From: Pseudoxanthomonas sp. X-1
Lineage (GTDB): Bacteria; Pseudomonadota; Gammaproteobacteria; Xanthomonadales; Xanthomonadaceae
Direction of reading: 5' to 3'
Assembly (NCBI RefSeq): GCF_020042665.1
Contig: NZ_CP083376.1
Coordinates: 248,001-312,000 of the forward strand
DNA length: 64,000 nucleotides
Part shown: piece by piece, positions 1-64,000 of the stretch
Layout: every line of letters starts with the position of its first letter
Position numbering within the stretch: position 1 is the stretch's first letter
Program-made: the position numbers and the translations under genes
Notes under the pieces: generated by a model
Seen by the model: the letters and a program-made list of their open reading frames with translations, nothing else
Told to the model about the DNA's origin: nothing
Database searches by the model: none

Positions 1-1249
1 GCGCGCGCTGCGCCTCGCGCATGGCCTCGCGCGCCTGGCGCAGGCTGATCGCCGCCGCGCCGACCAGCACGCAGATCGCCAGCGCGGCGGCCATCAGCCA
101 CCAGCGTCGGCGCGTGGCGTACTTGCCCAGCCGGTAGGCCAGGCTCTGTCGCCGCGCCTGCACCGGCAGGCCCTGCAGGTGCCGGCCCAGGTCGGCCGAA
201 AGCGCTTCGACCGAGGGGTAGCGCTCCTCCGGACGCTTGGCCAGCGCCTTGAGCACGATGCGGTCCAGGTCGCCGCGCAGGCGCCGCGCCTGGCGGCGCG
301 CGTCCAGGCCGACCTCGCCGGTCTCGCCCGCGCCCAGCACGCGCTGCGAGGGGCGCGGCGGGTCCACCGCGACGATGGCCTGCTCCCACTGCAGCGGGTT
401 GTCGCCGCGCAGCCGGTAGGGTTTGTGGCCGGTCAGCATCTCGTACAGCACCACGCCCAGGGCGTAGACGTCGGTGCGGGTGGTGACCGGTTCGCCGCGG
501 ACCTGCTCGGGCGCGGCGTAGTGCAGGGTGAAGGCGCGCAGCTCCGTCCTGGCCACCGCGCCGTCGGGCGTGTCGAGCAGCTTGGCGATGCCGAAGTCCA
601 GCAGCCGGGCCTGGCCGTGCGCGGTGACCAGGATGTTGGAGGGCTTGAGGTCGCGGTGCACGATCAGGTTGGCGTGCGCGTGGCTGACCGCCTGGCAGAC
701 CTGGCGGAACAGCGCCAGGCGCGCCTCCAGCGCCTGCCCGTGCTGGCGGCAGTAGTCGGTGATCGGCAGGCCCTCGACGTACTCCAGCGCCAGGTAGGGC
801 TGGCCCTGGTCGCCGACGCCGGCATCGAGCAGGCGGCCGATGTGCGGATGCTCCAGCCGCGCCAGGATGTCGCGCTCGCGCGAGAAGCGCAGGCGCAGGC
901 GGTGGTCGGCGAAGCCCGGGTGCAGCAGCTTCAGCGCCACGCGCCGCTGGTAGCCGCCCTCGGCGCGCCTGGCGCGCCAGACCATGCCCATGCCGCCTTC
1001 GCCCAGCAGGTGCTCCAGCACGTAGGGGCCGATGCGCGTGCCCGGGCGCAGGCTCGGCTGCGGCTCGTGCAGCGGCGGCGGGAAGCTGTCGCCGGCGCCC
1101 TGGTCCAGCGCCAGCAGCGCGGCCAGCTCGTCGGCCAGCGCCGGATCGTGCTGCCGGTGGCGCGCCAGCGCCTGCTCCCGCTCCTCCGGACCCATGTCCA
1201 GCAGCAGGTCCAGCAGGGGCGACAGGCGCTGCCAGCGCGCGGAATCCAT
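1..1249 (-). CDS. Transmembrane Ser/Thr protein kinase (3' end outside window)
   Basis: A Hanks-type (PknB-like) kinase read leftward from the ATG at 1249; 416 codons are visible and the gene runs off the left edge. After about 70 lead-in residues the kinase domain shows the glycine loop GEGGMGMV (83-90), the VALK lysine (107), HRDLKPSN (198-205), DFG (218-220) and APEQ (246-249), so it should be catalytically active. A basic stretch (RRRWW) precedes one membrane helix at about 384-402, after which a helical segment begins; a sensor region beyond the membrane is likely but not visible. It starts 16 bases after the ECF sigma factor stop, so the two are probably co-transcribed. The pairing matches ECF43-type sigma factors that are activated by phosphorylation; that link is inferred. 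Confidence 0.93.
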   Translation of the reverse strand, partial: MDSARWQRLSPLLDLLLDMGPEEREQALARHRQHDPALADELAALLALDQGAGDSFPPPLHEPQPSLRPGTRIGPYVLEHLLGEGGMGMVWRARRAEGGYQRRVALKLLHPGFADHRLRLRFSRERDILARLEHPHIGRLLDAGVGDQGQPYLALEYVEGLPITDYCRQHGQALEARLALFRQVCQAVSHAHANLIVHRDLKPSNILVTAHGQARLLDFGIAKLLDTPDGAVARTELRAFTLHYAAPEQVRGEPVTTRTDVYALGVVLYEMLTGHKPYRLRGDNPLQWEQAIVAVDPPRPSQRVLGAGETGEVGLDARRQARRLRGDLDRIVLKALAKRPEERYPSVEALSADLGRHLQGLPVQARRQSLAYRLGKYATRRRWWLMAAALAICVLVGAAAISLRQAREAMREAQRA

Positions 1250-1265
1250 GGTCGCCGCGCCCGCG

Positions 1266-1835
1266 CTACGCGTCCTGCATCGCGGCCAGCAGGAACAGCC
1301 GCGCCTTCTGCCAGTCGCGGCGCACGCTGCGCTCAGAGCGCTGCATCAGTTCGGCGATCTCCAGCTCGGACAGGCCGCCGAAGTAGCGCATCTCCACCAC
1401 CTTGGCCAGGCGCGGGTCGGCGTCGTCCAGCCGTTCCAGCGCGGCGTTGAGCGCCAGGGTGGTCTCGTCCAGGCGCAGCAGGTTGCTTTCCACGTCCTCG
1501 GGGATCTCGGCCACGCGCTTGAGGTCGCCGCCGCGCTTGCGCGCCAGCCGGCTGCGCGCGTAGTCCACCACCACCGAGCGCATTGCCGAGGCGGCGTAGG
1601 CGAAGAAATGCGCGCGGTCGTCGAAATGGGCCGCGCCCTGGGCGCCGAGCAGCTTCAGGTAGGACTCGTGCACCAGCGCGGTGGCGTCCAGCGTGTGGCC
1701 CTGCTGGCCGGCCAGCTGGCGCCGCGCCATGCCATGCAGTTCCTGGTAGAGCGTGGACAGCACGCGGTCCAGCGCGCCGCGGTCGCCGCCGCGCGCCGAA
1801 TCCAGCAGCAGGGTGATATCGGTCCCGCCTTCCAT
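1266..1835 (-). CDS. ECF sigma factor, TIGR02999/ECF43-like
   Basis: A 189-residue sigma factor of the Sigma70_ECF type. Region 2 contains the family's ATALVHESYLKL (51-62) and FDDRAHFFAYAASAMR (71-86); region 4 carries the helix-turn-helix in LSELEIAELMQRSERSVRRD. No anti-sigma gene adjoins it; a membrane Ser/Thr kinase follows by 16 bases. In Vibrio EcfP/PknT and Xanthomonas EcfK/PknS, sigma factors of this group are inactive until the partner kinase phosphorylates a threonine near region 2; Thr48 and Thr52 lie in the right area here, though which residue would be used is a guess. Such pairs have been linked to type VI secretion control in Xanthomonas; no such genes are in this window. Confidence 0.92.
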   Translation of the reverse strand: MEGGTDITLLLDSARGGDRGALDRVLSTLYQELHGMARRQLAGQQGHTLDATALVHESYLKLLGAQGAAHFDDRAHFFAYAASAMRSVVVDYARSRLARKRGGDLKRVAEIPEDVESNLLRLDETTLALNAALERLDDADPRLAKVVEMRYFGGLSELEIAELMQRSERSVRRDWQKARLFLLAAMQDA

Positions 1836-1924
1836 GCATCGACTTCCGCGTCGAGCCGCCCGTCACCCGACTATATCCGCTGGAATCGGGATCGCCAGCG
1901 CAGAATGTCCGTTACTTTCTCCCG

Positions 1925-2737
1925 CTAGCGCTGGCAGTGCGGGCACCACACCGTAGTGCGCTGGCCGACCTGTTCCACCTTGAGCGCCCGGTCGCAGCGC
2001 TTGCAGGGCTGGCCCTGGCGGCCGTAGACCCACAGCTCCTGTTCGAAGTACCCCGGCGCGCCATCGGGGCTGATGAAATCGCGCAGCGTGGTGCCGCCTC
2101 GGGTGATGGCGTAGGCCAGGATGGCCTTGATCGCCGCGGCCAGGGCCTCGTAGCGCTCGCGCGAGACCTTGCCGGCCGCGCGCAGCGGGTGGATGCCGGC
2201 GTTGAACAGGCTCTCGGCCGCGTAGATGTTGCCCACGCCGACCACGATGCGCTGATCCATCAGGAAGGCCTTCACCGGCGCGCTGCGGCCTCGGCTGCGC
2301 GCGAACAGGTAGGCGCCGTCGAAGTCCTCCGCCAGCGGCTCGGGCCCCAGCCCCTGCAGCAGCGGATGCACGCTGCCCGGCTCCTGCCACAGCAGGCTGC
2401 CGAAGCGGCGCGGGTCGTTGAAGCGCAGCACCCGGCCGCCGTCCAGGGCCAGGTCGACGTGGTCGTGCGCCTTCACCGGCGTGGCCGCCGGCAGCACGCG
2501 CAGGCTGCCGCTCATCCCCAGGTGCAGCAGCGCGCTGCCGGCCTGGGTGTCCAGCAGCAGGTACTTGGCGCGGCGGCGTACCGCGTCGATGCGCGCGCCG
2601 GGCAGATGCGTGCGCACCTGCGGCGGGATCGGCCAGCGCAGGTCGTCGCGCCGTTGCAGCACCGCGCGCACCACCGCGCCCTCCAGGTGCGGGGCCAGGC
2701 CGCGGCGCGTGGTTTCGACTTCGGGCAGTTCGGGCAT
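1925..2737 (-). CDS. mutM: Formamidopyrimidine-DNA glycosylase
   Basis: Base-excision repair enzyme (Fpg/MutM) that removes 8-oxoguanine and formamidopyrimidines and nicks the abasic site. The 270 residues match the usual length. The protein begins [14 protein letters not shown], giving the catalytic N-terminal proline and Glu3; Lys58 is in RRAKYLLL; the helix-two-turn-helix lies in the middle ([13 protein letters not shown]); and the C-terminal zinc finger is CKRC-x(17)-CPHC near the end. All catalytic features are present. The gene stands alone between the ECF sigma factor and the ABC ATPase on the same strand. Confidence 0.97.
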
Positions 2738-2804
2738 GGCGGGGTGCGCGAAGGGCGGGGCTAGGCAAGATGGGTCTGGAACCCGCCCGCGGCAAGCCTG
2801 CCGC

Positions 2805-3626
2805 TCAGCCGGCGATGGCCCGGTACACGGCGCCGTCGCGCTGCACGCGCACCGGCGCGCCGTAGGCCTGCGACAGCCGCTCCGCGGTCAGCACCTCCGC
2901 GCGCGGGCCGTCGGCCAGGATGCGGCCCTCGCGCATCAGCACGACGCGGTCGATCTCCGGCACGATTTCCTCCAGGTGGTGGGTCACCAGCACCAGGGTC
3001 ACGCCCTGCCGCGCCAGCTCGCCCATCAGCGCGCAGAACTGCTGCTGGGCGACCACGTCCAGCCCGGCGGTGGGCTCGTCCAGCAGCAGCGCCTGCGGCC
3101 GATGGACCAGCGCGCGGGCGATCAGCACCCGGCGCATCTGGCCGGTGGACAGTTCGGCCACTGGCCGTCCGGACAGGGCCTGCGCGCCGACCCGCGCCAG
3201 CGCCTCGGCCGCGCGGGCGCGCATCGGCGCGGTGACTTCCTGGTCGATCGGCAGGACGAAGCTGGAGAAGAACCCGGTCACCACCGCATCGTCCACGCCC
3301 AGCTGCGGCATGTCCTGCAGCAGGGCGGTGGCGTCGGAGGTGACCACGCCCAGGCGCGTGCGCAGCTGGGCCACGTTCCAGCGGCTCTGGCCGAACACGC
3401 GCACCGGCGCCTCGCCCTCGCGCGCCAGCGGATAGAGCTCGCGGTTGATCAGCTTGATGAAGGTCGACTTGCCGCAGCCGTTGGGGCCCAGCAGCGCGAC
3501 GTGTTGACCGAGCTGGATGCGCAGGTCCAGGTCCTCCAGCACGGGCGTGCCGCCGCGCACCACGGTGGCGCGGTCCAGTTCGATCAAGGGCTCGGAAAAC
3601 GGCGTTGAATCTGACGATGCTGACAT
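2805..3626 (-). CDS. ABC transporter ATP-binding protein
   Basis: A single ATPase cassette of 273 residues, read from the ATG at 3626; the frame stays open far upstream, but that is antisense to the desaturase. Walker A is GPNGCGKST, the signature is the variant LSTGQMRR, Walker B is [12 protein letters not shown], followed by the switch histidine in LVTHHLEE. No permease or binding protein is adjacent, so either the membrane partner is elsewhere or, as in ModF/YlmA-like ATPases which it resembles, it does not serve a classical importer. It is divergent from the desaturase gene with about 130 bases between the starts, room for both promoters. Confidence 0.9.
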
Positions 3627-3758
3627 AAGGCGGGCGCTGCGCCGGCGGGGCTGAACGCCATACGCGGGCGACGGGTGAAGTTTGCGGGGGCAGCCTGCAT
3701 TATGGACGCCAGCGGTGGGCGTGTTGCCTGCGCTTCGGTATCCCTGGAGGGGGAACCC

Positions 3759-4958
3759 ATGCATCCGTCCCTGATCGACTTCCTGACCGGCGGCCTGACC
3801 CGGTTCTCCTGGTGGGAGCTGGCCCTGGTGCTGCTGGTGTGCACCCAGCTGACCATCTTCTCGGTCACCCTGTACCTGCATCGCAGCCAGGCCCACCGCG
3901 GCGTGGACTTCCATCCGGTGCTGAACCATTTCTTCCGCTTCTGGACGTGGTTGACCACCTCGATGATCACCAAGGAGTGGGTGGCGATCCATCGCAAGCA
4001 CCACGCCAAGGTCGAGACCGAGGAAGACCCGCACAGCCCGCAGACGCGCGGCATCGGCAAGGTGTTCTGGGAGGGCGTGGAGCTGTACCGCGAGGCGCGC
4101 TGGAACCGGGCCGACATCGAGCAATACGGCCGTGGCGCGCCGGAGGACTGGCTCGAGCGCCACCTCTACACCCCGCGCGCCAACTGGGGCCCGATCGTGC
4201 TGGGCGTTGCCTACGTGGTGCTGTTCGGCCTGCCGGGCGTGGCGATGTGGGCGATCCAGATGGCGTGGATCCCGTTCTGGGCCGCCGGCGTGGTCAACGG
4301 CCTGGGCCACTGGTGGGGCTATCGCAATTTCGAATCGGCCGACACCTCGACCAACCTGACGCCGTGGGCGTTCTGGATCGGCGGTGAGGAGCTGCACAAC
4401 AACCATCACGCCTTCCCGAGCTCGGCGCGCTTCGCGATGCGCCGCTTCGAGTTCGACATCGGCTGGGCCGCGATCAAGGGCCTGGAGGCGTTGCGCCTGG
4501 CCAAGGTGCTGCGCGTGGCGCCGCGCCTGGACATCCGTCCCAACATCGCCGTGCCGGACGCCGACACGCTCAAGGCGCTGCTCTCGCACCGCTTCCAGGC
4601 CATGACCGACTACCAGCGCAACGTGTTCCGCCCGGTGCTGGCCGAGGAGGCCTCCATTGCCGGTCAGAAGCTGCGCCAGCTGCTGCCGCGCCGCCTGCGC
4701 CGCGGGCTGGTCGACGACGGGCGCTGGCTCAAACCCGACGCGCGCGACGCGCTGCAGCACTGGATCGCCCAGCGTCCGCGCATGGCCGCCCTGGTCGAAC
4801 ACCGCAAGCGCCTGGCCGCCCTGCTCGAGGCCCGCTCGCACGACGCGGCCGAGCGCCTGCGCCAGCTGCAGGCCTGGTGCAGGGAGGCCGAGGAAAGCGG
4901 CATCGCCTCGCTGCAGGCCTATTCGCAGCGGCTCAAGGGCTACGCGCTGGCGCACTGA
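3759..4958 (+). CDS. Fatty acid (acyl-CoA/acyl-lipid) desaturase
   Basis: Membrane di-iron desaturase of 399 residues that would place a double bond in membrane acyl chains. Histidine boxes are present: HRSQAHRG near residue 34, HRKHHAKVETEEDPH near residue 78, and HNNHHAFPSSAR near residue 213, with hydrophobic segments between. The start at 3759 is chosen because a strong ribosome site, GGAGGGGG, ends about 8 bases upstream. The last ~115 residues form a charged helical extension beyond the core. The five-G run in the ribosome site could pair with the C-rich loops of the sRNA at 49.6 kb, which is an inference. Confidence 0.93.
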   Translation: MHPSLIDFLTGGLTRFSWWELALVLLVCTQLTIFSVTLYLHRSQAHRGVDFHPVLNHFFRFWTWLTTSMITKEWVAIHRKHHAKVETEEDPHSPQTRGIGKVFWEGVELYREARWNRADIEQYGRGAPEDWLERHLYTPRANWGPIVLGVAYVVLFGLPGVAMWAIQMAWIPFWAAGVVNGLGHWWGYRNFESADTSTNLTPWAFWIGGEELHNNHHAFPSSARFAMRRFEFDIGWAAIKGLEALRLAKVLRVAPRLDIRPNIAVPDADTLKALLSHRFQAMTDYQRNVFRPVLAEEASIAGQKLRQLLPRRLRRGLVDDGRWLKPDARDALQHWIAQRPRMAALVEHRKRLAALLEARSHDAAERLRQLQAWCREAEESGIASLQAYSQRLKGYALAH

Positions 4959-5008
4959 TCGGGAAGCCGAGCCGGATGCCAGGTCTGGGCGTCGGGGCGC
5001 TGCGCCTC

Positions 5009-5028
5009 ATCCCCGCGAAGGCGGGGAT
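5009..5028. repeat. CCCGCGAA-type dispersed palindrome (single copy)
   Basis: A perfect 8-base inverted repeat, ATCCCCGC / GCGGGGAT, around a GAAG loop, between the desaturase and the EF-hand gene. The core CCCGCGAA recurs in paired form at 37.5, 44.5 and 46.0 kb. Such elements are common in intergenic DNA of xanthomonads. It could fold in RNA but has no T run, so it is not called a terminator. Confidence 0.75.
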
Positions 5029-5103
5029 CCCGTGGCGTTCCCGCGCCTCCCACCTCGCGCACGCACGGCGTCCGGATCGCGCCACAGCTGCGACACTGCC
5101 GCC

Positions 5104-5457
5104 ATGACTCGAAGCCGCGTGATGCACGCCCCCCTGGCCGCCGCGCTGGCGCTGGCCTGCGTCCCTGGCGCGTACGGCCAGCAGCCGGCCGGCACGGCCG
5201 ACTACCTGGCGCGCATGGACAGCGACCACGATGGCCGGGTCAGCGTCGAGGAGTACGTGGCCTGGATGACCTACGCCTTCGACGAACGCGACGCCAACCA
5301 TGACGGCGTGCTCGAAGGCGCCGAGCTGCCCGGCAGCCGCGGCAAGCCGGTCACGCGCGCGGCGCTGGTGCAGCAGTTGCGCGCGCGCTTCGCCCGGCAG
5401 GACCGCAATCACGATGGTTTTCTCGACGCGCGGGAGCTGGCTGCGCCGCCGCAGTAG
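5104..5457 (+). CDS. Exported EF-hand protein
   Basis: A 117-residue protein with a signal peptide (basic start, hydrophobic LAAALALACVPGAYG) and three EF-hand calcium loops: DSDHDGRVSVEE, DANHDGVLEGAE and DRNHDGFLDARE, each with the expected acidic ligands and a glutamate at position 12. It is therefore a likely periplasmic calcium-binding protein (calmodulin-like, EfhP-type). The ATG at 5104 is used; an in-frame ATG at 5122 would give an equally plausible signal peptide, and neither has a clear ribosome site. A function beyond calcium binding cannot be read from the sequence. Confidence 0.85.
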   Translation: MTRSRVMHAPLAAALALACVPGAYGQQPAGTADYLARMDSDHDGRVSVEEYVAWMTYAFDERDANHDGVLEGAELPGSRGKPVTRAALVQQLRARFARQDRNHDGFLDARELAAPPQ

Positions 5458-5633
5458 AAACCTGGAGGCGCGCGACACGCGACACCTTACGAAGCGCGAG
5501 GCGCCTGGAGGTGAGGCGCTGCGCCTTGCGCGGGCTTCCGGCCCGCTTTCTTTCGTCGCACACAATCCCGCCGTCCGAGCCAGTGCGCGCTGCGATAATG
5601 CGCAGCCCTGAAACACGCGCACGGCGGTGATCG

Positions 5634-6491
5634 ATGTGGTGGCTTGCCCTGGCGGTGCTGTGCAGCGTGGCGGTATCGGTCCTGTTCCGCCTGGCGCCGC
5701 GCTGGCGGCTGGATGTGCCGCAGGCGGTGACCTGGAACTACCTGGCCGGCGTGCTGCTGGCGCTGGGCCTGCTGCATCCGCCGCTGCAGGCGCTGGCCGG
5801 CGAACACGCGCCGTGGCGCTGGTGGCTGCCGCTGGGCCTGCTGTTGCCGGGGCTGTTCCTGGTGCTGGCCGCCTCGGTGCGTCGCGCCGGCGTGGTGCGC
5901 ACCGACATCGCCCAGCGCCTGTCGCTGCTGCTCTCGCTGATCGCCGCCTTCACCCTGTTCGGCCAGCGCGCCAGTGCGGCACAGCTGCTCGGCCTGGCGC
6001 TGGGGCTGCTGGCCATCCCCTGCCTGCTGGCGCGTCCGCGCGGCGGTCACACGCCGGCCACGTCCGAATGGCGCCTGCCGCTGGTGGTGCTGGTGGGCTG
6101 GGCGACCACCGACGTGCTGTTCAAGCGCATCGCCGCCGACGGCGCGCCGCTGTCGGCCTCGCTGCTGGCGACCTTCGCCGTGGCCTTCGTGCCGATGCTG
6201 GGCTGGCAGCTGTGGCGGCATGCGCGCGGCGTCCGGCTGCAGTGGCGCAGCTTCGTCGGCGGACTGGCGCTGGGCGCGCTGAACTTCGCCAACATCGGCT
6301 TCTACCTGGCCGCGCACCGCGCGCTGCCGCAGGCACCGGCGACGGTCTTCGCGGCGATGAACATCGGCGTGGTGCTGCTCGGTACGGCGGTGGGCGTGGG
6401 CGTGTTCGGTGAACGCTTGGGCCGGCTGAACCTGCTCGCCATCCCGCTGGCGCTGGCCTCCATCGTCCTGATCAGCCGCGGCATGGGCTGA
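5634..6491 (+). CDS. EamA/DMT-family membrane transporter
   Basis: A 285-residue integral membrane protein with about ten hydrophobic helices and the internal duplication typical of EamA (drug/metabolite transporter) proteins. The second half contains the usual APATVFAAMNIGVVLLGTA-like segment and ends in LASIVLISRG. No substrate can be assigned. It stands alone, 175 bases after the EF-hand gene; a long open frame on the other strand over it is a composition artefact. Confidence 0.88.
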   Translation: MWWLALAVLCSVAVSVLFRLAPRWRLDVPQAVTWNYLAGVLLALGLLHPPLQALAGEHAPWRWWLPLGLLLPGLFLVLAASVRRAGVVRTDIAQRLSLLLSLIAAFTLFGQRASAAQLLGLALGLLAIPCLLARPRGGHTPATSEWRLPLVVLVGWATTDVLFKRIAADGAPLSASLLATFAVAFVPMLGWQLWRHARGVRLQWRSFVGGLALGALNFANIGFYLAAHRALPQAPATVFAAMNIGVVLLGTAVGVGVFGERLGRLNLLAIPLALASIVLISRGMG

Positions 6492-6753
6492 TCGCCCCGC
6501 GCTGCCAGCGCTTGGTTGGCGCGGACCAGCGCAGCGCGCGTGCGCATCGGGCAACGCGATCCCCCGAAAGAGGGAAGGGCCACCACACCGATCGTGGGTG
6601 GACGCCTTGGCAGCGGCGTTCGAGGATGCGGGGACGCAGCGCCGCCGCGCCGGCTTTGGCATCCGTGACGATTGCGCCCGTTCCGCACGGCGTTGGGCCC
6701 ACCTGGCGTCGCGGCCGATGCACCGATGTTTCTCCCGCTGGAGCATGCCCCCC

Positions 6754-7662
6754 ATGAAGCCTCGCCTACCGCTGCTGGCCATCGCCCTCATCGCCCTGAC
6801 CGCGTCGTGGGTGCCGCCAGCGCGGGCCGGAGCAGAGGCCCGCGCGCCCGCGGCCGACACCTCCTACGCCGTGGGTCCGCAGTACGACTCCACCCACGTC
6901 TACGTCCAGGCGGAGGACTTCGACCGGTTCGTGCGCAGCTTCGTGGCCACCTTCGGCGGGACGGCCGGCAAGCAGGCCGTCGTCCAGGTCACGCCGACCC
7001 CGAGCCAGACGCTGTCCCAGCTGGTGCTCTCGCCGGTCGGTACGCTGTCGGTGTTCGGGTTCAAGACGCCGATCCCGTCCCCCTTCGGCGCCGAACGCAC
7101 CGGCTACCTGGTCACCGACATCGACGCGGCCACCGCCGCCGCCGTCTCGCTCGGCGCCACGCGTCTGGTCGAGACCTTCCCCGATCCGATCGGGCGCGAC
7201 GTGGTCCTGCAGTGGGCCGGCGGGGTCAACATGCAGTTCTACTGGCATACCGCGCCGCCGTCCTACGCCGCGCTTGCCAGCGTGCCGGAAAACCGCGTCT
7301 ACCTGACCGCCGACGCGGCCGATGCCTTCATCAGGCAATGGCTTGCGTTCTCGCGCGGGCGGATCGTGTCGGACGAGGCCGCGGCCAGCGGAACGGAGAT
7401 CGGCCGCCCCGAGGCCAAGGTGCGGCGCGTGCTGATGCAGTCCGGGTACGGCAAGGTGCTGGTGCTGGTCTCCGACGGGCATCTGGCGTGGCCGCATGGC
7501 CGGGAGTTGACCGGCTACGAGGTGCAGGATCTGGACGCCACGCTGGGCCGCGCCCGCGATGCCGGCGGCGAGGTGTTGGCAGGCCCGTACGCGGTCGGCA
7601 GCCGGCGCGCGGCGATGCTGCGTTTCCCCGGGGGCTATATCGCGGAAGTCCACCAGCCCTGA
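6754..7662 (+). CDS. Exported VOC/glyoxalase-fold protein
   Basis: A 302-residue protein with a clear signal peptide (MKPRLPLLAIALIAL...PPARAGA). The mature part holds two VOC-like modules: the first opens THVYVQAEDFDRFVRSFVA and the second ends AAMLRFPGGYIAEVHQP. The start at 6754 is preferred because GGAG (6740-6743) lies 10 bases upstream; the ATG at 6745 is too close. Similar proteins are annotated as glyoxalases, but the metal-binding residues are not obvious, so no reaction is assigned. About 260 bases upstream (6492-6753) hold no recognisable gene. Confidence 0.75.
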   Translation: MKPRLPLLAIALIALTASWVPPARAGAEARAPAADTSYAVGPQYDSTHVYVQAEDFDRFVRSFVATFGGTAGKQAVVQVTPTPSQTLSQLVLSPVGTLSVFGFKTPIPSPFGAERTGYLVTDIDAATAAAVSLGATRLVETFPDPIGRDVVLQWAGGVNMQFYWHTAPPSYAALASVPENRVYLTADAADAFIRQWLAFSRGRIVSDEAAASGTEIGRPEAKVRRVLMQSGYGKVLVLVSDGHLAWPHGRELTGYEVQDLDATLGRARDAGGEVLAGPYAVGSRRAAMLRFPGGYIAEVHQP

Positions 7663-7776
7663 AGACCGGCGTTTCGCGGCGGAGCCGATGGGCCACGGCA
7701 TCTGGCGCCCCATCGGCAGGGGACGCCTGGCCGATCCGGCGGCCCGCCCATCGCGCCCCTAATTGACATCGAGGGG

Positions 7777-7807
7777 TTGACACCTCCTGTACTGTTACTA
7801 AGTAACA
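7777..7807 (+). promoter_or_regulatory. Promoter with overlapping palindromic operator (MerC-like gene)
   Basis: A consensus -35 hexamer TTGACA (7777-7782) is followed by a perfect 7+1+7 inverted repeat, TGTTACT-A-AGTAACA (7793-7807), sitting where the -10 region should be. A second TTGACA lies 14 bases upstream (7763-7768). A palindrome covering the -10 is typical of a repressor operator. Its GTTAC...GTAAC arms resemble the GTTAT...ATAAC arms of Zur/Fur-type sites, which would fit a metal-linked gene, but the regulator is an inference. Confidence 0.65.
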
Positions 7808-7822
7808 CAAGGAGAAGTCGCC

Positions 7823-8218
7823 ATGAAACTGTCCTCAACCCAGGCCGCCGACGCCTCGGCCATCGGCCTGTCGATGCTGTGCCTGGCCCACTGCCTGCTG
7901 CTGCCCGTGCTGGCGGCGCTGTTGCCGGTGTTCGGCGCCTGGGCGCATGCCGAATGGGTCCACATCGTGTTTGTGGCCATCGCCGCGCCGCTGGCCGGCT
8001 TCGCGCTTTGGCGTGCGCATCGTGCCCGCCCGCTCCCCTGGCCGCTGGTGACGCTGGCCGCGCTGGGCCTGGCCGGGCTGCTCGCCGGCGCGGTCGGCTG
8101 GCCCTCGCACGAGGCCGAGACGCCGGTGACCGTGGCCGGCAGCCTGCTGCTGGCCAGTGCGCATGTCTGGAACTGGCGCCGCCGCCCGCACGCGCCGCCG
8201 TGCGAGGCCTGCAACTGA
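7823..8218 (+). CDS. MerC-family membrane protein
   Basis: A 131-residue protein with four hydrophobic helices and the MerC signature region GLSMLCLAHCLLLPVL (14-29), plus a C-terminal CEAC motif (127-130). MerC proteins carry mercuric ions across the inner membrane in mer operons; chromosomal stand-alone relatives such as this one have no mer genes nearby and may act in other metal handling. Ribosome site AAGGAG (7809-7814) is 8 bases before the ATG. The promoter carries a strict palindrome, so expression is probably repressed under some metal condition. Confidence 0.85.
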   Translation: MKLSSTQAADASAIGLSMLCLAHCLLLPVLAALLPVFGAWAHAEWVHIVFVAIAAPLAGFALWRAHRARPLPWPLVTLAALGLAGLLAGAVGWPSHEAETPVTVAGSLLLASAHVWNWRRRPHAPPCEACN

Positions 8219-8252
8219 GTCTGCGCGGCCTCGGCGGCCGCGCGCTCATCCG

Positions 8253-9962
8253 CTAGAGATCGAACCCCAGCAGCATCGGGTCATGGTCCGAGCTGCGCCA
8301 CGGGCCGGGCGTGGCGTCCCGCGCGTCGCCGCGCGGCTCGGGCTCGTCGGCGTTGACGTGCCATTCGACCGCGCCGCGCAGCAGCGGCGCCAGCGCCGGC
8401 GAGAGCAGGGCGTGGTCCAGCCGCCCGCGCTGGCCGTCGTAGACATAGCTGTAGGGCGCCGCCACGTGGGCCGCGGCGAAGGCGTCGGCCCAGCCGGCCT
8501 GGCGCAGCGTGCGCAGCGGCGGTTCCTGCGCATAGGCATTGAGGTCGCCGACGATCAGCGCGCGGGTCGCGCCGGTGCCGGTGGGGTCCGACTTGAGCCA
8601 GGCGTCCACGCGCCTGGCTGACTCGTTGCGCGTCGCATTCCAGCAGCCGGCGCCGTCGTGCGCATCGGCCTCGGCGCCGCTGGCCTCGCCGCAGCCCTTG
8701 GACTTGAAGTGGTTGGCCGCGACCACGAACAGCGCTCCGTCGCCGCGGCGGAAGGCCTGCGCCAGCGGCACGCGGCTGTGCTCGACGAACGGGCCGCCTT
8801 CCAACGTGACTGGCTTGCCCACCGGCGTGACCCGCGAGGCGCGATAGATCAGGCCGACCCGGATCGGGTTGTCGCCCGGGCCGCTGCCGGCATCGATGTA
8901 GCGCCAGTCGCCGCCGCTGGCGTTGAGCGCCTCTACGAACTGTGCCAGCGAGGACTGCGGCCCGTAGCCGTCGTTCTCCAGCTCCATCAGCGCGGCGATG
9001 TCGGCGCGCAGCGGCGTGAGCGTGGCCACCAGCCTGGCGACCTGGGCGCGGTATTCGGCCTCGGTTTTGGCGCCGCGCTTGGTCGGGAAGCCGCCGCCCG
9101 CGCCGTCGCCGTTGAAGAGGTTCTCCAGGTTGAACACCGCGATCCTGACGCTGCCCGGCACGTCCGGCGCCGCCGGGCGCGCGGCCGCCTGCACCTGCAG
9201 CGGCGTCAGCGCCTGCAGGCGCCAGGCGCCGTGGCGGAAGTCGACCACCCCACTCGCGCCGGTCGCGATCGAACCGCTGCGCACCGCGCCACCCGGCAGA
9301 TAGGGCAGCACTGCCGGATCGCGCGCATCGCTGCCATCGTCCAGCAGCAGGCGGCGATGCGCGTTGTCCGCCGCGAGCGCGGCATAGCCGGGGGTGCCGG
9401 GCACCTCGCGTTCGGACGGCGTCCACAGCGGCCCGCCGAAGCTGGCGATGGTCTGGCCATAGCGGGTGTCGGTGCCGTTCAGCGTCAGCGGCGCGTCGAT
9501 GCGCACGCGCATGCCTTCCAGCGCGGCCCAGTCGGACGGAGGGGCGGTCAGCACGACCGGCGCGGGTGTGGCGATCGTCGGGCCAAGCGCCTTGGCGTCG
9601 GCCAGCTGCAGCGTGGTCAGGGTGTGCGGGCTATCGCCGGTCTCCGCTACGGTGCCCGTGAGCTGCCAGCGCTGGCCAGCGTGGATGTCCGGCAGCGGGG
9701 CGCCCGCGCCGGCCACGACCCACAGCGCATCTGAGGTCGACGCATCGCCGTCGCCGGCGTCCTGCACGAAGAAGCCCTGGAGCCCTGCGCGCAGGTCCGC
9801 AGTCACCGTGCCGGCGACCGTGACGGTCTGGCCCACCAGCGCACTGCGCGCCTGCTGGCCCTGCACCTGACCGATCGGCAGCGGCGCCTCTCCGGCGTAG
9901 GCGGGCAACCCGCAGCACAGCCCCAGCGCGGAGGACAGCAGCAGAGGACGGATCGAAGGCAT
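8253..9962 (-). CDS. ExeM/NucH-type exported endonuclease/exonuclease
   Basis: A 569-residue secreted nuclease. A signal peptide (MPSIRPLLLSSALGLCCGLPAYAG) is followed by an OB-fold-like segment (VGQTVTVAGTVTADLRAGLQGFFVQD, about 43-68) and a C-terminal endonuclease/exonuclease/phosphatase domain starting at RIAVFNLENLFN, with MELEND, NHFKSKGC, VGDLNAY and SDHDPML motifs carrying the metal and catalytic residues. Related proteins (Shewanella ExeM, Vibrio Xds) degrade extracellular DNA for nutrition or biofilm release. It lies downstream of the cytochrome c gene but is separated from it by a strong terminator, so it is a separate unit. Confidence 0.9.
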   Translation of the reverse strand: MPSIRPLLLSSALGLCCGLPAYAGEAPLPIGQVQGQQARSALVGQTVTVAGTVTADLRAGLQGFFVQDAGDGDASTSDALWVVAGAGAPLPDIHAGQRWQLTGTVAETGDSPHTLTTLQLADAKALGPTIATPAPVVLTAPPSDWAALEGMRVRIDAPLTLNGTDTRYGQTIASFGGPLWTPSEREVPGTPGYAALAADNAHRRLLLDDGSDARDPAVLPYLPGGAVRSGSIATGASGVVDFRHGAWRLQALTPLQVQAAARPAAPDVPGSVRIAVFNLENLFNGDGAGGGFPTKRGAKTEAEYRAQVARLVATLTPLRADIAALMELENDGYGPQSSLAQFVEALNASGGDWRYIDAGSGPGDNPIRVGLIYRASRVTPVGKPVTLEGGPFVEHSRVPLAQAFRRGDGALFVVAANHFKSKGCGEASGAEADAHDGAGCWNATRNESARRVDAWLKSDPTGTGATRALIVGDLNAYAQEPPLRTLRQAGWADAFAAAHVAAPYSYVYDGQRGRLDHALLSPALAPLLRGAVEWHVNADEPEPRGDARDATPGPWRSSDHDPMLLGFDL

Positions 9963-10004
9963 GCGGGATTTCCGTAAGACGCGAACGAAGAGGGCGTTGA
10001 ACGC

Positions 10005-10029
10005 AAAAACGCCGCCCGAAGGCGGCGTT
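10005..10029 (-). terminator. Rho-independent terminator of the cytochrome c gene
   Basis: On the minus strand, a 9-bp stem AACGCCGCC / GGCGGCGTT closed by a TTCG tetraloop is followed by TTTTT. It begins 26 bases after the cytochrome c stop codon and ends the transcript before the nuclease gene at 9962. Confidence 0.9.
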
Positions 10030-10055
10030 CCCGGCCAGGCATTGTGCCTGCGCGA

Positions 10056-10574
10056 TTACTTCGATTGTTCGAGCATCCAGTCGACGGTGGCGTGGATCTG
10101 CGCCTCGCTCAGCCCGGGGTTGCCGCCCTTGGGCGGCATCACCCCGCCGTCCGGGCCGGTGAAGCCCTCGATGGCGTGCTTGTAGAGCGTCTCCTTGCCC
10201 TTGGCCAGGCGCGCGCCGAAGCCGGCGGCGTTGAGCATCGGCGCATTGCCGATGCCGGCGGTATGGCAGGCGGTGCATAGCTGGTCGAAGATGGTCTTGC
10301 CGTCCAGCGTGCCGCCGTAGGCGCCCTGCGCGGCGGCGGCGGCTTCGGCGGCCGCCTTGGCCGCGGCCTGGGCCGCCGCACCGGTGGCGCCGGCATAGAC
10401 CGCGCCGACCGGCGCGATGCGCGCCTGGGTCTGCTTGGCCGCCACTGGCGAGACCTCGGCCGGAATGACCGTGGACAGGAAGAACGCGCCGATGATCAGG
10501 CCGACGGTGACCACGGCCAGGATGCCGATCACCATCGAAAAGCGCTTGAGGAACTCCAGGTCGTGATTGCGCAC
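10056..10574 (-). CDS. Membrane-anchored cytochrome c (c5 family)
   Basis: A 172-residue c-type cytochrome. An N-terminal membrane helix (about 13-33, SMVIGILAVVTVGLIIGAFFL) anchors it in the inner membrane; an alanine-rich linker (about 60-85) leads to one haem domain with CTACH (about 100-104) and the distal methionine in GGVMPPKGGN. This is the cytochrome c5 / CycB-like arrangement of periplasmic electron carriers in xanthomonads. It forms a single-gene unit ending in the terminator at 10005-10029. No oxidase genes are in the window, so its redox partner is unknown. Confidence 0.9.
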   Translation of the reverse strand: MRNHDLEFLKRFSMVIGILAVVTVGLIIGAFFLSTVIPAEVSPVAAKQTQARIAPVGAVYAGATGAAAQAAAKAAAEAAAAAQGAYGGTLDGKTIFDQLCTACHTAGIGNAPMLNAAGFGARLAKGKETLYKHAIEGFTGPDGGVMPPKGGNPGLSEAQIHATVDWMLEQSK

Positions 10575-10797
10575 AGTCCACCTTTGGCAGCGCCGTCGCC
10601 GGCGTGGCTGAAAACACTCGTCGGTTGTTGCGAATGTTCCGGACGTGGGGGTGACCGGGATGCCGCACCGGCGAACCGGGCGGCGGGGGGATTATAAGCA
10701 GGCCCGTCGGGTGGGAGCGAGGAGTGAGTCATTGCGGCGAGGACCGGGCAAGGCAGCGATCCGGCTTTCGCTCACTCCGCTCCGCGCACGCCTGGCC

Positions 10798-11511
10798 TCA
10801 AGGGCACCAGTAGGTCTGCACCGGCGTGCCGGCGGCACGCAGCATCACCGCGATCGGCGGCGGGCTCTGGGCGGCCAGCGCCTCGCGCAGGGTGCGCGCC
10901 TTCTGCTCGCCCTCGATGTGCAGGTACAGGTGCCGGGCGGCGGCCAGCACCGGCAGGGTCAGGGTGATGCGCGCCTCGCCGGCGGCGGTGGCGTGCATGG
11001 GCAGCACGCGCGCGGTGCCGGCCGGGTCCAGCGCCTGGGCCAGGAAGTCGCCGCCGGGGAAGAACGAGGCGGTATGCCCGTCGGTGCCCATGCCCAGCAC
11101 GGCCACGTCCAGCGGCAGGGTCTGCGCCAGTTCGGCCTCCAGCTCGGGCAGGGCGGCCTCGGGGCCGTCGTCGTAGCTGCGGTACAGCGGCACGAAGCGC
11201 GCCACCGCCGCCGCGCCGTACATCAGGTGCTGGCGCACCAGCGCGGCATTGGAGCGGGCGTTGGACTCGTCCACCCAGCGCTCGTCGACCAGGGTGATGG
11301 TGACCTGCTTCCACGGCAGCGGCTGCTCGGCCAGCGCCTGGAAGAAGCGCACCGGCGTGGTGCCGCCGGACAAGGCCACGGTGGCGCGGCCGCGCTCGGC
11401 CAGAGCCGCGCGCAGGTCGTCGGCCACCTGCGCGGCCAGCGCCTGCGCCAGCGCATCGTGGTCGGGCCAGGCGTGGACCTGGGTGATGCGCTCGTCGATC
11501 TGCAGGTTCAC
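10798..11511 (-). CDS. pgl: 6-phosphogluconolactonase
   Basis: Hydrolyses 6-phosphogluconolactone, step two of the oxidative pentose phosphate and Entner-Doudoroff routes. The 237-residue protein has the family motifs TVALSGGTTPVRFFQAL, DERWVDESNARSN and MGTDGHTASFFPG. It starts with a GTG at 11511 whose GTGA overlaps the zwf stop codon by 4 bases, so translation is coupled to zwf. This is the DevB/SOL type. Confidence 0.95.
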   Translation of the reverse strand: MNLQIDERITQVHAWPDHDALAQALAAQVADDLRAALAERGRATVALSGGTTPVRFFQALAEQPLPWKQVTITLVDERWVDESNARSNAALVRQHLMYGAAAVARFVPLYRSYDDGPEAALPELEAELAQTLPLDVAVLGMGTDGHTASFFPGGDFLAQALDPAGTARVLPMHATAAGEARITLTLPVLAAARHLYLHIEGEQKARTLREALAAQSPPPIAVMLRAAGTPVQTYWCP

Positions 11512-12992
11512 GTGCCGGCGTCCTCGTGCCAGGTGCGGCCATCGCGCTCGATCAGCGCCACGGCGGCGTTGGGGCCCCACGAGCCGGCGGTGTACGACTT
11601 GGGCGCCTCGGGCAACTGCTCCCAGGCATCCAGGATCGGGTCGATCCAGGCCCAGGCCGCCTCGACCTCGTCGCGGCGCATGAACAGCGACTGGTTGCCG
11701 CGCACCACGTCCATCAGCAGGCGCTCGTAGGCCTCCGGCTGATGCACGCCGAAGGCCTCGGCGAAGCTCATGTCCAGCGGCACGTACTTCATGCGCAGCC
11801 CGCCCGGGCCCGGGTCCTTGATCATCAGCCACAGCTTGACGCCTTCGTCCGGCTGCAGGCGCAGCACCAGGCGGTTGGGCTGGGCCGGGCCGACGCTGGC
11901 GTCGAAGATCGAATGCGGCACCGGGCGGAAGGCCACCACGATCTCAGACACGCGCTCGGGCAGGCGCTTGCCGGTGCGCAGGTAGAACGGCACCCCGGCC
12001 CAGCGCCAGTTGGACACCTCGGCCTTGATCGCCACGAAGGTTTCGGTGCGCGAATCGTTGCGGCCCAGTTCGTCGAGGTAACCCGGCACGGCCGCGCCGC
12101 CCGAGGCGCCGGCGCGGTACTGGCCGCGCACGGTGACGTGGCCCACCTCGGCGGCGGTGATCGGCTTGAGCGAGCGCAGCACCTTGAGCTTCTCATCGCG
12201 CAGCGCGTTGGCCTGCAGCGTGGCCGGCGGCTCCATGGCCACCATGCACAGCAGCTGCAGCAGATGGTTCTGGACCATGTCGCGCAGCGCGCCGGAGGTG
12301 TCGTAGTAGCCGGCGCGCTTCTCCAGGCCCACGGTCTCGGCGACAGTGATCTGCACGTGGTCGATGCGGTTGGCGTTCCACAGCGGCTCGAACAGGATGT
12401 TGGCGAAGCGCAGCGCCAGCAGGTTCTGCACCGTCTCCTTGCCCAGGTAATGGTCGATGCGGAAGATCTGGTGCTCGGAGAACACCGCGCCGACCGCGTC
12501 GTTGATCGCCGCGGCGCTGGCCGAGTCCTTGCCGATCGGCTTCTCCAGGACCACGCGGGCGTTGCCGTCGTTCAGGCCGGCATCGCGCAGGCGCGTGCAC
12601 AGGTCCACGAACAGGCTCGGGCTGGTGGACAGGTAGAACACGCGGATGCGGTCGGGCCCGGTCTGGGTGAGCAGGGCGCCGAACTCGTCCCAGCCCTCGT
12701 CCTTGGTCGCGTCCAGCGGGCGGTAGTCCAGCAGCTGCAGGAAGGCGGGGATCCGCGCGCGCAGCAGCGGATCGTCGCTGGCGACCTTCTCCAGCGCCTC
12801 GCCTACGCGGGTGCGGTAGTCGGCGCCGGTCTGCGGATCGCGCGCCACGCCGATGATGCGGCTGTCCTGCGGGATCTGGCCGTCGGCATAGCGGCGCAGC
12901 AGGCCGGGCAGCAGCTTGCGCAGGGCCAGGTCACCGGTGCCGCCGAAGATCACCAGGTCGAAGCTGTCTACGGGTACGGTCTTGGCGCTCAC
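11508..12992 (-). CDS. zwf: Glucose-6-phosphate 1-dehydrogenase
   Basis: Oxidises glucose 6-phosphate to 6-phosphogluconolactone with NAD(P). The 494 residues match the family. The N-terminal Rossmann motif is VIFGGTGDLALRKLLPGL and the active-site signature is RIDHYLGKE; later EKPIGKD is also present. It heads a zwf-pgl transcription unit facing the GntR/UTRA regulator gene, with 136 bases between starts that contain TGGTAT-type half-sites on both sides, so the regulator may control it. Confidence 0.97.
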   Translation of the reverse strand: MSAKTVPVDSFDLVIFGGTGDLALRKLLPGLLRRYADGQIPQDSRIIGVARDPQTGADYRTRVGEALEKVASDDPLLRARIPAFLQLLDYRPLDATKDEGWDEFGALLTQTGPDRIRVFYLSTSPSLFVDLCTRLRDAGLNDGNARVVLEKPIGKDSASAAAINDAVGAVFSEHQIFRIDHYLGKETVQNLLALRFANILFEPLWNANRIDHVQITVAETVGLEKRAGYYDTSGALRDMVQNHLLQLLCMVAMEPPATLQANALRDEKLKVLRSLKPITAAEVGHVTVRGQYRAGASGGAAVPGYLDELGRNDSRTETFVAIKAEVSNWRWAGVPFYLRTGKRLPERVSEIVVAFRPVPHSIFDASVGPAQPNRLVLRLQPDEGVKLWLMIKDPGPGGLRMKYVPLDMSFAEAFGVHQPEAYERLLMDVVRGNQSLFMRRDEVEAAWAWIDPILDAWEQLPEAPKSYTAGSWGPNAAVALIERDGRTWHEDAGT

Positions 12993-13029
12993 GGTGAAGC
13001 CTTGTCAGGAAGCAGGAGATCGCCGCAGA

Positions 13030-13120
13030 CGATACCACCGCCCTACCACGCGGCCCAGCCCTGCGCATGAATGGGCGAGTGAGGGTCGCGCGATTGCACT
13101 CATGGTATCGCATTGGTATT
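13030..13120. promoter_or_regulatory. Shared zwf / gntR control region with TGGTAT half-sites
   Basis: Three related half-sites lie in this divergent intergenic region: CGATACCA (13030-13037), its exact inverse TGGTATCG (13103-13110), and ATTGGTATT (13112-13120), the last ending 8 bases before the regulator ATG. TGGT-type half-sites are what HutC/NagR/DasR-group GntR proteins bind, so this looks like an autoregulatory operator also placed to control zwf. Spacing and regulator identity are inferred. Confidence 0.5.
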
Positions 13121-13128
13121 TTCGCGGC

Positions 13129-13878
13129 ATGCTGTCCGCCATCGCCACCGAATACGCCCGCCTGCAGCAGGCCGAGACCAGCCGCACGCTGGCCTATCTG
13201 CGCCTGCGCCGCGCCCTGCAGCACCTCATCGACACCGGCGTGCTCGGGCCCGGCCACGGCCTGCCCAGCGAGCGCGACCTGGCCACTGGTCTGCAGCTCT
13301 CGCGCGTGACCGTGCGCAAGGCGCTGTCCGGGCTGATCGACCAGGGCCTGCTGAGCCAGCGCCAGGGCGCGGGCACCTTCGTGTCCGAGCGGATCGTGCG
13401 CAGCTTCTCGCGCCTGACCAGCTTCACCGACGACCTGCGCGAACGCGGGCTGGACCCGCAGGTGACCTTCCTCGAGCGCGGCATCGGCGGGGTCACCCCG
13501 GAAGAAGCGATGGCCCTGAACCTCTCGCCCGGCAGCGGCGTGGTGCGCCTGTACCGCCTGCGCCACGTCGATGGCGCGCCGATCGCGGCCGAACGCACGC
13601 TGGTACCGCACAGCCTGCTGCCCGATCCCGAGCGCATCGGCGCGTCGCTGTACGAGGCGCTGGACGCCTATGGCCACCGCCCGCGCCGCGCGCTGCAGCG
13701 CCTGCGCGCGGTCGCGCTGGAGCGCGAAGCCGCCGCGCTGCTGCAGCTGGAGCCCGGCGCGCCCGGTCTGCTGGTCGAGCGCCGCGCCTTCCTCGCCGAC
13801 GGACGCGTGGTCGAGTTCACCCGCTCGTTCTATCGCGGCGACGCCTATGACTTCGTGGCCGAACTGCAGAGCGACTGA
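13129..13878 (+). CDS. GntR-family transcriptional regulator with UTRA domain
   Basis: A 249-residue regulator of the HutC subfamily. The winged helix-turn-helix is at about 20-85 (LPSERDLATGLQLSRVTVRKAL, then QGAGTFV), followed by a UTRA ligand domain from about 100 to the end. UTRA domains usually bind phosphorylated sugars or similar small metabolites. The ATG at 13129 is used. Its divergence from zwf-pgl suggests it senses a hexose or amino-sugar phosphate and adjusts glucose catabolism; the ligand cannot be read from sequence. Confidence 0.9.
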   Translation: MLSAIATEYARLQQAETSRTLAYLRLRRALQHLIDTGVLGPGHGLPSERDLATGLQLSRVTVRKALSGLIDQGLLSQRQGAGTFVSERIVRSFSRLTSFTDDLRERGLDPQVTFLERGIGGVTPEEAMALNLSPGSGVVRLYRLRHVDGAPIAAERTLVPHSLLPDPERIGASLYEALDAYGHRPRRALQRLRAVALEREAAALLQLEPGAPGLLVERRAFLADGRVVEFTRSFYRGDAYDFVAELQSD

Positions 13879-13899
13879 GGCATCCGCCCAGCGGCGGCG

Positions 13900-14166
13900 T
13901 CACTCCTGCGTGCCGGCGCCGACCGGCAGCGGGCTGCGCTGGCCGATGGACAGCAGCCGCTGCGCGTCCACGCCGACCTCGTCGAAGATCGCATCGATCC
14001 GTTCGATCGCATAGCGCGCCTGGGCCGCATCGTCCACGTGCGCCAGGATCGCCGAGGCATCGGCCGCGCAGGCGTCGAAGAAGGCCTGGTCCAGGGGCAG
14101 TGCGCGGCCGTCGGCCACCTTGTCGTGCAGGGCATGCAGTTGCTGGTCGAGTTGCTCCTGGCGCAT
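13900..14166 (-). CDS. Small conserved-looking protein, unknown
   Basis: An 88-residue acidic helical protein (start MRQEQLDQQLHALHDKVADG) without signal peptide or membrane segment. I do not recognise a family. It runs convergent with the GntR gene (stop 22 bases away). The upstream in-frame extension to 14577 is rich in odd residues and is not favoured; the ATG at 14166 gives a normal amphipathic start. Composition and codon use fit a real gene. Confidence 0.6.
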   Translation of the reverse strand: MRQEQLDQQLHALHDKVADGRALPLDQAFFDACAADASAILAHVDDAAQARYAIERIDAIFDEVGVDAQRLLSIGQRSPLPVGAGTQE

Positions 14167-14633
14167 CGAGGGCCTCCGGTGCGTGCGCGGCTTGAGCGTG
14201 CACAGTGCCGCCTTTCGCGCATCCGTGCGCATCGGGCGGCGCATTCTGGAACCCGCCGCACGTCGCGAGGCCGTTCGTGAAGACGTCCAGGTCGCGCGGG
14301 TCATCAGCGCAGTCGCGATTGTCATGTCTACGCACACGCGGCTTCGCACGGGATTTACACGGCACGGCAATACTCGGAGCCAAGGGGATCCACGGCCCTG
14401 GCGCGAGCGACCATCGCGCAGGGCCAGCCGTCGCATCACCGCAGTGCGCTGTCGTCCGCTTCCGCTCCATACAAGGCTTCTCCCGCATCCCCCCTGGGCC
14501 CGTCGGCGGCCACCACCTGCAACACGCTCCCATGCAGTGCCGCGCTCCACCGCGCCTGCGATGCAGGCGCCCCGCACCGGGCCGCTTCGCGTGGCCCGGC
14601 CTCCTCGCTCCTCCCCGCCACCGAGGGAAGATC
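14167..14633. other. Intergenic stretch without a recognised gene
   Basis: 467 bases between two divergent genes. Frames are open here on both strands, but none has a ribosome site or a recognisable protein. The stretch around 14320-14390 is slightly less GC-rich and could hold promoters. The only clear signal is the ribosome site GAGGGAAG just before 14634. Confidence 0.5.
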
Positions 14634-15779
14634 ATGGTCGCCATCATCGAATCCCGCCCCCCGCCAGCCAACGACGTCGTGGCCCTGCCGCGCCCGTTCG
14701 CGCCGGCGGTCACGCCGCTGTTCACCGATCCGCGCCGCGCCGCGCACGAACGCGCCAGCGTGGACTGCATGGGCCGTCGCCTGGCGCGGCTGCTCGGGCG
14801 CGAGTTCCGCGCCCAGGCCTTGCCCGGCCTGCCCGGCTACTTCATCCCGATGGAAACCCTGACCCGCGAGGAGGCCGCGATGCGCGGCATCGGCTGCGCC
14901 GCGCATCTGTTCGGCGGCGTCGTGCCGCACGCCTTCGTCGCCACCAAGCTGGTCACCCACGGCCTGGTCGAAGGCGGCGCCCATGCGCCGGACGGCTGGG
15001 CGCACGCGCTGGGCGATGCGCTGGGCGATGCGGTGCTGCCGGGCTATTCGGTGTTCACCGCCGCGGACCTGCGCCGCGCCGTCGCCGACCTGCTGGCGCA
15101 GGGGCGCGTGCGCTGCAAGTTGGCCCACGCGCGCGGCGGCAACGGCCAGCGCGTGGTCGATTCGCTGTCGGCGCTGGAGGCGTGGCTGGCCACCGTGGAC
15201 GCGGACGAGATCCAGGCCGGCGTGGTGGCCGAACTGAACCTGGAGGAGGCCGTGACCTTCAGCGTCGGCTGCGTGGAGGTGGGGGGACAGTCCATCGCCT
15301 ACTTCGGTACCCAGCGGACCGTGCGCACGCCGCGCGGCGAGGAGGTCTATGGCGGCTCGCAGCTGCGCGTGGCGCGCGGCGGGCTGGACCAGCTGCAGCA
15401 CGTGCCGCTACCGGCGCAGGCGCACGAGGCGATCGCCAAGGTCCAGCACTACGAGGCGCAGATCGTCGCGGCCTATCCGGGCTTCTTCGCCTCGCGCCGC
15501 AACTACGACCTGGTCCATGGGTTGGATGCGGATGGCCAGGCGCGCTGCGGCGTGCTGGAGCAGTCCTGGCGCTTCGGCGGGGCCAGCCCGGCCGAGATCC
15601 TGGCGCTGGAAGCGCTGGCCGCCCAGCCGGACATCGCCTGGCTCGATGCCAGTACCCACGAGCGCTGGCGCGATGAGCCCGTGCCCGACGACGCGGTGGT
15701 GTACTTCGACGGCCAGGTGGCTTCACTCGGGAGATTGGTGAAATACGCTAGGGTCTCGCTCGATGGATGTCACGCTTGA
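14634..15779 (+). CDS. DUF3182 family protein (ATP-grasp-like)
   Basis: A 381-residue cytosolic protein with the look of the DUF3182 family, which is uncharacterised. The middle contains [21 protein letters not shown], then [15 protein letters not shown] and [15 protein letters not shown], a pattern reminiscent of ATP-grasp folds (a lysine followed by a glycine-rich loop, then an acidic motif), but this is only a resemblance. The start at 14634 has GAGGGAAG upstream. The 3' end overlaps the next gene by 17 bases, so the two proteins are probably made and used together. Confidence 0.8.
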
Positions 15780-16605
15780 GCACATCGGCTTCGAAGTCGA
15801 CGACGCCGCGCTGTCCGGCACGCTGCTGGCGCCGGCCCGCGCGCTGCCCGGCGTGCTGTTCGTCCACGGCTGGGGCGGCAGCCAGGACCACGACCTGGCC
15901 CGTGCGCGCGAAGCCGCCGGCCTGGGCGTGGTCTGCCTGACCTTCGACCTGCGCGGCCACGAGGGCGATGCGCAGATGCTGGAGCGGGTCACGCGCCAGC
16001 AGAACCTGGACGATCTGCTGGCGGCCTACGACTGGTTCGTGCAGCAGCCCAACGTCGATGGCAATGCGATCACGGTGGTCGGCATCAGCTACGGCGCCTA
16101 CCTGGCCGCGATCCTGTCCTCGCTGCGCCCGGTGCGCTGGCTCGCGCTGCGCACGCCGGCGCTGTACAAGGACGAGGGCTGGGAGCTGCCCAAGCGTCAG
16201 CTGCACCAGGACCCGGACCTGATCCCGTTTCGCCATCGCCAAGTGCAGTGGAAGGACAATCGCGCGCTTCGCGCCTGTGCCGAGTTCCGCGGCGACGCGC
16301 TGATCGTGGAGGCCGAGCTGGACCAGATCATTCCGCACCAGGTGATCGAGAACTACATGGCGGCCTTCACCCGTGCCCGCTCGCGCACCTCGCGGGTGAT
16401 CGCCGGCGCCGACCATGCCTTTTCCGAGAAGCCGGCCCAGCGCACCTACACCACGGTGCTGGTGAAGTGGCTGACCGAGATGGTGGTGGGTGCCCGCGAG
16501 CAGGCCGCGCGCGAGAAGATCGACGAGCGCAAGCGGGTACGGGACGGGAAGACGCCGTCGGCTTCGCCGCAGACGGTGGCCAAGGCGGACGCGGCGACGA
16601 AGTAG
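15763..16605 (+). CDS. Alpha/beta hydrolase coupled to the DUF3182 gene
   Basis: A 280-residue cytosolic alpha/beta-hydrolase. Landmarks are the oxyanion region [12 protein letters not shown], the nucleophile elbow GISYGAY (serine near 108), an acidic residue in EAELDQIIP and the histidine in GADHAFS. There is no signal peptide; the last 35 residues are lysine- and arginine-rich. It starts inside the DUF3182 gene, so translation is coupled. Sequence does not give the substrate; it resembles dienelactone hydrolase/acyl-peptidase-like members. Confidence 0.87.
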
Positions 16606-16680
16606 GCGGGTGATAGCTTGCTGGCGCGTCCCGGCCAGTGGCACGTCTATGGACGCTCCAGATGACGCGCGGCGACGGCC

Positions 16681-17046
16681 TCAGGATGCCGGCGTCAGGT
16701 AGCGCGCCAGGACCGTGATCGCATCGTCCAACGCCTGCGCCTGCGCACCCTGTGCCAGACGCCGATAGGTCGCCGCGGCATCGCGGCGGATGTGGATCTC
16801 ATCCTCGATCAGGCGGCGCAGTGCGGCCTCGTCCAGCGAGCGTCGCGGGACTTCCACCGCGGGGTCGCCGAAGGAGTGGACCACATAGGTGTCGTGGCGA
16901 TCGCCGACCGCCACCGCCTGCGCGTTATCGACGGCGGCGATCAGTTGCCGCAGCACCGCGACCTCGGCGGCGTTGCGCGCGCGCATGGCTGTGGTCAGGT
17001 CGGCCTTGAGGCGCGTCACGAGGCGCTGGGCTGCATCGGCGGTCAT
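16681..17046 (-). CDS. GatB/YqeY-like protein (short)
   Basis: A 121-residue protein similar to the YqeY/GatB C-terminal domain: it opens with LVTRLKADLTTAMRARNAAEVAVLRQLIAAVDNA, the pattern of YqeY, and ends in an AITVLARYLTP-type segment. YqeY proteins are about 150 residues, so this one is short, missing part of the C-terminal half. The family is thought to bind tRNA and may aid tRNA amidation, but its role is not settled. The ATG at 17046 is used because upstream sequence in frame does not look coding. Confidence 0.75.
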   Translation of the reverse strand: MTADAAQRLVTRLKADLTTAMRARNAAEVAVLRQLIAAVDNAQAVAVGDRHDTYVVHSFGDPAVEVPRRSLDEAALRRLIEDEIHIRRDAAATYRRLAQGAQAQALDDAITVLARYLTPAS

Positions 17047-17246
17047 CGGCGCATGGTCGCCGCGCAGCGGGCGCGCGGGCAAGCGCTGCGCGCGTCCGAA
17101 ACCGAATTCCCGCGCCTGCTTTCCCGCTTCGCGGGCATGTCGAGCGCCACTTCGACCGCAACAGCACACGCGATCGGCGCGATGCCTGGCGCTGTTCCGG
17201 ATGACGATCCGAAGGTGCTGGTTCGCCGCTGTCGTTGCCGCGCGGC

Positions 17247-18146
17247 TTACTCGCGCTTGCCGCGCAGCCGCTCCAGCACCCCTTCCAGCGTATCCAGGTC
17301 GGTGTAGTGGATCACCAGCTTGCCGCGCCCGTTGCGCCCGTGCGCGATGGCCACGGTCGTGCCCAGCGTCTCGGACAGCTCGTTCTGCAGCGAGGCGATA
17401 TCGGCCTGCGGCACCGCGCGGGCCGGCTTCTTCTTGCCGCTGACCGGCACCCGGCCGGCGGCGAACTGCGAGGCGCGATGCTCGACCTCACGCACCGACC
17501 AGCCTTCGTCGGCGGCCTCGGACGCCAGCTTGCTGGCCAGCTCCGGCGACAGGGTGAGCAGCGCGCGGGCGTGGCCCATCTCCAGCCGGCGCGCCTCGAG
17601 CAGCGCGCGGATCGCCGGCGGCAGCTCCAGCAGGCGCAGCAGGTTGGACACCGCCGCGCGCGAACGGCCGACGGCCTCGGCGGCCTGGCCATGGGTCAGC
17701 GAGAATTCGTTGATCAGCCGCTGCAGCGATTGCGCCTCTTCCAGCGGATTGAGGTCCTCGCGCTGGATGTTCTCGATCAGCGCCATGGCGATGACGGTGC
17801 GATCGTCGAGCTCGCGCACCACCACCGGCACTTCGGCCAGACCGGCCTGCTGCGAGGCGCGCCAGCGGCGCTCGCCGGCGACGATCTCGTAGCGGCCATC
17901 GTCCTGCTGGCGCACCACGATCGGCTGGATCACGCCCTGGGCCTTGATCGAGTCGGCCAGCTCGTCCAGCTTGGCCGGGTCCATCGCCATGCGCGGCTGG
18001 TAGCGGCCCGGCTGCAGCTGCCCCACGGGCACGTTGCGCAGGACTTCGCCTGGCTGGGCCTCGGCCGGTGCGGTCTCGGCGGCCTTGGGGCCGAGCAGCG
18101 CTTCCAGGCCGCGGCCCAGGCCGCGCTTCTTGGGGGCGGCGGACAT
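17247..18146 (-). CDS. parB: Chromosome partitioning protein ParB
   Basis: A 299-residue ParB. The N-terminus (KKRGLGRGLEALLG) is the ParA-activating basic segment; the CTP-binding/ParB N-domain contains PGRYQPR and VVAGERRWRAS; the helix-turn-helix is at LTHGQAAEAVGRSRAAVSN; the C-terminal dimer domain ends the protein. Its ATG overlaps the parA stop by one base (TGATG). I found no copy of the parS consensus in this window, so the centromere is elsewhere. Confidence 0.96.
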   Translation of the reverse strand: MSAAPKKRGLGRGLEALLGPKAAETAPAEAQPGEVLRNVPVGQLQPGRYQPRMAMDPAKLDELADSIKAQGVIQPIVVRQQDDGRYEIVAGERRWRASQQAGLAEVPVVVRELDDRTVIAMALIENIQREDLNPLEEAQSLQRLINEFSLTHGQAAEAVGRSRAAVSNLLRLLELPPAIRALLEARRLEMGHARALLTLSPELASKLASEAADEGWSVREVEHRASQFAAGRVPVSGKKKPARAVPQADIASLQNELSETLGTTVAIAHGRNGRGKLVIHYTDLDTLEGVLERLRGKRE

Positions 18147-18946
18147 CAGTAGGTCTCCATGGGGGATTGCGGAGCGCGCGTGCGCTCCTGCTGGCGCCGG
18201 ATCAGCTCGCCGGCCAGGCCAAGATACGCCACGCCACCGCGCGAGGTCCGGTCGTAGCCGACGATGCTCTGGCCGTGGCTGGGCGCCTCGGCCACGCGGA
18301 CGTTGCGCGGCACGATGGTGCGGAACACCTTGTCGCCGAAGTGTTCGATGAGTTCGGCCGAGACCGCGTTGGCCAGGTTGTTACGCACGTCGAACATGGT
18401 GCGCAGCACGCCCTCGATCTCCAGCTTCGGGTTGAGCCGGCCGCGGATGGCGCTGATGGTGTCCATCAGCGCCGACAGGCCTTCCAGCGCGTAGTACTCG
18501 CACTGCATCGGCACCAGCACCGCGTCGGCGGCGGTCAACGCGTTGAGCGTCATCAGCGACAGCGCCGGCGGGCAGTCGATCAGGATCCAGTCGTAATCGG
18601 CGCGCAGCGGCTCCAGCGCGGCCTTCAGGCGCTGCTCGCGCTCGGGCTGGTCCATCAGCTGGATCTCGGCGGCGGTCAGGTCGATGTTGGCCGGCAGCAG
18701 GTCGAAGTCCTCGGCCGTGCGCACGATCGCCGCGCGCGCCTCGCATTCGCGCAGCAGCACCTCGAAGGCCGAGGCCTCGATCTGGCGCTTGTCCACGCCG
18801 CTGCCCATGGTCGCGTTGCCCTGGGCATCCAGGTCCACCAGCAGCACGCGCTGCGGCGCGCGCGCCAGGCCGGCGGCGAGGTTCACGGCGGTGGTGGTCT
18901 TGCCCACGCCACCCTTCTGGTTGGCGATGGCGACGATACGGGCCAT
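18146..18946 (-). CDS. parA: Chromosome partitioning ATPase ParA
   Basis: A 266-residue Walker-type ATPase (ParA/Soj) that moves origin regions with ParB. The deviant Walker A is KGGVGKTTTAVNLA (11-24), Walker A' is LLVDLDAQGNAT, and Walker B lies in DYDWILIDCPP. The upstream neighbour rsmG and downstream parB give the common rsmG-parA-parB order. It ends by overlapping parB, so both proteins come from one message. Confidence 0.97.
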   Translation of the reverse strand: MARIVAIANQKGGVGKTTTAVNLAAGLARAPQRVLLVDLDAQGNATMGSGVDKRQIEASAFEVLLRECEARAAIVRTAEDFDLLPANIDLTAAEIQLMDQPEREQRLKAALEPLRADYDWILIDCPPALSLMTLNALTAADAVLVPMQCEYYALEGLSALMDTISAIRGRLNPKLEIEGVLRTMFDVRNNLANAVSAELIEHFGDKVFRTIVPRNVRVAEAPSHGQSIVGYDRTSRGGVAYLGLAGELIRRQQERTRAPQSPMETY

Positions 18947-19002
18947 GCGAGGGCGTGTCCTGGGCGGATGGGGAAAGGAACGGGGGATTATGCGGGTTTC
19001 GG

Positions 19003-19641
19003 TCAGGCGCGTCCCACCGTGACCAGGTGACGCTCGCCGTCCTGGCCGGGCACCGCCAGCGGCACGGCGTCCACCAGTCGCCAGCCGGCGGGCAGGGCGG
19101 CGATCTCCGCGTGCGGCATCACGCCCTTCATCGCCAGCAGCAGGCCATCGGGCTTGAGCAGGTGGCCACCTACCTCGATGATGCCGGCCAGCGTGTCCAG
19201 CGCGCGGGCGGTGAGGCGGTCGAACGCGGCCGGGCGATCCAGCGCCTCGGCGCGGCTCTCGGCCACGCTGGCGTTGGTCAGCCCCAACTGACGCACGGCT
19301 TCGCGCAGGAAGCGCGCCTTCTTGCCGTTGCTCTCCACCAGGGTCACCTGCAGCCGCGGATGGGCGATGGCCAGCGGGATGCCGGGCAGACCGGGGCCGG
19401 TGCCCAGGTCGGCCAGCGTGCCCTCGGACACGAAGCGATGCATCGCCAGCGAGTCGAGCAGGTGGCGGGTGACCATCTGCCGCGGATCGCGCACGGCGGT
19501 GAGGTTGTAGGTGCCGTTCCAGCGCACCAGCAGCGCCAGGTAGGCCAGCAGCGGCGGCGCCAGCGCGGCGGACAGGCCGAGGTCGGCCAGCCCGTCGCGC
19601 AGCGGCGCCTCCAGGCCGGCGGGGAGGGAGTCGTGGGTCAT
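19003..19641 (-). CDS. rsmG: 16S rRNA (guanine527-N7)-methyltransferase
   Basis: RsmG (GidB) methylates G527 of 16S rRNA using SAM. The 212 residues from the ATG at 19641 fit the family. The SAM site is [16 protein letters not shown], with [11 protein letters not shown] and the later SRAEAL / TARAL motifs. It lies 56 bases before parA on the same strand, so probably shares its transcript. Confidence 0.96.
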
Positions 19642-19651
19642 CCCGGTGATT

Positions 19652-20332
19652 TTATCGCAGGCCCATGGCCGCACCGCCGGGCGCCGCACGCCAGGCCACC
19701 GCCGCCAGATAGTGCCGATGCGGCTGCCACTGCTGCAGCGTCCAGTCCGAAGGCGCGCCCAGGCGCGGATCGCAGGCGACCAGGCGCAGCGGCGCGCCTT
19801 CCAGGGCGTCGAGGCCGCCGACGGGCGCGAAGGTCAGCCGCTCCAGTCCGAACGAGATGCCATGCCCGTGCGCCTTCAGCAGCGCTTCCTTGGCGCACCA
19901 CAGGCGCAGGAAGGCGCCGGTGCGCTCGTGCTCGGGCAGCGCGCGCAGGGCCTGCGTCTCGGCGGGGGCGAAGAAGCGTTCGGCCAGTTCCAGCGCGCGC
20001 GGACGCGGACGCAGGCGTTCGACATCGACGCCCAGTTGCACCTGGGGTCCGGTCGCCAGCAGCAGGGCGTCGCCGCTATGGCTCCAGCCGACATCGTGCG
20101 CGGCCAGGGCGCCTTCCAGCCGCGGGCGCCCGCGTGGATCGCGCTGCAGCGGCAGCGCCTCCGGGTCGGTGCCGAACCAGTCCGCCAGCAGCGGACGCGC
20201 GACCGGCTCGCCCGAACCGCGCGCAGGATGCGAGGTCCACCACACCTGCAGCGGCCCGACGCGGTGCTGCGCGAAGAATGTTTCGCTCGGTTCAGCCATG
20301 TGCATGCGCCAGGCCGCGCAATGGAAATTCAT
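19652..20332 (-). CDS. 4'-phosphopantetheinyl transferase
   Basis: Transfers phosphopantetheine from CoA to carrier proteins. The Sfp-type signature is intact: [21 protein letters not shown] with the magnesium-binding Asp, and [16 protein letters not shown] with the WxxKEA motif. At 226 residues it is of the Sfp/EntD size, so it may serve polyketide or peptide synthases as well as fatty-acid carrier protein. The start is uncertain: the ATG at 20332 is used, but ATGs at 20305 and 20299 are in frame and none has a clear ribosome site. Stop and rsmG start are 10 bases apart. Confidence 0.92.
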
Positions 20333-20511
20333 CGGAGAACCGGCCCTGCGTCTGTGAAGGCCGTAGCGCGCGGCGGCCCGCGCGACCCTGATTTTCAAGG
20401 GGTTTGGCGCATGTCGGGCGGCTTTCGTATACGACGGTTTCACGCCTGCGGCCGCCAAATCGTCCCACCCCCGCGACGGGGCTTTTCACCCTACGAATCG
20501 AGGAGAGCATC

Positions 20512-20763
20512 ATGGGCATCATCATCTGGTTGATTGTGGGCGGCGTCGTTGGCTGGCTCGCCAGCATCATCATGCGTCGTGACGCCCAGCAGGGCATCAT
20601 CCTGAACATCGTCGTCGGCATCGTCGGTGCCGCCATCGCCGGTTTCCTGGGCGGCGGCAGCATCAACCAGGCCATCACCGTCGGCACCTTCCTGTGGTCG
20701 CTGCTCGGTGCGGTGATCCTGCTGGCGATCGTGAACCTGTTCACCCGCAAGAGCGTGCGCTGA
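20512..20763 (+). CDS. GlsB/YeaQ/YmgE-type stress membrane protein
   Basis: An 83-residue membrane protein with three hydrophobic helices and the glycine-rich pattern of the transglycosylase-associated family (GGVVGWLASIIMRRDAQQG; VGIVGAAIAGFLGGG). These proteins are often induced by general stress; their mechanism is unknown. The ribosome site AGGAG is well placed, and a strong terminator follows 44 bases after the stop, so it is a single-gene unit. Confidence 0.92.
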   Translation: MGIIIWLIVGGVVGWLASIIMRRDAQQGIILNIVVGIVGAAIAGFLGGGSINQAITVGTFLWSLLGAVILLAIVNLFTRKSVR

Positions 20764-20806
20764 GCGCAGGCGACACGGCGCGCAGCGCGCGCCAGCGAGG
20801 ACATGG

Positions 20807-20837
20807 AAAGACCCGGGCTTGTCCCGGGTCTTTTTTT
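20807..20837 (+). terminator. Rho-independent terminator after the GlsB-type gene
   Basis: An 11-bp perfect stem, AAAGACCCGGG / CCCGGGTCTTT, with a 5-base loop and a run of seven T. It lies between convergent genes; the left side has only three A, so it works mainly for the plus-strand gene and much less for xthA. Confidence 0.93.
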
Positions 20838-20863
20838 GGCTGCGGTTGTTGCACGGGTGCCGC

Positions 20864-21631
20864 TCAGACGATTTCCACCCAGGCCGGCGCATGGTCGCTG
20901 GGGCGTTCGAGCTTGCGCGGGGCGCGGTCGATGCCGGCGGCGACCACCTGCGGCTTGAGCGCGTCAGAGACCAGGGTGAGGTCAATGCGTAGCCCCAGGT
21001 TGCGGCGGAACGCGGCCATCCGGTAGTCCCACCAGCTGAAGACGCCGGCCTCCTCGCTGTGCAGGCGGAAGGCGTCGTGCAGGCCGAGGCCGAGCAGCGC
21101 CCGCAGCGCCTCGCGCTCGGCCGCCGAGGTGAGGATGTGGTGCTCGTTCCAGACCTCCGGATCGTGCACGTCGCGCGCGTCGGGGGCGATGTTGAAATCG
21201 CCCAGCACCACCAGCCGCGGATGCATGGCCAGTTCGGCCTTGATCCATTCGCGCACGGCCTCCAGCCAGCGCAGCTTGTAGCCGTACTTGTCGGTGCCCA
21301 CGTCCTGTCCGTTGACCACATACAGGTTGACCACGCGCACGCCGCCGACGGTGCCGGCGATCACGCGCTTCTGCTCGTCCTCGAAACCGGGAATGCCGAC
21401 CTGCACGTCCTCGATCGCCCCGCGCGCCAGCAGCGCCACGCCGTTGTAGGTCTTCTGCCCGGCGAACACGCTGCGGTAGCCGGCCGCGGCCAGGGCAGCG
21501 TCGGGGAACTTGTGATCCTCCAGCTTGGTTTCCTGGATGCCGACCACGTCCGGCGAGAACTCGGCCAGCCACTGTTCCAGGTGCGGCAGGCGCACGTTGA
21601 GCGAGTTGACGTTCCAGCTGGCGATCTTCAT
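20864..21631 (-). CDS. xthA: Exodeoxyribonuclease III
   Basis: AP endonuclease and 3'-5' exonuclease of base-excision repair. The 255 residues start MKIASWNVNSLNVRLPHL and show GIQETKLED, YNGVALLAR, VLGDFNIAP (the catalytic DxN) and SDHAPAWVEI at the end: all metal and catalytic residues are present. Confidence 0.96.
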   Translation of the reverse strand: MKIASWNVNSLNVRLPHLEQWLAEFSPDVVGIQETKLEDHKFPDAALAAAGYRSVFAGQKTYNGVALLARGAIEDVQVGIPGFEDEQKRVIAGTVGGVRVVNLYVVNGQDVGTDKYGYKLRWLEAVREWIKAELAMHPRLVVLGDFNIAPDARDVHDPEVWNEHHILTSAAEREALRALLGLGLHDAFRLHSEEAGVFSWWDYRMAAFRRNLGLRIDLTLVSDALKPQVVAAGIDRAPRKLERPSDHAPAWVEIV

Positions 21632-21693
21632 GGGCGGCGGCGCGGCGGCAAGGGCGGCACAGCCTAACCCAGGCCGGCCGTTACACTGCGCGC

Positions 21694-22236
21694 ATGAGCA
21701 ATCTGCGCCCCTTCCTGGACAAACGCCCCGTGCTGGGGCAGCGCGTGTACGTCGACCCGGCGTGCACGGTGATCGGCGATGTCGCGTTGGGCGACGATGT
21801 CTCGGTGTGGCCGGGCACGGTGATCCGCGGCGACGTCAACCACGTGCGCATCGGCGCGCGGACCAACGTGCAGGACGGCACCATCATCCACGTCAGCCAC
21901 CACAGCCCTTACAACAAGGGCGGCTATCCGACCCTGATCGGCGAGGACGTCACCGTCGGCCACGGCACCATCATCCACGCCTGCACCATCGGCGATGCCT
22001 GCCTGATCGGCATGGGCGCCTGCGTGCTCGATGGCGCGGTCGTCGCGCATCACGCCTTCATCGGCGCCGGCGCGGTCGTCGGTCCGGGCAAGCGCGTGGG
22101 CAGCGGCGAGCTGTGGGTCGGCAATCCGGCGCGCCCGGTGCGGCAGCTGTCGGACAAGGACATCGAAGGCCTGCTGTATTCGGCCCAGCACTACGTGCGG
22201 CTGAAGGACCAGTACCTGGGCCAGGACAACGGCTGA
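21694..22236 (+). CDS. Gamma carbonic anhydrase-like hexapeptide protein (YrdA type)
   Basis: A 180-residue left-handed beta-helix protein with hexapeptide repeats through residues 20-130 (IGDVALGDDVSVWPGTVIRGDVNHVRIG). The three zinc histidines of gamma carbonic anhydrases appear in HVSHHSPYNKGGYPT and VGHGTIIHACTIGD. Bacterial YrdA/PaaY-type relatives often show little anhydrase activity, so a carbonic anhydrase role is not certain. Confidence 0.9.
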   Translation: MSNLRPFLDKRPVLGQRVYVDPACTVIGDVALGDDVSVWPGTVIRGDVNHVRIGARTNVQDGTIIHVSHHSPYNKGGYPTLIGEDVTVGHGTIIHACTIGDACLIGMGACVLDGAVVAHHAFIGAGAVVGPGKRVGSGELWVGNPARPVRQLSDKDIEGLLYSAQHYVRLKDQYLGQDNG

Positions 22237-22318
22237 CCGGGTTGTCAGCCGGCCTTGCCTCGGGCGACACTCGGCGCCCCGGGCATGGGGATGCCCACAT
22301 GGATGAAGGGGAAAGACG

Positions 22319-23212
22319 ATGCGGACGACGCTTCGCGGCCTGGCGGTCGCGTGCCTGATGGCGCTGGCCATGCCGGTGCTGGCCGATGAGGGGCAGCAGG
22401 CCCAGCAGCTGATCGACAGCCTGCAGTTCCGCAGCGGCCAGATCGAGGTCGGCCCGGCCCACGCGCACTTCAACCTGGGCACGCAGTTCCGCTATCTGGA
22501 CAAGGCCGACGCCCGCAAGGTGCTGGAGCAGCTCTGGGGCAACCCGGAGGACGACAGCGTGCTGGGCATGGTGGTGCCCACCCATCCGGGCCTGGATGAG
22601 CAGGACGGCTGGGCGGTGGTGGTGACCTACGACGACGAGGGTTACGTCTCCGACGCCGATGCGTCCAAGATCGATTACGACGAACTGCTCAAGCACATGC
22701 AGGAGGGCACGCGCGAGGCCAACGCCGAACGCGAGAAGGCCGGCTACGGCCGCGTCGACCTGGTGGGCTGGGCGGTGCCGCCGCGCTACGACGCCGGAGC
22801 CAAGAAGCTGTACTGGGCCAAGGAGCTGGCCTTCAACGGTCAGCCGGACCACACGCTCAATTACGACATCCGCGTGCTCGGCCGCCATGGCTATCTGAGC
22901 CTCAACGCGGTCTCGGCGATGGACGAACTGCCGAAGGTGCAGGCCGGCATGCAGCAGCTGCTGCCGATGACCGAGTTCGACGCCGGCGCGCGCTACGCCG
23001 ACCACAACCCGTCCACCGACAAGGTCGCCGCCTACGGCGTGGCCGCGCTGATCGGCGGTGGCCTGGCCGCCAAGACCGGCCTGCTGGCCAAGCTGGGCCT
23101 GCTGCTGGCCAAGTTCGGCAAGCTGCTGTTCCTGGGCGTGGTGGCGGCGGCCGCGGCGGTGAGGAAGTTCTTCGCCTCGCGCAAGGCCAAGGCCTCGGCG
23201 ACGGTGCGCTGA
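22319..23212 (+). CDS. DUF2167 membrane-associated protein
   Basis: A 297-residue exported protein: signal peptide to about residue 22 (ALAMPVLADEG), a soluble domain of the DUF2167 family with VVVTYDDEGYVSDADASKIDYDELL, WAVPPRYDAGAKKLYWAKEL and a final hydrophobic, alanine/glycine-rich C-terminal region (about 235-285) that probably inserts in the membrane. The function of the family is unknown. The leader holds GGGG just before the ribosome site (AAGGGGAAAG), a possible pairing site for the C-rich sRNA in this window. Confidence 0.87.
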   Translation: MRTTLRGLAVACLMALAMPVLADEGQQAQQLIDSLQFRSGQIEVGPAHAHFNLGTQFRYLDKADARKVLEQLWGNPEDDSVLGMVVPTHPGLDEQDGWAVVVTYDDEGYVSDADASKIDYDELLKHMQEGTREANAEREKAGYGRVDLVGWAVPPRYDAGAKKLYWAKELAFNGQPDHTLNYDIRVLGRHGYLSLNAVSAMDELPKVQAGMQQLLPMTEFDAGARYADHNPSTDKVAAYGVAALIGGGLAAKTGLLAKLGLLLAKFGKLLFLGVVAAAAAVRKFFASRKAKASATVR

Positions 23213-23214
23213 AC

Positions 23215-23481
23215 TCAGGGCGCCGTCGCCGCTTCCAGCGCGGTGAGGAAGGCCAGCGCTTCGCCGCGTGAAGCGCCGCACATCGACGGCCGCGGACGCA
23301 GGCTGGCGCACACGGCCGGGCGTTCGGGCCGGCCGAAGATCCGGCAGCGCAGGGCCTCGTCCAGCTGCACGCAGGGCACGCCGGCCGGCTTGCCCTGCGG
23401 CATGCCGGGGATCGGCGAGCTGATCGACGGCGCGATGCAGCAGGCGGCGCAGCCGCTGCGGCAGGAGACGGGCATGGACAT
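23215..23481 (-). CDS. YkgJ-type cysteine-cluster protein
   Basis: An 88-residue protein with the zinc/iron-chelating cysteine cluster of the YkgJ family: CRSGCAACC near the start, then [18 protein letters not shown] and CG. Eight cysteines suit metal binding (an Fe-S or zinc site). The ATG at 23481 is used; an ATG two codons later is equally possible. It is convergent with the DUF2167 gene, with 2 bases between stops. Function unknown. Confidence 0.85.
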
Positions 23482-23612
23482 CGCGGCAGTGTAGGCCCTG
23501 GGCGGGCCGACGGCGGGGTGGGCAAGTCGCGCGGCGCTCGCTACAGTCTGGCCGGGGCAGGGACGACGGCAGGCATGCACAGGCAGGCGTGGGTTCTTCA
23601 ACGGGACGCTCG

Positions 23613-24329
23613 ATGACGGCCATCGCACAGGAGGCCGCACCGGCCGTGGTGCTCGATACCGTGCGCGAGGTGGTCACGCCAGAAGGCGTGTCGCTGCAGC
23701 TGCCCGCCGCCGGGCCGGTCCCGCGCGCGGTGGCCTGGGGCGTGGATCTGGTGGTGCGGGTGGCGCTGATGTTCGCCGTCACCCTGCTGCTGGGCCTGCT
23801 GGGCAAGTTAGGCGGCGGCCTGAGCCTGATCGTCGCCTTCCTCCTGCAATGGGGCTACATGATCGTGCTCGAGGCGCTGTGGCACGGGCAGACCCTGGGC
23901 AAGCGGGCGATGCGCCTGCGCGTGGTGCTGGCCAATGGCGCGCCGATCGGCTGGCCGGCGTCGATCACCCGCAACCTGCTGCGCGTGGTGGACATGCTGC
24001 CCTTCGGCTACGCCGCCGGGCTGGTGGTGAGTCTGATCGATCCATCCGCGCGCCGGCTGGGCGACCTGGCGGCCGGCACGCTGGTCGTCCATGCCGAGCA
24101 CGCCGAGCCGCCGGCGCCGGCGCCGATCAATGCCGTGGTGGTGCCGCGCGCCACGCTGCGCCCCGCCGAACAGGCGGCCATCGTCGCCTTCGGCGAACGC
24201 GCGCCGCAGCTCACGCCCGAGCGCCAGGTCGAACTGGCCGACCTGCTCGAGCCGCTGACCGGCGCGCGCGGCCCGGCCGGGGTGCTGCGCCTGTTCGGCA
24301 TGGCCAACTGGCTGCTGGGGCGGCGATGA
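23613..24329 (+). CDS. RDD-family membrane protein (operon gene 1)
   Basis: A 238-residue protein with an RDD domain: [16 protein letters not shown] gives the first Arg-Asp pattern, then two or three helices, [14 protein letters not shown] and [18 protein letters not shown]. The C-terminal 70 residues are cytosolic. RDD proteins are often linked to transport of small solutes or sodium/proton exchange; here it opens a six-gene operon with SpoIIM-like, DUF4129, DUF4350, MoxR and DUF58 genes. The ATG at 23613 is favoured over 23589. Its stop overlaps the next start (ATGA). Confidence 0.88.
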
Positions 24330-25327
24330 GGCAGGAGCAGTTCGTCGCACGCCACCAGCGCGAGTGGCAGGAGCTGGAGGACTGGCTGCGCACGCGCGCC
24401 GATGCGCGCCGCGCGCAGGACGCGCGCAACACCGGCGCGCTGGGCGACGAGGCCATGCCGCAGCGCTACCGGCGCATCGCCCAGCAGCTGTCGCTGGCGC
24501 GCCGCCGCGGCTACAGCGCGCAGGTCACCGGGCGCCTGCAGACGCTGATGGAACAGGGCCACCAGGTGCTCTACCGCACCCCGCCGCTGCGCTGGCGCAC
24601 GGCGCTGGAGTTCCTGATGGCCGGTTTCCCGCGGCTGGTGCGCAGCCAGGCCCGCTGCATGTGGGTGGCGCTGGTGCTGTTCGGCGCGCCGCTGGTGACC
24701 ATGACGGTGCTGCTGCAGTTCCGCCCCGAGCTGATCCATGCGCTGATGGATCAGCGCATGGTGGCGGCGATGGAGCGCATGTACGACCCGTCCAATCCGC
24801 GCATCGGTCGCGACAGCGGCAGCGACTGGATGATGTTCGGCGTCTATATCCGCAACAACATCGGCATCGGCCTGCAGACCTTCGCCAGCGGCCTGGTGGC
24901 GGGCGTGGGCAGCCTGGTGGTGCTGGTGAGCAACGGGCTGACCATCGGGGCGGTGTTCGGCCATCTCACGCGGATCGGCTCGGGCGGGCCGCTGTGGAGC
25001 TTCGTGTGCGGGCACGGCGCGTTCGAACTGACCGCCATCGTCATCGCCGGCGGCGCCGGCCTGCAGCTGGGCCTGAGCTGGCTGGCGCCGGGGCGGCGCA
25101 CGCGCGGGCAGGCGCTGATGCAGGCCGGCATCGTCGGGGCGCGGCTGTGCCTGGGCGTGGCCTTCATGCTGCTGGTGGCGGCCTTCGTCGAGGCGTTCTG
25201 GTCCTCGGTCGCCAGCATCCCGTATGCGGTGAAGTACGCCGTGGCGGCGGTGCTGTGGACCGGGGTGATCGTCTGGCTGTGGCGCGGCGGGCGCGGCGGC
25301 GCGGACAAGGAGCACGATGCGCGCTGA
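24326..25327 (+). CDS. SpoIIM-like (DUF95) membrane protein (operon gene 2)
   Basis: A 333-residue protein: about 110 cytosolic residues, rich in arginine, then five or six helices from residue 110. YIRNNIGIGLQTFASGLVAGVGSLVVLVSNGL and GHGAFELTAIVIAGGAGLQLG are typical of the stage II sporulation protein M family; in non-spore-formers the role is unknown. It overlaps RDD by 4 bases and DUF4129 by 11 bases. Confidence 0.88.
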   Translation: MRQEQFVARHQREWQELEDWLRTRADARRAQDARNTGALGDEAMPQRYRRIAQQLSLARRRGYSAQVTGRLQTLMEQGHQVLYRTPPLRWRTALEFLMAGFPRLVRSQARCMWVALVLFGAPLVTMTVLLQFRPELIHALMDQRMVAAMERMYDPSNPRIGRDSGSDWMMFGVYIRNNIGIGLQTFASGLVAGVGSLVVLVSNGLTIGAVFGHLTRIGSGGPLWSFVCGHGAFELTAIVIAGGAGLQLGLSWLAPGRRTRGQALMQAGIVGARLCLGVAFMLLVAAFVEAFWSSVASIPYAVKYAVAAVLWTGVIVWLWRGGRGGADKEHDAR

Positions 25328-26828
25328 GCAGCTCACGGTCGAACTGCGCGCGCGCTCGCCCTGGGAGGCGGTCGAGCTGGGCACCGCGCTGGTGCGCCGC
25401 CACGCCGGTGCCATCTGGAGGCCATGGCTGTGGCTGGCGCTGCCGGTGTTCGTGCTGGTCAACGCCGGCGCCTGGGCGCTGTCCTCGCCGCTGGCCTCGT
25501 GCCTGGTGCTGTGGTGGATCAAGCCGCTGTTCGACCGCGTTCCCCTGTATGTGATCTCGCGCGGCGTGTTCGGGCAGGCGCCGACCACGCGCCAGACCCT
25601 GGCCGCGCAGCTGCGCTGGGGCTGGCGGCCGATGCTGGGCTATCTGACCTGGCGCCGCTTCAGCGGCGCGCGCAGCCTGTTCCTGCCGATCGAGACGCTG
25701 GAAGGCGAGCGCGGCGCGCGCCTGCGGGCGCGCCGGCGCGTGCTGGGCGCGACGCTCTACGGCAACGCCCTGGTGCTGACGCTGGCGTTCCTGGGCTTCC
25801 AGCTGGCGCTGACGCTGGCGGGCGTGGCGATGGTGGCCGTGTTCGTGCCGATCGACTACCTGCCGCAGGCCGCGCGCGCGGGACTAGCGCTGCTGTCCGA
25901 TCCGCCGCTGTGGGCACAGCTGGGCTTCAACGCCTTCTTCTGGATCGCCATCGGTGCGGTCGAGCCGTTCTTCGTCGGCGCCGGCTTCGGCCTGTATCTC
26001 AACCGGCGCACGCAGATCGAGGCCTGGGACGTGGAGATCGCCTTTCGCCGGCTGCGCCAGCACCTGCTGGCCGCGTCCGCGCCGCTGGTGCTGCTGCTGG
26101 CGCTGGTCGGGGTGGCGCCGCTGCGCGCGCAGCAGCCGGCGCCGGCCAGCGAGGCGCCGCCGCCCGGGGTGGAGCAGGTGTTCGAAGGCCAGCGCGTGGA
26201 CGACGCGCGCTTCCGGCAGGCGGTCGCACGGGCCTATCGCGACCCGCTGATCGATCGCCATCGCACCGACCACACCTGGCAGCGCCGCCGGCCGCCCGAG
26301 GTCAGCGAGCCGCCCAAGCTGGACATGGGCTGGCTGGAAAGCGTGCAGCGCGTGCTGGCGTTCATCGGCGAGTGGGGGCTGTGGATCGTGCTGGGGCTGC
26401 TGGTGGTGTTCCTGCTCGTCAGTGCGCGCCACTGGTGGCCGTGGATGCGCGGGGTGCGCACGCCGCGGCCGGTGCCGGCGCCGGTGACCACCGGCGTGGT
26501 CGAACTGCCGCAGGTCCTGCCGCCGGACATCGCCGCCAGCGCGCGCCGGCTGTGGGCACAGGGCCAGCCGCGTCACGCTCTGGCCCTGCTGTATCGCGCC
26601 AGCGTCGAGGCGATGGCCGAGCGTGCCGGCGTGGTGCTGCCGCCCGGCGCGACCGAGGCGCAGTGCCTGCGCGCCGCGCAGCGCCAGCCCGAGGACGCCG
26701 ACCGTGGCCTGTTCGCGCGCATGGTGCGGGTGTGGCAGTACGCGGCCTACGCGCAGCGCCTGCCGCAGCCCGAGGAATTCGAGGCGCTGGTCGGCGCCCT
26801 GCAGGCGCGCTACCGGTGGCCGGCATGA
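25317..26828 (+). CDS. DUF4129 membrane protein (operon gene 3)
   Basis: A 503-residue protein. Residues ~1-270 hold several helices; a proline-rich stretch (AQQPAPASEAPPPGVEQ) leads to an exported segment, another helix at about 350-370 (LWIVLGLLVVFLLV), and a cytosolic DUF4129 domain at the C-terminus (HALALLYRASVEAMAERAG...TEAQCLRAA...YAAYAQRLPQPEEFEALV). DUF4129 is regularly found beside MoxR and DUF58 genes. The C-terminal domain resembles those fused to transglutaminase proteins, but no such catalytic domain is present here. Confidence 0.87.
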   Translation: MRAEQLTVELRARSPWEAVELGTALVRRHAGAIWRPWLWLALPVFVLVNAGAWALSSPLASCLVLWWIKPLFDRVPLYVISRGVFGQAPTTRQTLAAQLRWGWRPMLGYLTWRRFSGARSLFLPIETLEGERGARLRARRRVLGATLYGNALVLTLAFLGFQLALTLAGVAMVAVFVPIDYLPQAARAGLALLSDPPLWAQLGFNAFFWIAIGAVEPFFVGAGFGLYLNRRTQIEAWDVEIAFRRLRQHLLAASAPLVLLLALVGVAPLRAQQPAPASEAPPPGVEQVFEGQRVDDARFRQAVARAYRDPLIDRHRTDHTWQRRRPPEVSEPPKLDMGWLESVQRVLAFIGEWGLWIVLGLLVVFLLVSARHWWPWMRGVRTPRPVPAPVTTGVVELPQVLPPDIAASARRLWAQGQPRHALALLYRASVEAMAERAGVVLPPGATEAQCLRAAQRQPEDADRGLFARMVRVWQYAAYAQRLPQPEEFEALVGALQARYRWPA

Positions 26829-27981
26829 GCCAGAGCACGCGTGGCGCCAAGCCGGCCCTGATCACGCTGGCCACCTGCACGGTGCTGTTCGTGCTGGTGG
26901 CGTGGTTCGTGCACACCTACGAGCGCGTGGCGCGCCGCGTCGACCTGCCGCCGGTCGGCGAGGCGGCGTGGAACCCGCTCTACGTCCTCAAGCAGGCGCT
27001 GCGCGCCGATGGCGTGGCGGTGGAAGCGCGCCCGCGCCTGGACCTGGACATCGCCCGGCTGGGGCGGCGCGACACGCTGGTGCTGCTGGACGATCCGCGC
27101 TATCTCGACGCCGCGCGCGCATCGGCGCTGCTGGACTGGGTCGCGCGCGGCGGGCACCTGGTGGTGCGCGCGCCACCGGGCGAAGCGTTCGGCCTGCGCG
27201 AATCGATGCCGCTGCTGGAGGCGCTGAAGCTGGAGCCGATGCCGGTCGGCGGCTGCGAGCGGTTCCAGGTGCGGGGCCAGCCGCCGCACGTGGAGTTCTG
27301 CGGCGCGCGGCGGTTCGGACTGCGGGGCGCGCAGCCGGTGCTGGCCTGGGGCAACCTGCGCGACGGCTACGTCTACGCGCGGCTGGCGCGCGGCCAGGGT
27401 TTTGTCGACGTGCTGGCCGACGTGGATTTCCTGCAGAACGGCGCCGCGCCACGTCCCGGCGACGATGGCCGCGGCCTGCGCGCGCCGACGCACCAGGTGC
27501 TGGCCCGGCAGGTGCTGGCGCCCAACTACGGCCACGGCACCATGCACCTGGTCTACGCCACGCAGATGCCGTCGCTGTGGCGCACGCTGGTCGAGCGCGG
27601 CTGGCCGGTGTCGGTGCCGCTGCTGCTGGCGCTGCTGGCCTGGATGGCCCTGCGCGCGCAGCGCTTCGGACCGCTGCAACCTCCGCCGGCCCCGGCGCGC
27701 CGCTCGCTGCTCGAGCATGTGCGCGCCAGTGGCGAGCACCTCTACCGCTATCGCCGCGAAGTGCTGCTGTACGCCGCCGCGCGCGGCGCGTTCCTGGCCA
27801 GGCTCCGGCGCAGTGATCCGGTGGCCGCCGCGCTGAGCGGCGCCGCCCAGGCCGATGCGCTGGCGCGGCGCTTCGACCTGCCGGCCGCGCGCGTGGCGCG
27901 CGCGCTGCAGACCCCGACCGGCCGCGAGCGCCGCGAGTTCGCCGACCGTATTTCCCTGCTGATGTCCATGAGGCAACGACT

Positions 27982-27985
<4 letters not shown>
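26825..27985 (+). CDS. DUF4350 membrane protein (operon gene 4)
   Basis: A 386-residue protein with a membrane helix near the start (ALITLATCTVLFVLVAWFV), a soluble periplasmic DUF4350 domain (YVLKQALRADGVAVEARPRLDLD; LVLLDDPRYLD; DWVARGGHLVVRAP), which has a glutamine-amidotransferase-like fold, a second helix at about 260-280 (VSVPLLLALLAWMAL) and a cytosolic helical tail. Catalytic residues of amidotransferases are not evident. ATGA overlaps join it to both neighbours. Confidence 0.87.
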
Positions 27986-28968
<983 letters not shown>

Positions 28969-28986
28969 GCTCGCTACCACGCTTTC

Positions 28987-29053
28987 GTGGGAGCCGCCAT
29001 GGCGGCGATGAGGCTTTCCCGGGAAAGCCCCTCGCCGCCATGGCGGCTCCCAC
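28987..29053. repeat. GTGGGAG-type REP, paired palindrome inside the MoxR operon
   Basis: A 67-base inverted repeat: arms of about 22 bases beginning GTGGGAGCCGCCATGGCGGC and its complement, around a smaller palindrome TTTCCCGGGAAA. Each arm is nearly the same as the 26-base palindrome at 59.9 kb. It fills the only wide gap of the operon, between moxR and DUF58, and could form a strong RNA hairpin there. Confidence 0.9.
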
Positions 29054-29083
29054 CAGGCGGGCGCTCACGGCGGCATCGTGGCG

Positions 29084-30385
29084 ATGAGGCCAGCCCCGCC
29101 ACTGATCGCGCTGCTGTGCGCCTGGGGCGCGTCCGGGCTGGCGGTGCTGTTCGCCGAGCTGCCGCTGCTGGCCTGGCAGGGCATCGGCGCGGCGATCGCG
29201 ACGCTGGCGTTCATCGATGCGCTGGCGCTGTGGCGCCGGCCCGCGCCCCTGGTGCAGCGCCGCGTGCCCGAGGCGCTGGCGCTGGACCTGCCGCGCGAGG
29301 TGCAGCTCACGCTCGCCTCGCCCGGGCGCGCGCAGCGCGTGGAGGTGTTCGATCTGCATCCGGGCGCCTGGCCCGCGCAGGGCCTGCCGCGCGCGCTGGT
29401 CCTGGCGCGCGACGCCACCGCCACCTTCGCCTACACGCTGCGCCCCATCGCGCGCGGCGATGCCTGGTTCGCCGGCGTGCAGCTGCGCCTGGCCTCGCCG
29501 CTGCGGCTGTGGAAGCAGGCGCGCGTGGTCGGCGCGCCGCAGGCGGTGCGCGTGTACCCGGACTTCGCGCCGCTGGCCCGGCTGGCCTTGTTCAGCGCCG
29601 ACCAGGCCTCGCGGCTGGTCGGCGCGCATCTCAAGCGCCGCAGGGGCGAGGGCACCGACTTCAACCAGATGCGCGAGTACCGCGTCGGCGACAGCCTGCG
29701 CCAGATCGACTGGAAGGCCACCTCGCGCGCGCGCAAGCTGATCTCGCGCGAGTATCAGGACGAGAAGAACCAGCAGCTGGTGCTGGTGCTGGACACCGGC
29801 CGGCGCATGCTGGCGCGCGAGGACGGGCTGGCGCATTTCGACCATGCGCTCAATGCCGCGCTGGTGGTGGCCTACCTCGCCTTGCGCCAGGGCGATGCCG
29901 CCGGCCTGCTGTCCGCCGGCGAGCAGCCGCGCTGGGTGCCGCCGCGACGCGGCATGGCCGGCATCGACACCCTGCTGCGCGCGGCCTACGACCTGCAGCC
30001 CTCGGCCACCGCCTGCGACTACCTCGCGATGGCCAGCGAACTGTCCGCACGCCAGCGCCGCCGCGCGCTGGTGATGCTGGTGACCAACGTGCGCGACGAG
30101 GACATCGAGGACCTGCTGGCGGCCGTGCACCTGCTGCGCCGCCGGCACCTGGTGTGCGTGGCCAGCCTGCGCGAGGCCGAGCTGGACCAGGCGCTGGACG
30201 CCGAGGTCGCCGACCTGTCCGGCGCCATCCAGGCCGGCGCGGTGGCCCGCTATCTCGAACAGCGCGCCGCGGCCCACGACGCCCTGCGCGGCCATGGCGT
30301 GATGGTGCTGGATGTCACCACTGCCCAGCTGCCCGCCGCGCTGGTCGAGCGCTATCTGGCGGTCAAGCGCGAGGGGTTGCTGTAG
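29084..30385 (+). CDS. DUF58 protein with VWA-like domain (operon gene 6)
   Basis: A 433-residue protein: two N-terminal helices (to about residue 45), then a beta-rich region and the DUF58 core YRVGDSLRQIDWKATSRARKL, followed by a VWA-like fold (LVLVLDTGRRMLARED). In canonical VWA domains the metal site is DxSxS; here it reads DTGRR, so metal binding is doubtful. DUF58 proteins are the usual partners of MoxR ATPases. The ATG at 29084 is used; GTG at 29078 is in frame. No terminator is obvious after the stop. Confidence 0.9.
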   Translation: MRPAPPLIALLCAWGASGLAVLFAELPLLAWQGIGAAIATLAFIDALALWRRPAPLVQRRVPEALALDLPREVQLTLASPGRAQRVEVFDLHPGAWPAQGLPRALVLARDATATFAYTLRPIARGDAWFAGVQLRLASPLRLWKQARVVGAPQAVRVYPDFAPLARLALFSADQASRLVGAHLKRRRGEGTDFNQMREYRVGDSLRQIDWKATSRARKLISREYQDEKNQQLVLVLDTGRRMLAREDGLAHFDHALNAALVVAYLALRQGDAAGLLSAGEQPRWVPPRRGMAGIDTLLRAAYDLQPSATACDYLAMASELSARQRRRALVMLVTNVRDEDIEDLLAAVHLLRRRHLVCVASLREAELDQALDAEVADLSGAIQAGAVARYLEQRAAAHDALRGHGVMVLDVTTAQLPAALVERYLAVKREGLL

Positions 30386-30406
30386 TCGACTGCTCGCGGG
30401 AAGAAC

Positions 30407-30952
30407 TCATCGCTCGTCGCCACGCTTCACCGAGAAAACGTGATTGATCGCGGCCAACAACAGCCAAACAAAGGCGGCAGCGACGTAGAACAGGATGGTC
30501 CCGGTCAAAGCGAGCGACAGCGAAGAACTCACCATGCCGCGATAGACCAACCCCGATCGGCCGATCAGACCTTCGCCGGAGGCAAGTAGCGACTCTGGGA
30601 AGAAAAAGGCCGGTAGCGCCAGGCAAAGGGCAAGGATCAGAAGGAAAAGCCGGTCGGGTAGTCCACCCGGGCGGAGGGGGAGATGCTGCATGCTCGACCG
30701 CTGCAACGCCATCGACAGCGGCACCAGCAGACCGTAGCCCAGGACAACATAGACCCAGGCGCGTCGTTGATCCTGCGGTAGGGCGACCGCGGCAAATGGA
30801 CCGAGCCTGGCTGCCGCATCGGCAACGAGCGCAAGCGCGAGACTTGTCACCGCCACCAGCAAGAGGCTTTTCCGGTCCTTGCGATTCCGTGCTTCAAACC
30901 CGATCAGATCCGGCCTTGGATCCCTCATTTGCGTTCCTGACTCGCTGTTCAT
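30407..30952 (-). CDS. Membrane protein, unknown
   Basis: A 181-residue protein with four hydrophobic helices (about 30-50, 65-85, 100-120, 150-172) and a short charged start. I recognise no family. The base composition is less GC-rich than its neighbours (for example AACAACAGCCAAACAAAGG near 30460), which may point to a different history. It is convergent with the DUF58 gene. Confidence 0.7.
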   Translation of the reverse strand: MNSESGTQMRDPRPDLIGFEARNRKDRKSLLLVAVTSLALALVADAAARLGPFAAVALPQDQRRAWVYVVLGYGLLVPLSMALQRSSMQHLPLRPGGLPDRLFLLILALCLALPAFFFPESLLASGEGLIGRSGLVYRGMVSSSLSLALTGTILFYVAAAFVWLLLAAINHVFSVKRGDER

Positions 30953-31144
30953 CCGGTAGCGTGGCTTGATTCTAAGACACGAATCGGATCAGGCGTAGGA
31001 GCTCTCACGCGCCCGTTGCTGTTGCCGTGCGGCATGAAGCACTAGCCGTCGCAGTTGGTGCGGGTATCGCGCTCACGGCTAAGTGGATGTTGTAGGCGCG
31101 ATCGTCTTCCTTGCTGCATGCGCCTCGCCGTACCGGCGGTCCGC

Positions 31145-31582
31145 TTAAACCGGCGGCAAAGGCGGCGGCTGGTTCTTTCGCGCACGCAGCAGCGGCACGG
31201 CAGCCGAGACGGCCAGCAGCAGGAAGCTCACTTCCCAGAGGTAGAAGCCTTCGCCGAAGGCCTGGCGCATGACATTCATTCCGCCCTCGTCCAGCGGAAA
31301 GCGGTCCACGCGCACCGTGTCCAGTCCCACCCCGAATGCGAGCAGACTCAGGACGAGGACCACGCGCGTGCGGCGCATGAGGTAGGCGATCAGCGCCGCC
31401 GCGTACAGGCCGTTCGCCAGCCAGGCGAAACAGGAGGAATCGGCCAGCGGGAGGGCGCCGAAGATCAGCAGCACCAGCCCGATCAGGTACGAGCCGCCGC
31501 CGTACAGCGCAGGCAGGAACAGCGACACGCCGTACAGCAGCACGCTGGCGATCAGCAGCGCATGGGATTTCAGGAATCGCAT
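31145..31582 (-). CDS. Membrane protein, unknown
   Basis: A 145-residue protein with four hydrophobic helices (LIASVLLYGVSLFLPAL; LIGLVLLIFGALPLA; FAWLANGLYAAALIAYL; LWEVSFLLLAVSAAVPLL) and a proline-rich tail (QPPPLPPV). No family recognised; the layout resembles small proteins annotated only as hypothetical. About 190 bases after its stop (30953-31144) contain no gene. Confidence 0.72.
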   Translation of the reverse strand: MRFLKSHALLIASVLLYGVSLFLPALYGGGSYLIGLVLLIFGALPLADSSCFAWLANGLYAAALIAYLMRRTRVVLVLSLLAFGVGLDTVRVDRFPLDEGGMNVMRQAFGEGFYLWEVSFLLLAVSAAVPLLRARKNQPPPLPPV

Positions 31583-31632
31583 CAGGCCTCGTCCTTGTAT
31601 CGCCCTCCACCGCGCCCAGTCTGCCGCCGCGC

Positions 31633-32811
31633 TCAGGCGTAGAACACCCCGGGCGCCTCATCGATGATCGCGTGCGGCAGGAAGCGCGCGCTGTCGCGGG
31701 TGATGCGGGTGTCGTCCTCGCGGATGCCGATGCCGCAGGCGCTATCGCCGATCACCCAGCTGCCGATCAGCGGGTAGCGGCCGTCGAAGGCGGTCAGCGG
31801 ATGGGCCGCCTGGACGATGCACGGTCCGGCATAGGGGCCGTCGCTTTCCTGCCAGCCGCCATCGGCCAGGTGCAGGGCGATGTTGGCGCCCTCGCGCGAA
31901 TGCAGCGGCTTGCGCACCCGGCCCGCGCGCAGCGGCGTGCCGTCGTCGAAATGCGCTTCCAGCAGGTTGGGATGGCCGCGATGGCGCTGCCACAGCAGCG
32001 GCAGCAGGCCCTTGTTGCTCAGCACCGCCTTCCACGCCGGTTCCAGCAGCTGCAGGCCCGAGGCCGGCAGGGCACGGCCGAACTCCTCGGCCAGCAGGTC
32101 CTCCAGCGGGTACAGCTTGAACAGCGTGCCGATCACGCCATCGTCCAGGTCGGTGAAGCGGCCGTCCTCGGACAGGCCGATGTCCTCGATGGCGACGAAC
32201 TCGCTCTCCAGCCCCGCCTGGGCCGCGCAGTCGCGCAGATAGGCGACCGTGCCGCGGTCCTCGGTGGAGTCGCGCACGGCCGCGAAGCGCAGCGGGCCGT
32301 GCAGGGCGGGCGCGATCTGCCCGAAGCGCGCCACCAGCGCCTCGTGCAGCGCGTTGAACTGGTCGGCCTGCGCCGGCAGCCGCTGCGCGGCGCGCTGGTC
32401 CTCCAGCCACTGCCACTGGAAGAACGCGGCCTCGAACAGGGACGTGGGCGTGTCGTAGTTCAGCTCGTACAGCTTGGCCGGCCCGCGTCCGTCGTAGGCC
32501 AGGTCCAGCCGGCCGTACAGATGCGGCTGACGCTGCTGCCAGCTCTCGGCGATCCAGGACCAGGCGAACTGCGGGATCGCCAGGCGTTCGAGCAGCTGCG
32601 CGTCGCGCACGATGTCGTCCACCAGGTCCAGCGCCATGGCGTGCAGCTCGGCGCTCGGATCCTCCAGGTCGTCCTCGATCTGGCGCAGGGTGAAGGCGTA
32701 GTACGCGCTTTCGTCCCAGTACGGCGCGCCGTCGATGGTGTGGAAGTCGAAGCCGCACTCGGCCGCCTGCGCGCGCCAGTCGCCGCGCGGGGTGATGGCG
32801 ATGCGGCGCAT
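31633..32811 (-). CDS. Glutathionylspermidine synthase-like ATP-grasp protein (YgiC type)
   Basis: A 392-residue protein matching the synthetase domain family of E. coli Gss/YgiC/YjfC. Landmarks are YYAFTLRQIEDDLE, KLYELNYDTPTSLFEAAFFQWQW, DGVIGTLFKLYPLEDL, KAVLSNKGLLPLLWQ and KPLHSREGANIAL, giving ATP-grasp residues. The amidase half of Gss is absent, as in YgiC. The family ligates peptides to amines, but the YgiC substrate is not known. It begins 1 base after the DUF1190 stop, so the two form an operon like ygiB-ygiC. Confidence 0.92.
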   Translation of the reverse strand: MRRIAITPRGDWRAQAAECGFDFHTIDGAPYWDESAYYAFTLRQIEDDLEDPSAELHAMALDLVDDIVRDAQLLERLAIPQFAWSWIAESWQQRQPHLYGRLDLAYDGRGPAKLYELNYDTPTSLFEAAFFQWQWLEDQRAAQRLPAQADQFNALHEALVARFGQIAPALHGPLRFAAVRDSTEDRGTVAYLRDCAAQAGLESEFVAIEDIGLSEDGRFTDLDDGVIGTLFKLYPLEDLLAEEFGRALPASGLQLLEPAWKAVLSNKGLLPLLWQRHRGHPNLLEAHFDDGTPLRAGRVRKPLHSREGANIALHLADGGWQESDGPYAGPCIVQAAHPLTAFDGRYPLIGSWVIGDSACGIGIREDDTRITRDSARFLPHAIIDEAPGVFYA

Positions 32812-32812
32812 G

Positions 32813-33349
32813 TCAGCCGCCGAAGCTGGCGCGGCCGCTGCTGCGCGCGCCGAAGCCGCCGCGGCTGACGGTCACGGCGCGGTTGGGCGTGGCGTTGACC
32901 GGGGTCATGCCGGTGGTGCCGGTGCGGAACGCGCCGGAGGTGTCCGGCCGCGCGCCCGGGGTGGGCCGCAGCCAGCCGTTGTCGCGGTTCTGGTAGGCCG
33001 GCGCGGCGTTGAAGCCGGCGCGGTTGTTCAGCATCTGCGACATGAAGAAGCCAGCCATCAGCGGGCCGATGAACGAGTGCCCCTGGCTGTCGCGCTGCTC
33101 GGCGCAGCGGTCCTCGCCCCAGTCCACCTTGCACTGCTCGCGCGTGGCGTAGCGCGGCGCCTGGTCGGCCGACTGCTTCTGGGCGCTGTCGAAGGCCTGC
33201 TTGCAGCTGGCCGCGTCGCCGGTCTCTCGCGTGCAGGCCTCGACCGTGGTGTACAGGCCCTGGCGGACGTCCGGCTCGTTCTGGCAGGCGGTGAACAGCA
33301 GGGGCGCGGCGCCCATCAGCAGCAGGCGCGTGGTGGTGGAGCGTTTCAT
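32813..33349 (-). CDS. DUF1190 lipoprotein-like protein (YgiB type)
   Basis: A 178-residue exported protein: lipobox LLFTACQ at about residues 17-23, a cysteine-bearing domain ([35 protein letters not shown]) and a glycine/arginine/serine-rich tail ending [16 protein letters not shown], the usual YgiB ending. The ATG at 33349 is used. Paired with the YgiC-like gene, this is the same two-gene unit as in enterobacteria; the role is unknown, with links to outer-membrane or envelope phenotypes. Confidence 0.9.
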
Positions 33350-33512
33350 CGGGGTCCGGTCAGGGGCGGGCGATGGGCCCATGATGCCTGCAGCGCCGGG
33401 CGCCTGGCCCTACATGGCTGAACGGTCAGTTGCAGCAGCAACGGAGCAAACGGAGGAAAATGCCGGCTTTCCGCCGCACGCCAGCCTTCGCGCTCGCTCA
33501 AGACCGACCGCC

Positions 33513-35351
33513 ATGCCCGAGTACCGCTCCAGGACCTCCACCCACGGCCGCAACATGGCCGGCGCCCGCGCGCTGTGGCGCGCGACCGGCATGCAGGACG
33601 CCGACTTCCACAAGCCGATCATCGCCATCGCCAACTCCTTCACCCAGTTCGTGCCCGGCCATGTGCATCTGAAGGACCTGGGCCAGCTGGTGGCGCGCGA
33701 GATCGAGCGCGTGGGCGGGGTGGCCAAGGAGTTCGACACCATCGCGGTGGACGACGGCATCGCCATGGGCCATGACGGCATGCTCTATTCGCTGCCCAGC
33801 CGCGAGATCATCGCCGACTCGGTCGAGTACATGGTCAATGCGCACTGCGCCGACGCGCTGGTGTGCATCTCCAACTGCGACAAGATCACCCCGGGCATGC
33901 TGATGGCCGCCTTGCGCCTCAACATCCCCACCGTGTTCGTCTCCGGCGGGCCGATGGAGGCCGGCAAGACCCGGCTGGCCGATCACAAGCTGGACCTGAT
34001 CGACGCGATGGTGATGGCGGCCGATCCGAACGCGACGGACGAGCAGGTCGCCGCGGTCGAGCGCAGCGCCTGCCCGACCTGCGGCTCGTGCAGCGGCATG
34101 TTCACCGCCAACTCGATGAACTGCCTGACCGAGGTCCTGGGCCTGTCGCTGCCGGGCAACGGCACCGTGGTGGCCACCCATGCCGACCGCGAGGCGCTGT
34201 TCAAGCGCGCCGGCGTGGCCGCGGTCGAGCTGTGCCATCGTTGGTACGGCGCGGAAGATCCCACCGCGCTGCCGCGCGGCATCGCCACGTTCGAGGCCTT
34301 CGAGAACGCGATGACGCTGGACATCGCCATGGGCGGGTCGACCAACACCATCCTGCATCTGCTCGCCGCCGCGCAGGAGGGCGAGGTGCCCTTCGACATG
34401 CGCGACATCGACCGCCTCTCGCGGCGGGTGCCGCAGCTGTGCAAGGTCGCGCCGAACACGCAGAAGTACCACATCGAGGACGTGCACCGCGCCGGCGGGA
34501 TCATGGCGATCCTGGGCGAGCTGGCGCGCGGCGGGCTGCTGCACACCGAGGTGCCCACCGTGCACGCGCGGACGCTGGCCGAGGCCATCGCCAGGTGGGA
34601 CGTGACGACCGCGCAGGACGAGGCCGTGCAGACCTTCTACAAGGCAGGCCCGGCCGGTATCCCGACCCAGATCGCCTTCAGCCAGGCCACGCGCTGGCCG
34701 TCGCTGGACGTGGACCGCGCGCAGGGCTGCATCCGCAGCGTCGAACACGCCTATTCGGCAGAAGGCGGCCTGGCCGTGCTCTACGGCAACATCGCCCGCG
34801 ATGGCTGCGTGGTGAAGACCGCCGGCGTGGACGAATCCATCCACGTGTTCGAAGGCACGGCGAGGGTGTTCGAGAGCCAGGATGCGGCGGTCAAGGGCAT
34901 CCTCGGCGATGAGGTCAAGGCCGGCGACGTGGTGGTGATCCGCTACGAAGGCCCCAAGGGCGGCCCCGGCATGCAGGAAATGCTCTACCCGACCTCGTAT
35001 CTGAAATCCAAGGGCCTGGGCAAGCAGTGTGCGCTGCTCACCGATGGCCGCTTCTCCGGCGGCACCTCGGGCCTGTCCATCGGCCACGCCTCGCCGGAGG
35101 CCGCCGCCGGCGGCGCCATCGGCCTGGTGCGCGACGGCGACCGCATCCTGATCGACATCCCCAACCGCGGCATCAACCTGCTGGTCTCCGACGAGGAGCT
35201 CGCCGCCCGCCGCGCCGAGCAGGACGCCAAGGGCTGGAAGCCGGCACAGCCGCGCCCGCGCAAGGTCAGCACCGCGCTGAAGGCCTATGCGCTGTTGGCC
35301 ACCAGCGCCGACAAGGGCGCCGTGCGCGACAAGGCCCTGCTGGACGGCTGA
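33513..35351 (+). CDS. ilvD: Dihydroxy-acid dehydratase
   Basis: Fe-S dehydratase of valine, leucine and isoleucine synthesis, 612 residues. It starts [20 protein letters not shown]; the cluster and metal cysteines lie in [11 protein letters not shown] and [11 protein letters not shown], and [19 protein letters not shown] is present. It is closer to IlvD than to the related Edd (phosphogluconate dehydratase). A strong ribosome site and ATG at 33460, out of frame, lie in the leader; the start at 33513 is chosen on protein homology. The other ilv genes are not in this window. Confidence 0.96.
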
Positions 35352-35417
35352 GGCGGCCGGCGTGGTCAAGCCCAGGGTGTCCACGGCAAGATGCGGGCTC
35401 CTGACCGGGAGCCCGCC

Positions 35418-36323
35418 ATGCATCGACTCGCCTGCCTGCTGATCGTTCCGCTGCTGGGGTTACTGGCCCCGCAGGCCCACGCCGACGACACCCGCCTGTG
35501 GGACGTCTACGCCCAGCAGCTCAAGGGCGTGAAGTACGTATCGCTCTCGCATGTGATCGCGCCGGACATTCCGGTGTGGCACGGCTTCGGGCCCTCGACG
35601 TTCGAACCGGCGCGAGATCCGGCCGATGGCCATGCCTACACCTACGCCAAGGACGGGTTCGAGGCCACGCGCTACACGCTGGCCACCGACCAGCTGGGCA
35701 CCCAGCTCGATCCGCCCGCGCACTGGGCACCGGAGTATCCATCCATCGACGAACTGCCGGCCAGCTACACCCTGCGCCCGCTGGTGGTGATCTCCATCGT
35801 CGAGCAGGTCAAGCGCGACCCCGGCTATGCGCTGAGCGTGGCCGACATCGAGGCCTTCGAGCGGCGCCATGGCCGCATTCCGGAAGGGGCGGTGGTCTTC
35901 GTGCGTTCGGACTGGTCCAGGCGCTGGCCGGATCCGGCGCTGGCCAGACTTGAGCGCTTCCCGGGCGTGTCGCTGCCGGCGCTGAAGTTCCTGCACGAAC
36001 AGCGCCACATCCTGCTGCACGGGCACGAGCCGCTGGACACCGACGACAGCCCCAAGCTGGAAGGCGAGGCCTGGCTGATGCACCACGGCTACGCCCAGGC
36101 CGAAGGCGTGGCGCACCTGGACCAGGTGCCGGAAGTCGGCGCGCTGGTGGCGATCGGCTTCCCACGGTTCAAGGGCGGCACCGGCGGCTACGCCAGCTTC
36201 ACCGCGATCTGCCCGCCCGACTGGCCGCACGGTGTGGCCGCCGATCCGCGTCGTGATGCGCCGCTGCCGCGGTCGGACAAGCCGCTGCACTGGGATGCCG
36301 GCAAGGGCGTGCGCGTGCGCTGA
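35418..36323 (+). CDS. Exported cyclase-family protein (kynurenine formamidase-like)
   Basis: A 301-residue protein with a signal peptide (MHRLACLLIVPLLGLLAPQAHAD). The metal motif of the cyclase family, normally HxGTHxDxPxH, reads QLGTQLDPPAH at 92-102: two ligand histidines are glutamine, the aspartate and last histidine remain. Later motifs VFVRSDWSRRW and HGHEPLDTDD fit the family. This GTQ form belongs to a variant subfamily, so kynurenine formamidase activity should not be assumed. It follows ilvD by 66 bases. Confidence 0.88.
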   Translation: MHRLACLLIVPLLGLLAPQAHADDTRLWDVYAQQLKGVKYVSLSHVIAPDIPVWHGFGPSTFEPARDPADGHAYTYAKDGFEATRYTLATDQLGTQLDPPAHWAPEYPSIDELPASYTLRPLVVISIVEQVKRDPGYALSVADIEAFERRHGRIPEGAVVFVRSDWSRRWPDPALARLERFPGVSLPALKFLHEQRHILLHGHEPLDTDDSPKLEGEAWLMHHGYAQAEGVAHLDQVPEVGALVAIGFPRFKGGTGGYASFTAICPPDWPHGVAADPRRDAPLPRSDKPLHWDAGKGVRVR

Positions 36324-36384
36324 GCGGCACTTGCCCGCATGCCGCCGGCGACCAAGAATCCGCCATCACCCACGGAGCAGCGCG

Positions 36385-36765
36385 ATGAAGCGAGTCACGG
36401 GAATCGGCGGGATCTTCTTCAAGGCGCGCGATCCGGCCGCCCTGGCCGCTTGGTATCGCGATCACCTCGGCCTGGAGGTGGCCGGCTGGAACGGCGCCAT
36501 CTTCAGCTGGGGCGGCGAGGGCAGCGAGCCCGGCATGACGCTGTGGAGCCCATTCGCCGCCGACACCACGTACATGGCGCCGGGCACCGCGTCGTTCATG
36601 GTCAACTTCCGCGTCGCCGATCTCGATGCGCTGCTGGCCGCGCTGCGCAGCGAAGGCTGCCATGTGCTGGAGGACACGCAGTCCTCCGAGCAGGGCAAGT
36701 TCGGTTGGGTCATCGACCCGGAAGGCAACAAGGTCGAGCTGTGGGAGCCGCCCGCGGGGCAGTGA
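36385..36765 (+). CDS. VOC-family (glyoxalase-fold) protein
   Basis: A 126-residue single VOC domain: GIGGIFFKARDPAALAAWYRDHLGL at the start and FGWVIDPEGNKVELWEPP at the end, with the metal glutamate in VELW. Such proteins cover glyoxalase I, dioxygenase and resistance activities, so no substrate is given. GGAG precedes the ATG. It is 61 bases after the cyclase gene, possibly in the same transcript. Confidence 0.88.
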   Translation: MKRVTGIGGIFFKARDPAALAAWYRDHLGLEVAGWNGAIFSWGGEGSEPGMTLWSPFAADTTYMAPGTASFMVNFRVADLDALLAALRSEGCHVLEDTQSSEQGKFGWVIDPEGNKVELWEPPAGQ

Positions 36766-36777
36766 CCGCCGCGCGCG

Positions 36778-37353
36778 TCACCAGATCAGGTCGTCCGGCA
36801 CCTTGAAACGGTCCTGGTCGTAGAAGTCGTCGTCGCCTGCCGGCGCGGCGCTGTCCGCGGAAGACGACGTTTCATCCGCCGCCTTGCGGCCATGGTCGAG
36901 CAGCACGAACGCGGCATCGCGCTCGTAGACCTTCTGCGCGGCGGCGCGCGGGATCAGCTCCACGCCCTCGCCATGGCGCACGATCACCAGCGCGCCACTG
37001 GCCAGCTGGGCGCGCAGCGCGGTGTCGACCAGCACGGTGCGGATCGCCTTGCCGTCGTTGAAGCGGTACTCGACCTCGCCGCCGCGCTTGACCTTGTGCG
37101 TGTCCACGATCTGGCGGATCTGCGCCAGCAGCTCCTGGCGCTTGGCCTGCGCATTGCGCTCGGCGGCCAGGGCGCGGTCGCGCTCGGCGCGTTCGGCCTG
37201 CAGCCTGGCGGCATCCACGCGGTCCGCGTCGGCAGGCGGCCTGGCCTGGCCCTTGGCCAGACGCGCCTTGACCTGATCGCGGGCGATCTGGTCGGCCTTG
37301 CCCTTCTTGACCAGGCCGGCTTTGAGCAGCTGCTCCTGCAGGGGATTGCGCAT
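36778..37353 (-). CDS. DUF2058 protein (YaiL type)
   Basis: A 191-residue cytosolic protein: charged N-terminal helix with KKGKADQIARDQVKARLAKGQ, coiled-coil region rich in Glu/Arg/Ala at about 45-75, then the conserved segment VKRGGEVEYRFNDGKAIRTVLVD and an acidic tail. The family includes E. coli YaiL, annotated as nucleoprotein/polynucleotide-associated; its function is unknown. The stop is 12 bases from the converging VOC gene. Confidence 0.9.
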   Translation of the reverse strand: MRNPLQEQLLKAGLVKKGKADQIARDQVKARLAKGQARPPADADRVDAARLQAERAERDRALAAERNAQAKRQELLAQIRQIVDTHKVKRGGEVEYRFNDGKAIRTVLVDTALRAQLASGALVIVRHGEGVELIPRAAAQKVYERDAAFVLLDHGRKAADETSSSADSAAPAGDDDFYDQDRFKVPDDLIW

Positions 37354-37498
37354 GGGTGGAACGTGTCGTCGAACTCGGGTGGGCAGTGTAGCGCCGGGAC
37401 CAAGCGCGCCGCGCGCGAGTGAGCTTCACTGGCCTCAAAGGCCGCGGCGTTCCGCACGCCTTGCGTTGCCCAGGAAGTCGCCGTCAAACCCGTCCACC

Positions 37499-37578
37499 GT
37501 CATTCCCGCGAACGCGGCAATCCAGCGGCTTTCACGCAGAAGCCAACTTCCCGACTACCCGCGTCTGCGGGAACGACG
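37499..37578. repeat. CCCGCGAA-type inverted pair
   Basis: Two facing copies: left arm with ATTCCCGCGAACGCGGCAAT (37502-37521), right arm with CCCGCGTCTGCGGGAACGA (37558-37576), about 36 bases apart. It lies in a 318-base gap between DUF2058 and a lipoprotein gene that holds no other gene I can support. Confidence 0.75.
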
Positions 37579-37671
37579 GAGGTTCGCAGACGCCGCCCGC
37601 TGCGCGCCGGATGGCAGGCAGCCGGTGCGGACCAGGCGATCAGCGGCCGCCGCTTACGACGGCCATGCCGC

Positions 37672-38391
37672 TCAGGGCGCGGCCTGCACGCAGTAGCGGT
37701 TGGACGAGGCGATGCCCGAGGCATCCTCGGCGATGAACTCGATGCGCGCCGGCTCGGTCTTGCCGTGCTTGCCCTGCTTGGCCGGCACCAGTTCGGTGCG
37801 GTAGAGACCGGCGAGGTGGCAGATGCCCTCGATCTCCTGCGTGTTGCCGCGGACGCCGATCCGCAGCGCCTCTTCCGGCGCGCCGGAAGAGGCGACGGTG
37901 AAGGCGTTGCTGTCCTTGTCGTTGCACTTGGGTTCGTGCAGGGACTCCAGGTCGAGCACGACCACCTGGTGGTCTTCCTGCGGCGGCGCGCTGTCGACGA
38001 CGTTGTCGGCGGTGACGGCGGGCTTCCACACCGGGATCGGCGTGCGGCCATCGCCGGCTTTGCAGGTCGGCACGCCGGGCACCAGGTCGCCGACCGAGGC
38101 CATCGCCGGCGGGCCGGACTGCGACGGAACGGGCTGCGGGACATTGTCCTGCGGCGGCAGGGTCGGGGCCGAGGCACCGGGCGCGCCGGGCGCGATCGGG
38201 TTGGCGCCGGCGCTGGAGGCGGTGCAGTTGCCGTTGCTGCAGATCTCGCCCTGTTCGCAATCGGGGTTGGCCTTGCACTCCGCGGGCGCCGGCTCGGACA
38301 CCGGCGGCGGCGCGGTCGGTTCCGGCGTGGCGGCGGGTTGGCAGGCGGCGCACAGCAGGAGCAGCGCCGATGCGGCGACTCGTAACTTCAT
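37672..38391 (-). CDS. Lipoprotein, unknown
   Basis: A 239-residue exported protein. Lipobox LCAAC follows a hydrophobic start (MKLRVAASALLLLCAAC), so Cys19 would be lipidated. A proline-rich linker leads to CKANPDCEQGEICSNGNC, a disulphide-rich dickkopf-like cysteine knot motif, followed by a domain with paired cysteines. I recognise no family; the role is probably in the cell envelope. The ATG at 38391 is used; a GTG lies one codon upstream. Confidence 0.8.
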   Translation of the reverse strand: MKLRVAASALLLLCAACQPAATPEPTAPPPVSEPAPAECKANPDCEQGEICSNGNCTASSAGANPIAPGAPGASAPTLPPQDNVPQPVPSQSGPPAMASVGDLVPGVPTCKAGDGRTPIPVWKPAVTADNVVDSAPPQEDHQVVVLDLESLHEPKCNDKDSNAFTVASSGAPEEALRIGVRGNTQEIEGICHLAGLYRTELVPAKQGKHGKTEPARIEFIAEDASGIASSNRYCVQAAP

Positions 38392-38508
38392 CACGTTCCT
38401 CCACGGCCCGATGCCGCGAGCAAGCGCGCATCATGACCGGGAACGGGATTAAAAAGTTGTTGTGCGGGTGCCGGCGGATGGCAGAGCCGGCAGACGCCGC
38501 CGCGATCG

Positions 38509-39105
38509 CTAGTGCGATCGGTTGCGCTGTTCCAGGTAATGCCGCAGCAGCTGGCGCAGCTCGTCCAGCGCGTCGCGGCTGTCTGGCTGCAACGCCAGGC
38601 TGCCGGCCGCCTTGATCAGCAGCACCACGGCCTCGGCCGCTGCCGGTGCCTGCGCCGCCGGTACGGTGCCGGCCTGCCGCAGGATGTCGCCCACGCCCTG
38701 GCGCATCTGTTCGCGCAGCCGCGCGCGCAGGGCTTCGTCGCCGGTGATCTCCACCAGCACCAGGGCGGCGGTGCGTTCGGCCTTGCGATCCAGGGCCAGG
38801 CCGAGCAGCGCATCGGCCAGCGCGTCGGGCGCCAGCGTCGCGGCACGCGCCTCAAGCTCGGACAGCGCCCGGCGCAGGTCCTCGGTGTAGCGCTCCAGCA
38901 GCGTCGCCACCACCGCGTCGCGGGTGGGGAAGAACCGGTACAGCGAACCGATCGCCGTGCCCGAGCGGGCCGCGATCTCGGTCATGGTGACCGCCGCGCC
39001 GTGGTCGATGAACAGCTGCGTGGCCGCCTCCAGGATCGCCGCGACGCGGTCGCGGCCGCGCTGGCGCTTGGGGGCGACCCCCAGGGTTGACTTTTGCGAG
39101 GGCAT
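38509..39105 (-). CDS. TetR/AcrR-family transcriptional regulator
   Basis: A 198-residue repressor-type regulator with the TetR helix-turn-helix at about 22-66 (RVAAILEAATQLFIDHGAAVTMTEIAARSGTAIGSLYRFFPTRDAV). The C-terminal ligand domain has a TetR_C-like pattern. It is divergent from the isochorismatase-like gene; two TGCGAG...CTCGCA palindromes lie between, one over its own start, so it probably represses both directions. The ATG at 39105 is used; a GTG two codons earlier is in frame. Confidence 0.92.
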   Translation of the reverse strand: MPSQKSTLGVAPKRQRGRDRVAAILEAATQLFIDHGAAVTMTEIAARSGTAIGSLYRFFPTRDAVVATLLERYTEDLRRALSELEARAATLAPDALADALLGLALDRKAERTAALVLVEITGDEALRARLREQMRQGVGDILRQAGTVPAAQAPAAAEAVVLLIKAAGSLALQPDSRDALDELRQLLRHYLEQRNRSH

Positions 39106-39112
39106 CCTCACA
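39095..39112. promoter_or_regulatory. TetR operator O1 (overlaps tetR start)
   Basis: TGCGAGG - GCAT - CCTCACA, an imperfect palindrome with one mismatch, whose arms match O2 at 39121-39140. It covers the TetR start codon region, so binding would block its own expression. Confidence 0.55.
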
Positions 39113-39120
39113 ATTCTCTT

Positions 39121-39140
39121 ATGCGAGTCGATCCTCGCAT
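39121..39140. promoter_or_regulatory. TetR operator O2
   Basis: A perfect palindrome ATGCGAG - TCGATC - CTCGCAT in the divergent region, 47 bases before the isochorismatase-like ATG. A 20-base site with 7-base arms is typical of TetR regulators. The repeat of the same arm in O1 strengthens the call. Confidence 0.7.
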
Positions 39141-39186
39141 TTTAACCCACCCACTTCGTTGTGTCCCCTGTCCCCTGGAGGTCCCC

Positions 39187-39750
39187 ATGTTGACCCTGTC
39201 CCCGCGCCGCACGGCGCTTGTGTTGATCGATCTGCAGCACGGCATCACCGCCATGCCGCTGCAGCCCATCCGTGGCGAGGAAGTCGCGGCCCGCGGCATC
39301 GCCGCCGCCGCCCGCTTCCGCCAGGCCGGCGCGCAGGTCGTGCTGCTCAATGTCGATTTCGGCGCGGACATGGTCGATGCGCCGCGCCAGCCGGTCGACC
39401 GCCCGCTCGGCGGCGGTCCGCTGCCGGCCGACTGGTCGCAACTGCACGACGGCCTGGTCCAGCCCGGCGACCTGCGCGTGACCAAGCGCCAGTGGGGCGC
39501 CTTCACCGGGACCAGCCTGGAGCAGCAGCTGCGCCGCCGCGGCATCGACACCATCGTGCTGGGCGGGATCGCCACCAACTTCGGTGTCGAGTCCACCGCG
39601 CGCCACGCCTGGGAGCTGGGATTCTCCGTGGTCGTCGCGCCGGATCTGTGCGCCAGCGTCTCGGAGGAGCTGCACCGGATGACGCTCGAACACGTGCTGC
39701 CGCGCGTGGCGCGCATCGTCCCCAGCGACGCGCTGCAGCTGCAGGCCTAG
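39187..39750 (+). CDS. Isochorismatase-like hydrolase (variant active site)
   Basis: A 187-residue cysteine-hydrolase-fold protein. Asp15 (VLIDLQHGI) and Lys100 (VTKRQWGAF) of the catalytic triad are in place, but the cysteine position in GGIATNFGVESTAR is glycine (Gly133). True isochorismatases also lack a catalytic cysteine, while nicotinamidases and N-carbamoyl hydrolases need it. The ATG at 39187 is used. Control by the divergent TetR regulator is likely. Confidence 0.9.
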   Translation: MLTLSPRRTALVLIDLQHGITAMPLQPIRGEEVAARGIAAAARFRQAGAQVVLLNVDFGADMVDAPRQPVDRPLGGGPLPADWSQLHDGLVQPGDLRVTKRQWGAFTGTSLEQQLRRRGIDTIVLGGIATNFGVESTARHAWELGFSVVVAPDLCASVSEELHRMTLEHVLPRVARIVPSDALQLQA

Positions 39751-39769
39751 CGGCATCGCGAACGCTGGT

Positions 39770-39806
39770 CCATGGGAGTCGCGCCGGGGAACGCGGCGCC
39801 CCATGG
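39770..39806. repeat. Hairpin after the isochorismatase-like gene
   Basis: An imperfect palindrome with CCATGGG (39770-39776) and CCCCATGG (39799-39806) as arms and an inner GCGCC / GCGGCG stem. No T run follows, so it may be a processing or weak termination hairpin, or chance. It lies in the 216-base gap before the dehydrogenase gene. Confidence 0.4.
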
Positions 39807-39966
39807 CGCGCCTGGGTGAGGTGCGTTGCGGCAGGGCCTGCGGGCCGCAGCGCAATCGCGGCAGCTGGACGTTCCTCCTGGCGGGACGTTTCGGCTCGGC
39901 ATCGCTGGGCGCGGTCGACGGCCAGGCGCAGGATGTGCGGCATCTTCCGGCGAGCGAGCGCGTGCG

Positions 39967-40815
39967 ATGACCGATCCCTTGGCCTTGGTGGCGCCCGGCG
40001 CCATGGGCGCGGCGCTCGGCGCGCGTCTGGTGGCGCACGGCGTGCCGGTGCTCACCGCATTGGAAGGCCGCAGCGCGTCCAGCCAGGCACGCGCCGAGGC
40101 CGCCGGCCTGCGCGCGGTGGCCACCGGCGAGCTGATGCAGGCGCGCTGGTTCCTGTCGGTGGTGCCGCCGGCGCAGGCGATGCCCCTGGCGCGGGCGTTC
40201 GCGGGCTGGTGCCAGGGCGTGGCGCGGCCGCCGGTGTTCGTCGACCTCAATGCGATCAATCCCGACACCGCCGCGCAGGTGCAGGCGGTGATCGAGGTGG
40301 CGGGCGCGCGCTTCGTCGACGGCTGCATCCTCGGCTTCCCGCCCAAGGGCGATGCGCCCGGCCCGACCATTTACGTGTCCGACGATGCGACGGAGCTGGC
40401 CACCCTGCTGGAAACGCATGGTCTGCAGGCCCGCACGCTGCGCGGCGGCGTCGGCGCGGCCAGCGCGCTGAAGATGGCCTACGCCGGGATCAACAAGGGC
40501 GTGGCGCTGCTGGGCGCCGCCATGGCCCTGGCGGCGCAGCGCCACGACGCCGGGGAGGCCCTGCGCGCGGCGCTGGGGCAGACCCATCCCGCGCTGCTGG
40601 CGCAGCTGGACCACGGGCTGCCGGACCTGCTGCCCAAGGCGCGGCGCTGGGCGCCGGAGATGGAGGAGATCGCCGCCTTCATCGGCCCGGATCGGCCCGA
40701 GGCCGCGATCTACACCGCACTGGCCGCGCACTGCCGCGCGCTGGCCGACGACCTGGACGGTGCAGGCGAGGCGGCCGCGGTGCTGCGTGCCTTCCCCGCG
40801 TCGGGCGTGCGCTGA
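39967..40815 (+). CDS. NAD(P)-dependent dehydrogenase, DUF1932 type
   Basis: A 282-residue protein of the 6-phosphogluconate / 3-hydroxyisobutyrate dehydrogenase superfamily. The dinucleotide site is the variant APGAMGAALGARLVAHG, then VVPPAQAM and VDLNAINPDT; the catalytic Lys is in SALKMAYAGINKG, and the C-terminal domain is DUF1932. These enzymes oxidise small hydroxy acids. No partner enzymes adjoin it, so the substrate is unknown. Confidence 0.88.
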   Translation: MTDPLALVAPGAMGAALGARLVAHGVPVLTALEGRSASSQARAEAAGLRAVATGELMQARWFLSVVPPAQAMPLARAFAGWCQGVARPPVFVDLNAINPDTAAQVQAVIEVAGARFVDGCILGFPPKGDAPGPTIYVSDDATELATLLETHGLQARTLRGGVGAASALKMAYAGINKGVALLGAAMALAAQRHDAGEALRAALGQTHPALLAQLDHGLPDLLPKARRWAPEMEEIAAFIGPDRPEAAIYTALAAHCRALADDLDGAGEAAAVLRAFPASGVR

Positions 40816-40825
40816 CGGCGCGGGG

Positions 40826-41215
40826 CTACAGCAGCGCCCACACCAGCTGCAGGATGGCCCACAGCGACACCACCCAGATGGCCGAACGCAGGTAGGGAAT
40901 GCCGATCACGTACACCGGCAGGTAGGCCAGCCGCGACCAGAAGTACAACTGCGCGGCCAGCGCCGTGTGCGGGCTGCTGCGGTCCAGTGCGACCACGGCC
41001 AGCGCCGCGGCGGCGAAGAACGGGAAGGTCTCCAGGAAGTTCGCACTGGCACGCTGTGCCCGCGCGGGCGGGCCGCGCAGTGGTTCGGCCGGGGCGTCGC
41101 GGTTGCCGGCGTTCCAGGCCACGCCGCGCTTGGCGGTGACCAGCGCGGCGGCCAGCAGCACATAGGCCAGGCCCAGCAGGATGGACCAGCCCAGCAGCTT
41201 CAGTTCGATCGGCAT
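40826..41215 (-). CDS. MAPEG-family membrane protein
   Basis: A 129-residue protein with four helices and the MAPEG pattern RAQRASANFLETFPFFAAAAL (about 52-72) followed by FWSRLAYLPVYVIGIPYLRS. The family covers glutathione S-transferase and leukotriene-type enzymes and bacterial members of unknown role. The ATG at 41215 is used. It is convergent with the dehydrogenase gene, 10 bases apart. Confidence 0.92.
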   Translation of the reverse strand: MPIELKLLGWSILLGLAYVLLAAALVTAKRGVAWNAGNRDAPAEPLRGPPARAQRASANFLETFPFFAAAALAVVALDRSSPHTALAAQLYFWSRLAYLPVYVIGIPYLRSAIWVVSLWAILQLVWALL

Positions 41216-41550
41216 GGGGCGACTCGGCGCGTTCGGGAGAGCGGGCAGTGTCCCGCATCGGCATGTGAACGGCCGGCGGCGAGGCGCTGCGGGGCTCGGA
41301 AAGCGGCGCGGCCACGGGGCGCGGCTCCAGCGCACGCGCCCAGGCAGCGCTGGAGCCGCTTGGGGCCGAACTCGCGCTGGTCTGGTCCACGCCGTTGGCC
41401 AGGCGCGCCAGCGGATCAGTGACAAGTCGTCGTGCAGGTCCTGGTCCGCCCGCCCGGGCGCTTCGCGGAACGTGGTCTCCGCACCGCGAAGCGCCACGCC
41501 CAGACACCATGACGCGCCTCAGGGCGACGCGCATGGCAGCATGCGCCCCC

Positions 41551-42648
41551 ATGACACAAAGCCGATTCACCACGGTCCATGCCGCCCTCGGCCTGCTTTG
41601 CGTGCTGCTGGCCGGCTGCGCGACCCAGCCCAAGGCGCCGCAGCGTCACCCTGACGCGGTGCGCGCCGAGATCGTGCGCAAGCTGCCGGCCACGCTGCCC
41701 GACGCGCAGGGCTGGGCCGACGATGTGTACGTGGCGCTGACCGCCCAGGGCATCGAACCCAGTACCGAACACGTGTGCGCGGTGCTGGCGGTGGCCGAGC
41801 AGGAATCCACCTACCAGGCCGATCCGCCGGTGCCCGGGCTGCCGGCGATCGCGCGCGGCGAGATCGACCGCCGCGCGGCGGCGCTGCACGTGCCTGGGCT
41901 GCTGGTCGATGCGGCATTGCGTATCACCTCGCCCGACGGGCGCCGCTATGCCCAACGCCTGGCCGAGGTGCGCACCGAGCGCCAGCTCAGCGAGCTCTAC
42001 GAGGACTTCGTCGGCATGGTGCCGCTGGGCGGCAAGCTGTTCGGCGGGCTCAATCCGGTCCGGACCGGCGGGCCGATGCAGGTGAGCATCGCCTTCGCCC
42101 AGGCGCACACGCGCGGCTATCCGTATCCGCTGGATGCCGGCGTGCGCCACGAGGTGTTCACCCGGCGTGGCGGGCTGTACTTCGGCACCGCGCATCTGCT
42201 GGGCTATCCGGCGCATTACGACGCGCTGCTGTATCGCTTCGCCGATTTCAACGCCGGCTGGTACGCCAGCCGCAACGCCGCCTTCCAGGCCGCCGTCAGC
42301 CGTGCCTCGGGCGTCAAGCTGGCCCTGGACGGCGACCTGCTCCGGCCCGGCGCGGGCATGGACGATCCCGGCGCCACCGAACGCGCGGTGCGCGCCCTTG
42401 GCCCACGCCTGGACATGGACGACGGCCAGATCCGCCGCGCGCTGCAGCAGGGCGATGCGCTGGCGTTCGAGGACACCGCGCTGTACGCGCGCGTGTTCGC
42501 GCTGGGCGACGCGGCGGCCGGGCGGCCGCTGCCGCGTGCCGTGCTGCCCGGCATCCGGCTGGAAAGCCCCAAGATCACCCGTCAGCTGACCACCGCCTGG
42601 TTCGCCGACCGGGTCAATGCGCGCTGGCAGCGGTGCATGCGCCGCTGA
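41551..42648 (+). CDS. DUF1615 lipoprotein
   Basis: A 365-residue lipoprotein with the DUF1615 layout: lipobox LLAGC, then EIVRKLPATLPDAQGWADDVYVAL, VLAVAEQESTYQADPPVPGLP (a lysozyme-like patch with Glu) and GGPMQVSIAFAQAH. The QESTYQ and GPMQVS motifs resemble lytic transglycosylase folds, so a peptidoglycan role is possible. The ATG at 41551 is used over 41533; neither has a clear ribosome site. Confidence 0.88.
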   Translation: MTQSRFTTVHAALGLLCVLLAGCATQPKAPQRHPDAVRAEIVRKLPATLPDAQGWADDVYVALTAQGIEPSTEHVCAVLAVAEQESTYQADPPVPGLPAIARGEIDRRAAALHVPGLLVDAALRITSPDGRRYAQRLAEVRTERQLSELYEDFVGMVPLGGKLFGGLNPVRTGGPMQVSIAFAQAHTRGYPYPLDAGVRHEVFTRRGGLYFGTAHLLGYPAHYDALLYRFADFNAGWYASRNAAFQAAVSRASGVKLALDGDLLRPGAGMDDPGATERAVRALGPRLDMDDGQIRRALQQGDALAFEDTALYARVFALGDAAAGRPLPRAVLPGIRLESPKITRQLTTAWFADRVNARWQRCMRR

Positions 42649-42787
42649 GCTGGTCGCGCCGAGCGGTCAGCGAAAGCGGACAGGCTGCCGCCCGCGTGGC
42701 GGCCGCCCCGCCAGGCGCCCCTATGATGCGGCGTTCCCCTCCGCCATCGCCACGCAGGCGCGCGCCGCGCGCATGCGCAAGCCCGCC

Positions 42788-43018
42788 ATGACCCCGCTTC
42801 CGCCCGCCGTGCCGCCGCAGCTCGATGCCATGCTCCAGGCGCTCGAACAGGCGCTGCCGGCGCTGGTGGCTTCGCATCCGGCACCGGGCGATTTCTGGAA
42901 CGCGTTCATGCAGCGGCTGGACGACATCGAGGCGTGCGCGCCGCCGGAACTGGACCTGACGCCACGACTGAACGCGATGCTGGCCCCGCACGGGATGCGG
43001 ATCGCGCTGGCGGACTGA
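42788..43018 (+). CDS. Small protein, unknown
   Basis: A 76-residue protein (PPQLDAMLQALEQALPALVASHPAP...LAPHGMRIALAD), mainly helical, no membrane segment. I recognise no family. Alternative start at 42773 would add five residues (MRKPA). Spacing and codon use fit coding. Confidence 0.6.
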   Translation: MTPLPPAVPPQLDAMLQALEQALPALVASHPAPGDFWNAFMQRLDDIEACAPPELDLTPRLNAMLAPHGMRIALAD

Positions 43019-43232
43019 GCGCGGCCGGCGCGCCGCCTGGGGCCTGGCCGCGAGGCGGAGCCCGCAGCCTCCCGATGCAGGGGGCAGAAGGCGCTAGGCG
43101 CCTGCGTTCGCGGAAGCGACGGTTGCTCGCGCAAGCCTGCGCGCCTGGCGCATGACCTTCGTCACTGGGCGCGACCGCCGTGCGCGGTGAGCATCGCGGT
43201 CATCGATCCGCAGCGGACACCAGGGCATCCCC

Positions 43233-43469
43233 ATGAGCGCAGGACAGGGTTCGGCAGGCAACGTCATCGCCGCCATCTGCAGTTTCTTCATCCCGGGACT
43301 GGGCCAGCTGTTCCAGGGCCGGTTGATTTCCGCGGTGCTGTGGTTCGTGACCGGCTGCGTGGCCTTCGCCATCACCTGGCTGATCACGCTGTCGCTGCTG
43401 CCCTTCGGCTGGTTCATCATCAGCGTGCTGTCGTGCATCAACGCGGCGGTGTACCGCCGCGCGCCCTGA
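43233..43469 (+). CDS. Small membrane protein, TM2-like
   Basis: A 78-residue protein with two hydrophobic helices: FFIPGLGQLFQGRLISAVLWFV and WLITLSLLPFGWFIISVLSC. The PGLGQ / FQGR pattern is that of short TM2-like proteins. The ATG at 43233 has weak upstream pairing. The stop is 10 bases before the converging panE stop. Confidence 0.8.
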   Translation: MSAGQGSAGNVIAAICSFFIPGLGQLFQGRLISAVLWFVTGCVAFAITWLITLSLLPFGWFIISVLSCINAAVYRRAP

Positions 43470-43479
43470 ATCGGAGCCG

Positions 43480-44373
43480 CTAGCGCGGCGCGGCTTCGAG
43501 CAGCTTCACCAAGCTCCACAGCGTGTGGTTGACCGGCGTGGCGACGCCATGGTGCCGGCCCAGCCGCACGATGGTGCCGTTGAGGTGATCGATCTCGCTG
43601 GGGCGGCCGCGCGCCAGATCCTGCGCGGTGGACGAGCGCTGGCCGGCCATGTTGCGGGCCAGGCCGTACGTGGCGTCCCACAGATCGTCCGGCAGGGCGA
43701 TGGACGCAGCCGCGGCCACCGCCACGCATTCGTCGAAGGCCGCGCGCATCGTGTCCTTGACCTCCGGTACCTGCGCCAGCACGCCGTAGGGCTGCTGCGA
43801 GATGGCCGACAGCGCGTTGTAGCAGCAGTTGATCACCAGCTTGGCCCAGAGCGCCGCGTCCACCTGGTCGGAGACCTCGGTCGGGATGCCCGCCTGCGTC
43901 AATGCCGCGGCCAGCGCGGCGCTGGAGGGGCCTGCGCCGAGCACCAGTTCGCCGCGGCCGTGGTGGCGCACGTGCGCCGGGCCGGCCATCTCGGTGCCGA
44001 CGTAGACCACGGTAGGAATGACGGTGCGCTGCAGCGCCTGCGCCAGACGCGCGGCGTTGTCCACGCCGTTCTGCAGGCTGAGCACCTGGGCCTGCGGCGC
44101 GAGCCAGGGGGCGAGCGCGACGCCGGCCGCCTCGGTGTCGCCGGACTTCACGCAGCACAGCACCAGCTCGGCCTCGGCGGCCGCCGAGGCATCGGTGCTG
44201 GCCTGCAGCGCGACCATGCCGTCGAACCTCGCCGATTCCAGCCGCAGGCCATGCGCCCGTACCGCCTCGACCAGCGGCGCGCGGCCGATCAGCGTCACCG
44301 CATGTCCGGCGCGCGCCAGCATGGCGCCGTAGTAGCAGCCGACCGCGCCGGCCCCCATCACCGCGATCCGCAT
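43480..44373 (-). CDS. 2-dehydropantoate 2-reductase family protein
   Basis: A 297-residue NADPH enzyme of the PanE/ApbA family, which reduces ketopantoate to pantoate for CoA synthesis. The nucleotide site is MGAGAVGCYYGAMLARAG (6-23), with CCVKSGDTEAAG, LQNGVDN and AALWAKLVINCCYNALSA (the catalytic Lys). Bacterial genomes often carry several homologues, some acting on other 2-keto acids; with no other pan genes nearby the panE role is likely but not certain. Confidence 0.87.
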   Translation of the reverse strand: MRIAVMGAGAVGCYYGAMLARAGHAVTLIGRAPLVEAVRAHGLRLESARFDGMVALQASTDASAAAEAELVLCCVKSGDTEAAGVALAPWLAPQAQVLSLQNGVDNAARLAQALQRTVIPTVVYVGTEMAGPAHVRHHGRGELVLGAGPSSAALAAALTQAGIPTEVSDQVDAALWAKLVINCCYNALSAISQQPYGVLAQVPEVKDTMRAAFDECVAVAAAASIALPDDLWDATYGLARNMAGQRSSTAQDLARGRPSEIDHLNGTIVRLGRHHGVATPVNHTLWSLVKLLEAAPR

Positions 44374-44896
44374 CGCGCGGCCTCCTCATCCTGGAAAGCC
44401 ACGGACTTTAGAGCGTGTCAGGGAGCGAGGTAAGAGCGCCTGCCGGAACCCGCTGTTCCCGCGAAGGCTGAGGCCGGTGGCGCCGGCACGCTCATGGTCA
44501 TGCGAAAGTCGCTGAGGTCCCCGCCTTCGCGGCAACGACGAGCGTGGGAGCTGCGGTGGCTCAAGGCGCTTGAGCGCTGGAACACGCGCGATCCGCTCTC
44601 CCTTTCGCCGGAGGCGGGAAGAGGGCCGGGGAGGTGTCGCCGTTGCCGGCGCTTTCGCTTCGTGCCGACTGCAGGCAGGCACAAGCACAAAAGCCCCTTC
44701 TCCAGCCTTCCCCTGCGCCGCGCGCAAAGGGAGCGCTCCCACCTGGATCAAGCCAAACCGCAGGGGCGAGCGGCCGGCGCTACCCACAAGCTGCGCCATC
44801 CGTCACGGTCCGCGCATGGGCACTGGCCCGCTTCCTGTCCGTCGTGTCAGTTTCTCCCGTTCCTGCCCCACGCGGGCGTCATCCGGAGCAAGCCGC
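44374..44896. other. 523-base gap with repeat remains, no gene
   Basis: Between panE and the acyltransferase. Frames are open but look like composition effects. The gap holds a CCCGCGAA-type inverted pair (44455-44537) and, at 44543-44558, GTGGGAGCTGCGGTGGC, a degenerate half of the GTGGGAG REP. The end carries the ribosome site of the acyltransferase (GGAG at 44884-44887). Confidence 0.6.
44455..44537. repeat. CCCGCGAA-type inverted pair
   Basis: Facing copies GTTCCCGCGAAGGC (44455-44468) and CCCCGCCTTCGCGGCAAC (44518-44535), about 49 bases apart: the same family as at 5.0, 37.5 and 46.0 kb. Confidence 0.7.
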
Positions 44897-45958
44897 ATGG
44901 GGTCGGACAAGGATCGCCTCGCCGCCATCCAGTCCCTGCGCGCCGTCGCCGCGCTGATGGTGGTCCTGCATCACGCGCGCAATCCGATTCCCTGGCTGTG
45001 GAACCCGCTGGCGCATTACGAGGCCTTCGCCTCCGGCGTGGACATCTTCTTCGTCATCAGCGGCCTGATCATGTACGTGGCCGCGCGCGACGAGCGCTGG
45101 GGCGAGTTCATCGGCAAGCGGGTGATCCGGGTGGTGCCGATGTACTGGATCGCGACCTTCGCCCTGCTGGCGATCGAGGTCGCCCGCCATCTGGCGCCGC
45201 TGGACGCCACGCAGCTGTCGCATCTGCTGCGGTCGTTGCTGTTCATCCCGCACGAGAGCCCGGACAAGCCCGGGCAGCTGTATCCGCTGCTGGCCGTGGG
45301 CTGGACGCTGAACTACGAGATGTTCTTCTACGCGCTGTTCTGCATCGGCATCGTGCTCAGGCGCGTGGTGGCCGTGCCCACGGCGCTGATCCTGGCACTG
45401 GTCGCCGCGGGCGCGCTGGGCGATCTCCACGGCCCGCTGGCGCGCACCTACACCAGCCCGCTGCTGCTCGAGTTCCTGTGCGGGCTCTGGCTGGGCGTGC
45501 TGTATCGCCGCGGCCACGCCGATCGCCTGCCGGGCTGGCTGCTGCCCGCGGGGCTCGTGGGGTTGCTGCTGGTGCCGACGGTGTCAGGGGAGGGGCTCGC
45601 GCTGGCCGGCCGGATCGTGTGCGGCGTGGCGGTGGTGGCCGGCGCGATCGGGCTGGGGGCGCGTGCGCCGCGTTACGCGCTGCTGGAACGCCTGGGCGAC
45701 GCCAGCTATTCGGTCTACCTCACCCACACCGTGGTGGCGCTGCTGCTGGTGCAGGCGCTGTGGGCGCGCATCCCGCTGCAGGGCCCGCTGCAGCTGGCGG
45801 GCTACCTGCTCACCGCGCTGGGGGTGAGCGCGCTGGTCGGACTGGCGAGCTACCGCGGGCTTGAACGCCCGCTCACCCGCTGGTTGCGTAGGACCTGGAC
45901 GGAGCGGATGGCCCGACGCAAGTCCGCCTCTTCCGGAGCGGCCGCGGAGAGCCGCTAG
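44897..45958 (+). CDS. Acyltransferase 3 family (OafA-type) membrane protein
   Basis: A 353-residue membrane protein with about ten helices. The AT3 signature is at the start: LAAIQSLRAVAALMVVLHHA, with SGVDIFFVISGLIMY and later LGDASYSVYLTHTV. Such proteins O-acylate sugars, lipids or polysaccharides on the cell surface. The ATG at 44897 has GGAG 9 bases upstream. No glycan genes adjoin it, so the acceptor is unknown. Confidence 0.92.
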   Translation: MGSDKDRLAAIQSLRAVAALMVVLHHARNPIPWLWNPLAHYEAFASGVDIFFVISGLIMYVAARDERWGEFIGKRVIRVVPMYWIATFALLAIEVARHLAPLDATQLSHLLRSLLFIPHESPDKPGQLYPLLAVGWTLNYEMFFYALFCIGIVLRRVVAVPTALILALVAAGALGDLHGPLARTYTSPLLLEFLCGLWLGVLYRRGHADRLPGWLLPAGLVGLLLVPTVSGEGLALAGRIVCGVAVVAGAIGLGARAPRYALLERLGDASYSVYLTHTVVALLLVQALWARIPLQGPLQLAGYLLTALGVSALVGLASYRGLERPLTRWLRRTWTERMARRKSASSGAAAESR

Positions 45959-45980
45959 CGCGGCCCACACGCACCCTTCG

Positions 45981-46053
45981 CTCCCGCGAAAGCAGGAACC
46001 GGTGGTTTCATGCTGAAGGCCGACGTCCTTGGATTCCCGCTTTCGCGGGAACG
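45981..46053. repeat. CCCGCGAA-type inverted pair
   Basis: Facing arms CTCCCGCGAAAGCAGGAACC (45981-46000) and GATTCCCGCTTTCGCGGGAA (46032-46051) between the acyltransferase and DUF2782 genes (convergent), about 31 bases apart. The right arm is itself a CCCGC-TTT-GCGGG hairpin. Confidence 0.8.
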
Positions 46054-46105
46054 AACAGCGCTTCATCGGCAGGGTTCAGCAGCGCGCGGTCGCGCCGTCT
46101 CGGGC

Positions 46106-46438
46106 TCACCAGCCGTAGAGCTTCCAGTACACCGGCGAGATGTCGCCGCGGTTCGGGTCGCTGGAGCGGTCCAGCTTGCCGTCGCCGTTGTCGTCGTAGA
46201 GGTAGTAGGCCGGGCCGCGACTCGGGGTGATCTTGACCATGCGCAGCGCGCCGGCCACGCGGTACTCCTGGATGACGTCGCCATTGTCCTCGGTGCGCAC
46301 GGCCACGTCGGCGTCGGGCAGGTCCATCTCGGTCAGCTCCTGGCCACCGTGGCGCGCGCCGCCGCCGCTGGCGCAGCCGGTGAGCAGGATCCCGCCGCTC
46401 AGCAGCAGGCAGGTCAGGATAGGCATCAGGCGCTTCAT
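46106..46438 (-). CDS. DUF2782 lipoprotein
   Basis: A 110-residue protein: lipobox LLTGCAS (about 19-25) and a DUF2782 domain (DVAVRTEDNGDVIQEYRVAGALRMVKITPSRGPAYYLYDDNGDGKLD, about 45-91). The DDNGDGKLD piece looks like a calcium loop. DUF2782 genes are often found next to polA in gammaproteobacteria, as here; function unknown. Confidence 0.92.
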   Translation of the reverse strand: MKRLMPILTCLLLSGGILLTGCASGGGARHGGQELTEMDLPDADVAVRTEDNGDVIQEYRVAGALRMVKITPSRGPAYYLYDDNGDGKLDRSSDPNRGDISPVYWKLYGW

Positions 46439-46535
46439 GGCGGCATCTCGCGGATGGGGACGGGGAGATTATCCGCCTGCGCGCATGCGATCGGGTGACG
46501 GCCGGTGACGCGGGGGCGCGGCGTAGAATCCGCAC

Positions 46536-49301
46536 ATGACAAGACTCGTCCTGATCGATGGTTCCAGCTACCTCTACCGCGCCTTCCACGCGCTGCCGCC
46601 GCTGAGCAACGCGGCCGGCGAACCGACCGGCGCGCTGTTCGGCGTGGTCAACATGCTGCGCGCCACGCTGAAGGAGCGGCCCGAGTACGTCGCCTTCGTG
46701 GTCGACGCGCCCGGCAAGACCTTCCGCGACGACCTGTACCCCGAGTACAAGGCCAACCGCGCGGCGATGCCCGACGACCTGCGGGCGCAGGTCGAGCCGA
46801 TGATGAGGATCGTCCACGCGCTGGGCATCGACATCCTGCGCGTGGAAGGGGTGGAGGCCGACGACGTGATCGGCACCCTGGCCGTGCAGGGCTGCCGCGA
46901 CGGGTTGCAGGTGACCATCTCCACCGGCGACAAGGATTTCGCCCAGCTGGTGCGCCCGGGCGTGGCGCTGGTCAACACCATGAGCGGCAGCCGGATGGAT
47001 TCGGACGCGGCGGTGATGGACAAGTTCGGCGTGCGCCCGGACCAGATCGTCGATCTGCTCTCGCTGATGGGCGACACCGTGGACAACGTGCCCGGCGTGG
47101 AGAAGTGCGGCCCCAAGACCGCGGCCAAGTGGCTCGGCGAATACGGCACGCTGGACAACGTCATCGCCAACGCCGGCAGCATCAAGGGCAAGATCGGCGA
47201 CAACCTGCGCGCGGCGCTGGAGCGCCTGCCGCTCAACCGTGCGCTGGTGACCATCCGCACCGACGTGCCGCTGGAAGTGACCGCCCAGGACCTGGCGCTG
47301 CGCGAGCAGCACGTGGACGAACTGCGCGAGCTCTACGCGCGCTATGGCTTCAACCAGGCGCTGAAGGACCTGGACGGCGGCAGCGTGGCGGTGCCGGTCG
47401 CGGAAAAGGAGCCGGGCAGGGCGCGCGGCACGGGTTTCAGCGCCGCGCCCGCGCCGGTCACCGCGCCCGATCTCGATCCGGCGCTGTCGGCCGCGGGCGA
47501 ATACGAGACGCTGCTGACCACCGGGCAGCTCGACGCCTGGATCGACACCCTCAAGGCCGCCGGCCGCTTCGCCTTCGACACCGAGACCGACAGCCTGGAC
47601 CCGATGCAGGCCAACCTGATCGGCCTGAGCTTCGCCGCCGAAGTGGGCAGGGCCGCCTACCTGCCGCTGGGCCACGACTATCCGGGCGCGCCGGCGCAGC
47701 TGTCGCGCCAGGACGCGCTGGAGGCGCTGCGTGCGCTGCTGACCGATGCGGACGTTGAGAAGATCGGCCAGCACGGCAAGTACGACCTGCATGTCATGCG
47801 CCGCCACGGCGTGGAAGTGGCCGGCTACACCCAGGACACGCTGCTGGAGAGCTTCGTGCTCAACTCCGGCAGCGCCCGCCACGACATGGACAGCCTGGCC
47901 AAGCGCTACCTGGGCTACGACACGGTCAAGTACGAGGACGTGTGCGGCAAGGGCGCCAAGCAGATCCCGTTCTCGCAGGTGTCCCTGGAGGACGCCACCC
48001 GCTACGCGGCCGAGGACGCCGACATCACCCTGCGCCTGCACCAGGTGCTGTCGCCGAAGCTGGCCGCCGAGCCGGCGCTGGACTCGGTCTATCGCCACAT
48101 CGAGATTCCGCTGGTGCCGGTGCTGGCGCGGATCGAGGCCAACGGCGTGCGCGTGGATGCCGACGAGCTGCGCCGCCAGAGCGCCGACCTGTCCAAGCGC
48201 ATGCTCGCCGCCCAGCAGAAGGCGACCGAACTGGCCGGGCGCAGCTTCAACCTGGATTCGCCCAAGCAGCTGCAGGCGCTGCTGTTCGACGAGCTGGGCC
48301 TGCCGGCGGTGGTCAGGACGCCCAAGGGCCAGCCTTCGACCAACGAGGAGGCGCTGGAGGCCATCGCCGACGCGCACGAGCTGCCGCGCGTGATCCTGGA
48401 GTACCGCGGCCTGGCCAAGCTGCGCAGCACCTACACCGACAAGCTGCCGGAGATGATCCATCCGCAGACCGGCCGCGTGCACACCAGCTACCACCAGGCC
48501 GGCGCGGCGACCGGGCGCCTGTCCTCGTCCGATCCGAACCTGCAGAACATCCCGATCCGCACCGAGGACGGCCGCCGCATCCGCCGCGCCTTCGTCGCCC
48601 CGCCGGGGCGCAAGCTGGTGGCCTGCGACTACTCGCAGATCGAGCTGCGGATCATGGCCCACCTGTCCGGCGACCCGGGCCTGGTCGGCGCGTTCGACTC
48701 CGGCGCCGACGTGCATCGCGCCACCGCGGCCGAGGTCTTCGGCCGCAGCATCGACCAGGTCACGCCCAACGAGCGCCGCGCCGCCAAGGCGATCAACTTC
48801 GGCCTGATGTACGGCATGAGCGCGTTCGGCCTGGCGCGCCAGCTGGGCATCGGCCGCGGCGAGGCCCAGGACTACATCGCCCTGTACTTCAGCCGCTATC
48901 CGGGCGTGCGCGACTACATGGAGGCCACCCGCCAGCAGGCGCGCGAGCAGGGCTATGTCGAGACCGTGTTCGGCCGCCGCCTGTACCTGGACTACATCAA
49001 CGCCGGCAGCCAGGGCCAGCGCGCCGGCGCCGAGCGCGCGGCGATCAACGCGCCGATGCAGGGCACCGCGGCGGACATCATCAAGCGCGCGATGGTCAGG
49101 GTGGACGAGTGGCTCGCCGACCATCGCGACAGCGCGCTGATGATCCTGCAGGTGCACGACGAACTGGTGTTCGAGGCCGAGGTCGACTTCGTCGACACGC
49201 TGACCGTGCAGGCGCGCAGCCTGATGGCCGGAGCGGCCACGCTGGCTGTGCCGCTGGAAGTCGATTGTGGCGTCGGTGACAACTGGGACGAGGCGCACTG
49301 A
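46536..49301 (+). CDS. polA: DNA polymerase I
   Basis: A 921-residue replication and repair polymerase. The N-terminal 5'-3' exonuclease domain (1-290) has SSYLYRAFHALPPL and GVEADDVIGTLAV. The 3'-5' exonuclease domain retains FAFDTETDSL, GQHGKYDLHVM and YAAEDADITLRLH, so proofreading residues are present. The polymerase domain has TGRLSSSDPNLQNIPIRTE, ACDYSQIELRIMAHLSGD, RRAAKAINFGLMYGMS and VHDELVFEAE. It is divergent from DUF2782 and followed by the sRNA. Confidence 0.98.
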   Translation: MTRLVLIDGSSYLYRAFHALPPLSNAAGEPTGALFGVVNMLRATLKERPEYVAFVVDAPGKTFRDDLYPEYKANRAAMPDDLRAQVEPMMRIVHALGIDILRVEGVEADDVIGTLAVQGCRDGLQVTISTGDKDFAQLVRPGVALVNTMSGSRMDSDAAVMDKFGVRPDQIVDLLSLMGDTVDNVPGVEKCGPKTAAKWLGEYGTLDNVIANAGSIKGKIGDNLRAALERLPLNRALVTIRTDVPLEVTAQDLALREQHVDELRELYARYGFNQALKDLDGGSVAVPVAEKEPGRARGTGFSAAPAPVTAPDLDPALSAAGEYETLLTTGQLDAWIDTLKAAGRFAFDTETDSLDPMQANLIGLSFAAEVGRAAYLPLGHDYPGAPAQLSRQDALEALRALLTDADVEKIGQHGKYDLHVMRRHGVEVAGYTQDTLLESFVLNSGSARHDMDSLAKRYLGYDTVKYEDVCGKGAKQIPFSQVSLEDATRYAAEDADITLRLHQVLSPKLAAEPALDSVYRHIEIPLVPVLARIEANGVRVDADELRRQSADLSKRMLAAQQKATELAGRSFNLDSPKQLQALLFDELGLPAVVRTPKGQPSTNEEALEAIADAHELPRVILEYRGLAKLRSTYTDKLPEMIHPQTGRVHTSYHQAGAATGRLSSSDPNLQNIPIRTEDGRRIRRAFVAPPGRKLVACDYSQIELRIMAHLSGDPGLVGAFDSGADVHRATAAEVFGRSIDQVTPNERRAAKAINFGLMYGMSAFGLARQLGIGRGEAQDYIALYFSRYPGVRDYMEATRQQAREQGYVETVFGRRLYLDYINAGSQGQRAGAERAAINAPMQGTAADIIKRAMVRVDEWLADHRDSALMILQVHDELVFEAEVDFVDTLTVQARSLMAGAATLAVPLEVDCGVGDNWDEAH

Positions 49302-49479
49302 TTCGGCGGATTCGGCGCATTGATACGGCGAAGCGGCGGCGCATCTTCATGGAGGAGCGGCGTGCCGCCTCAGCAAACTTCCGGCGCACAAGGACGCCGC
49401 GAAAACAGCTGGTTACATCGCATTTTTGAGATAACGGGAAATTAATTTCAGAACTGACCAGTTTATGATCTGAATAACC

Positions 49480-49500
49480 CCTAAATTCAACGGGTTTTTA
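49480..49500 (+). terminator. Possible weak terminator after polA
   Basis: AACCC and GGGTT about 11 bases apart, followed by TTTTT, in an AT-rich stretch (49430-49505) downstream of polA. The stem is only 5 bp, so this is a tentative call. The AT-rich stretch may instead hold the sRNA promoter. Confidence 0.3.
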
Positions 49501-49559
49501 ACTGGATCCTTCACGATCTATCCATGTTGGGAGTGCTTTCATAGCCCTCGACAGATGCA

Positions 49560-49676
49560 AGGTCTGTCGCGGATCGTCCTCCCATCCCCTGGGGGCGATC
49601 TCTGGTACGAAGAGCCCCTCCCCAGGCTCCCGTACCCTGGCCCCGCCGAGCCCCCCCTGCTCCGCGGGGCTTTTTT
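49560..49676 (+). ncRNA. sX13: sX13-like small RNA
   Basis: Three stem-loops in a row with C-rich loops: SL1 49572-49600 (GATCG / CGATC) with CCTCCCATCCCC in the loop, SL2 49604-49636 (GGTACG / CGTACC) with CCCCTCCCC, and SL3 49640-49670 (GCCCCGC-GAGC / GCTC-GCGGGGC) with CCCCCC, followed by six T. This fits the Xanthomonas sX13 RNA, about 115 nt, unstructured 5' end plus three C-rich loops that pair with G-rich mRNA leaders; I also recall sX13 being next to polA. The 5' end is an estimate. Confidence 0.8.
49640..49676 (+). terminator. Terminator hairpin of the sRNA
   Basis: GCCCCGC (49640-49646) pairs with GCGGGGC (49664-49670), with an inner GAGC/GCTC stem and C-rich loop, then TTTTTT (49671-49676). 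It serves as SL3 and as the intrinsic terminator. Confidence 0.88.
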
Positions 49677-50010
49677 ATGCCCGCTCGCCGGAGTGTGCTG
49701 GAACGAAGCCGCCGTCGTCATACACGTCTGCTCGAAAAGCTTGCTCCGCCACGCAGACTCGAATCGTCCGGACGCGGCTCCCCGGCCCGGTCCGCCCTCC
49801 TGGCCGACTCGTCGCTGCGGCCCATCCCTGGTCCACGCTGCGCGCCCGCCGGAGCGCTGCCCTTCCAGAGTCCAAACGCCTTCCTGTCCGCAACCCGAAG
49901 ACCCGACCGGCGCGACAGGTTTTCGGCGACACTTCGCGCCTGCCGGTCGAGTCTCTTCGTGGTGTGGTGCGCATGCTGCCGTTCCCTTCCTGTCCGCTGT
50001 CCCGTCCGTC
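49677..50010. other. 334-base leader before the response regulator
   Basis: No gene is supported here. The end, just before the ATG at 50011, is pyrimidine-rich (CCCTTCCTGTCCGCTGTCCC) and has no ribosome-binding sequence. A frame is open across the whole stretch but its sequence does not look like protein. It may be an untranslated leader for the two-component genes. Confidence 0.5.
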
Positions 50011-50700
50011 ATGCGCGTGCTGATCGTCGAAGACGACGCGGCCATCGCCGAGGCCGTGGTGGCCGCGATGCGCCAGCAGGGGCACGCGGTGGATCACCTG
50101 GCCGATGGCGCCCGCGCCGACCTGGCGCTGCGCGACACCGAGTACCAGCTGCTGGTGCTGGACCTGGGCCTGCTGGGGCCGATGGACGGCGTGCAGGTGC
50201 TGCAACGCCTGCGTGCGCGGGCGGCGACCACCGCGGTGCTGGTGATCACCGCGCGCGAGGGCCTTGAGGATCGCGTGCAGGTGCTGGACCTGGGCGCCGA
50301 CGACTATCTGGTCAAGCCGTTCGCGCTGAAGGAGTTCGAGGCGCGGGTGCGCTCGCTGCTGCGGCGCATGGTCAGCCAGGGCGCGCCCGAACTGCGCCTG
50401 GGCCAGCTGCGGCTGGACCTGGCCGGGCACCGCGCCTGGATCGGCGAGGACGCCCTGGAGCTGACCGCGCGCGAATTCGGCCTGCTCGGCGCGCTGGCCA
50501 CGCGCACCGGCCGTGTCGCCAGCCGCGCGCAGCTGGTGGAGGTGCTGTGCGGCTGGGACGCGGACATCAGCGACAACGGCCTGGACATCGCCATGTACCG
50601 CCTGCGCCGCAAGCTGCAGGGCAGCGGCGTGGGCGTGCGCACCATCCGCGGCCTGGGTTACCTGCTGCAGGAGCAACAGGACGCGGGCGATGACGCCTAG
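50011..50700 (+). CDS. OmpR-family response regulator (TctD-like)
   Basis: A 229-residue response regulator. The receiver has acidic EDD (7-9), phospho-acceptor Asp51 (VLDLGLLG), Thr in VITARE and Lys in LVKPFAL; the C-terminal winged helix ends RTIRGLGYLL. It is followed 17 bases later by its histidine kinase. The ATG at 50011 has no ribosome site and sits after a long C-rich leader. Confidence 0.95.
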   Translation: MRVLIVEDDAAIAEAVVAAMRQQGHAVDHLADGARADLALRDTEYQLLVLDLGLLGPMDGVQVLQRLRARAATTAVLVITAREGLEDRVQVLDLGADDYLVKPFALKEFEARVRSLLRRMVSQGAPELRLGQLRLDLAGHRAWIGEDALELTAREFGLLGALATRTGRVASRAQLVEVLCGWDADISDNGLDIAMYRLRRKLQGSGVGVRTIRGLGYLLQEQQDAGDDA

Positions 50701-50717
50701 GGCCTGCCGGGGCGCCG

Positions 50718-52142
50718 ATGGCAGGCCCTAGCCCGCATCCCAGCCTGCGCCGGCGGCTGGTGCTGTGGCTGGCGGTGCCGATGCTGGTGCTGCTGGCGCT
50801 GGACGCCGCGCTGACCTATCGCGTGGCGCTGCACTACGCCAACCGCGCGCACGACAGCAGCCTGGCCGACGACGCGGTCACCCTGGCCGAGCTGCTGCGG
50901 CGCGAGCCGCAGTCGCACGCGCTGTCCCAGCAGGCGCAGTTCCTGCTGCGCTACGACCCGAACGGGCCTAACTACTTCGCGGTGATCAGCCGTCGCCACG
51001 GCCTGCTCTACGGCGACAGCGGGCTCGGCAATACGCGGATGCCGGTGCCGGGGGCCAGGCCGGTGCTCTACAAGGGCTTCCACGACCAGCACCATCTGCG
51101 CATGGCGACCATCGGCCTGGCCTCGCCGTACGAGGCCGGCGACACGCTGGCCGTGACCGTGGCCGAGACCCTGCGCGAGCGCCACCGCAGCGCGCGCGAC
51201 GTCCTGCTGATGACCTTGCCGTTGCAGGCCGCCCTGATCGTGGTGGTGCTGATGCTGGTCTGGGTGGGCGTGGATCGCGGGCTTGGGCTGCTGACGCCGT
51301 TGACCCGGCGCCTGGCCGAGCGCGAACAGGCGCTGGCGCCGGTTACCGAGGCCGACGTGCCGCGCGAGATCCTGCCGCTGACGCGCGCGCTGGACGCGCT
51401 GTTCATGCGCGTGCGCGGGGCGATCGCGCTGCAGGAGCGCTTCATCACCGATGCCGCCCACCAGCTGCGCACGCCGCTGGCGGGCCTGCAGCTGCATGCC
51501 GAGCGGGCGATGGCGGCGCAGGACCCGGCGCAGCTGCAGCAGTCACTGGCGCACATCCTGGCGCAGACCGCGCGCGCGGCGCGCGCCTCCAACCAGCTGC
51601 TGGCGCTCAGTCGCGCGCAGGCCCCGCATCCGGGCGGAGAGACGCTGGAATCGCTGGCCCTGGACCGGCTGGTGCCGCACGCGGTGGCCGCGCGCGTGCC
51701 CGAGGCGCTCGATGCCGGCCTGGACCTGGGCTATCAGCCCCCGGAGGCGCCGGTACCGGCGATCGTCGGCGAAGCGCGCGGGGTCCAGGAGCTGCTCGAC
51801 AACCTGATCGACAACGCCCTGCGCTACGCCGGCGCGGGCCGCAGCATCACCGTCGGCGTCTGCGCCGGGCAGGCGTGGGTGATCCTCAGCGTGGAAGACG
51901 ACGGCCCGGGCGTGCCCGATGCGCTGCGCGCGCGGCTGGGCGAGCGCTTCTTCCGGGTGCCCGGCGCCGGTGGCGAGGGCACCGGGCTGGGGCTGGCCAT
52001 CGTGCAGGGCATCGCCAGCCGCCATCAGGCCGAGGTGGCGTTCCTGCGCGGCACGCAGGGCGGGCTGCGGGTGGAGGTGCGCTTCCCCGTGGCGCCGCGG
52101 CCGGACACGGCGACCGATCCGGTCAAGCACAACCCGGCGTAA
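50718..52142 (+). CDS. Sensor histidine kinase (TctE-like)
   Basis: A 474-residue kinase: helix 1 at about 13-34, a periplasmic 2CSK_N-like sensor (35-160), helix 2 at about 163-184, a HAMP-like linker, phospho-acceptor His248 in FITDAAHQLRTPLAGLQLHAE, and an ATPase domain with NLIDNALRYA, DDGPGVP and GTGLGLAIV. The AHQLRTPLAGL box is that of TctE/QseC-type kinases, which often sense tricarboxylates or similar metabolites. It forms a unit with the preceding regulator; its position before the esterase operon may mean it controls it. Confidence 0.94.
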   Translation: MAGPSPHPSLRRRLVLWLAVPMLVLLALDAALTYRVALHYANRAHDSSLADDAVTLAELLRREPQSHALSQQAQFLLRYDPNGPNYFAVISRRHGLLYGDSGLGNTRMPVPGARPVLYKGFHDQHHLRMATIGLASPYEAGDTLAVTVAETLRERHRSARDVLLMTLPLQAALIVVVLMLVWVGVDRGLGLLTPLTRRLAEREQALAPVTEADVPREILPLTRALDALFMRVRGAIALQERFITDAAHQLRTPLAGLQLHAERAMAAQDPAQLQQSLAHILAQTARAARASNQLLALSRAQAPHPGGETLESLALDRLVPHAVAARVPEALDAGLDLGYQPPEAPVPAIVGEARGVQELLDNLIDNALRYAGAGRSITVGVCAGQAWVILSVEDDGPGVPDALRARLGERFFRVPGAGGEGTGLGLAIVQGIASRHQAEVAFLRGTQGGLRVEVRFPVAPRPDTATDPVKHNPA

Positions 52143-52224
52143 ACCTCGCCGCCACCCCGGCCTGGACGAAAGCCAGCGGAAAACCTCGCGTGACACCCTG
52201 CCGGCCTCTTCCGCGAGGTGGCAC

Positions 52225-53091
52225 GTGATCCGTTCAAGCGAATTCTTCTTCGAAGGGGGCCGCGACGGCGTTCTGCTGATCCACGGCCTGACCGGCACCC
52301 CGGCCGAGATGCGCCGGGTCGGCACCGGCCTGCACCGCGCCGGCTTCACCGTGCACGGGGTGCAGCTGGCCGGCCACTGCGGCGACCTGGACGACCTGCT
52401 GGCCACCGGCTGGCGCGACTGGTACGCCAGCGTCGAGCAGGCCGCCGACGCGCTGGCCCGGCGGGTGGACCGGGTGTTCGTGGCCGGGCTGTCGATGGGC
52501 GCGCTGCTGGCGCTGGAACTGGCCAGCCAGCGGCCGGAGCGGGTGGCGGGCGTCGGCGTGTACGGCGCGACCTTCGTCTACGACGGCTGGAACATCCCGT
52601 GGACGCGGCATCTGTCGTTCCTGCTGCCGCTGTTCAAGGCCACCGGCATCGGCCGCGACCGCATGTTCATGGAGGAACCGCCGTACGGGCTGCGCGACGA
52701 GCGCCTGCGCGCGCAGATCAGCGCGGCGATGCAGGGCGCGGACAGCAGCGTGGCCGGACTGCCCGGCAACCCGTGGCATTCGCTGGCCGAGCTGCGGGCG
52801 CTGGCCGCGCGCGTGCGCCGTCATCTGCCGCAGGTCACCGCGCCGTGCCTGGTGGCCCATGCCACGGAGGACGACGTGGCCAGCCTGCGCAATGCGCAGT
52901 GGGTGCTGGACGGGGTGTCGGGACCGACCGAATTCCTGTCGATGCATGACAGCTACCACATGCTGACCCTGGACCGGCAGCGACGCCTGCTGACCGATCG
53001 CACGGCGGCGTTCTTCCAGGGCATCGCCCAGCCGCACGCGGCGGTGCCGGTGGCCGCCGGCGTGCAGCGCCTGCACGAGGCGCTGGCATGA
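52225..53091 (+). CDS. Est30-like carboxylesterase/lipase
   Basis: A 288-residue alpha/beta hydrolase starting with GTG at 52225 (GAGGTGG upstream). Motifs: VLLIHGLTGTPAEMR (oxyanion), AGLSMGALLALELA (nucleophile serine), the acid in HATEDDVAS, and HDSYHMLTLD (catalytic histidine). The arrangement follows Geobacillus Est30 and monoacylglycerol lipases. It has no signal peptide. It opens the plus-strand unit of the 52-59 kb set, overlapping the next gene by 4 bases. Confidence 0.9.
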   Translation: MIRSSEFFFEGGRDGVLLIHGLTGTPAEMRRVGTGLHRAGFTVHGVQLAGHCGDLDDLLATGWRDWYASVEQAADALARRVDRVFVAGLSMGALLALELASQRPERVAGVGVYGATFVYDGWNIPWTRHLSFLLPLFKATGIGRDRMFMEEPPYGLRDERLRAQISAAMQGADSSVAGLPGNPWHSLAELRALAARVRRHLPQVTAPCLVAHATEDDVASLRNAQWVLDGVSGPTEFLSMHDSYHMLTLDRQRRLLTDRTAAFFQGIAQPHAAVPVAAGVQRLHEALA

Positions 53092-53450
53092 GCATGACGG
53101 TGGCCCTGCTGTGGCTGCTGACCGTGCTGGTGGATACCGGCGGCCAGTTGGCCTTCAAGGCCGCGGCGGTCGATGGCGGTGAGGCCGACGCCAACCTGGC
53201 GCGCTGGCGGCACCGGCTGGCGCGGCCGTGGCTGTGGCTGGGCATCGCCTGCTATGTAGTGGAGTTCCTGGCCTGGGCGGCGTTCCTGTCGCTGGTGCCG
53301 CTGTCGCGCGGCGTGCTGCTGGGCTCGGTCAACATCCTGGCGCTGATGCTGGCCGGGCGGCTGTTCTTCGGCGAGCGGCTGACGCCGCTGCGGGTGGCTG
53401 GCATGGGGCTGATCGGCCTGGGCGTGGCGGTGGTGGGAGTGGGCGGATGA
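53088..53450 (+). CDS. SMR/DMT-type small membrane protein A
   Basis: A 120-residue protein with four helices, the size and pattern of small multidrug resistance/ArnE-like halves: VALLWLLTVLVDTGGQLAFKAA at the start and LRVAGMGLIGLGVAVVGVGG at the end. It begins inside the esterase stop (ATGA) and ends inside the next start (ATGA). Together with protein B it could make a heterodimeric carrier, as ArnE-ArnF do for undecaprenyl phosphate-linked aminoarabinose. The substrate is unknown. Confidence 0.85.
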   Translation: MSMTVALLWLLTVLVDTGGQLAFKAAAVDGGEADANLARWRHRLARPWLWLGIACYVVEFLAWAAFLSLVPLSRGVLLGSVNILALMLAGRLFFGERLTPLRVAGMGLIGLGVAVVGVGG

Positions 53451-53845
53451 ACCGGCTGTACGTGTTCGGCTTTCCGCTGCTGATGGCGTTCGACACGCTG
53501 GCGCAGCTGTCCTTCAAGCTCGCCGGCGATCATGCGCTGCCGCTGGAATGGGGTCTGCCCTGGCTGCAGCGGCTGTTCGGCCAGCCGTGGATCTATGGCG
53601 CGATCGTGGGCTACATCGGCGCCTTCTTCACCTGGATGACGCTGCTGGAGCGCGCGCCGATCGGCCCGGCCTTCGCCGCCTCGCATCTGGAGGTGGTCAG
53701 CGTGCTGCTGGTGTCGGCTTGGCTGCTGGGCGAGCCGATCACCGCCGTGCATCTGGTGGGCGCGGCGCTGATCCTGGCGGGCGTGGCCTGCCTGGCGCGT
53801 GCCGAGACCCAGGTCGTCGAGACCGCCGGTGCTGCCGCGGCGTGA
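53447..53845 (+). CDS. SMR/DMT-type small membrane protein B
   Basis: A 132-residue four-helix protein (FGFPLLMAFDTLAQLSFKLAGDH; LVSAWLLGEPITAVHLVGAALILAGVACLAR). It is paired with protein A but not a close duplicate, which favours a heterodimer. The ending overlaps the aminotransferase start. In topology it matches the second half of split EamA/SMR transporters such as ArnF. Confidence 0.86.
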   Translation: MNRLYVFGFPLLMAFDTLAQLSFKLAGDHALPLEWGLPWLQRLFGQPWIYGAIVGYIGAFFTWMTLLERAPIGPAFAASHLEVVSVLLVSAWLLGEPITAVHLVGAALILAGVACLARAETQVVETAGAAAA

Positions 53846-55034
53846 GCTGCCGCCGACGGCGGGGCTGCCGCTGCGCTGGACCGACCTGCTGCCTGGCGAT
53901 GCCGGGCTGGAAGCGCGGCTGGCGCAGCTGTTCGGCCTGCCCGCGCCGCTGCTGACCTGCTCGGGCACCGCGGCGCTGGTGCTGTCGCTGCGTGCGCTGC
54001 GGCGGTTGGCGCCGACGCGTGATGAGGTCGTGGTGCCGGCCTACACCTGTCCGCTGGTGGCCATCGCGGTGCACGCCTGCGGGCTGCGCCTGCGCGTGTG
54101 CGAGCTGCGCGAGGCGTCGTTCGATCTCGACCCGGCCGCGCTGCGCGCCCTGTGCGGGTCGCGCACGCTGGCCGTGCTGCCCACCCACCTGGCCGGGCGC
54201 GTGGCCGACGTGGCCGATGCCGAACACGCGGCGCGGGCCTGTGGCGCCTGGGTGATCGAAGACGCGGCCCAGGCGCTGGGTGCGCGCGTGGACGGGCGCA
54301 GCGTCGGCCTGCGGGGCGACATCGGATTCTTCAGCCTGGCCGCGGGCAAGGGCCTGTCGCTGTACGAGGGCGGCCTGCTGGTCAGCGCCGATCCCGCGCT
54401 GCGTGCGTGCCTGGCCGAGGAAGCGGCGCGGGTGCCGTCGAATCTGGCCTGGGAGCTGCGCCGCAGCGCCGAGCTGCTGGGGCTGGCGCTGGCCTACCGG
54501 CCGCGCGCGCTGGCCCTGGCCTATGGCCTGCCGCTGCGGCGCGCGCTGGAGCGTGGCGATCCGGAGGCGGCGGTGGGAGATGTGTTCGGGCCGGACATTC
54601 CGCTGCACCGCGTCGGCGCCTGGCGGCGCATGGTCGGCGTGCATGCCAGCGGGCGGCTGCCGGCCTTCCTGCACGCCGCGCGCGATCGCGCCCTGGCCTG
54701 GAAGCGGACCCTCGAGGCCGTCCCCGGTGTGCAGGTCTACGACGACCGCCCCGGCGAGCGGGGCACCTGGCCGGTGCTGTGGCTGCGCCTGCCCGACCGC
54801 GCGCGACGCGACGCGGCGCTCGAACGGCTGTGGACCGCCGGCATGGGCGTGAGCCGCATGTTCATCCACGCCTTGCCGGATTACGCCTATCTGAGTGACT
54901 GCGTGCCGCAGGCCGAGGTGCCGCAGGCGCGCGCGTTGGCGGCATGCGGCCTGACCATCGGCAACGGCCCCTGGCTGGACGATGCCGCGCGTGCGCGCAT
55001 CCTGGACGTCCTGCGCCGCGGTACCGCGCCGTAG
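53829..55034 (+). CDS. DegT/DnrJ/EryC1-type aminotransferase
   Basis: A PLP-dependent enzyme of about 401 residues of the sugar-aminotransferase family: TCSGTAALVLSLRAL, VVPAYTCPLVAIAV, IEDAAQALGARVDG and the PLP-lysine region FFSLAAGKGLSLYEGGLL. Such enzymes aminate keto-sugars or related compounds. The GTG at 53829 is used (17-base overlap with protein B); a GTG at 53799 is in frame. It ends 17 bases before the converging arginase-like stop. The substrate is not evident. Confidence 0.88.
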   Translation: MLPRRELPPTAGLPLRWTDLLPGDAGLEARLAQLFGLPAPLLTCSGTAALVLSLRALRRLAPTRDEVVVPAYTCPLVAIAVHACGLRLRVCELREASFDLDPAALRALCGSRTLAVLPTHLAGRVADVADAEHAARACGAWVIEDAAQALGARVDGRSVGLRGDIGFFSLAAGKGLSLYEGGLLVSADPALRACLAEEAARVPSNLAWELRRSAELLGLALAYRPRALALAYGLPLRRALERGDPEAAVGDVFGPDIPLHRVGAWRRMVGVHASGRLPAFLHAARDRALAWKRTLEAVPGVQVYDDRPGERGTWPVLWLRLPDRARRDAALERLWTAGMGVSRMFIHALPDYAYLSDCVPQAEVPQARALAACGLTIGNGPWLDDAARARILDVLRRGTAP

Positions 55035-55051
55035 GCGGGCGGCCGCGCCGC

Positions 55052-55927
55052 TCAGGCGGCCGATGCGGCGGCGATCAGCGGCAGCAGCGCCTGGTTCAGC
55101 GCGTGCTGCCCGGCCTGCCAGCGCGGCAGGACCTCGGGATCGGGCGGCTGCTGGCCGTCCAGGGCGGAGAGCAGTCGCTTGAAGGGCTGGCGATAGCGAT
55201 GGTGCGAGATCTCGCCGGTGATGTCGCTGGCCACGATCAGCGCGCGCAGCTGCGCGATCAGACGCTGCGCATCGGCCAGCCTGAAGCGGCCCTGGTCCCA
55301 GTTGGTGCGCGCCACGTCCTCGGCGAACACGTCCTTGTCGATGGACAGGTACACCGGCAGCGCGGCGTCGGCGCGTGCGGCGAATGCGTCCAGCAGGCTG
55401 GCGCTGTCGGCGAAGCCGTGCACGGCATGGTCGCAGCCCAGCGCGCGCGCCCAGCGCGTGTCCACGTCCAGGCACCAGTAGTGCACGCGTCCGGCGCGCA
55501 GCGGGCCGAGCACGTTCTCCCAGCAGTGGCGCGTGCCGGCGTCGGCCGAGCACAGGCCGACCATGTGCACGCGCGCCACCTGCGGCAGCGCCGCCACGCG
55601 CCGCACCCACGATCCGCAGTGCACGCCGAAGGGATAGCGCATGTTGTCCGGATGGTTGTCCAGCACCACCACCTGCAGCGGGCCGCCATGCCGCGCCGCC
55701 GCCTGTCGCACCAGCGGCCAGGTCAGGTGGTGGAAATCGCCGCTGCCCAGCATCACCGTGCCGTGCGCGGTCTCCAGGGCCGGCCGCAGCTCGCGGGCCA
55801 GCCGTTCCAGCGTGGCCACGCCGCAGCCGAAGCGCACCGCGTCCTGCCAGTCGCGCAGCGGCAGCACGCGCGCGCCCGGCAGCGGCCCGACCGCGCCGTC
55901 CAGATCCAGCACCAGCGGCGCCTTCAT
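55052..55927 (-). CDS. Arginase/agmatinase-fold metallohydrolase
   Basis: A 291-residue protein keeping the ureohydrolase metal motifs in order: GSGDFHHL (61-68), DNHPD (90-94, the DxHxD ligand set) and SIDKDVF (195-201, the SxDxD ligand set), followed by WDQGRF. The rest is unlike arginase. It is the last gene of the minus-strand unit and overlaps the FemAB/GNAT-like gene by 4 bases. It may hydrolyse a guanidino or amide compound, or be a non-enzymatic relative. It stands in a cluster with two aminotransferases. Confidence 0.8.
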   Translation of the reverse strand: MKAPLVLDLDGAVGPLPGARVLPLRDWQDAVRFGCGVATLERLARELRPALETAHGTVMLGSGDFHHLTWPLVRQAAARHGGPLQVVVLDNHPDNMRYPFGVHCGSWVRRVAALPQVARVHMVGLCSADAGTRHCWENVLGPLRAGRVHYWCLDVDTRWARALGCDHAVHGFADSASLLDAFAARADAALPVYLSIDKDVFAEDVARTNWDQGRFRLADAQRLIAQLRALIVASDITGEISHHRYRQPFKRLLSALDGQQPPDPEVLPRWQAGQHALNQALLPLIAAASAA

Positions 55928-56988
55928 CCGGCCGCCTCGGCCTGCGGCACGGTGCCGGCCTCGTGTTCGAAGCGATGCGCGTGCCGGCGCAGCAGGCAGC
56001 GCAGCAGGGCATTGCGTGGATAGACCGCGTGCCGGGTAGGGGTGAGGCGCGCGCCGAGATAGCGCTTGATCTCCGGATCCGTCCAGCCGGCCACGTAGTG
56101 GCTCAGGCCGTGGCGGCGGGCATGGTCGAGATTGTGCATCCAGCTGACCGCGTACAGGTTGTGCTGGCGCGCCTGCGGATAGGCCAGGCCGATGTACTTG
56201 TCCACCAGCATGCCGGCGTGCTCGTAGCACAGGTTCCAGCCGATCAGCGCATCGTCGTGGTAATAGGCGAAGACCCGACCGCCGCTGCCGCCGTCGCGCA
56301 GCAGGCCGTCGAGGAAGGCCCGGTCGAGCTGGTCGAAGTGGATCTGGCTCTGCGCGTAGACGTTGAGGTACAGCGCGTAGTACGCCGCGCGCACGTCAGG
56401 ATCGTCGAAGCAGGCCGCCCCGGTGTGCAGGCATTCGATGCGCAGGTCGGCGCGCGCGCGCAGCTTGCGGCGGATGTCGCGGCGGCGGCCGGAGGACAGG
56501 CGCGCCAGATAGGCGTCCTCGTCGGCGAAATCGATCGGGACCCACGCCAGCTGCATGCCCTGCATCAGCACGAAGCCGCGTTCGGCCAGGGCCTGGGCGA
56601 AGGCCGCGGCGCGGCGGTTGCCGTGCAGGTCCAGCAGGGGCGAATCGTCCGGCAGGTCCTTGACGATCAGCAGCGGCGCGCGGCGCGCCTGCGCCAGCAC
56701 CTCGTCGGCCAGGGCGTCCAGGCTGCCGGTGAGCGGCAGCGGGGCGTATTCGGTGGCAGTGCAGCCGATGAAGCAGGCCGGCCACGCCAGCAGGCGGCGC
56801 CAGTGGCGATAGCCGGGCAGGCCGGTGACGCGCCGGCGCAGCGCATCGTCGGCGGTGGTCAGCAGGTCCAGGCGGGCGCGGAACAACGGCAGGCCGCTGG
56901 ACAGGCGTTCGGCCTGGAAACCAGGTGGCGGATGGGCCAGGAAGCTGTCGAGCAGGGCATCGGGCTCGAGCTGGGTGCAGGAGTGCAT
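55924..56988 (-). CDS. FemAB/GNAT-like acyltransferase
   Basis: A 354-residue cytosolic protein of the GNAT/FemAB (PF04339-like) type: LIVKDLPDDSPLLDLH, LSSGRRRDIRRKLRARADLRIE, and the acceptor-side motif VFAYYHDDALIGWNLCYEHAGMLVDKYIGL. These proteins join acyl or aminoacyl groups to amines or hydroxyls, some in lipid or cell-wall synthesis. ATGA overlap with the arginase-like gene; 51 bases after the class III aminotransferase. The first ATG at 56988 is used. Confidence 0.82.
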   Translation of the reverse strand: MHSCTQLEPDALLDSFLAHPPPGFQAERLSSGLPLFRARLDLLTTADDALRRRVTGLPGYRHWRRLLAWPACFIGCTATEYAPLPLTGSLDALADEVLAQARRAPLLIVKDLPDDSPLLDLHGNRRAAAFAQALAERGFVLMQGMQLAWVPIDFADEDAYLARLSSGRRRDIRRKLRARADLRIECLHTGAACFDDPDVRAAYYALYLNVYAQSQIHFDQLDRAFLDGLLRDGGSGGRVFAYYHDDALIGWNLCYEHAGMLVDKYIGLAYPQARQHNLYAVSWMHNLDHARRHGLSHYVAGWTDPEIKRYLGARLTPTRHAVYPRNALLRCLLRRHAHRFEHEAGTVPQAEAAG

Positions 56989-57039
56989 GGCGGCTCCGCG
57001 AAGCACCGGCCGCTGCAGGCGGCCGGTGCCGGTGGGGGA

Positions 57040-58446
57040 TCAGACGGTCTGCTTGGCCTTGGTCAGCGCCTGGTCGATCAGGGCGATGGCCAGGTCGATC
57101 TCCTCGTGGGTGATGTTCAGCGAGGGCGCCAGGGTGATGACGTTCTTGTACCAACCGCCCACGTCCAGGACCAGGCCGATCGGCTTGCCCTTGTGCGTGA
57201 GCTCGCCGCCCAGGCCGATGTCCACCATCCGGTCCAGCAGCGCCTTGTTGGGCGTGAAGCCATCGGCCTCGCAGATCTCCGCGCGCAGCGCCAGGCCCAG
57301 GCCGTCGACATCGCCGATCTCCTTGTGGCGCTTCTGCAGTTCGCGCAGGCCTTCGAGGAAGTGCGCGCCCTTCTCCGGCACGGTGCGCTCGTAGTCCATC
57401 TCGTAGCCCATGCGGATCACTTCCAGCCCCAGCGAGGTGCCCAGCGGGTTGGAGTTGAACGTGGAATGGGTCGAACCCGGCGGGAAGATGGTCGGGTTGA
57501 TCAGCTCCTCGCGCGCCCACAGGCCGGACAGCGGGTTCAGGCCGTTGGTCAGCGCCTTGCCGAACACCAGCACGTCCGGGGTCACGCCGAAGTGCTCGAT
57601 CGACCACAGCTTGCCGGTGCGCCAGAAGCCCATCTGGATCTCGTCGACCACCATCAGGATGCCGTACTGGTCCAGCACCTTCTTCAGGTCGCGGAAGAAG
57701 TTCGGCGGCGGGATCACGTAGCCGCCGGTGCCCTGGATCGGCTCGACGTAGAAGGCCGCGTATTCGGCCTGGCCGACCTTGGGGTCCCACACGCCGTTGT
57801 ATTCGGTCTCGAACAGGCGCGCGAACTGGCGCACGCAGTGGTCCGAATACTCCTCCGGGCTCATGCCCTTGGGCCGGCGGAAGGGATAGGGGAAGGGGAT
57901 GAACATCGCGCGCTCGCCGAAGTGGCCGAAGCGGCGGCGATAGCGGTAGCTGGAGGTGATGCTGGAGGCGCCCAGGGTGCGGCCGTGGTAGCCGCCCTCG
58001 AAGGCGAACATCAGGCTCTTGCCGTTCTTGTAGTTGCGCACCAGCTTGAGCGAGTCCTCGATGGCCTGCGCGCCGCCGACGTTGAAGTGCACGCGGCCGG
58101 GCAGGCCGAACTTGCCTTCCACGTCCTGGGCGATGGTCTTGGCCAGCTGGATGCGGGTGGGGTGCAGGTACTGGCTGGCGACCTGCGGCAGGGTGTCGAT
58201 CTGGTGCTTGAGCGCGTCGTTGAGGCGCTTGTTGGAATAGCCGAAGTTGCAGGCCGAGTACCACATCTGCAGGTCCAGATACGGCGTTTCGCCACTGTCG
58301 AACATGTAGCTGCCTTCGCAGCGATGGAACACCTTGGGCGGATCGACGTAGTGCACGGTGTCGCCGAAGGAGCTGTAGCGGGCCTCGTCGGCCAGCAGCT
58401 GGGCGTCGTCCTCGATCGCCGGGGCGAGGGTATGGAGCAGGTTCAT
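57040..58446 (-). CDS. Class III (omega) aminotransferase
   Basis: A 468-residue PLP enzyme of the 4-aminobutyrate/ornithine aminotransferase group: NFGYSNKRLNDALKHQ, FNVGGAQAIEDSLKLVRNYKN, EPIQGTGGYVIPP, VVDEIQMGFWRTGKLW (Asp268) and LVFGKALTNGLNPLSG (PLP Lys297), with NPLGTSLGLEVI. Such enzymes move amino groups between omega-amino compounds and keto acids; the exact substrate cannot be told. It lies between the HAD phosphatase and the FemAB/GNAT-like gene on one strand. Confidence 0.93.
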   Translation of the reverse strand: MNLLHTLAPAIEDDAQLLADEARYSSFGDTVHYVDPPKVFHRCEGSYMFDSGETPYLDLQMWYSACNFGYSNKRLNDALKHQIDTLPQVASQYLHPTRIQLAKTIAQDVEGKFGLPGRVHFNVGGAQAIEDSLKLVRNYKNGKSLMFAFEGGYHGRTLGASSITSSYRYRRRFGHFGERAMFIPFPYPFRRPKGMSPEEYSDHCVRQFARLFETEYNGVWDPKVGQAEYAAFYVEPIQGTGGYVIPPPNFFRDLKKVLDQYGILMVVDEIQMGFWRTGKLWSIEHFGVTPDVLVFGKALTNGLNPLSGLWAREELINPTIFPPGSTHSTFNSNPLGTSLGLEVIRMGYEMDYERTVPEKGAHFLEGLRELQKRHKEIGDVDGLGLALRAEICEADGFTPNKALLDRMVDIGLGGELTHKGKPIGLVLDVGGWYKNVITLAPSLNITHEEIDLAIALIDQALTKAKQTV

Positions 58447-58484
58447 TGGCAGTGTCCGTTCGCAGCAGGAGGGGAGCCGCCGCA

Positions 58485-59204
58485 TCAGGCGATGGCGGCA
58501 GCGGGGGAGAGGGCGGGGGCGTGGCGGGTCAGTTCGCCCGATTCGAGCGCGGGCAGCAGCGCCAGCGCCTCGGCGAAGCCTTCGATGGCGCTGTGTGGCA
58601 GCGCGTGGTCGCGGCAATGGGCGATCAGCTTGCGCTTGGCGAACACGTAGTCGGCGCGGCCGGCCACGCAGAAATCCGAGGTGCCGTCGCCGACCAGCAG
58701 CACCTGCCCGTTCGGCGTCTGCCGGCGCGCCTGCGCGGCGCGCGCGCACTTGCAGGTGCCGGCGCCGCAGCTGGGCGCCTGATGCGGCGAGTCCAGGTTC
58801 CAGCGGCGTTCGCCGACCGGATGGAAGCGGTTGGCGTACAGCGGCAGCGGTGACACGCCTTCGCGCGCCAGCAGCAGGCGGATCGGCAGATCCAGGCCGT
58901 CGCTGACGATCTCCAGCGGCCAGCCGCGCGCGGCCACCGCCGCGGCGAAGGCCGGGAAGGCCGGATCGATGTCCAGGTCCGACAGGTGCTGCTCGAACTG
59001 GGCCGCGTCCATGTCCAGCAGGCCGACCTGGCCGCGCATGCAGGCGCGCGAGCCGATGCGGCCGGCCAGCCAGTCGTCTTCCAGCGCTTCCCAGCCGGGA
59101 CGGCCGAAGCGCTGCAGCAGGGTGTCGATGGTGTCGCGCAGTCCGATGGTGCCGTCGAAATCGCACAGCACGGTCCAGCGCAGGGGGACGGAACGAAGAG
59201 ACAT
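58485..59204 (-). CDS. HAD-IB family phosphatase (MtnX-like)
   Basis: A 239-residue phosphatase: catalytic CDFDGTIGLRDT (Asp15, Asp17), ten-residue spacing typical of HAD-IB, VSDGLDLPIRLLL (Thr/Ser position) and VLLVGDGTSDFCVA (Asp pair). It resembles MtnX and phosphoserine phosphatase-like enzymes. It heads the minus-strand unit; 38 bases separate it from the aminotransferase. A C-rich cluster (CGAGTCKCARA) in the middle may bind a metal. Confidence 0.92.
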   Translation of the reverse strand: MSLRSVPLRWTVLCDFDGTIGLRDTIDTLLQRFGRPGWEALEDDWLAGRIGSRACMRGQVGLLDMDAAQFEQHLSDLDIDPAFPAFAAAVAARGWPLEIVSDGLDLPIRLLLAREGVSPLPLYANRFHPVGERRWNLDSPHQAPSCGAGTCKCARAAQARRQTPNGQVLLVGDGTSDFCVAGRADYVFAKRKLIAHCRDHALPHSAIEGFAEALALLPALESGELTRHAPALSPAAAIA

Positions 59205-59372
59205 GAGGCACGGGCGCGGTTCGAGGTGGCGCCACGTTAGGCAGCGGACCTTTCCGAGGGCTTTCCGCCGCGGCGCGCTTCAGCCGGCGTTGGGACAAGC
59301 CCGGCCGCCACCCTTGCCGGCGCGGGGCGCGCGTGTGATAACGCCGCCGTTGCCCCCTGCGATGCCGCCCCG

Positions 59373-59858
59373 ATGCACGATCTGTTCGACCTGTCCGCGC
59401 CTTGGTGGCACTTCGTGCTGCGCGGGGTGGTGATCTACGCGATGGTGACCGTGCTGATGCGCATCTCGGGCAAGCGCGCCATCGGCCAGTTCACGCCGTT
59501 CGACCTGATCCTGCTGATCCTGATCGGCAATGCCGTGCAGAACGGCATCAACGGCGGCGACAACTCGCTGACCGGCGCGCTGATCATGGCCTCCACGCTG
59601 ATCGCGTTGAACTGGCTGGTGGCGTTCGGCTCGGCGCGGTCGATGCGCTTCCGCCACCTGGTGGAAGGCCGCGCCACGGTGCTGGCCCGCGACGGCAAGG
59701 TGTTCGCAGACGTGCTGCGCAAGCAGCTGGTGGCCGAGTCGGACTTCAGGAAGGCCATGCGCCAGTCCGGCTGCGAGCACGAGCACGACATCAAGCTGGC
59801 GATCCTGGAAACCAACGGCCACATCACCATCGAGACCCGCGAGGGCAAGTCGGGGTAA
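59373..59858 (+). CDS. DUF421 (YetF-like) membrane protein
   Basis: A 161-residue protein: three helices in the first half, with the family motif VLMRISGKRAIGQFTPFDLILLILIGNAVQNGI, then a cytosolic domain (VEGRATVLARDGKVFADVLRKQLVAESDFRKAMRQSG). The function is unknown; the family occurs in stress and sporulation contexts in Gram-positives. The start at 59373 is used. Confidence 0.9.
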   Translation: MHDLFDLSAPWWHFVLRGVVIYAMVTVLMRISGKRAIGQFTPFDLILLILIGNAVQNGINGGDNSLTGALIMASTLIALNWLVAFGSARSMRFRHLVEGRATVLARDGKVFADVLRKQLVAESDFRKAMRQSGCEHEHDIKLAILETNGHITIETREGKSG

Positions 59859-59882
59859 GGCCGGAAGTAGCGATAAGGCCAT

Positions 59883-59908
59883 GTGGGAGCCGCCATGGCG
59901 GCTCCCAC
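59883..59908. repeat. GTGGGAG-type REP palindrome
   Basis: A perfect 26-base palindrome with arms GTGGGAGCCGCCA / TGGCGGCTCCCAC between the DUF421 stop and hemF stop (convergent). It is the same sequence family as the paired copy at 28987-29053. Confidence 0.9.
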
Positions 59909-59913
59909 CAAAC

Positions 59914-60879
59914 CTAAGGCGGGGCGAGCTCGGTCAGCCAATCCCGCGGCCGCAGATAGTCGGCCAGGCGCGCCTCGTCGCTGCCGGCCTCGGGGGTGAA
60001 GCCGTATTCCCAGCGCACCAGCGGCGGCAGGCTCATCAGGATCGATTCGGCGCGCCCGCCGCTCTGCAGGCCGAACAGCGTGCCGCGGTCGTAGACCAGG
60101 TTGAACTCCACATAGCGCCCGCGCCGGTAGAGCTGGAAGTCGCGCTCGCGCTCGCCATAGGGCGTGTCCCGGCGCGCGGCCACGATCGGCAGATAGGCGT
60201 CCAGGAAACCGTCGCCGACCGCGCGCAAATAGCCGAAGTCGGCTTCGAAGTCGTCCTGCAGATCGTCGAAGAACAGCCCGCCGACGCCGCGCGTCTCGCT
60301 GCGATGCTTGAGGAAGAAATACTCGTCGCACCAGCGCTTGTGCGCCTCGTAGCGCGCCTGGCCGCCGAAGGGCGCGCACAGCGCATGCGCGGTGCGATGC
60401 CAGTGCAGCACGTCGGCATCGACCGGGTAGAACGGCGTCAGGTCGAAGCCGCCGCCGAACCACCATGCCACCGTCTGGCCGTCGCGCTCGGCGCGGAAGT
60501 GGCGCACGTTGGCATGCGTGGTCGGCAGATGCGGATTGCGCGGATGGAACACCAGCGACACGCCGACCGCGCGCCACGAGGCGCCGGCCAGCTCGGGCCG
60601 CGCCGCCGAGGCCGAGGGCGGCAGCCGGCTGCCGGACACGTCGGAGAAGCCGATGCCGGCCTGTTCGAAGACGGCGCCGTCGCGCAGGATCCGCGTGCGC
60701 CCGCCGCCGCCCAGGGAGGGGCCAGAGGCCTGGGATGCGGCATCGGCCGCAGGCTGGCGCGTCCAGCGGTCCTCGACGAAGCGGGCCTGGCCATCGGTGG
60801 CCTCGATGGCGGTGCAGATACGGTCCTGCAGTCCGGCCAGGTAGTCGCGGACGATGTCGATGCTGGGGATGTCGGTCAT
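59914..60879 (-). CDS. hemF: Oxygen-dependent coproporphyrinogen III oxidase
   Basis: Haem pathway enzyme converting coproporphyrinogen III to protoporphyrinogen IX with oxygen. The 321 residues show [62 protein letters not shown] and the [25 protein letters not shown] block, all typical. The ATG at 60879 is used. A REP palindrome follows directly after the stop. Confidence 0.97.
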
Positions 60880-60947
60880 GCGCGCAAGTGTAAGGGCCCT
60901 GCCGTGGCGCTCAGGGCCTGCCTTGGGAGTGCAGACAGGCCTTGGCG

Positions 60948-61544
60948 CTAGCGCGTCGCCGGCGCGCGGCCGAACTGCGCCCGCACCGGCGCCGTGCACA
61001 GCTTCCAGATGATCGCGCCGTGCAGCGCGGTGAACACCAGCGCCACGATCACGCTGAAGACCAGGACGACGGTCTTCAGGCCGGCCAGTTCCGGCGGCAG
61101 CGCGCCGCCGGCGCCGCCCAGCCCGGGCTGCATCGCCAGCGAGGCCTCGGTCATCGCCGGGGCGTACCACAGCGAGCCGTAGGTCAACAGCGTGCCCAGC
61201 GCCAGGTAGGCGATGAAGGCCAGGCGCGCCCATTCGCGGCGCTTGAGCAGGCCCCAGCCCAGCCAGGCCAGCAGCAGCGAGGCGATGGCCTCGGCCAGGC
61301 CGATTTCGAAGTAATGGGTCAGCATCCAGCGCATCAGCGGCGGCATCGGACCGGCGGGCTCGAGCAGCTGCAGATAGGCCGGGCTGGACACCAGGCCGGC
61401 CATCGCCATCTGCAGCGCGCCGTAGGCCACGCCGACCGCGGCCAGGGCCAGGGTGATCCAGGCCAGCACGGTGACGAAGCCCTGCGCCCCGCTGCGGGGC
61501 GAGGGCGCGGCGCCTGGCAGCGGCGGCGGGACGGGCGCGCTCAC
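60948..61544 (-). CDS. Membrane protein coupled to the S9 peptidase
   Basis: A 198-residue membrane protein: proline-rich start, then helices at about 24-45 ([20 protein letters not shown]), 78-98, 105-125 and 155-180. It starts with GTG at 61544 overlapping the peptidase stop (GTGA), so it is translationally coupled. No family recognised. It may anchor or aid the peptidase, or simply share its message. Confidence 0.82.
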
Positions 61545-63919
61545 GGCGTGGGCTTGAGCGTGTCGTCGAACAGGTTGAGCACGCGCTTGTACTCGTCCAG
61601 CCACGCGTCGGCGCGGGTGAAGCCGTGGCGCTCCAGCGGATAGGGCGCGATCGACCAGTTGTCCTTGTGCAGTTCGATCAGCTTCTGGGTCATGTCGACG
61701 GAGTCCTTGAAGAACACGTTGTCGTCGATCATGCCATGCGCGATCAGCAGGCGGTCCTGCAGCCCGGCGGCGTATTCGATCGGCGAGGACACGCGGTAGG
61801 CCTGCGGATCGATGTCCGGCGTGTTGAGGATGTTGGACGTGTACTCGTGGTTGTACTGCGTCCAGTCGGCCACCGGGCGCAGCGCGGCGCCGGCCTTGAA
61901 CGTGCCCGGCGCGCGGAACAGCGCCATGTAGGTCAGGAACCCGCCGTAGCTGCCGCCGTAGATCCCGGCGCGGTCGCGGTCGCCCTGGTGTTCGCGCACC
62001 AGCCATTCCAGGCCGTCCAGATAATCGTCCAGCTCCGGGTGGCCCATGTTGCGGTAGATGGCCGTGCGCCAGTCGCGGCCGTAGCCGGCGCTGCCGCGGT
62101 AGTCCAGGTCCAGCACCAGGTAGCCGCGCTGCACCAGCAGGTTGTGGAACATCTGTTCGCGCGGGTAGGGCGGATAGCCGGCGATGGCGTTCTGCAGGTA
62201 GCCGGCGCCGTGGACGAACATCACCACCGGATAGCGCTTCCCCGGCACCAGCCGCGCGGGCGCGTAGAACTTGCCCCAGATCACGCCGGCGCCGTGGCGC
62301 GAGGGCACCTGCACCAGCTGCGGCTGGATCCAGTCCACCGCCTTGAACGCCGGCATCCGCGTGTCGGTCAGCACCTTGGCCTGGCCGCCGCCGGCGGGGA
62401 CCACCGCCAGCTGGCTGGGCAGGTAGCTGGCCGAGTACTGCACCAGCAGCGAGCGTCCGTCCGGGGACTGGCTGAAGGCCTCCACGCCGCCCTCCAGCGC
62501 GGTGACCTCGGCGACCTTGCCGGTCTTCAGTTCGGCGCGGCAGACCTCGTAGCGGCCGGGCGCGGCGCGGTTGCACAGGAAGAAGAAGCCCTCGCCATCG
62601 GCGGCCACCTGCGGCGCGGACACCTCCCACGCGCCACTGGTCAGCGCCCGGGTCTTCTCGCTGCCGCGCTGGGTGTAGAGCTGGGAATGGCCGCTGGCCT
62701 CGGACAACAGCCACAGGGTCTGGTTGTCCGGCAGCCAGCCGAACTCGTTGAAGCTCCAGTTGATCCAGGCCGGGTCGGTGAGGCGGTCGCGCACCTGCAG
62801 GCGTGCGTTGTCCAGGTCCACGCTGGCGATCCAGCGGTCCTTGTTGTCGGTGGCGCGCAGCAGCAGGGCGACGTTGCGCGAGTCGCCGCTCCAGTGGATC
62901 GCCGCGCCGCTGGCATCGCCGTCGCTCTCCACCCGCACGGCGCGGTTGCCCTTCAGCGGCTCCTTGCCGGCGGCCTTGCGCAGCTCGGCCAGCGGATCGC
63001 TGGCGACGCCGGGCAGGGCGTCCAGGCTCAGCGGTTTGACCGTGCCGCTGGCCATGTCGGCCAGCCACAGCGCCTGCGGGATCGGCGAATTGCGCCCGAC
63101 CAGCGTGCGCGCCTCCTGCTGCTCGGCGTAGCCGGACTCGGTGACGTAATGCGGGACCTGGCCGGCGTCGCCCGCGTCGGCGCCCTTCTTCTGCGTGACC
63201 ACCAGCAGCCAGCGCCCGTCCGGGGACAGCGCGGTCTGGCTGATCTGCACGTCCTTGCCCAGGTAGACCGGTGCCGGCGCGCGGCTGGGATCGGCCTTGC
63301 GCCAGGCATTGTCCTGGCGGCGCAGGGCTTCGCGCTGCTCGCGGTCGCGCGCCAGGGTGGACAGGGTGCGCAGCTGCTGTTCGCGCAGCAGGTCGGCCTC
63401 GGGCGCCTTGTCCGGGTCGTCCTCGGCCTTGGCCTGGGCGGCCTGGGCCACGGCGCTGCCGTTCCAGCGGAACCACTGGTTGCCCACCCGCCACACCAGC
63501 GCGCCATCGCTGGCGAACTGCGGCTGGCTTTCGTTCTCCAGCGTGCGCGTGAGCTGGGTCAGCGTCCCGCTGCGCAGGTTGCGCACGAACACGTCGCCAT
63601 TGCGGATGAAGGCCTGGCGCTGGCGCCTGGCGTCGTAGACGGCCTCCGGCGCGCCCAGCGTGTCGCGCGCATCGTCGGCCACCCGCGTCGCGGCGCTGGC
63701 GCCGAGCTCCTGGCGGAAGGTGTCGCGGATCGGCGAGCCGTTGCGCTTGAGTTCGTACTCCACCGCGCGGCTGTCCCAGGTCCAGCGCGGCGCTTCCACC
63801 GGCGGACCGATCCAGTCCAGGTCGGCCATGACCTGTTCGATGGTCAGCGGCGTGGACGATTGCGCCAGCGCGGCGGGCGACAGCAGCAGGCAGGACAGGA
63901 CGACGACGGGCAGGCGCAT
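61541..63919 (-). CDS. S9-family dipeptidyl aminopeptidase (DPP IV type)
   Basis: A 792-residue exported serine peptidase: signal peptide ([20 protein letters not shown]), an N-terminal beta-propeller (about 25-540), and a C-terminal alpha/beta hydrolase domain with [13 protein letters not shown] (catalytic Ser), [11 protein letters not shown] (Asp) and [14 protein letters not shown] (His). All three catalytic residues are present. Such enzymes release dipeptides in the periplasm, often with proline, as part of peptide scavenging in xanthomonads. Confidence 0.94.
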
Positions 63920-64000
63920 GAACGGGCGCTTCGGCAGGACAAAGAGCCGCGAAGGGTAGCAGCGGCGCGGGGGCGGCCGCAGGGACCCGCGTCGCGGCGA

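Follow-up and report, generated by a model that had tools for sequence, protein, structure and literature searches.

What do eight tightly packed genes of a Pseudoxanthomonas genome make, and do they act together at all? Two aminotransferases, a transferase, a phosphatase, a hydrolase and a flippase-like pair had been taken, in a first-pass annotation, to point to the assembly and export or flipping of a small molecule or lipid head group. We therefore set out the organisation and conservation of this locus in the window (the whole 64,000-nucleotide stretch of DNA that was analysed) and weigh what its product might be.

Organisation of the locus

All eight open reading frames at 52225-59204 are intact and in frame, and they form two packed convergent units, bearing out the arrangement first proposed. 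The genes, together with two upstream neighbours, are:

RR, 50011..50700, plus strand: OmpR-family response regulator (by NCBIfam comparison)
HK, 50718..52142, plus strand: sensor histidine kinase (by NCBIfam comparison)
EST, 52225..53091, plus strand: alpha/beta hydrolase of 288 aa, GTG start (Pfam Hydrolase_4)
SMR1, 53088..53450, plus strand: small membrane protein of EamA/SMR type, first half of a pair (Pfam EamA)
SMR2, 53447..53845, plus strand: second half of the pair (Pfam EamA)
DEGT, 53829..55034, plus strand: aminotransferase-family protein, GTG start (Pfam DegT_DnrJ_EryC1)
ARG, 55052..55927, minus strand: divergent ureohydrolase-fold protein (Pfam Arginase, 44 bits, cut-off 22)
FEM, 55924..56988, minus strand: double-GNAT protein (Pfam FemAB_like, 40 bits, cut-off 27)
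AT3, 57040..58446, minus strand: class III aminotransferase (Pfam Aminotran_3)
HAD, 58485..59204, minus strand: HAD-IB phosphatase (Pfam HAD)

Overlaps in the plus unit are 4, 4 and 17 bases, the same values as reported before. In the minus unit ARG and FEM overlap by 4 bases, with gaps of 51 bases between FEM and AT3 and 38 between AT3 and HAD, and the two units converge with 17 bases between them. Upstream of the plus unit, RR and HK are separated by 17 bases and HK and EST by 82, all co-directional; since RR and HK thus abut EST, the plus unit may be a single unit of six genes. Four features had been missed earlier: this two-component system, an ACP/ketosynthase pair, an exporter present in other genomes, and the likeness of the FEM fold to aminoacyl-tRNA-type enzymes.

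The family assignments made from the sequence hold at the Pfam level. No NCBIfam equivalog cut-off was reached among the matches listed (for AT3, the best 25 of 69), the sole cut-off reached among them being that of HAD-IB, a broad subfamily (56.3 bits against a cut-off of 45). An anti-phage defence role was rejected, as PADLOC-DB gave no family match (E<=0.001) for any of the eight proteins. There is also no compositional sign of a recent island because the G+C content of the cluster is 71.6%, against 71.4% for the window. The occurrence of the module within the genus is patchy (2/38), which suggests its gain or loss there.

Conservation of the gene set

Eighty loci were retrieved by ARG alone and the other module genes were then sought by tblastn. 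FEM adjoins ARG on the same strand in every one of them, and FEM co-varied with ARG in the stretches read round AT3. Near ARG we found the SMR pair in 66 loci, DEGT in 66, EST in 62, AT3 in 55 and HAD in 51. The commonest ORF family outside the module and partner queries, counted by ORF clustering, occurred in 25/80 loci; the same clustering placed relatives of example ORFs from the module in about 49-78 further loci. As module genes recur in 51-80 loci compared to 25 for the commonest other family, their linkage exceeds chance. The module ranges over at least Lysobacterales and Burkholderiales. An AT3 orthologue was present at E<=1e-130 in 40/200 genomes of the order and 25/398 of the phylum, and at E<=1e-150 in 3/274 of the class.

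FEM and ARG, the invariant pair

FEM had been described as a FemAB/GNAT-like transferase. The FemAB part stands, the Pfam FemAB_like match at 40 bits being its only family match at sequence level, whereas the closest solved folds to its predicted double-GNAT fold are aminoacyl-tRNA-dependent rather than acyl-CoA-dependent transferases, namely Sbb17, MprF and FemX. Aminoacyl-tRNA enzymes rank first among the folds listed, and a gap divides them from the CoA group. A profile of 29 FEM sequences had no match in the PDB at E<=5, and since a sequence-level match to solved aminoacyl-tRNA enzymes is lacking, the case for tRNA use rests on the fold. A basic helix (166-181) with invariant R168, R169, R174 and K175 would be compatible with an aminoacyl-tRNA donor. 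K308 of FEM is invariant as well. On the modelled fold, we lean towards FEM using aminoacyl-tRNA.

Could FEM instead be an N-acyltransferase? An ACP-ketosynthase pair accompanies the module in 62/80 loci and also in some distant ones, and lies at 2.79 Mb in the window's genome. FEM might then join an ACP-bound chain, made by the ketosynthase, to an AT3-derived amine, giving an N-acyl aminolipid, with ARG serving as an amidase or deformylase-like hydrolase. However, both the aminoacyl-tRNA enzymes heading the fold list and the retention of FEM without a module-type ketosynthase in the Xanthomonas and Burkholderiales genomes tried argue against this reading, and we consider it rather unlikely. 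Despite the linkage, the ACP/ketosynthase pair was rejected as an obligatory core, since only 2/16 genomes tried, from 18 loci without the pair, had it at E<=1e-100.

ARG, the constant neighbour of FEM, has the arginase fold, and Arginase (PF00491) is its only Pfam match at E<=0.1. By motif alignment the metal ligands H66, D90, H92, D94, D197 and D199 (His, DxHxD, SxDxD) are each present in 80/80 sequences; in the distant ARG of L186 and L191 the first ligand motif was unmatched by the search pattern. TNWDQG follows SxDxD in place of the usual loop, with no DP there, so that the SxDxDxxDP motif is absent, and the agmatinase equivalog gave 24.1 bits against the 174.3 needed. The putative counterpart of the guanidinium-binding Glu of arginases is Glu in 75/80 sequences and Asp in 5/80. 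Because this position varies and TNWDQG replaces the usual loop, the substrate of ARG may not be arginyl.

The SMR pair, exporter, DEGT and two-component system

SMR1 and SMR2 are adjacent in 66 of the 80 loci, and their central residue is Asp in 66/66 and 65/65 sequences, respectively. Adjacent, co-directional and acidic at the centre, they have the features of paired SMR proteins, and may form a heterodimer. An exporter set (MFP, a DevA/LolD/MacB-like ATPase, an FtsX permease and a NodT-type outer membrane factor) lies near the module in many loci, with MFP in the fetched stretch of 36, FtsX of 34 and OEP of 35 of the 80; the window cluster itself holds no DevBCA/MacAB-TolC-type exporter genes. 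The earlier idea of flipping or export thus gains support from the SMR pair, in 66/80 loci, and from these exporter genes.

The PLP-lysine position of DEGT is invariant (65/65) and its nearest NCBIfam models are nucleotide-sugar transaminases, far under cut-off. DEGT is absent from two Xanthomonas genomes, those of X. vasicola and X. prunicola, neither giving a match at E<=1e-60. For RR the nearest NCBIfam model is PmrA (203 bits, cut-off 330) and for HK it is QseC (181 bits, cut-off 475). Relatives of RR occur in the fetched stretch of 29/80 loci (tblastn, 1e-12) and those of HK in 31/80, directly beside EST in 6.

Taken together, a PmrA-like regulator, the glycolipid flippases ArnE/ArnF among the nearest models of the SMR pair and a DEGT closest to nucleotide-sugar transaminases would suit an arn-type modification of lipid A or a lipid carrier. 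DEGT would then form an amino sugar attached to a nucleotide or carrier, the SMR proteins would flip this sugar, and PmrA-like control would serve a polymyxin response. However, all of these scores are far under their cut-offs, the SMR pair reaching only 24.2 and 24.7 bits against ArnE (cut-off 92) and 23.0 and 23.6 against ArnF (cut-off 99), and neither the eight genes nor the annotated subset of neighbours includes a glycosyltransferase or an ArnA-, ArnC- or ArnT-like gene. The acidic central residue also differs from the Asn often found in lipid SMRs, according to the available text of PMC9574504. We regard this explanation as quite improbable.

EST, HAD and AT3

AT3 is the most conserved member of the module, with orthologue identities of 75-99% among the 80 loci and 57-88% in the phylum sample, and its PLP-lysine position is invariant (54/54). 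The DxDGT aspartates of HAD are likewise invariant (49/49), as are the GxSxG serine, candidate Asp and candidate His of EST (each 62/62). HAD scored 79.6 bits with the MtnX-like subfamily model, just under the cut-off of 81.55, and 77.9 bits with the MtnX equivalog, for which 303.2 is needed. An exosortase-type cluster was rejected; EST had only 22 bits with NCBIfam hydrolase 2 (cut-off 202.75).

Many ureohydrolases are catabolic, and some AT3 relatives are named GABA/5-aminovalerate aminotransferase by JGI, so AT3 and ARG might degrade a polyamine or guanidino compound while the SMR pair exports excess amine. Such salvage is very unlikely: the FEM transferase, the ACP/ketosynthase pair and the outer-membrane exporter do not suit it, and no aldehyde dehydrogenase or uptake system was recognised in the annotated subset of neighbours.

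Gene order across genomes

In both related and distant genomes the genes stay together in several orders and strands. That two independent operons with separate jobs converge here by chance is likewise very unlikely, since, although EST-SMR-SMR-DEGT and HAD-AT3-FEM-ARG lie apart in some Luteibacter and Dyella genomes, both blocks persist where separated in the genomes tried, HAD goes with the EST block in L093, L099, L111 and L112, EST stands beside FEM-ARG in L066, L092 and L118, and all eight genes form one co-directional run in L195, from the same family as the host. A shared pathway had been proposed on the understanding that scattering of the genes would speak against it; with linkage kept across near and distant genomes, the eight genes very probably constitute one pathway.

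Its content varies. In L156, L181-L184, L190 and L200 the stretch that was read yielded the EST/HAD/AT3 core and none of the other five genes; in L155 the core is joined by the SMR pair alone. Because the core occurs without the other module genes, the tailoring steps are not obligatory. L054 carries two cyanophycin-synthetase-like genes and an ABC/DUF1854 pair between ARG and DEGT, and the ARG-DEGT gap is similar in L058, L096 and L108 (gap genes were annotated in L054 only). A cyanophycin link was rejected as a general feature because ARG and DEGT are much closer in most other loci.

Proposed pathway

Gene identity, catalytic motifs, linkage, FEM/ARG co-variation and predicted folds form the basis of our proposal, in which the pathway probably makes an amine compound, adds an amino acid to it and exports the product. 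From these we infer the catalytic steps and their substrates, tRNA dependence, an Arg-to-ornithine step, export direction and regulation. AT3 as transaminase, HAD as phosphatase and EST as esterase or thioesterase would produce a small amine scaffold or set it free, and a dedicated ACP and ketosynthase would supply an acyl or beta-keto chain in many hosts, here through the genes at 2.79 Mb. FEM would transfer an amino acid from aminoacyl-tRNA to the amine, and ARG, paired with it, would act on the conjugate, in the simplest case converting FEM-added arginine to ornithine and urea. To our knowledge no standard tRNA carries ornithine, so arginine would be added first and then converted by ARG; this arginyl-to-ornithyl step is a tentative and rather unlikely suggestion, more doubtful than the use of tRNA itself. 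In the majority of members from Xanthomonadales and Burkholderiales, DEGT would introduce a second amine. With its acidic central residue kept, the SMR heterodimer could move a cationic product across the inner membrane, and a DevBCA/MacAB-like ABC exporter, where present, could carry it outward. The PmrA/QseC-like two-component system may control the plus unit.

Whether the locus is one envelope-directed biosynthesis and export pathway in this order as a whole is an evenly balanced proposition, and we slightly favour an exported or envelope cationic amphiphile as the product. In its full form, the proposal is of an undescribed Pseudomonadota pathway in which a FemX/MprF-like transferase places arginine from Arg-tRNA on a transaminase-made amine, frequently one borne by an ACP-derived chain, a dedicated ureohydrolase deguanidinates it in place, and the cationic product is flipped by the SMR pair and exported to the outer envelope, yielding ornithine without an ornithyl donor; so detailed a version is speculative and unlikely to hold in every part.

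If true, the locus would stand for a system of natural-product synthesis or envelope modification whose hallmark is the unusual pairing of an aminoacyl-tRNA-type transferase with a ureohydrolase. An envelope amine as product would be relevant to the surface charge of soil- and plant-associated bacteria and to their sensitivity to antimicrobial peptides. The module is widespread in bacteria, yet our literature searches found no description of this gene combination or of an aminoacyl-tRNA transferase-arginase pairing, and aminolipids recorded in descriptions of polar lipids yielded nothing usable. The first-pass view that no described pathway has this combination is thus uncontradicted.

Comparison with known systems

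MprF, the aminoacyl-phosphatidylglycerol synthase/flippase, has transferase and flippase fused in one protein and is not known to belong to a set with transaminases, a phosphatase or a ureohydrolase, whereas the locus here has them, its transporter is a split SMR pair, and FEM shares only about 10% identity with MprF in the fold alignment. The FemX-type natural-product enzymes (Sbb17/Sba18, Orf11, VlmA, DhpH) have partners that differ from those of FEM and, in the available text on them, none is described with a ureohydrolase. ArnE/ArnF and other paired SMRs are likewise two adjacent small EamA/SMR genes, but here the scores are far under cut-off, the central acid is kept and no arn genes occur among the annotated neighbours. 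Genes similar to DevBCA/MacAB-TolC-type exporters lie near the module in many loci, outside the window cluster. Arginase as an ornithine source appears, in the available text of PMC2922099, near a different tRNA-synthetase-based system. OspR and PbsE convert arginine to ornithine in RiPPs and, in the available text of PMC10028609 and PMC12257519, OspR-type enzymes retain metal ligands in altered motifs. They act on ribosomal peptides, whereas on casual inspection no precursor peptide was noticed at this locus, and pfam12640 is the family discussed for OspR in that text, compared to PF00491 for ARG. Like the substrate proposed for ARG, however, that of these peptide arginases is a conjugated arginine.

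An eight-gene module kept in changing orders

Within the window (bases 248001-312000 of a genome that is a single 4.52 Mb contig), the eight genes, their overlaps and the convergence of their two units all match the first-pass annotation, and a regulator pair lies next to them:

50011-52142, plus strand: response regulator (RR) and histidine kinase (HK) genes, co-directional with EST and abutting it
52225-55034, plus unit: EST (alpha/beta hydrolase), SMR1 and SMR2 (small EamA/SMR-type membrane pair), DEGT (DegT/DnrJ/EryC1 aminotransferase family)
55052-59204, minus unit, converging on the plus unit: HAD (HAD-IB phosphatase), AT3 (class III aminotransferase), FEM (FemAB-like double GNAT), ARG (ureohydrolase fold)

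Among aligned relatives, the EST serine and its Asp/His candidates (62/62), the HAD aspartates (49/49), the PLP lysine of AT3 (54/54), the DEGT lysine (65/65) and the ARG metal ligands (80/80) are invariant. The window's ARG shares 94% identity with its counterpart in Pseudoxanthomonas winnipegensis NML 130738, which makes the host this species or one closely related to it.

Using an ARG alignment alone, we fetched the best-matching 80 loci out of at least 534 relatives, a sample thus skewed towards the best ARG matches, and sought the other genes afterwards. At E≤1e-4, FEM was present in all 80 loci, SMR1, SMR2 and DEGT in 66 each, EST in 62, AT3 in 56 and HAD in 51, counts that are non-independent because many of the loci are from Rhodanobacter or Dyella. 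Tightening the threshold to 1e-12 lowered the AT3 count from 56 to 55, the dropped match having 21% identity. All eight genes occur together in 39 loci, and in 34 of the 63 loci longer than 20 kb. Across 23 groups, labelled by hand from record titles, FEM and ARG were found in every one, the SMR pair and DEGT in all but one (22), AT3 in 21, and EST and HAD in 19. Our control was the ORF family that recurs most often without overlapping the module or partner queries, which we take to be a MipA/OmpV-like protein; it reached 25 of the 80 loci. That figure comes from ORF clustering and the module counts from tblastn; when single module ORFs from example loci were compared by a similar ORF method with slightly looser settings, relatives turned up in about 49-78 further loci. 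Recurrence in 51-80 of the 80 loci, against 25 for the control, in a set kept in changing orders, bears out the earlier proposal that these genes form one module.

The window's arrangement, HAD-AT3-FEM-ARG converging on DEGT-SMR2-SMR1-EST, recurs in three fetched loci (L039, L040, L043), and without DEGT in L041 and L042. Elsewhere, HAD is placed on the EST side (L093, L099, L111, L112), EST adjoins FEM-ARG (L066, L092, L118), or a same-family genome carries a single run, HK-EST-SMR1-SMR2-DEGT-HAD-AT3-FEM-ARG (L195). Genes missing from a locus were often found elsewhere: of 25 loci without an AT3 orthologue, 16 had their genomes searched and all 16 carried one, always with HAD adjoining and, in 15, with an outer-membrane-factor gene as well. 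DEGT was present in 11 of 13 genomes searched (those of 12 of the 14 DEGT-less loci, and of L056), with EST, SMR1 and SMR2 adjoining it in 11/11; it was not found in the other two, X. vasicola and X. prunicola. Between ARG and DEGT, L054:10824-18769 (Alcaligenaceae SAGV5) holds two cyanophycin-synthetase-like ATP-grasp genes and an ABC transporter/DUF1854 pair, and gaps of similar size lie inside the module in L058, L096 and L108.

Partner genes

The first-pass annotation names none of the partners described here. The regulators have relatives in the fetched stretches of 29 (RR) and 31 (HK) of the 80 loci; their closest models, PmrA and QseC, both score well under cut-off. An acyl carrier protein (ACP) with a FabF-like ketosynthase (KS) is found in 62/80 loci, and in many Rhodanobacteraceae this pair separates AT3 from FEM, running one way or the other. 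The window's own genome has a KS at about 2.790 Mb (67% to the Frateuria KS), preceded by a small ORF matching ACP (53% over 70 residues). Next to this ACP/KS pair (L122:8133-10623, near 2.789-2.792 Mb) are what look to us like CDP-alcohol phosphatidyltransferase and PhaE/PhaC-like genes. KS, ARG and AT3 orthologues share the same 2 of 38 genomes of the genus, which counts as one event rather than 38 independent tests because the two carriers are close relatives. At E≤1e-100, no KS was found in 14 of the 16 genomes searched for the 18 KS-less loci, including the Xanthomonas and Burkholderiales tried.

Exporter genes were also frequent in the 80 loci (MFP 36, FtsX permease 34, outer membrane factor 35, ABC subunit 11, the last probably low since overlapping query ORFs competed), and one exporter ATPase is LolD/DevA/MacB-like. 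The MipA/OmpV-like family (25/80 loci; e.g. L070:5916-6680) has a look-alike adjoining the exporter at L157:3843-4640, with no NCBIfam match at E≤1e-15. A cyclopropane fatty acid synthase gene stands immediately after ARG in four loci (L099, L111, L112, L116).

A wider family around AT3

Strict searches gave AT3 orthologues in 3/274 class genomes (E≤1e-150) and in 25/398 phylum and 40/200 order genomes (E≤1e-130), the three samples overlapping one another. The two genus orthologues match at 99-100% identity, the next best match standing at E 1.5e-53 and 35%. We read 4.6-19.5 kb around AT3 in each of 22 genomes picked for spread. EST, HAD and AT3 were the only ones of the eight detected in the stretches read of L156, L181-L184, L190 and L200, accompanied by KS in L183, L184, L190 and L200, while L155 has, besides these three, the SMR pair together with exporter genes and two regulator genes that form a pair. 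FEM, ARG and the SMR pair co-occur in L185, L186 and L191, whose stretches as read showed no DEGT, and in genome G870 (L218), ordered ARG-SMR1-EST-FEM-SMR2. At L189 (9412-11732) there is only a more distant AT3 relative (57%), none of the other seven genes being detected in the stretch; its end overlaps with the gene after it, which is presumably sulfotransferase-like. An ARG profile was run against G484 and 21 of the genomes read, with G531 left out, and found ARG in 12 of these 22. In 11 of the 12, FEM lies within the stretch read; the contig of the twelfth (G529) stops just past EST. Of the 10 ARG-negative genomes, 9 were among those read, and in none of these 9 did FEM show up around AT3. 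The AT3 match in G153 (L125) and the ARG match in G774 (L206) each contain one internal stop (TGA).

Proposed mechanism and comparison with known systems

The FEM-ARG pairing is the strongest clue to mechanism, because the two genes lie side by side on one strand in 80/80 loci and neither occurs in the smaller modules that were read. To our knowledge, ornithine cannot be delivered by a transferase fed from standard tRNAs. Ornithine would result, however, if FEM added arginine and ARG then removed urea from it in place. Peptide arginases carry out this conversion on RiPPs, according to two reports (PMC10028609, PMC12257519). The bond that ARG hydrolyses could just as well be a different guanidino, formimidoyl or amide bond. 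The amine is presumably the work of AT3, HAD and EST, which are shared more widely than any other part of the module. Sequence conservation is much higher in AT3 than in the remaining module genes, which suggests that it acts on one fixed substrate. The ACP/KS genes and the neighbouring cyclopropane synthase suggest that in many hosts the product carries an acyl chain, and thus an exported cationic amphiphile is our best guess for its class.

The module brings together enzyme folds that are already known; for their combination, which is widely conserved, we found no published description in the open-licence literature (subscription journals being mostly outside it), consistent with the earlier remark that no described pathway has this combination. 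Among those neighbours that were annotated, we saw nothing to suggest an arn pathway, neither a glycosyltransferase gene nor one for ArnA, ArnC or ArnT. The proposed likeness to MprF lies in aminoacyl transfer coupled with a transporter, although FEM is not linked to MprF by sequence; that to FemX-type natural-product enzymes likewise lies in the working, without a sequence tie. With the peptide arginases of RiPPs, ARG would share the deguanidination of arginine in place.
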